DNA of 21,729 nt from a virus. The notes beneath the pieces were generated by a model. That model was not told the origin of the DNA, did no database searches, and saw only the letters and a program-made list of their open reading frames with translations. The stretch spans positions 1 to 21,729 of IMG/VR virus record IMGVR_UViG_3300025151_000347; one strand, given 5' to 3'. Position numbers and translations under genes: made by a program. This document shows positions 1 to 21,729 of this stretch, piece after piece; the stretch's first letter is position 1; every line of letters begins with the position of its first letter.

Positions 1-441
1 GTGCGTATATATTTACGCGATAACGTTGTGGGGGAGAATGCTTTGCAGGAAGAGTTGGACCGTGTGATGAAAATCAACGAAGAGTTGAACGCGGAAATTG
101 TTCGTCGAAAAGATGAGCAGCAAAAAAATGAAAGATGGTGGGCAGATCGGCTCAGAGACGTGAATGACGAATTAGAAATGATCAAGCAGCGACGGTTTTC
201 GCGCTGTCACGATGTTTCTGAACTAGTTGATTTTTTGTCTGCAGATGAGCTTGCGGAACTCGTGTTTCGTACTACACACATGTTTAGATTCGGGTTAGTA
301 GATGAAGATCAAGAGCCAGAAGGCAAGGTTCTCAATCCGTTGCAGATAAACACAGATGAAGATGGCCACCCGACGATCTGCACAGAGAAAGGGTATGCGG
401 TTGTGATACTGCGCGATGCGTCTTGCTCCATGTGCGAATAA
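1..441 (+). CDS. Hypothetical coiled-coil protein, start uncertain, possibly cut at the left edge
   Basis: The frame is open from the first base (GTG) to a TAA at 439-441, giving up to 146 residues. The first half is highly charged (runs of E, K, R, D and Q with heptad-like leucines), consistent with a coiled coil. The second half contains a segment beginning DVSELVDFLSADELAEL, and the protein ends in CSMCE, a cysteine pair that could bind metal. I do not recognise the family. The true start is unclear. A strong Shine-Dalgarno-like GGGGGAGA at 29-36 sits 6 bases before an in-frame TTG at 43, and an in-frame ATG lies at 67 without a good ribosome site. If TTG 43 is used the gene is complete with 132 residues. 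If GTG 1 is internal, the gene extends beyond the window. It is transcribed toward the other small left-end genes. Confidence 0.6.
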   Translation: MRIYLRDNVVGENALQEELDRVMKINEELNAEIVRRKDEQQKNERWWADRLRDVNDELEMIKQRRFSRCHDVSELVDFLSADELAELVFRTTHMFRFGLVDEDQEPEGKVLNPLQINTDEDGHPTICTEKGYAVVILRDASCSMCE

Positions 442-500
442 ATGCACAATGATTGACGAGGGTATTCAGTTTGGGATGCGGCCTATCACTCCGCTCCAAG

Positions 501-538
501 CGCGCGCCGTCCGCGTGCCCACAAGACGGCACTATTTT
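501..538 (+). ncRNA. Pseudoknot repeat, copy 1
   Basis: Stem 1 is CGCG 501-504 with CGCG 512-515. Stem 2 is GCCGTC 506-511 with GACGGC 525-530, six Watson-Crick pairs. Compared with the other copies, the outer pair of stem 2 is switched from C-G to G-C, and a T-G wobble is a T-A pair here, which supports real pairing. The first loop is one base. A TATTTT tract follows at 533-538. Confidence 0.5.
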
Positions 539-563
539 GGCTAGGGTCTCCAGCCCTGTAACG

Positions 564-600
564 CACGTTCCCGTCCGTGTGCCAGAAGGCGGGCTTAATT
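564..600 (+). ncRNA. Pseudoknot repeat, copy 2
   Basis: Stem 1 is CACG 564-567 with CGTG 576-579. Stem 2 is CCCGTC 570-575 with GGCGGG 588-593, including one T-G wobble. The connecting loop TGCCAGAA (580-587) resembles TGCCCACA of copy 3. The tail CTTAATT is the least T-rich of the four. Confidence 0.5.
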
Positions 601-631
601 GGGCAAGAGGGCTGAACACACTCTCTCCTTG

Positions 632-668
632 CGCGTTCCCGTCCGCGTGCCCACAGGCGGGGCTTTTT
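632..668 (+). terminator. Pseudoknot repeat, copy 3, terminator-like
   Basis: Stem 1 is CGCG 632-635 with CGCG 644-647. Stem 2 is CCCGTC 638-643 with GGCGGG 656-661. A five-T run at 664-668 follows directly, so stem 2 alone could act as a rho-independent terminator on the + strand. The pseudoknot and the terminator readings are not exclusive. Confidence 0.5.
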
Positions 669-723
669 AGGCTATGACTGATGTCTATTTTTTACTTTCC
701 TGTAATAGGCAGAAGTCGACTGA

Positions 724-762
724 CCACGTTCCCGTCCGTGGAGCCGGAGGCGGGTTTTTTTT
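724..762 (+). terminator. Pseudoknot repeat, copy 4, terminator-like, just before a ribosome site
   Basis: Stem 1 is five pairs (CCACG 724-728 with CGTGG 737-741). Stem 2 is CCCGTC 731-736 with GGCGGG 749-754. Eight Ts (755-762) follow, the best terminator tail of the set. It is immediately followed by GGAG (763-766), the ribosome binding site of the ATG at 771. A terminator touching a ribosome site suggests a control element in the leader of the downstream small genes, unless that operon starts from its own promoter. Confidence 0.55.
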
Positions 763-770
763 GGAGAAGT

Positions 771-860
771 ATGAAAGATCAAGCAGAAATCAAAGGCGTA
801 ATTTACGGCGTAGCCATCGCAGTGAGCATTTGGTTGTTAGCGTGGATTCTAGGATCGTAG
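771..860 (+). CDS. 29-residue single-pass membrane peptide
   Basis: A short complete gene, ATG at 771 and TAG at 858-860, with a good ribosome site (GGAG 763-766, four bases before the ATG). The peptide has a charged N-terminus (MKDQAEIKG) followed by about 19 hydrophobic residues (VIYGVAIAVSIWLLAWIL) and a GS end. This is a typical single transmembrane helix with the N-terminus likely cytoplasmic. It is followed 12 bases later by the next + strand gene, so the two are probably co-transcribed. Small membrane peptides in phages include holin-like, superinfection-exclusion and lysis-accessory proteins, but nothing here decides among these. It is too short for many automatic gene callers. Confidence 0.6.
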   Translation: MKDQAEIKGVIYGVAIAVSIWLLAWILGS

Positions 861-872
861 AGGATAATCTAT

Positions 873-1106
873 ATGGCAGAAGTGACAGAAACTGAAGAAG
901 CAACCCTTTCGCTTAATCTGTCTGCAGAAGAGGGGCTGTTGTTGCTTAGACTTTTAAAAAGTTCGAAAGACGACCCAAGGATTCATGGTTTGATTGGCAC
1001 CTGCTTCTGGTTTCTTAACCACAATAAGAGCGAGGAACAGTGCATTAAAGACACGTGGACCGCTGTCGAGCAAAAGCTGGAGGCACTCAAACTTGGCGGC
1101 TCGTGA
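873..1106 (+). CDS. Hypothetical 77-residue acidic helical protein
   Basis: ATG at 873 is preceded by AGAGGA (859-864), eight bases upstream, a good ribosome site. The protein starts with an acidic, threonine-rich stretch and continues with a leucine-rich helix (EEGLLLLRLLKSS) and a C-terminal amphipathic helix. It has two cysteines (in GTCFWF and EQCIK) and no recognisable enzyme motif. The stop at 1104-1106 is one base before the GTG of the next gene, so translation is probably coupled. I do not recognise the family; it reads as a typical small early-type phage protein. Confidence 0.65.
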   Translation: MAEVTETEEATLSLNLSAEEGLLLLRLLKSSKDDPRIHGLIGTCFWFLNHNKSEEQCIKDTWTAVEQKLEALKLGGS

Positions 1107-1107
1107 G

Positions 1108-1329
1108 GTGAGCAAAACTTTTACCACCAAGGTGATTGAAGATTTGGCCAAGGTAGAAAAAATCAGCGACATTCAGAAAAAACTGCTGGATACATCGTCT
1201 CTTCTAGTCGCATACCCCGATGCATCAGAGGACAAGTCAAAAGAATGGATGACAACAATAAACTGCTGCCGGTTAGAACTGCGCAGACGGTTTTTGACTA
1301 AGCGGAGTCGAGTTCACGAGCCTCTCTAG
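1108..1329 (+). CDS. Hypothetical 73-residue protein with GTG start
   Basis: The frame is open from further upstream, but the upstream part overlaps the preceding gene completely. The GTG at 1108, one base after that gene's stop, is the best start. The protein begins SKTFTTKVIEDLAKVEKISD and is lysine-rich, mostly helical, and basic at its end (ELRRRFLTKRSRVHEPL). No known domain was recognised. The last 32 bases (1298-1329) overlap the 3' end of the convergent ribbon-helix-helix gene on the - strand, and no terminator lies between them. Confidence 0.5.
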   Translation: MSKTFTTKVIEDLAKVEKISDIQKKLLDTSSLLVAYPDASEDKSKEWMTTINCCRLELRRRFLTKRSRVHEPL

Positions 1330-1465
1330 CTCGGTCTTCCTTCCATTCATTGAAAATTTTACGCAGTTGTCCGCTGATTGTGCGGTCCTCTAACTGCGCA
1401 ATTTCTTTGATCTGGCGATAAACTGGCATTGGCACCAGTATCGATTTCCATTTCGTTGTATCCAT
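1298..1465 (-). CDS. Small ribbon-helix-helix-like DNA-binding protein
   Basis: A 55-residue protein read from ATG 1465. A TTG 12 codons upstream (1501) directly abuts the polymerase stop but is less convincing. The layout fits an Arc/CopG/MetJ-type ribbon-helix-helix fold: a short strand (KSILVPMPV), a first helix (YRQIKEIAQLED), a tight turn (RTISG) and a second helix (QLRKIFNEWKEDRARE). Proteins of this fold bind DNA as dimers and are usually repressors, often of their own operon. It is the last gene of the - strand replication operon. A 13-base perfect palindrome sits four bases before its start codon and could be its operator. The family call comes from the pattern only; no close relative was identified. 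Confidence 0.6.
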   Translation of the reverse strand: MDTTKWKSILVPMPVYRQIKEIAQLEDRTISGQLRKIFNEWKEDRAREARELDSA

Positions 1466-1491
1466 GCGCGAGATTATCTCGTGAATCGCAT
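1463..1491 (-). promoter_or_regulatory. Palindrome at the start of the ribbon-helix-helix gene, candidate operator
   Basis: A perfect 13-base palindrome, CGAGATTATCTCG (1469-1481), is flanked by a second inverted pair, ATGCG (1464-1468) and CGCAT (1487-1491). The inner arms are six bases with one central base. It overlaps the region where a ribosome must bind for the ATG at 1465. It could be a DNA operator for the protein it precedes, or an RNA hairpin hiding the ribosome site. Confidence 0.4.
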
Positions 1492-1501
1492 ATAAATGCA
1501 A

Positions 1502-3409
1502 CTAGATTTCTTCGGTTTCGCCCCACGACGGCCCGAGGTCAATGTCGCATTTGTTCGGCACATGCAAGCGTATGGCGTCCTCCATAACTTTCTTGATGCG
1601 CTTGGCATGATCCGCACTCGTGACACTGCAACCTAGTTCGTCGTGTACCTGCAGCAAGGGCCGCTCTCCGGCCTCGTAGAGATCTACCATGGCTTGTTTG
1701 GTCATATCCGCTGCCGATGCTTGTATCAAACGATTTAGCGCCTTGTAGGTGTATGCACGCTTGAGCGGGGCGGTCTCACCGTAGGTTGCCTTGGCTTCCT
1801 TCAACGGCATGGCTTTCTGGATGTCGTAGCCCATCGGCTCGAACATATCAAAACGGCACTTACGGCCTTTCAACGACCGCAAGGAACCGTCGTCTTTCTG
1901 ATCCACGGACCGCGATACGCCGTTCATAAGTTCTTTCACGAAGGGCACGCGTGAATGGTACTGCTGAGTCAGTTCTTTCGCGTCTTCGAACTCTAGGTCC
2001 AGTTGATCGGCCAGCTTGCGCACCCCCATGCCGTACATCATGCCTAGATTGATCGTCTTGGCTTGCTTGCGGCTTATGTTTGCCATGTCAGCAACCATGG
2101 TATGAAAATCCATGTTTGGATTGTTTGTGTAGCCATCTACAAACTCTTGAGCACCACCCAGTGGCAGACCTTTCCACCGGCCAAACACGCTTGCGTAGTG
2201 CGTCAAGATCCGTGGCTCCTGTTGCGAATAATCGATAGCCGCCCACAGTTCACCTTCCTCCGGCAAAAACAAACTGCGGATCATTGGCCCTAGCTCTGGA
2301 TCACGCGCTGGGATTTGTTGCAGGTTGGGGTTTGACATGGATAGGCGACCAGAGACCGTGCCTCCATCGTCGCTGCGAAGCTGGTTGATGTGCCCATGAA
2401 TACGGCAGTCAGGCCCGACGAACTTCATAATATTATTTATGAAAGTGCCTTGGATCTTATTAAGGTTGCGTGCTACGACGATCATCTTGGCGAACGGATG
2501 CGGGTTCTCGTTCAAAAAGGATTTTGTAAACGACGGTGCGCCTTTGGCCGTCCGTGGATAGGCAACTTTTAGCTTGTCGAATGCTTTGGCTAAAGAAGTT
2601 GCCGCCCAAATCTCGACTTCAAAACCGGCCTGCTTGTTGATTTTGCGGCAGGCTTCTTTCTCTCTTTTCAAAAGTTGTTGTCTGGTCCGCTCACACTTTT
2701 CTAGATCAACGCGTATCCCGCGATGTGTCATGTCGATGAGGCAGGGCGTGAGCCGTGTTTCTAGATCATAGATGGTCTCAAGGTCTTGCTTGTTGATCTC
2801 CACACGAAACAGCTTGTACAGATCGTATGCCAGACGCGCGTCTTGCTCTGCATACGGCCCCACAAACTGCGCAGGGAGCTTCCAAAGCTCACCCTTTGGG
2901 TCCACCCCGAAGTCCACGGCAGCCTGCGTCAGAAGCTTCTCTGACTTCGCTAGACCCAAATAATCGTAGGACAAGGCGTTGAGCGAGTAACTGAAACGGT
3001 TTTCGTCAAGTAGCGCAGCCATGACCATGGTGTCGATGATAGGTCCGCTCACAGGGACGTCGAGTGCCTTGAGCCATCCCAGATCGTAGGGTGCGTTGTG
3101 CATGATCTTGGGACAACCTGTGGATAACTGCTTGCCTAGCCATCGCAGCACCTGACCTTTGTCGAGATTGCCACCACCTAAATGATTGATCGGGTAATAC
3201 GCTTCAAACCCATCCGTTGCAACGGCTATGCCTACAACGTCACCGTCCTTGCGCGGCCAGCCCGGCCCCATCTGCTTTAGGTTCGGGTCACGCGTTTCGA
3301 GGTCAATCGCAATCTCTTTGGCGTCCGTGAGATCTTTAAGTTCAAAAGGTGCAGTCCACTCCGTTTCAGCAGTAAACAACGGAAACTGCAGTTTAGTTTC
3401 CTTCTGCAT
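1502..3409 (-). CDS. polA: Family A DNA polymerase with 3'-5' exonuclease, Leu at the 762 position
   Basis: Replicative DNA polymerase of about 635 residues. Start chosen at ATG 3409, which has AAGGAAGGA just upstream; open sequence to 3439 would add ten residues with a poorer ribosome site. Numbering from ATG 3409, the proofreading domain is intact: Asp36/Glu38 (IDLET), Asp109 (HNAPYD) and Tyr186/Asp190 (YAEQD). The polymerase motifs follow: SGRLSMSNPNLQQIP (about 353-367), motif A IDYSQQEPR with Asp393, the O-helix motif RKQAKTINLGMMYG (Arg447, Lys451, Leu455, Tyr459), and motif C HDE at 589-591. There is no 5'-3' exonuclease domain, as in T7 gp5. Leu455 corresponds to E. coli Phe762. The 5' end overlaps the DUF3310 gene by 17 bases. 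Identification is secure. Confidence 0.95.
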   Translation of the reverse strand: MQKETKLQFPLFTAETEWTAPFELKDLTDAKEIAIDLETRDPNLKQMGPGWPRKDGDVVGIAVATDGFEAYYPINHLGGGNLDKGQVLRWLGKQLSTGCPKIMHNAPYDLGWLKALDVPVSGPIIDTMVMAALLDENRFSYSLNALSYDYLGLAKSEKLLTQAAVDFGVDPKGELWKLPAQFVGPYAEQDARLAYDLYKLFRVEINKQDLETIYDLETRLTPCLIDMTHRGIRVDLEKCERTRQQLLKREKEACRKINKQAGFEVEIWAATSLAKAFDKLKVAYPRTAKGAPSFTKSFLNENPHPFAKMIVVARNLNKIQGTFINNIMKFVGPDCRIHGHINQLRSDDGGTVSGRLSMSNPNLQQIPARDPELGPMIRSLFLPEEGELWAAIDYSQQEPRILTHYASVFGRWKGLPLGGAQEFVDGYTNNPNMDFHTMVADMANISRKQAKTINLGMMYGMGVRKLADQLDLEFEDAKELTQQYHSRVPFVKELMNGVSRSVDQKDDGSLRSLKGRKCRFDMFEPMGYDIQKAMPLKEAKATYGETAPLKRAYTYKALNRLIQASAADMTKQAMVDLYEAGERPLLQVHDELGCSVTSADHAKRIKKVMEDAIRLHVPNKCDIDLGPSWGETEEI

Positions 3410-3632
3410 CGTCCTTCCTTGGGTCATCACCAAGCGCAAAGCGCGTATACCAAATTGATTTTTTCAAATCTTCAACCGCATCGAACTTTTTACCGGCACG
3501 CCATTGGTACTTGAAGCTGGCGCAACGGCAATAGATCTGCACGGCCTCTGGTCCGAAAGCCGCGACCATGGCATCAATACATTCGATCTCTGAGTCGGCG
3601 TAGTGAGCCGGTGAGTTGACCATGTCGCTCAT
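3393..3632 (-). CDS. DUF3310 family small phage protein
   Basis: 79 residues. It starts MSDMVNSPAHY and contains IECIDAM, an internal YCRCASFKYQWRAG segment and DLKKSIWYTRFAL, the order of conserved blocks seen in the phage DUF3310 family (sometimes labelled nucleotide kinase-like, without proven activity). The start ATG at 3632 overlaps the helicase stop as ATGA, and AGGAG lies nine bases upstream. The 3' end overlaps the polymerase start by 17 bases, so it lies translationally embedded between helicase and polymerase. The biochemical role is unknown; its position suggests replication or nucleotide metabolism. Confidence 0.8.
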   Translation of the reverse strand: MSDMVNSPAHYADSEIECIDAMVAAFGPEAVQIYCRCASFKYQWRAGKKFDAVEDLKKSIWYTRFALGDDPRKDDAEGN

Positions 3633-5158
3633 AAGGCGTAGCTCCTATAGAAATCTGTGGGTTCCAAGGTGTACAAGTTCTGCCGTGTGCGCGTTACAGC
3701 CACGTAGAAAACCCGATGCATGGAATCAGGATCACTTTCCATGCTTGCCTCTGCGGCTGCAGTGATGTCTGTGAACAACACGACGTTGTCTGCTTCACCG
3801 CCTTTGGCCCCGTGGATCGTAGAAAGCCGTATGCGCGGCTCCGCCGTCAGGTCCTCGCCCCGCCGCACCAAGGCATTGATGTACGCCACGTCGACGTCCG
3901 GCAGCTTATCCAAAGCCTCATCCCATGGCATCTCCGGTTTTGCGAGCAGCCCGTTGAAATCACGCAGGTCCTCGAAGGTGAACAAAGCCTCTGGATCACC
4001 GACAATCTTCTTGTGACCGCGCGCAACCCGACCGCCATTACCTGACATGAACGAGTACATGGCCTTGGCAGCATCAAAAGATATTGGCTCACCGTCTTGC
4101 AGACGCGACCATGCAGACAATGCGACACGTATCTTCTCGCGCACGCTCCGCACACCACCACCGTATTCAAAGTAGTAGCCCTGACTTTTTAAAAATTGCT
4201 GCACAGGCGTCAAGAAGTAGTTCGCTTGGGCCAAGAACAACCAAGTACCCTCAACCATGTCGAGTTCAAAAAAGTCTGTCAGGCGCTCCAGTTTCCCTTC
4301 GGTCTGCTTTGGCAGATACTTTTTGGGAAACCGTCGCTTGATCCGTGAGCAGATGCGCTCTGCAATTTTGTGGATGTTCGACGGAACACGATAGCTTTGC
4401 TCAAGCACCTCGCTGCCGCCATCGAGATTGATGAAGTGCTCAACGTCAGCGCCAGACCATTTATAGATGGCCTGATCATCGTCACCAGCGCAGTACATCC
4501 GCTCTGACCGCCCGTCGATAGCATGCGCAATCTTCCATTGTAAGGGCGACAGGTCCTGTGCTTCGTCCAGCATCGCCAGTTTAAATGGTGGGCAAACGGT
4601 TGCCGCAGTATCCGCAAAAAGCTCTAGCATGTCCGTATAGTCAAACAGTCCATGCTTTTTCTTGTAGGCTTTCAAAGAGTTAGCTGCATAGTCGACCTCG
4701 ATCCAAGGCTGATCAAGGTCACTGTCATTGTATTCGTCCTTGAGTGGACGCATCTTCAGACGTGCCAGTGTGATCAAACGCAGCAAGGGCGTCTCTTTTT
4801 TCAGGCTGTTACTCAGATCCTCTTCGACCTCATGCCGTGACGACACACTGCCTTCCATAAAGTCGACGCCTGTCACCCGCTCGACCTCGCGATAATGCTC
4901 TGCTGTCATCAACTGATCGTTGCGTAACCCAGTCAAGTGAAACGCCAGACTGTGAAGAGTTCGGAAAAAAGGTAAGTCGTTCTTTGGATCGAGACCAAAT
5001 CGCTTGGAGGCGCGCTCCTTGGCTTCGTTTGCCGCTTTGCGCGTGAACGCAAAGAAAGCGATGTGCCCCGGATAAGTGCCTTTGCCCAGTTCTGCTTCCA
5101 CAAGATTCAAAAGCGTTGTGGTTTTGCCCGTGCCCGGCGGGCCGAAGATTCTTTGCAT
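3629..5158 (-). CDS. UvrD/Rep-like SF1 DNA helicase
   Basis: 509 residues with the full superfamily 1A set: Walker A GPPGTGKT (6-13), motif Ia FAFTRKAANEAKERA (36-50), Walker B DEAQD (198-202), motif III GDDDQAIYKWSG (225-236), motif IV around Arg257 (EQSYRVPSN), motif V STIHGAKGGEADNVV (446-460), and motif VI VFYVAVTRTRQNLY (483-496). It should hydrolyse ATP and move 3'-5' on single-stranded DNA, as UvrD and Rep do. It is shorter than UvrD (about 720), with reduced 1B/2B insertions. It may be the fork helicase here, since no DnaB- or T7 gp4-like gene is visible; that is inference. Its ATG at 5158 shares one base with the stop of the preceding gene (TAATG), and its stop overlaps the DUF3310 start. 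Confidence 0.93.
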   Translation of the reverse strand: MQRIFGPPGTGKTTTLLNLVEAELGKGTYPGHIAFFAFTRKAANEAKERASKRFGLDPKNDLPFFRTLHSLAFHLTGLRNDQLMTAEHYREVERVTGVDFMEGSVSSRHEVEEDLSNSLKKETPLLRLITLARLKMRPLKDEYNDSDLDQPWIEVDYAANSLKAYKKKHGLFDYTDMLELFADTAATVCPPFKLAMLDEAQDLSPLQWKIAHAIDGRSERMYCAGDDDQAIYKWSGADVEHFINLDGGSEVLEQSYRVPSNIHKIAERICSRIKRRFPKKYLPKQTEGKLERLTDFFELDMVEGTWLFLAQANYFLTPVQQFLKSQGYYFEYGGGVRSVREKIRVALSAWSRLQDGEPISFDAAKAMYSFMSGNGGRVARGHKKIVGDPEALFTFEDLRDFNGLLAKPEMPWDEALDKLPDVDVAYINALVRRGEDLTAEPRIRLSTIHGAKGGEADNVVLFTDITAAAEASMESDPDSMHRVFYVAVTRTRQNLYTLEPTDFYRSYAL

Positions 5159-5421
5159 TAATGCATCGTCTCTTCGCGAATCTCAAAAGCAAGCTCCGCT
5201 AAATCTTGACTAGGGAACACAAAAACGGGATTACCTTCTCCCATATGAGCGTTGATCACGTTGTAATCCATCCACTCGATTGCATCCTCACGCTCCCAAT
5301 CGTTCTTTTGCATCAGAACGTCCAAGCATTTCTGGTAGTCATAAACAATGCAAGGAGAGTCCCATCCTGCGGACTCTCCCACGCCCAAAATTGCTGAATC
5401 GAACCCTTCTAAAATAATCAA
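5158..5421 (-). CDS. Hypothetical 87-residue acidic protein with TTG start
   Basis: A small acidic protein of the replication operon. The start is TTG at 5421-5419, overlapping the primase stop as TTGA. GAGGAG inside the end of the primase gene lies eight bases before it, so this start is well supported despite the rare codon. The sequence reads IILEGFDSAILGVGES near the N-terminus, then a tryptophan- and aspartate-rich middle (NDWEREDAIEWMDYN), and GNPVFVF near the end. The middle resembles small phage proteins of unknown function. Its stop overlaps the helicase ATG by one base. No function can be assigned. Confidence 0.7.
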   Translation of the reverse strand: MIILEGFDSAILGVGESAGWDSPCIVYDYQKCLDVLMQKNDWEREDAIEWMDYNVINAHMGEGNPVFVFPSQDLAELAFEIREETMH

Positions 5422-6953
5422 AACGGTATCTCCTCTTCAGTGCCCCCAAAGCTGGGCGGTTCTATGCGACTTACGGCCTGCTCATGCGCAGGTATTTTCC
5501 ACAACCGTACCACCTTGCCTTGAATACGTAATTGTGTCGCCTCGCCGTTGATGTCTCGTAGACGCTGCGCAATCTGGTGTGTCTTGTACACCTTGAAGTT
5601 AGCTTTGATAAGGTGCGCTTCCAGATCCTTGAGCCTAAAGTACGTTTCCTTCAAGTCCTCATCTGTCCACGGCCTCTTGAGTAAGATCTGCTCTTTCTCA
5701 TCCGCAGCCTGATGACCCGTACAAAACTCCTCTAAATGATCGGCAAACTGCCCGTTGACGCTGACGTCTTGGCTTACTTCAATGACGTGACCCTCGGTAT
5801 CACTCATTTCATTAAGCAGAGCGTTGATGCGCTGCTCCCATTGCGCTTTTTGCACTGTGCGAGGAAAAAAGTTCAACTGCTCAACACAAGCCTTCTGGAA
5901 CGCTGACTGGACCATCAGATCATCCGTGCCGAGTTCAAGCGGCTTGCCTTGAACGTCTAAGAACCAAACCGGCGGCACGCTGTTGTACTTGCGTAGGTTG
6001 GCTATCTGCACCCCAGAAGTTGCAGCATCAATACCAAACTTACGTGTTTTGCAAAGCTCAGAGTTGCAGTATGCGTTGATCGGGGCGTCACGGCACTTGT
6101 AGGCGTAGTCCTTGCGCTCTAGCTGCTTGGCCACCGTGTTGACTTCACCCAGCGGCAGCGGTGGGTGAATGTAATTCATGTTGTGCGTCAGGATCTCGGA
6201 CTCCCACGTCTCGGGGTGAGATTTACGCAGGTAAACGCCTAAGTTGAACAAACCGTTGTTTCTTGCGCCTTCACCGATGCCTTCTTTGCACAAGATCTGT
6301 AGGCACGGTGGGCCGTCCGGTATCGGTAGCGCCGCGTCCTGCTCCACGACCAAAGCCAGCGCCTCTTCGTGCGTCTGCACGTTCTGGTCCACTAGCTCTA
6401 GAAACTCATCGAATGTGGCTGCCGTGCCATCAAGGTTGAATCCGTACCGCAGACCGTTCTCGTGGTCAAAGTACGGCATGTTCAGGAAGTTGCCGACGTC
6501 CCCACGCTCTAAGTTCAAACTGATCTGCTTTGGGAAGATCTCACTGCCGCCATAGCCAAGGCCCGCGCTCAACTGTGTCAGCACGTCCTGCATGTCTTTG
6601 GCAGGGATGAATTCATCTGTGAATAGAAATACGTGAGCACCGCCCGACTTCGAGCGACACACCACTAGCGGTAACTTGGCTGCTTGGATCTTGTCGATCA
6701 GCGCCTTGTGATCGAAATTGTATTGATCAATATCAATGCAGCCCCAGCGGCATGCATTGTCCTCATTGATTGGGATGATTCCTATGGATTGCTCACCCGC
6801 TAGGTGTCTTTCCCAGTGCTCCTTGGTCCGAGGTTCGCGCACTACCGTCGCTTTACCTTGAGTCTTGCCACTGCTGGACTTTGACTCAATCGTGAACGTG
6901 CCGTGTGCCTGCTTCAGACCGTCAAAAATCTGTGCGAATTTACGAATATTCAT
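5418..6953 (-). CDS. Archaeo-eukaryotic-type (TOTE-like) primase
   Basis: 511 residues. The N-terminal part fits the AEP primase core: catalytic pair IDID (Asp74, Asp76), SKSGGAHVFLF (101-111) with the conserved His107, then GGSEIFPKQ and GNFLNMPYF. This order is that of the domain catalogued as the TOTE conflict-system primase. It should make primers, and some AEPs also polymerise DNA. A second domain (about 215-310) has GARNNGLFNLGVYLRK and cysteines at 217, 287, 296 and 301 (KCRD, YCNSELC). These could hold an Fe-S cluster or zinc, as in primase large subunits; that is inference. There is no helicase domain. The last residues are TEEEIPF, like an SSB tail. AAGGA is seven bases before the ATG. 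An 84-base gap separates it from the SSB-like gene upstream. Confidence 0.82.
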   Translation of the reverse strand: MNIRKFAQIFDGLKQAHGTFTIESKSSSGKTQGKATVVREPRTKEHWERHLAGEQSIGIIPINEDNACRWGCIDIDQYNFDHKALIDKIQAAKLPLVVCRSKSGGAHVFLFTDEFIPAKDMQDVLTQLSAGLGYGGSEIFPKQISLNLERGDVGNFLNMPYFDHENGLRYGFNLDGTAATFDEFLELVDQNVQTHEEALALVVEQDAALPIPDGPPCLQILCKEGIGEGARNNGLFNLGVYLRKSHPETWESEILTHNMNYIHPPLPLGEVNTVAKQLERKDYAYKCRDAPINAYCNSELCKTRKFGIDAATSGVQIANLRKYNSVPPVWFLDVQGKPLELGTDDLMVQSAFQKACVEQLNFFPRTVQKAQWEQRINALLNEMSDTEGHVIEVSQDVSVNGQFADHLEEFCTGHQAADEKEQILLKRPWTDEDLKETYFRLKDLEAHLIKANFKVYKTHQIAQRLRDINGEATQLRIQGKVVRLWKIPAHEQAVSRIEPPSFGGTEEEIPF

Positions 6954-7037
6954 TATAGTCCTTGGTCCGTGCGTGGCGCTTTTCTACGGGGAGGGTAGGT
7001 AGGAGCGCCTCACGATGGCACGGTCACCGGATTCTGT
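6954..7037 (-). other. 84-base gap before the primase gene, weak hairpin
   Basis: This is the only sizeable gap inside the replication operon. It holds a six-pair inverted repeat, GGCGCT 6975-6980 with AGCGCC 7004-7009, with a 23-base loop, and the primase ribosome site AAGGA. There is no T-run, so it is not a standard terminator. It could be a processing or control hairpin, or chance. Confidence 0.25.
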
Positions 7038-7859
7038 TTACCAAGGAATATCGTCGCCGTTATCCTCTTGCGTCTGTTTTGGCTTGGACGGTGCGGCCCC
7101 TGACTCCTCATGCTTCACCGTCACGTCCCCTGCACTGATGGCAGTGTGGAACGCTTTAGCCGCTTGATACGTGTTCGCGTCCTGAATCGGCCCCTCAAGA
7201 TCGATCTTCCAACCGTGCCATACACCCTTGGAGTTCTCCTCTTTGGCCGTGGTTAAGTTGTAGACGTGTGAGAAACGCGGTGGCTGGAACGGAACACCGT
7301 TCGCCCCGACCATGCTGCGTGTTGCAATCATGGTATTCCATTGACGCGACTTCTTAAGTTGCGTTGACTTCATAGAGATCAGCGCGTTGGATAAAGTGCC
7401 GTCCTCTTCCATAATCAAGATGTAGTGCTGATGCGTCTCGTCGATGTACTCGCCCTTGCCGCCTTCAACGTACTCACGGTTGTCGTCTGGATCACGACGA
7501 GTCTGTGGCCGCGTTTCATCCGGTGTGAAGATCTTGATCGGCGCTCCGGTGCCTGAACCTCGGGGTGCCCACAGCAAAAACCGTCGTTCGTAATGGCAGG
7601 GGATGACCTTCAACGGACCCTTGCTGCTGTAAACTTGACGAGACACAGAGTTGACCATGTCACCAAGCTTGGCAGTCTCTGCCAGCTTTTCGTCCTGCTG
7701 GAGCAGTTCTGAAGATACAATCTTCAAGAACGGCAGTGCCAAGTCGTCTTGGCTCAGTTCCATACCAACCCCTGCGTCTGCCTCAAACATCGCAGGCCCT
7801 GCGACGGCGACGTCGCTCTTTTTCTTTTCCGCTACTTTCTTTTCGTCTTTATCGGTCAT
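7038..7859 (-). CDS. Phage ssDNA-binding-like protein with acidic C-terminal tail
   Basis: 273 residues. A lysine- and glutamate-rich start is followed by a core beginning LSQDDLALPFLKIVSSE. The core contains VIPCHYERRFLLWAPRGSG and HYILIMEEDGTLSNALISMK, a block order found in phage proteins encoded in replication clusters and often annotated as ssDNA-binding. A low-complexity linker (EESGAAPSKPKQTQEDN) leads to the tip GDDIPW. This matches the acidic tail of bacterial SSB (DDIPF) used to recruit partner proteins, with Trp in place of the final Phe. It probably coats single-stranded DNA at the phage fork. The ATG at 7859 directly follows the stop of the upstream gene (TAAATG). The core fold (OB or other) was not established from sequence. 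Confidence 0.7.
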   Translation of the reverse strand: MTDKDEKKVAEKKKSDVAVAGPAMFEADAGVGMELSQDDLALPFLKIVSSELLQQDEKLAETAKLGDMVNSVSRQVYSSKGPLKVIPCHYERRFLLWAPRGSGTGAPIKIFTPDETRPQTRRDPDDNREYVEGGKGEYIDETHQHYILIMEEDGTLSNALISMKSTQLKKSRQWNTMIATRSMVGANGVPFQPPRFSHVYNLTTAKEENSKGVWHGWKIDLEGPIQDANTYQAAKAFHTAISAGDVTVKHEESGAAPSKPKQTQEDNGDDIPW

Positions 7860-8429
7860 TTATTTTGCCTTAGTTATCGTTGCTCGTTGTCCAACCCACA
7901 CGCCAAACAAATCCATGTCTAGCTCCTTACCTTCCTCGATTCGACCTTTGACCCAAGCCTTGAGAGTGCCGGGATGAATGTCTTCCTTCCGCTCTGGCTC
8001 CCATTGCTTTTGAGTCAATTCGTCAACCAAGGCTTTTGCTTCGTTGTCTTTTTCTTTACCAAAGCGCACCGTCACGGTGTTTTTAATGATGTCTCCCTCG
8101 CCATGCGCTCGCAGCCAATCAAAGGCTTTTTGTTCATTATCCTTTTTGATCCTTGCGCCGTATGTTTCTTTGATGTCGACTTTGCTGCCGTCAGCTAAGG
8201 TGAAGTTGGTCAGGCCGATTTCGGTCATCTGACTCGGCAAATCTTCGTCAGTCAGCTTAATTAAGGTCTGCTTCGCTGCTTTGAGATCTGATTCAAGATT
8301 TTCTACCCTTGTCTGGGCAGCTAAGATATCATTCGCTAGCTTTTGAACGCCGCCCAGCCCCTCATTAGAGGGCAGGTTCAAGGGACTTTGACTGTCTTCA
8401 GCCATAAGATCGGAGAGATCTGTACTCAT
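7860..8429 (-). CDS. Conserved phage coiled-coil protein next to the SSB-like gene
   Basis: 189 residues from ATG 8429, chosen because GAGGAAG lies four bases upstream; the open frame to 8543 would run across the promoter region. Residues about 25-60 form a charged coiled coil (DILAAQTRVENLESDLKAAK), followed by EDLPSQMTEIGLTNFTLADG, a segment GSKVDIKETYGARI, and a C-terminal part with HPGTLKAWVKGRIEEG and LFGVWVGQRATI. Similar two-part proteins are common immediately upstream of SSB-like genes in phage replication clusters. A recombination or SSB-accessory role is possible but unproven. It is the first gene of the operon, behind the candidate promoter at 8481-8510. Confidence 0.7.
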   Translation of the reverse strand: MSTDLSDLMAEDSQSPLNLPSNEGLGGVQKLANDILAAQTRVENLESDLKAAKQTLIKLTDEDLPSQMTEIGLTNFTLADGSKVDIKETYGARIKKDNEQKAFDWLRAHGEGDIIKNTVTVRFGKEKDNEAKALVDELTQKQWEPERKEDIHPGTLKAWVKGRIEEGKELDMDLFGVWVGQRATITKAK

Positions 8430-8480
8430 AGTCTTCCTCGTTTTTCGTGTTTCAAGCGGCGTTAGCCACTTCCCAAGACA

Positions 8481-8510
8481 AGAATAATCCCATAAAATCG
8501 CATGTGTCAA
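8481..8510 (-). promoter_or_regulatory. Candidate sigma70-type promoter for the replication operon
   Basis: Read on the - strand there is a perfect -35 box TTGACA (8510-8505), an 18-base spacer and a -10-like TATTCT (8486-8481, four of six matches). Transcription would start near 8474 and lead into the ATG at 8429. The position, in the 97-base divergent gap (8430-8526), fits use of host RNA polymerase for the replication genes. No comparably good promoter is visible for the divergent + strand gene. Confidence 0.55.
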
Positions 8511-8526
8511 ACTATTTAGGCACCAA

Positions 8527-9969
8527 ATGCAATTTAATTTCAAAACTGAGCCTTACGAGCACCAGCGCAAAGTCTTTGATGCGAGTTGGGACAGCGAGTC
8601 GTGGGCCTTGTTCCTTGAAATGGGGACAGGCAAAACCAAAGTGACTATCGACACCATGGCCAAGCTTTACTGCGAGGGTGAGATAAACGCCGCCGTCGTC
8701 ATTGCACCGAAAGGGGTGTACGGCAATTGGGTTGCAAAAGAGATCCCCCAGCATATGCCGGACGACGTGCCGTGGAGCGTGGTCCTCTGGCAACCAAACC
8801 TTACGCAGAAGTTCAAAGCAGAACTGACCGCCCTGACGAACGATCAAGAGCACCTAAAGATATTGGTTATGAACGTAGAGGCTTTTTCTACCAAGAAAGG
8901 ACCGGACGTTGCAGCATGGTTTGTAAAGCGCAATCCGGATTGCATGATGATCGTTGATGAATCGACGTCAATAAAAAACCGCACTGCGAAGCGCACCAAA
9001 AGCATTGTGAAAGTGGGCAAAGCGGCAAAGTATCGGCGCATCTTGACCGGCAGTCCCATCACTAAAAACCCGATGGATTTGTACGCACAGTGTGCTTTCT
9101 TGGGCACAGACATCTTGGGGTTTGAGTCGTTCTACGCGTTCCAAGGACGCTACGCCGTTATGAACACCCGCAAGTTTGGTAATCGTAGCTTTCAAGAAAT
9201 TACAGGCTATAGGAACCTCGATGAACTCAACACTAAGCTTCAGACGTTCAGCAGCCGTATCTTGAAAGAGGACTGCCTCGATCTGCCTGAGAAGATTTAC
9301 ATGCAGCGTCAGGTGCCGCTTACAAAACAGCAAGAATCTGCCTATAAACAAATGAAAGAGATGGCACTGGCCATGCTAGAGAAAGGCGAGCTTTCGACGA
9401 CGCAAAGCGTTCTGACGCAGATTATGCGCTTGCAAGAGATCTGTTGCGGGCACCTCAAGACTGACAATGGCGAGGTACAGGACATACCCAATAACCGCAT
9501 GAGTGAATTGCTAGAGGTCATCAGTGAGATGAATGGCAAGGTCATCATATGGGCTAGCTGGGTTTTTGATATCGGCAAGATCAAGGACGAACTAGCGAAG
9601 GTCTATGGTCCGCGATCCGTCTGTACGTTCTACGGCGATACGCCTGTGCAAGAACGAGATCAGATGGTGGCAGCATTTCAAGATCCAGATAGCGATCTAC
9701 GCTTCTTTGTCGCCAACCCACGCACTGGGGGCTACGGGCTGACACTGACGGCGGCGACCAACATGGTGTATTACAGCAACCAGTACGATCTTGAGATCCG
9801 CCTGCAATCAGAAGACAGAGCGCACCGCATTGGTCAGACCAAGCATGTGTTGTATGTAGATCTGGTTAGTCCGGACACGGTAGACGAGAAGATCATTGCG
9901 GCGTTACGCAATAAGATAGATCTGGCCCAGCAGGTGCTGGGCGAAGAGGCCAAAAAGTGGCTGGTTTAG
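8527..9969 (+). CDS. SNF2/DEAD-like SF2 helicase
   Basis: 480 residues with the SNF2-type helicase motifs: Walker A EMGTGKTK (31-38), motif Ia VVIAPKGVYGNW (57-68), motif II DEST (144-147, DExH variant), motif III LTGSPITKNPMDLYAQ (173-188), motif V TGGYGLTLTAAT, and motif VI QSEDRAHRIGQ (427-437) with its two arginines. Such phage proteins are ATP-driven double-stranded DNA translocases or remodellers acting in replication, recombination or transcription. No extra domain is fused. It is the only gene of the replication half on the + strand and is transcribed away from the operon. The ribosome site is weak (TTTAGG 8515-8520, six bases before ATG). Its stop interlocks with the stop of the convergent virion gene (four-base overlap). 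Confidence 0.9.
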   Translation: MQFNFKTEPYEHQRKVFDASWDSESWALFLEMGTGKTKVTIDTMAKLYCEGEINAAVVIAPKGVYGNWVAKEIPQHMPDDVPWSVVLWQPNLTQKFKAELTALTNDQEHLKILVMNVEAFSTKKGPDVAAWFVKRNPDCMMIVDESTSIKNRTAKRTKSIVKVGKAAKYRRILTGSPITKNPMDLYAQCAFLGTDILGFESFYAFQGRYAVMNTRKFGNRSFQEITGYRNLDELNTKLQTFSSRILKEDCLDLPEKIYMQRQVPLTKQQESAYKQMKEMALAMLEKGELSTTQSVLTQIMRLQEICCGHLKTDNGEVQDIPNNRMSELLEVISEMNGKVIIWASWVFDIGKIKDELAKVYGPRSVCTFYGDTPVQERDQMVAAFQDPDSDLRFFVANPRTGGYGLTLTAATNMVYYSNQYDLEIRLQSEDRAHRIGQTKHVLYVDLVSPDTVDEKIIAALRNKIDLAQQVLGEEAKKWLV

Positions 9970-12900
9970 CCCGGCGCTTGAGGTAACGAAGCTATGCCTT
10001 GCTGCTGTATCAGCCCAGACAAAGGATCGTTAGGGAACAGGGCCGCGAACTGCTGACGTTGCTGCGGGTTTGGTGCGCCTTGGGGTGCAGTAGCCTGTTG
10101 AGGCGCTGAAAGCGGCGCAGCAATAGGCGCTGCTGCTTGTGGCGGAGCCACTGGCTCTGGTTCAGGTGCCCTGAACGGGGAGCCTTGCTCCCTAAACTCT
10201 CGGACTCGCAACATTTCTTCTGTTGTGGGCTGATCCTCTGCGATCATCGCGCCGATGTTTACGCCAAGAGCGTTTTTGAAATACGCGTTGAGTTTGCGAA
10301 CTCCCAGTAGACGTTTTGACGCTGACAATTTACCACCAGTCGGCGATAAAAGATTTTTGTCCAGCAAAAGATCTAAGTACTCAGGGTCTTTTATAGCGTT
10401 TTCCAATACGCTGTTTACAGTGGTCACCGGCAAAGCATTCAAAAGCCGCATGGCAGCTTGTGAACCAGCTTGTGCTTCTATCAAGCCTTGCGAGGTTCGT
10501 CCCGGCATCAAATCGCCGACAGTTGACCCGACTTTTGACCCGGTAATTCTAACTAACAATTGTGTCAAGACGTCAGTGCCGGTTTCGACATCCTCTAGAA
10601 TATCGAAAGCAGGGTCACTTATACGTTTTTGCGCACCCTCGCCTGCCACTAACAGCTTACGCAAGCGCGTTCGCTCGGCAGATGTAAAAATACCAGCGTC
10701 TACTAAAGTCTTTATGAGCGGCGGGACTTTCCCGCGCGGATTAAGAAAAAAAGTTTGTAGTTTTGCAAAGTCAGGGATGCCTGTTATCGAATCCTTGTCA
10801 CTCTGTGAAAATTGTCTGGCCGCTTCGAAAACTGCGTCACGTATCTCAGAATCAACAGCGTCTAAAGTGATTCTAGGTAGGCCCTCCGGAGCATCTCCGC
10901 TCTCACTTCGTCGCGCACCCTCTCTCAAACGCGAGACCAAGTTTTTCATGCCTTGTTCTGGAGCGTCGGAGCGCAAAACGTTTTGTATCGCAGAAACCGG
11001 CAACTCTCCAGTCAGTTGTTCAAATAAGCGCGCAGTGCCAAAGGCCGTGGCCCGCTCTGCTTCTTTTGCCTCACTACGTGCTTGTTGGAGAAGAACCTGA
11101 GTAGCCGCTGAGTTTTCTAGATCCGCTTTTAACTGGGGTAATCTTTCAAGGGTGCCTTCGTTACGTTTTACAAAAGCTGCGACAGCACGCGTGTTCACCT
11201 CCCCTGTCTCAGGATTGATTACTGTCGGGTTGTCGGCCAACGCACGCATCACCAAATCGAAGTTATATTCAAGTGCTCCTGTGCGCGTAAGAACGGCGTC
11301 TAAGGCGTTTTGATCTGTTTGAAGCCCACCCGGCGTCGCATCGTTGACAAGAAAGCGTACCGCGTCGTCTATTTCCCGCATTCGCAGCATGGTTTCATCG
11401 TCTTGCCCTTGAAAAATCTGCCGATAGAGCAATTCAGGCTGAACGAAATCCGCACCTGTAGCTTTGTTTTGTAACGCTTTGTTGGGGAAAGCACGCCGGA
11501 ATGTATCGTTAAATACTTTCGAAAAAGCTCTCGCCGTGTCTGCTGCAGCAAGATCGTTGGCCGATATATCGGGGTTAAGCGTTTGTAGATTTTCTAGATC
11601 TCCTAGATCCTGCCGTATTGCGTCAGCCAGAACGCCATAAACTCTCGCGTCAGCCATGCCGGGATTTTCACCGCTGGCCGCTTTTCGGGCCTCGTTCAAC
11701 AAAAAAGACCGGTAATTCAGCATTTGCTGATAGGTGGGCGGCTCGGCAGAGACATCACCAAACTGCTCTCTGGTCTTTCTAGCCTCTGACAAGGCTCGAT
11801 CTAATTCAAAAAATGCACCGAGACCAGTGTTTTGCCGGTCTTGTTCCGTCAAACGCGGAAAGTTTTCGCCGGGTGCGGGTGCTCTGTTTTTAATCTCCTC
11901 TAATGCCGCGATCCGGGTGTCCAAAGCAGCGACTTGCATTTGTTCCGCAAAACGTGCGCCGGTAGCCGAAGCCGCGCGAGGAAACACCTCTCTAGCAACT
12001 TCCTGTGGCAGCGCCGCCATCTCCGCTTGAATGGTCGAAATAAGATTTTCCTGTCCAACAATTACGTTATTAGGGACTTGCCCATAAAGCTGTTTTTCTT
12101 GCGCTCTGGCGTCTTGAAACACACCTTCGATAATCATACTGATTCGTTTGCTAGCTTCATTACGTGCAGTGATATCGTTCGGATTAATCTGCCCAACGGC
12201 TTTTGTGGCATCTTGCAAAGCCAAATCGAGGCGTTGGTTCATCAAATCATTGAAGTGTCTGTTACGAATTTGCGCGGCTGCTTGAATCGCATTGTTGCCG
12301 CCGGTCAGCGTCAACGCAGTGATCAATTTGTTGACCGCTTGGATTTGATTATCGAGTTGATTCTGAACGTCAGTACCGAAACGACCGTTCAACGCTCGTA
12401 GTCGCCCTTCGATCAAACCCAACGTGTTACTTGCAGTCAAAGAACGTGACGTTGGAGCAGGTATTTTCGCCGCTTCCAATAGCGGGCGCGTTGTGCCGTC
12501 ATATTTTTCTTTGGCGTCTTCCAACAAGTCTGTGAAGTCCGGAGATCGTAATTTCTGTTGGATTGCGTCTGGATCTTCGCCCCGTGCTGTAAGTAGTTCC
12601 CGCAAAGCCGTGCCTACGCGCGCTTCGACGGAGCTTTGCGAGGCTTGCCCTGCAAGCTCCTTTGCATCTGCCGTGAGCGCGTCTTTCGCTGTCGTTAAAT
12701 ACACAAGGCTGGTTAACGGAGAGGCGGAAGCTCCTCCAATGACTTCACCAACTATTCGTGGCCCAAACTGCCCCGGAGCAACTTGTTCCGCGATTGTAGC
12801 TCCAACTCCTGCACCAATTACGGAAGCACCTTCGCCTATTTGAAAAGCAATCGGGCGATCTTTGTATGTTCTTAAAAATTGAAACATCACTGGATCACTG

Positions 12901-13814
12901 CTTTGTAAAAAGCGCATGGATTCCGACATCGCTCCCGGCTGAAAAACAGGGTTTTTTTCTTGATTAAAACTTCGCAGTCGAACGCTTTGCCCCAACTTGT
13001 TCAAAAAACCAGCTTGGCTGTTCAACGCAGTATCTGAAATGACTTTAAAAGCTTTTGGCGCGCCCATCATCGTCAAGCCCTCCCCAATCACTTTTGTGCC
13101 CTCCAAGAACGCTTGGGTGTTTGGATTTAGTATGGGATCTTCAGGGAAAATTTCCTCTTCTGCCTCTGTGCCTATGACAGAGCCAAGTATTAAACCTGTC
13201 CCACCAAGGATAATTGAACCAAAAGGAGGAGCAATAGGCGCACCCATCGTGGCTAAGGAAACCATCCCAGCAGTGGCTGGAGCACCCACCGTCACGCCAC
13301 GTGCTAGACCCTCAGTGGCAGCTTCTCCGGCAGTTAACTGTCTTCCTTTAACAAACGTGCTTAGAAAATCTTGAGGCGAAATACCTTTTTTCAGTAGGTC
13401 CTCGTTTTCGTCTAAGCCCAAATCCTCTAGAAATGTAGTGAGAATTTCATCCTGTGTGAGGCCCTGACCACGCATGGATTGGATTGGTAAATCGACTTTT
13501 TCGATGTTCATGTACCGTTTCACGATGTCCAAATCGTTGAAACCTGCGCCGCGCAACTCTCGATAGACGCCCGGTCCCTCAAAATTATTTACAATCGCCT
13601 CTACGGTTGCTTCTAAACCTGCCTCTCGAACAGCCGGAGCAAAATTTTGTTCAAATCCGATTAACTCTGCTGCTGCTAGGGGAACCTGCGGGCTTTCCGG
13701 CTCGGGTAGAGGCCCCGTTTGAGGCATCAAGCCCATAGCCTTTAAATTTTGAAAAGGATCTCGCAGGTTACTTTGATAAGCTGCACGAGCTTTTTCTAAA
13801 TTTTCGTTAGCCAT
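9966..13814 (-). CDS. Very large putative internal virion (ejection) protein
   Basis: 1282 residues from ATG 13814, with GGA six bases upstream; a TTG at 13826 is the alternative. A glycine- and alanine-rich hydrophobic stretch (about 173-215, with PFGSIILGGTGLILGSVIGT) could insert into a membrane. Long helical, Q/A/R-rich segments fill the middle. The end is a low-complexity Pro/Ala/Gln tail leading to FAALFPNDPLSGLIQQQ and GIASLPQ. The size is near that of T7 gp16 (1318), and the position, last gene of the virion block, fits a DNA-ejection protein. However, no lytic transglycosylase or other enzyme motif was seen, so the role is inferred from size, composition and context. It follows the upstream gene by one base (TAAGATG). 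Confidence 0.6.
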   Translation of the reverse strand: MANENLEKARAAYQSNLRDPFQNLKAMGLMPQTGPLPEPESPQVPLAAAELIGFEQNFAPAVREAGLEATVEAIVNNFEGPGVYRELRGAGFNDLDIVKRYMNIEKVDLPIQSMRGQGLTQDEILTTFLEDLGLDENEDLLKKGISPQDFLSTFVKGRQLTAGEAATEGLARGVTVGAPATAGMVSLATMGAPIAPPFGSIILGGTGLILGSVIGTEAEEEIFPEDPILNPNTQAFLEGTKVIGEGLTMMGAPKAFKVISDTALNSQAGFLNKLGQSVRLRSFNQEKNPVFQPGAMSESMRFLQSSDPVMFQFLRTYKDRPIAFQIGEGASVIGAGVGATIAEQVAPGQFGPRIVGEVIGGASASPLTSLVYLTTAKDALTADAKELAGQASQSSVEARVGTALRELLTARGEDPDAIQQKLRSPDFTDLLEDAKEKYDGTTRPLLEAAKIPAPTSRSLTASNTLGLIEGRLRALNGRFGTDVQNQLDNQIQAVNKLITALTLTGGNNAIQAAAQIRNRHFNDLMNQRLDLALQDATKAVGQINPNDITARNEASKRISMIIEGVFQDARAQEKQLYGQVPNNVIVGQENLISTIQAEMAALPQEVAREVFPRAASATGARFAEQMQVAALDTRIAALEEIKNRAPAPGENFPRLTEQDRQNTGLGAFFELDRALSEARKTREQFGDVSAEPPTYQQMLNYRSFLLNEARKAASGENPGMADARVYGVLADAIRQDLGDLENLQTLNPDISANDLAAADTARAFSKVFNDTFRRAFPNKALQNKATGADFVQPELLYRQIFQGQDDETMLRMREIDDAVRFLVNDATPGGLQTDQNALDAVLTRTGALEYNFDLVMRALADNPTVINPETGEVNTRAVAAFVKRNEGTLERLPQLKADLENSAATQVLLQQARSEAKEAERATAFGTARLFEQLTGELPVSAIQNVLRSDAPEQGMKNLVSRLREGARRSESGDAPEGLPRITLDAVDSEIRDAVFEAARQFSQSDKDSITGIPDFAKLQTFFLNPRGKVPPLIKTLVDAGIFTSAERTRLRKLLVAGEGAQKRISDPAFDILEDVETGTDVLTQLLVRITGSKVGSTVGDLMPGRTSQGLIEAQAGSQAAMRLLNALPVTTVNSVLENAIKDPEYLDLLLDKNLLSPTGGKLSASKRLLGVRKLNAYFKNALGVNIGAMIAEDQPTTEEMLRVREFREQGSPFRAPEPEPVAPPQAAAPIAAPLSAPQQATAPQGAPNPQQRQQFAALFPNDPLSGLIQQQGIASLPQAPG

Positions 13815-13815
13815 C

Positions 13816-16011
13816 TTAATTCCCAAATAAGATACCAGAGGCGCGTTCCACGGCGTCTTGCCCTGCCGCTCTCACGTTACTGTTGTCACCAGTGACCGGC
13901 AACGTCATCGATGGCGCAGCCGGACCTACGTCTTTGATTAAGCCGATGCCCGCTTCAAGTTGTGAAATTACGTCATCATAAGCTTGCAACAAACGAGTGG
14001 CTTCTTTTTGTGCCGTGCGAGCTAGGGAAACTTTTGTGCCGGGGTGCAGCTTCGGGTTTTGTACGATGTCGTTAGCTGTAATCAAAGCAGATTCGACTTC
14101 ACTTCGTATTACTTTCGCCACCTTCAATGCAGCTTCGTCGGTGTTGAGATTTCCGGGCCTAAGCTGATTTACCTGACCTTCAAGGAGAGTAGTGACCGAT
14201 TTCAGTGGTCGGCCTCCAACATCGCCCAAAAAGACCTTGAGTGTTTGCGTCGCCAAATTGTCCATGACCTGTTGCGCGTTGCGTCTTACTTCCGCCATTC
14301 GCACTAATTCTGTATTCGCTATGTCGGGATTTTCTGTTGCTTCACGTAACTGTGCCGCTGTCCTCCCAAACGCACCGGCAATGTTCGTTCTGATTCCAAA
14401 TGCGTCAGATGCATCAAAACCCTCTGGCAAGATGGGGTTTTCTTGTGCACGACGCAGGCTTTCTGCTTGATCACTTGCTAAAGTCCCGACAGGGTCGTCT
14501 ACCAACTCTTTCACTTTAGCTAGTATTTCAGGGTTGATATTGACAGGCAGATTCGCGTCTACACGTTGTTGTATTAGTTTCGCAACTTGAACAGGAATAT
14601 TTTCTTTGAAACTTACGCCTTGTTCGGTTATTTCTGGTGCGTATCGTGTATCGATGTTAGTTTCAAAAATTTCCAAATCCGTTTCGTTTAGCTCGCCCCT
14701 TGCATACCTTGGCAGTGCTCTGAAGAAACTCGCGAACGACCGTTCTTCGGGCGTATCCATCGGTAATCCCACGGTTCGAGCCTCTGGATCAACAGCGGTG
14801 TCGGTGTCCGTAGGAGCCGCATCGATGCGTGCTGCTTGATTCAAAATTCCCGGTAACTGACTTGCTCTGACGCCCGTCTGCACTTCTCCAGTGGCTGTAT
14901 TGATAACCGAAAATATGTCGCGACCGTCTATATCGGTGCCGGTTTTAGCTACGTCATACAGGCCGATATTAACTTTGTTCTTTTGTTTAAGCTGTTCTAC
15001 CAAGATATCAGTCGTGCGCTGGTATTGCTTTTCAGCCATTCTTGCAGCCGCACTACGCCTTGCTTGGTCGGTTGCGAAAGCAGACTGCAACGCCAAAGTT
15101 TTTGCGGCTCTTTGAGACTTACGACGTTCTTGATCAAGTGCGCTTATGTCGCTAATTAACGTTTCGCCAGCACTTGCCAAATTTGCCAAAAACCCGGAAC
15201 CAGCGATGTTTCGACCTTTGGCGTCTCTCCCAGACGCAAGTTGGAATCCGGCTCGTGCCAATGCCAAACCCCTATCACGGTCCCGTTCTTCTTCTGTTTC
15301 TTGTATAAGATTTTCGTAGACCGGCAAAAACTGGTCATAGTATTCTTGGAAGGCTTCGCCTCCCTGATCAAACTTTTTTACGGCACCGCCTTCCGCGAAT
15401 TGTTGCGGCGCAGCCATGGGTTCAGGTTGTCCCTGCGCCATCAAAGCTCCAACGCCCTGACCCATTTCGTCTTCCATATCAGTATCGCCGATAACTTGAG
15501 CTATCAGACCACCCACGCCACTATCGATAGCACCCTCTTCGGTCATCATAATGGTGGGCTGGACCATTGTCAGAACAGACTCTGGCGTTTGCATTGCGTC
15601 TTCCTCACCCACAAAGGTAGCGAGTTCCGCGAAGCGTGCTTGCAGGGGACGTTCATTCCCACGGATGGCGTTGATTAGCTCTGCGGTATTACTCGCCATG
15701 TCGATGCCACCCATGGTTTCGGCGAGATAATCTAGCCCAATTTTTTCGCCCTCTTCTCGTGCCATCAGTACGTCTTGGGCTAACGGGTCCATCGGCGGCT
15801 CTTGCATTGTTTGCGGAGGCATTTCGTTGGGCATCATCGCCATATCTTCGGCAGCCATCATAGGACCGATGCCGCCGCCTTCTTGCTTTTCTATGACGCC
15901 TCGCCCTATCAAAACGTCTTTCTGCGTGACTTTGCCGTCACCGCTGAGATCAGGAAATTTGTTCGCACCACCACCTCGGGCACGAAACATTGGTCTATCC
16001 ATAACGTTCAT
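13816..16011 (-). CDS. Large virion-type protein with EF-hand-like loop and GG motifs
   Basis: 731 residues from ATG 16011 (GAGGG seven bases upstream). The start shares one base with the previous stop (TGATG). Near the N-terminus, DLSGDGKVTQKD (Asp21 to Asp32) is a textbook calcium-binding EF-hand/dockerin-like loop followed by VLIGRGVI. Next comes a methionine- and glutamate-rich low-complexity region, then FAEGGAVKKFDQGGEAF (about 207-223), and a long helical region rich in Q, A and R. Similar N-terminal motifs occur in marine phage proteins of the virion block, but no function is known. A structural or ejection role is inferred from position and composition. No enzyme motif was recognised. 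Confidence 0.6.
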   Translation of the reverse strand: MNVMDRPMFRARGGGANKFPDLSGDGKVTQKDVLIGRGVIEKQEGGGIGPMMAAEDMAMMPNEMPPQTMQEPPMDPLAQDVLMAREEGEKIGLDYLAETMGGIDMASNTAELINAIRGNERPLQARFAELATFVGEEDAMQTPESVLTMVQPTIMMTEEGAIDSGVGGLIAQVIGDTDMEDEMGQGVGALMAQGQPEPMAAPQQFAEGGAVKKFDQGGEAFQEYYDQFLPVYENLIQETEEERDRDRGLALARAGFQLASGRDAKGRNIAGSGFLANLASAGETLISDISALDQERRKSQRAAKTLALQSAFATDQARRSAAARMAEKQYQRTTDILVEQLKQKNKVNIGLYDVAKTGTDIDGRDIFSVINTATGEVQTGVRASQLPGILNQAARIDAAPTDTDTAVDPEARTVGLPMDTPEERSFASFFRALPRYARGELNETDLEIFETNIDTRYAPEITEQGVSFKENIPVQVAKLIQQRVDANLPVNINPEILAKVKELVDDPVGTLASDQAESLRRAQENPILPEGFDASDAFGIRTNIAGAFGRTAAQLREATENPDIANTELVRMAEVRRNAQQVMDNLATQTLKVFLGDVGGRPLKSVTTLLEGQVNQLRPGNLNTDEAALKVAKVIRSEVESALITANDIVQNPKLHPGTKVSLARTAQKEATRLLQAYDDVISQLEAGIGLIKDVGPAAPSMTLPVTGDNSNVRAAGQDAVERASGILFGN

Positions 16012-17810
16012 CAAACGACCCTCGAAAGACCTGCGGCCCCTAATGCCACACCACCTGCGGTTTGCGCCAAGCTCGGGGATGGCGATTGTTGTTGTAATAT
16101 GGCGCTTTGTGACGACGGCAGAGCCTTTGTCATGTCGCCCAAGAAAGCTAGCTGCGCTAACGGCTGTTGGTAGGCCGCTTGCTCTGCTGCAAACTGTGCG
16201 TTAAGAACGTTCTGCGCTTGCTGTTGACCCATGGCACCGTATTGAAGCAACTGCTGGGCGTCTGCAGCCCTTTGTTGTTGCGCTTGTAGCCCCAGAGCCG
16301 CCTGCTGGCCACCAAGACTGCCTAACTGTCCCGCTAGTTGCCCACCCTGTAACGCCAGACCAGCTATTCCTTGACCCATTGCCCCTTGTTGTTGCGCGAG
16401 GGCCGCAAGTTGATCTACGTCTCTCTGTGCCAACTGACCGAATTGCAGCCCTAATTGACCACCCTGCTGCGCGATATTTGCACGCTGACCGGCCATTTGA
16501 GCCAGAGCCTGCTGTCCTTGCAGCCCGAGAGCGCCCCCAGCTTGTGCGCCCCTTTGTGCGAGTTCTGCTGCTGACAACCCTAGACGAGCTTGCTGTTGCG
16601 CTGTCTGGGCCGCTTGTTGTGCCAGTTGCGACTGAAGCTGCTCGGTGGAAATACCTAGTGCCGCCGCTTGTTGCGCAAGTTGGGCTTGACTCATCTGCCC
16701 TTGTAGACCCAAAGCGCCCCCAGCTTGTGCCCCACGTTGAGCAAGCTGCTCTGCACTGAGGCCCAATTGTCCTACTTGCCCGGCGGCTCGTTGTTGTCGG
16801 CCTTTGGCTGCCTCGAATGCTGCTTGTGCTTGTTGAGCCGCCTGTTGGAAACCTTGTGAGCGTAGCTGTGCCCCGGTCCGTGCTTGCTGTTCCAAGACGT
16901 TTCGGCCTATCTCCGCTTCTTGGATTGCACCCCTCGATCCGCCGAAAGCACCCGCCGCTGCTTGCTGTGCGCGTGCTTGATTCAATTGTTTTTCGCCGAG
17001 TCGGGCTATCTCAGCCTGTTCGGCTTCGATTACCTGTCTCGTAAACGGGTCCATGAAGGATGCAATGCCGCTGGGGTCAAACTGAGCGTCACTGCCTCGA
17101 AGCTGCCGTATCGCTTTTCGGGTGATCCCACGTGCTCGCCCCGTTGCTTCGCCTAACCCTGTTTGTGCGCCCCCTATTTGGCTGGCTATGCCTCGCTGCG
17201 CTTGACCGATGCTACGCATGCCTCGGCCAGCAATACTTCCTGCTTGCCGCCCAGATTGTATAGCTTTCATCTGCGCGCGCCGACTCGCGGGCATCGCCTG
17301 CTGCGCTGCCTGCCGTCCTAGTTGACCGGCTCGCCCTAAACCTTGTTGCGCTGCGAATACTTGACTACCAACACCCGCGCCTGCTCTTGCTATATCAGTC
17401 GCTGCGCCAGAAAGTCCCCTGAGAGCCTGATCACGAATCTGAAACGGTGCTTGACGCTGGGCTAATGCAAGCTGTCGCGCTTGCTCTAAGCTGGAAATAC
17501 CTGCCTGTTGTTGCGCCAAAGACTCTTGCAGTAAAGGAGCAGAGCCTTGGGCGATCATTTGTTGCGCGGCTTGGTTGGCATCCAAAGCGCCACCAAGATA
17601 GTCCTCATATCCGCCAATGCCTGACCGGATTACATCGCCTGCTGCAAGCTGTTCTGCGGTAAAACCAGCAATTCCCTGTGCAGGCGGCTGAATGCCCGCA
17701 GCCTGCATATCCCTAATGTATTTCTGTGCGTCTTGATACAGCCCAAGCTTATACGCCTCTATTTCTGGCGCTTCGCGTACAATTTGTTCTTGTATGGTTG
17801 TCTCTGCCAT
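16011..17810 (-). CDS. Ala/Gln/Gly-rich repetitive virion-type protein
   Basis: 599 residues, dominated by alanine, glutamine and glycine. Residues about 250-300 hold the recognisable block FMDPFTRQVIEAEQAEI and AAAGAFGGSRGAIQEAE, widespread in marine podovirus virion proteins. The second half contains imperfect repeats. The clearest pair is LGLSAxxLAQRGAQAGGALGLQGQ at residues 349-372 and 410-433. The last residues (GGVALGAAGLSRVV) are mildly hydrophobic. The composition suggests extended helices, as in internal-core, scaffold-like or tape-measure-like proteins. Its ATG shares one base with the previous stop (TAATG). The exact role is unknown. Confidence 0.65.
   Translation of the reverse strand: MAETTIQEQIVREAPEIEAYKLGLYQDAQKYIRDMQAAGIQPPAQGIAGFTAEQLAAGDVIRSGIGGYEDYLGGALDANQAAQQMIAQGSAPLLQESLAQQQAGISSLEQARQLALAQRQAPFQIRDQALRGLSGAATDIARAGAGVGSQVFAAQQGLGRAGQLGRQAAQQAMPASRRAQMKAIQSGRQAGSIAGRGMRSIGQAQRGIASQIGGAQTGLGEATGRARGITRKAIRQLRGSDAQFDPSGIASFMDPFTRQVIEAEQAEIARLGEKQLNQARAQQAAAGAFGGSRGAIQEAEIGRNVLEQQARTGAQLRSQGFQQAAQQAQAAFEAAKGRQQRAAGQVGQLGLSAEQLAQRGAQAGGALGLQGQMSQAQLAQQAAALGISTEQLQSQLAQQAAQTAQQQARLGLSAAELAQRGAQAGGALGLQGQQALAQMAGQRANIAQQGGQLGLQFGQLAQRDVDQLAALAQQQGAMGQGIAGLALQGGQLAGQLGSLGGQQAALGLQAQQQRAADAQQLLQYGAMGQQQAQNVLNAQFAAEQAAYQQPLAQLAFLGDMTKALPSSQSAILQQQSPSPSLAQTAGGVALGAAGLSRVV
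16512..16766 (-). repeat. Internal coding repeat, two copies 183 bases apart
   Basis: Bases 16695-16766 and 16512-16583 encode nearly identical 24-residue units differing only at two residues (SAEQL versus SAAEL). Their DNA has diverged mainly at third codon positions. This points to an older in-frame duplication kept at protein level, rather than a recent copy. Confidence 0.7.
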
Positions 17811-19729
17811 TAGACTCTAGCCTCAAACTGACGCATCATTTTGTACATATTTCGCATGCCGTCTTCGCGGCTGCCCCTACCCGCCCCTCGAACGGCTTTC
17901 GCGGTGAAGACAAACTCGCCGTCAGAGAGCATGGCAGGTATGTCATCGGACGTTTCGGTGCCGGGACCTTCGATAGGACCGTTCATGCGCGGAAAATTCA
18001 TTATTTCACCACCTTCCTCAAAGCCGAAAGGTGGGGTATTGATTGGCGTGGGTCGAAAAGCAGGCGTGCCAAGCGAATCTACACCTGCCGCTCGCTCGAT
18101 TGTGAATCGCGCCGGTGTATAAGTGCGGTCATCATCAAATATTCTGTAAGTTTCTGGATTTGCGCGTATCAAATCCAAACCCGTTGTCCTGTCAGTGATG
18201 TCGATAGGATCGATTTCTTCAGCAGTCAGTGCGCTCAAACCTAGAGTGGTCGCGGCAAGCGGTGCGAAACGCCTGATAAACCCGTAGTTTAATTCTTTAG
18301 TATTTTCTTTGATGAAATCGGTTATGTCTTGACCTGTGACTTTTTTACCACCTTGCTCTAAAAATGTACGAACTTTGGTTCGGTCTATCGACGGCAAAAA
18401 GATGTCTCTGAAAGCTTGCATACGGCCCTCGCCGGTGCCTTTGATCAAGTTCCCGAAGCTTTCTGTCAATCCGGGTACTTTTTCTGCCGCAAACAAATCC
18501 TGCGCAGTCATTTTTTGTCCGGGAGCAGGAGTGCTAGTTGTGGTTGTGCCGGGAGCCGTGGTCCTCGGATCGGCAGGCAGACCAGCTTCGCGACGATAAC
18601 TGCGTAACAAAGGATCTTCCGCACTTGCAGTCAGCGTTGTGTCTATGTCCGTGACTAACTGCTGCGCTCCGGGGAACAACTCTAATGAAGCATCGACAGG
18701 GGCCGGAGCGCCCGGCAACTGAACACCTTTCACCACTGCATCTGTCGCATCGATACCTGCGGGAGTTGCAGGGTTGACCACACCTGAAGCAGCATCAGCC
18801 GGTGGTAGGAAACCGGGATATAATTGTGGATCTTGAGCAACAACGTTTCCTAGCCCGCCAAGGTTCTGATCGATAGCTTCTTGTGTAATTTGAAAAGGTT
18901 CTGCGTCCAAAGCTGCCTGATCCAACGCCCTTGCAGCTTCTTGTTGGCCGACGCTTACACCCTCTTCAACGACCACCTGTGACGGATCTTGTGAACGGAA
19001 GAACTCTGCTCCTTTTGCAGCGGCTCCTGCTATTGCAGCACTTTTCAAAATGTCGCGAGGTTTGCCGCCAGACAACGTTGTGTTTATAGCGGCCTCAGTC
19101 GCCATCTGTTTTGCACTATTTTCGGCCCAATTGAATTTATTTCCAATTTTTCCTGCTGCAAAACTGGATATGCCGCCTATGGCGGCTGCTTTCAGACCAT
19201 CTTTGAAGCTACCGCCTTGGATAATTGCACTGGCCCCATCGACAATTGCTGACGCAGCCACTGGACCTACGATAGGCGTCAAGAGAACCTTTGCCACGAC
19301 CGGCAAGACCGCTTTGACAACTTTTTTCAAGCCTCTGAATAGTTTCTTCAAGAAAAATTCAGGTTGGCCTGTGACAGGGTTGATTGAGTTGAGTTCGTTA
19401 CCGACTATGTAACGCTCTGGCTCAATGCCCATAATCCGCATTTCTGCGAAAAGCTTGTCTTTCAGGGCAGGGTTTTGCTTGAAGACTTCCATCGGTATGA
19501 CAGTCTCGCCTTCAGCGGCATGCACCATATACTCGTCTTCGTTGCGGCCATATTCAGCTAGCTTGTCAGCGATTTTTACAACGTTGGTAATGCCTTTGGG
19601 TGGCACGTCATCATCGTCATCGGCCCAAGAGCCAGTTTCCGCTGTCAAAAAGGTAGCAATACCCCCTTCGGGTATAGGAACCTGATCGAGTTCATCAAAG
19701 TCGTCGTATTTAAGTGCAGCTTGTCCCAT
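17810..19729 (-). CDS. Virion-type protein with cationic membrane helix and SDDIPAML C-terminal motif
   Basis: 639 residues. The N-terminal part includes MVHAAEGETVIPMEVFKQN and NELNSINPVTGQPEF. A strongly basic then hydrophobic stretch (FFLKKLFRGLKKVVKAVLPV, about 125-144, continuing to about 170) looks like a membrane-active amphipathic helix. A Thr/Pro linker (TTAPGTTTTSTPAPG) precedes a globular region. The C-terminus has FEEGGEIMNFP and then SDDIPAMLSDGEFVFTAKAV (about 594-613), a signature common at the ends of marine phage virion proteins. A virion component helping DNA through the host membrane is plausible, but this is inference. The ribosome site before ATG 19729 is weak (CCGGAC), and 38 bases separate it from the upstream gene. 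Confidence 0.62.
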   Translation of the reverse strand: MGQAALKYDDFDELDQVPIPEGGIATFLTAETGSWADDDDDVPPKGITNVVKIADKLAEYGRNEDEYMVHAAEGETVIPMEVFKQNPALKDKLFAEMRIMGIEPERYIVGNELNSINPVTGQPEFFLKKLFRGLKKVVKAVLPVVAKVLLTPIVGPVAASAIVDGASAIIQGGSFKDGLKAAAIGGISSFAAGKIGNKFNWAENSAKQMATEAAINTTLSGGKPRDILKSAAIAGAAAKGAEFFRSQDPSQVVVEEGVSVGQQEAARALDQAALDAEPFQITQEAIDQNLGGLGNVVAQDPQLYPGFLPPADAASGVVNPATPAGIDATDAVVKGVQLPGAPAPVDASLELFPGAQQLVTDIDTTLTASAEDPLLRSYRREAGLPADPRTTAPGTTTTSTPAPGQKMTAQDLFAAEKVPGLTESFGNLIKGTGEGRMQAFRDIFLPSIDRTKVRTFLEQGGKKVTGQDITDFIKENTKELNYGFIRRFAPLAATTLGLSALTAEEIDPIDITDRTTGLDLIRANPETYRIFDDDRTYTPARFTIERAAGVDSLGTPAFRPTPINTPPFGFEEGGEIMNFPRMNGPIEGPGTETSDDIPAMLSDGEFVFTAKAVRGAGRGSREDGMRNMYKMMRQFEARV

Positions 19730-19767
19730 GTCCGGAGTATACGCCTTTTTTATTTGCTAAAACTAAT

Positions 19768-20112
19768 TCAACCGCTGATATTCACTACGATAGATCCGTT
19801 TGTTATGACTTGCACGGCTCCCACTTCGCCTACGGCCTCTAGCTTAGAAACTGTGAAAGGCACAGGGTCCGAAAGGTTCACCCACTCATTGCCTGTATAT
19901 AACTGTAATCGTCCCACCGAAGGGTTCCAAATCAAAGCCCCTGCGTCAAATTTCAGTTCGTCTCTGTCCTTTGTGGTGAACTGCGGTGTCGCATCTGGAT
20001 CGAAAGCATCTAAACTGATCTCAAGCAGCCGCACCGTGCGGTTGAAAGTACCACCGTCAACAGAATCACCGTTCGGGACGAAGGGCAGCCTGCCTTGCAG
20101 TAACTTGCTCAT
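19768..20112 (-). CDS. Small virion-type protein with LYTGNEW motif
   Basis: 114 residues, predicted mostly beta. It starts MSKLLQGRLPFVPNG and includes GGTFNRTVRLLEISL, ALIWNPSVGRLQLYTGNEWV and a final beta-rich GAVQVITNGSIVVNISG. Short modules of the IWNxxxGxLQxYTGNxW sort are common in phage tail and fibre-related proteins. Its ATG overlaps the stop of the upstream tail gene as ATGA, suggesting translational coupling and equal supply. It may be a tail adaptor or a short fibre-like attachment piece. The family call is tentative. Confidence 0.6.
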   Translation of the reverse strand: MSKLLQGRLPFVPNGDSVDGGTFNRTVRLLEISLDAFDPDATPQFTTKDRDELKFDAGALIWNPSVGRLQLYTGNEWVNLSDPVPFTVSKLEAVGEVGAVQVITNGSIVVNISG

Positions 20113-21729
20113 CGCCGCCCGTTTGGTTGTAGGTCAAGTCGCGTTCCACCAATACGGAACCCAACCCCTGTTCTAACGCCAATATCTCCGTCATCGTCGG
20201 ATTCAAAACGCACTACCGCTTGTCTGCCACGAGCGCGAGTATCGATCTTTGTCGTGCTGGCCGTGAAAGACGTCGTTTGGTCCGTGGTCAGTGAGTCGCC
20301 GGGAAAGTTACGCGCTTTGATCACAAGATTGATTTGTTGCGTGCTGCCAGAATCGCCTGTGAATTTGACGTCTGGGATGCATCGTCTAATAAACTGAAAC
20401 TGGTCTCCGTCGCCAAGGTCAAAGTCGGCGCTTTCAATAAACACGTTGTCCATCGGTGACCCGTCGTCATCAAACCCTGTCTCGTGAGAAAAAATGTAGC
20501 TTGTGTCGCTGGATTTGCCTGCCGCTCTGGGGAAACTTTCCAAGCCTTCATCCAGCCAAGCAGTGCGTGAAAGATTGCCGATTGCCCAAGTGCGCTCGAC
20601 GTAGTTGTATGTGACGTACCGGTCGATGACGTTTGTCGCAGCAGAGCAATAAAACCAGCCAACCTCGTCGAATTGCTTGTTCAAGAAGCCAAAAAATTGA
20701 AATGATTGACCCTCGTTGATGTCGTCAAAAACATAAGAACGAACGCTGCAGGGCACGGGCGTCACACTACCTTGGTATTGGTAAAAACCTTTTTTGTCCA
20801 TCCAGAACACGCCAGCGGGAGTGTTCACCGCAGCGTTGGGTCCAACCAAGCTCACGCCTTCGTTGATGAGATTCAGGCCAAATGTCAGGGGCGGCCCGAT
20901 GAATTGTAGGCTGTAAAGTGCCACGTCAGTCCAAATCAAAGTTTCTTGTCTGGCGCGGAGACCACCGATGATCTGAGAGCCAGCCGAGCAACGAAGAGAA
21001 CCGGCTGTATTTGTGGACGTCGGAAACCACTCTGCGGGGTTTTCTTGATCCGAAAATGCAACAAGTAACGGATCGGATTGGCCCGTCCTTGCCGTCGCTG
21101 TGGCATTTATCGGGTCTGCTCCCAGCGCGATTACATGACGATCCACGTCAGAGACAAGCACTTGTAGAGCAACCGTCGGCGTAAAGTTAGCGCCAGACAA
21201 GTCAGCAATATCCACTGCTCGATCAGTCTCCAAATTTTTAACACTCGTGTCCCAGTAATAAATTCTTCCTGCGCGCACATTCGCGATCAGGTCTTCGCCA
21301 AAACTGTCCAAAGACCAAAGGCGTAATTGATTCAAAGAACTCAACGGACTAGAAGAACCCCACGTCCCGGCACCCCACGTCCCGGCACCCCAACCTGTGC
21401 CATCAACGAAAACATCCAAACCTACGTTAATTTGATATGCACCGACTACAGAGCTACCCCCGTTGCCGGAATCACTACTGATTGCTGTGACTGTAACGCC
21501 CGAGGTGTCTTTCGCTGTGATTACATACACACTGGTGCTAGTAACGGAGTCGATCTTATATTCTTGATTGAGCACGGCAGAGGTGACGTTCCCACCGAGT
21601 GATGAAGCGCCACTAAAAGTAACAAAATCGCCCTGCTGTGCCCCATGAGCCGTGTCTGTGACAGTAATGGAGCTAGAACCGTTGGTTGCTGCAAAGGTCA
21701 CGTCCCCTGCAGAAGTGGTAGAGCGTATG
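20109..21729 (-). CDS. Phage tail protein (P22 gp10-like / nozzle-type), 5' end outside the window
   Basis: 540 residues are visible with no credible start. The frame stays open to base 21729 through IRSTTSAGDVTFAATNGSS, so the gene is cut by the window edge; the GTG at 21701 is most likely internal. The sequence is beta-rich with repeats of hydrophobic strands: WGAGTWGAGTWG, RLWSLDSFGEDLIANVRAG, YYWDTS, VAFSDQENPAEWFP, VALYSLQFIGPPLTFG and VFWMDKKGFYQYQG. This string of motifs is typical of the large tail or DNA-stabilisation proteins (P22 gp10-like, propeller-like) in marine podoviruses. It would form part of the short tail tube. The fold assignment is by pattern and not verified. Confidence 0.7.
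   Translation of the reverse strand, partial: IRSTTSAGDVTFAATNGSSSITVTDTAHGAQQGDFVTFSGASSLGGNVTSAVLNQEYKIDSVTSTSVYVITAKDTSGVTVTAISSDSGNGGSSVVGAYQINVGLDVFVDGTGWGAGTWGAGTWGSSSPLSSLNQLRLWSLDSFGEDLIANVRAGRIYYWDTSVKNLETDRAVDIADLSGANFTPTVALQVLVSDVDRHVIALGADPINATATARTGQSDPLLVAFSDQENPAEWFPTSTNTAGSLRCSAGSQIIGGLRARQETLIWTDVALYSLQFIGPPLTFGLNLINEGVSLVGPNAAVNTPAGVFWMDKKGFYQYQGSVTPVPCSVRSYVFDDINEGQSFQFFGFLNKQFDEVGWFYCSAATNVIDRYVTYNYVERTWAIGNLSRTAWLDEGLESFPRAAGKSSDTSYIFSHETGFDDDGSPMDNVFIESADFDLGDGDQFQFIRRCIPDVKFTGDSGSTQQINLVIKARNFPGDSLTTDQTTSFTASTTKIDTRARGRQAVVRFESDDDGDIGVRTGVGFRIGGTRLDLQPNGRR
21361..21390 (-). repeat. Perfect 15-base tandem duplication in the tail gene
   Basis: CACGTCCCGGCACCC occurs twice in direct tandem (21361-21375 and 21376-21390), encoding the repeated GAGTW of WGAGTWGAGTWG. 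The copies are identical, so the duplication is recent or conserved. It adds whole codons and keeps the frame. Confidence 0.85.

Follow-up and report, generated by a model that had tools for sequence, protein, structure and literature searches.

The window analyzed here, a 21.7 kb fragment of an uncultured phage taken from a virus record, carries a tandem array of four units that belong to an RNA family outside Rfam, widespread among marine phages and previously uncatalogued. Each unit, about 57-85 nt long, is a three-way junction made of a closing helix (PA), a variable hairpin (H) and a stem (S1), and a pseudoknot (S2) between the S1 loop and the 3' flank locks the unit. The motif was found in more than 100 IMG/VR stretches among the matches listed; most of these phages have a single array, which is intercistronic and made up of 1-4 units. 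The topology of the element resembles xrRNA, and its arrangement resembles ToxI arrays.

The array spans positions 472-754, and not 501-762 as an earlier note on this DNA had placed it, and it is located between two genes of the same strand, a 146-aa ORF without PHROG or Pfam match and a gene for a 29-aa membrane-type peptide without PHROG match (Table 1). Among isolates, the closest PolA to that of the window is found in phage DSL-LC04 and Pelagibacter phage HTVC023P (~53% identity). The four copies described in the earlier note, with their strand order, loops and stem changes, are all present in the sequence: copy 1 combines the S1 GCGCG/CGCGT with the S2 GCCGTC/GACGGC, and copies 2-4 share the S2 CCCGTC/GGCGGG, their S1 being GCACG/CGTGT, GCGCG/CGCGT and CCACG/CGTGG, respectively. 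The full unit architecture fits the four of them, unit 4 with a long H, and the three-way junction of this last unit appears already in the plain minimum-energy fold of its stretch. That note had also considered the spacers unrelated and the copies classic H-type pseudoknots; each spacer in fact carries PA and the hairpin H of the next unit, and the pseudoknot stands but the bare H-type geometry does not, since the second loop includes the 3' strand of PA and the unit is thus a three-way junction. As side observations, neither PHROG nor Pfam has a match for a 77-aa ORF of the window, ORFs related to this one and to the 146-aa ORF adjoin arrays in related phages, and a gene for a single-span membrane peptide of 29-33 aa also follows the array in L070, L101, L038, L045, L025, L131, L032 and L088.

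Table 1. Features of the array and its surroundings in the window (CM, covariance model; paired strands are separated by a slash, 5' strand first).
Feature	Position	Strand	PA	H	S1	L1	S2	Basis or remark
Upstream ORF, 146 aa	1-441	+						stop codon 30 nt 5' of unit 1
Unit 1	472-530	+	472-475 (TGGG)/518-521 (CCCA)	478-481/491-494	500-504/512-516	505 (C)	506-511 (GCCGTC)/525-530 (GACGGC)	CM match 471-534, E 8e-5
Unit 2	537-593	+	537-541/581-585	542-547/553-558	563-567/576-580	568-569 (TT)	570-575 (CCCGTC)/588-593 (GGCGGG)	CM match 536-597, E 9e-9
Unit 3	601-661	+	601-604/649-652	606-611/621-626	631-635/644-648	636-637	638-643/656-661	CM match 599-665, E 2e-9
Unit 4	670-754	+	670-673 (GGCT)/742-745 (AGCC)	676-679+683-689/704-710+714-717 (long)	724-728/737-741	729-730	731-736/749-754	CM match 705-758, E 5e-4
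T-run linker, Shine-Dalgarno GGAG (763-766), spacer to next start codon	755-770	+						sequence
Downstream membrane-type peptide, 29 aa	771-860	+						sequence
ORF, 77 aa	873-1106							

Covariation between viral copies proves that the predicted fold is supported by evolution. An IMG/VR search with the pattern CGTTCCCGTCCGNG-gap-GGCGGG, which leaves a single base free in either strand of stem 1 (X and X'), returned at least 119 stretches. Among the matches listed there were 111 distinct viral copies, and X paired with X' in all of them (A-T 60, G-C 33, T-A 9, C-G 7, G-T 2; no mismatches), that is, 109 Watson-Crick pairs of all four kinds plus two G-T pairs, whereas the same pattern in cellular genomes, a control whose matches are mostly accidental, paired in 35 out of 119, near the random level. 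When both S2 strands were left free, 34 distinct matches were obtained; 32 of them pair at six of six positions through five different combinations (CCCGTC/GGCGGG, CCCGTC/GACGGG, CCCAGC/GCTGGG, GCCGTC/GGCGGC and CCCACC/GGTGGG), and the other two, with two of six positions paired, are accidental. Because these patterns left the tested bases free, S1 and S2 are established without selection for pairing. These tests lend strong support to the proposal that the stems covary and that the array is a new RNA element of phages, and the related phages, checked for copies with broken pairing in either stem, did not refute it.

Additionally, a fold descriptor detected 245 places in the fetched loci, which had partly been fetched through the CCCGTC core, compared to 37 in Markov shuffles, and this core was present in 194 of the 245. 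In an alignment of 55 units found with the descriptor, 13 of the 15 pairs change on both sides and 93% of the cells pair, the H helix being outside this pair count and checked sequence by sequence; double-change cells were 95 against 21 expected, and none of 500 shuffles reached any of the five measures. The free-base tests outweigh this alignment, because its 55 units came from the fold descriptor. Since the CCCGTC core served to find most units, members that diverge from it are under-represented in these counts.

Nearly every copy has hairpin H 5' of stem 1. On the 5' side of H there is a PA strand of 4-5 nt (most often GGYC or GRCC) whose complement, the PA 3' strand, forms part of the second loop of its own unit. 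In 121 of 161 units this strand is a perfect Watson-Crick match for loop bases 2-5 (for example GACC/GGTC, GGTC/GACC, GGGC/GCCC, GGCT/AGCC and GTAC/GTAC), whereas 2000 permutations gave 34 such units on average and never more than 51. The whole PA-H-S1-PA architecture with its S2 lock was parsed in 156 of the 161 distinct units. The consensus of the unit is TTA-[GGYC]-a-H-n4..5-gcXCG-UU-CCCGUC-CGX'Gu-[GRCC]-GAA-GGCGGG-RCUWWUU. Not only the fold is kept, as had been thought at first: the core CG-UU-CCCGUC-CG ... GAA-GGCGGG is near-invariant across 99 clusters, with a U.G wobble in the knot core of ~85% of the units, whereas PA and H differ freely between units through compensated changes. A T-rich tail is present at many units. 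The summed helix energies, which leave out the pseudoknot loop penalty, have a mean of -29.8 kcal/mol against -20.3 for the best non-knotted fold, an average gain of 9.6 kcal/mol. Plain folding of 51-nt windows hid the fold (z +0.5 to +1.1) and was discarded as a test, since neither PA nor H is included in these windows and the program does not allow pseudoknots. Judged by the identity between units, which is 0.69 for the same array position and 0.61 within one array, the array positions evolve separately.

Regarding its distribution, we examined 17 long contigs and the window, 18 contigs that may be incomplete: 16 have one array place, and a second place was found in G001 and G019, always with 1-4 units per place. 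The two places of G001, at 28647 and 33233, share a strand and are separated by 4.6 kb. Among PolA relatives chosen regardless of the motif, units were present in loci with a PolA identity of at least ~72% (most of L120-L151, plus L160) and absent from the more distant relatives. BLAST against isolate phages gave only noise, and the covariance model detected no unit in the isolate phages DSL-LC04, HTVC023P, 023Pt_psg01, HTVC027P, CRP-901 and phiA008. The search of cellular genomes returned 118 stretches, nearly all of them due to chance, and true units only in two metagenome-assembled genomes, L224 (JAAXIF010000089.1, Sphingobacteriales) and L301 (JAESRW010000002.1, Flavobacteriales), which are probably misbinned phage contigs. 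Both are contigs of ~32-34 kb binned as Bacteroidota, a possible lead to the host. The comparison with Rfam that had been proposed gave no covariance-model match at gathering for Rfam 15 in the window and seven related loci, and lax settings on positions 420-880 gave a single chance-level match (E 5). Our literature search found no paper on this element.

The genes around the array change from phage to phage. In the 97 arrays with flanks, a gene of the same strand lies upstream in 92, and the downstream gene is on the same strand in 69 and on the opposite strand in 28. A start codon with a Shine-Dalgarno sequence occurs within ~40 nt 3' of the array in 56 of the 97, and where a gene directly follows, its start codon is mostly 15-20 nt 3' of S2. 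The immediate neighbours fall into 28 upstream and 30 downstream gene families, which were defined by simple ORF finding and clustering and are not independent events, since related phages share neighbours. The genes adjoining the arrays match DUF669, DUF3310, HTH, SNF2 or nothing, and the constants across arrays are the direction of transcription and the preceding gene, with no particular neighbour. No gene family is common to all 18 contigs, the widest being present in 11 of them, and a universal partner gene was therefore rejected. A CRISPR-like array was also rejected because of its irregular spacing, the interleaved covariation and the lack of a Cas protein among the array-adjacent genes searched, and so was a small ORF, since not all of the spacings between units (63, 68 and 93 nt) are divisible by three. 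With respect to particular neighbours, a DUF669 gene is the commonest one immediately upstream (18 loci such as L001). A terminator-like GC-rich hairpin with a T-run (of the GCGTG...CACGC-TTTTT type) lies between the last unit and the next gene in L034, L043, L062, L065, L074, L087 and L110, and the gene behind this hairpin often codes for a 511-aa SNF2-type helicase.

ToxI, AntiQ, CptI and the phage pseudo-ToxI also consist of tandem pseudoknotted units in one array, sometimes with a terminator-like hairpin after it. However, ToxI is an H-type knot with single-stranded tails (PMC5086642), whereas the phage units are three-way junctions, formed by pairing between loop 2 and the PA strand upstream of it, and they are diverged and unevenly spaced. 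A profile search for a ToxN-like gene (PF13958) gave no match in 19 contigs and likewise none in the control genomes. The array is not ToxI, as its fold differs and no toxin gene was found in this search without a positive control, and the doubt already expressed about a ToxI identity was well founded, the fold being different and longer. Furthermore, a ToxIN locus and a gene-specific riboswitch both misfit the 28 upstream and 30 downstream gene families.

Our best guess, a tentative one, is that the array could be a trans-acting tandem decoy RNA that titrates a host factor. It would be transcribed together with its operon, fold one unit at a time and act in trans, and the surface binding a host RNA-binding factor would be the conserved core, namely the inner pairs of S1, the UU loop, CCCGUC/GGCGGG with its U.G wobble and the GAA linker. 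Several units would multiply the binding sites and so titrate the factor, whose most plausible identity would be a host RNase, a toxin or another anti-phage or gene-control protein. Reading of the core by a partner is suggested because the core keeps its sequence whereas the changes in the outer helices (PA and H) are free but compensated; the partner would more likely be the host's, because no phage gene is common to all carriers, and the action more likely in trans, because neighbours vary and arrays lie at operon ends. In this regard, the 28 of 97 arrays before an opposite-strand gene and those before a terminator-like hairpin point toward trans action, and independently evolving tandem units fit several binding sites. 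There is a precedent in the pseudo-ToxI of phage TE, which is made by the phage and neutralises a host toxin (PMC5086642). Nevertheless, the Shine-Dalgarno start near 56 of 97 arrays also fits a cis role, and conservation of the core could serve tertiary structure instead of a partner.

The units may, and we take this as a serious possibility short of an expectation, represent a new class of RNA-only phage effectors shared between lineages, which would either bind and neutralise some factor of the host, perhaps a nuclease used in defence, or make the host's RNases stall as xrRNAs do. To our knowledge, the latter would be the first such element in a prokaryotic system. If it binds a host factor, the array would serve uncultured ocean phages as a counter-host device made of RNA only; if it stops exonucleases, the principle of the xrRNAs, described until now for RNA viruses, would extend to phages. 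Because the covariation is unusually clear, little more is needed to prove the fold, and synthetic RNA allows its function to be tested immediately.

The main rival to the decoy, which we consider unlikely, is that each unit could mechanically halt a 5'-3' exoribonuclease of the RNase J type, leaving a stable downstream mRNA or array RNA. The xrRNA of mosquito-borne flaviviruses is described as a three-way junction with a pseudoknot between the loop of the third hairpin and the downstream region, occurs in tandem too, and in one case blocks bacterial RNase J1 (PMC5760640). The phage units have this junction and this pairing of the third-hairpin loop with the 3' flank, in the order closing stem, hairpin, hairpin, closing stem and loop-to-3'-flank pseudoknot, and are also tandem copies located past a coding region, where, coming after a gene, they may terminate an operon. 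The gain of 9.6 kcal/mol in summed helix energies over the best non-knotted fold (loop penalty left out) would also favour a block. In contrast, the phage element belongs to a DNA phage and has another sequence and a six-pair pseudoknot. The second xrRNA pseudoknot, between the 5' nucleotides and the junction, is not supported, as the best of 15 position pairs reached only a z of 2.7 and the neighbouring pair is unsupported, and a purely mechanical block leaves the strict S2 sequence unexplained.

A role in cis, with the last unit just 5' of the Shine-Dalgarno controlling translation of the downstream gene as a riboswitch or protein-bound switch, seems to us improbable. The start codons mostly 15-20 nt past S2 and the Shine-Dalgarno start downstream of 56 of 97 arrays would suit it, and H-type pseudoknot riboswitches occupy comparable places: preQ1-I and SAM-II/SAM-V type riboswitches have a compact pseudoknot near the Shine-Dalgarno, as in the phage element. 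However, the latter has no Rfam match and an extra junction, and is also present where no same-strand gene follows. A consistent regulated gene was not found, with 30 families downstream, an opposite-strand gene after 28 of 97 arrays and a terminator-like hairpin after some, and the equally tight spacing at the upstream stop codon suggests that closeness to the start codon may be mere compactness. The glutamine-I and glutamine-II riboswitches share the marine setting and a three-way junction (I) or a pseudoknot (II) near the start codon, but the phage element has another sequence, no Rfam match and no consistent downstream gene, and the resemblance was dropped since the published sequence differs.

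An element of the upstream mRNA 3' end, which would guard against 3'-5' decay or end or pause transcription (a GC stem followed by RCTWWTT), is a little less probable still. A same-strand gene upstream in 92 of 97 arrays and the T-rich tail of many units are consistent with it, but this tail is often broken (CTAATT), or missing where the next gene is convergent, a separate terminator-like hairpin is sometimes present, and neither the conserved pseudoknot core nor the 28 upstream gene families would be explained. Lastly, a DNA-level feature (origin iterons, protein-binding repeats) or chance is very improbable: one place per genome near replication genes would agree with the former, but the interleaved covariation with G-U allowed and the units' orientation on the strand of the preceding gene point to an RNA rather than a DNA element, and the Markov-shuffle and cellular-genome controls rule out the latter.

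As a minor observation, the hairpin H contains AUCA(C) in 46 of 98 first units (for example in L037, L057 and L053, and in the window in the H loop near 482-490) against 8 of 58 later units and 8% in shuffles. This motif vaguely resembles the 16S 3' end.
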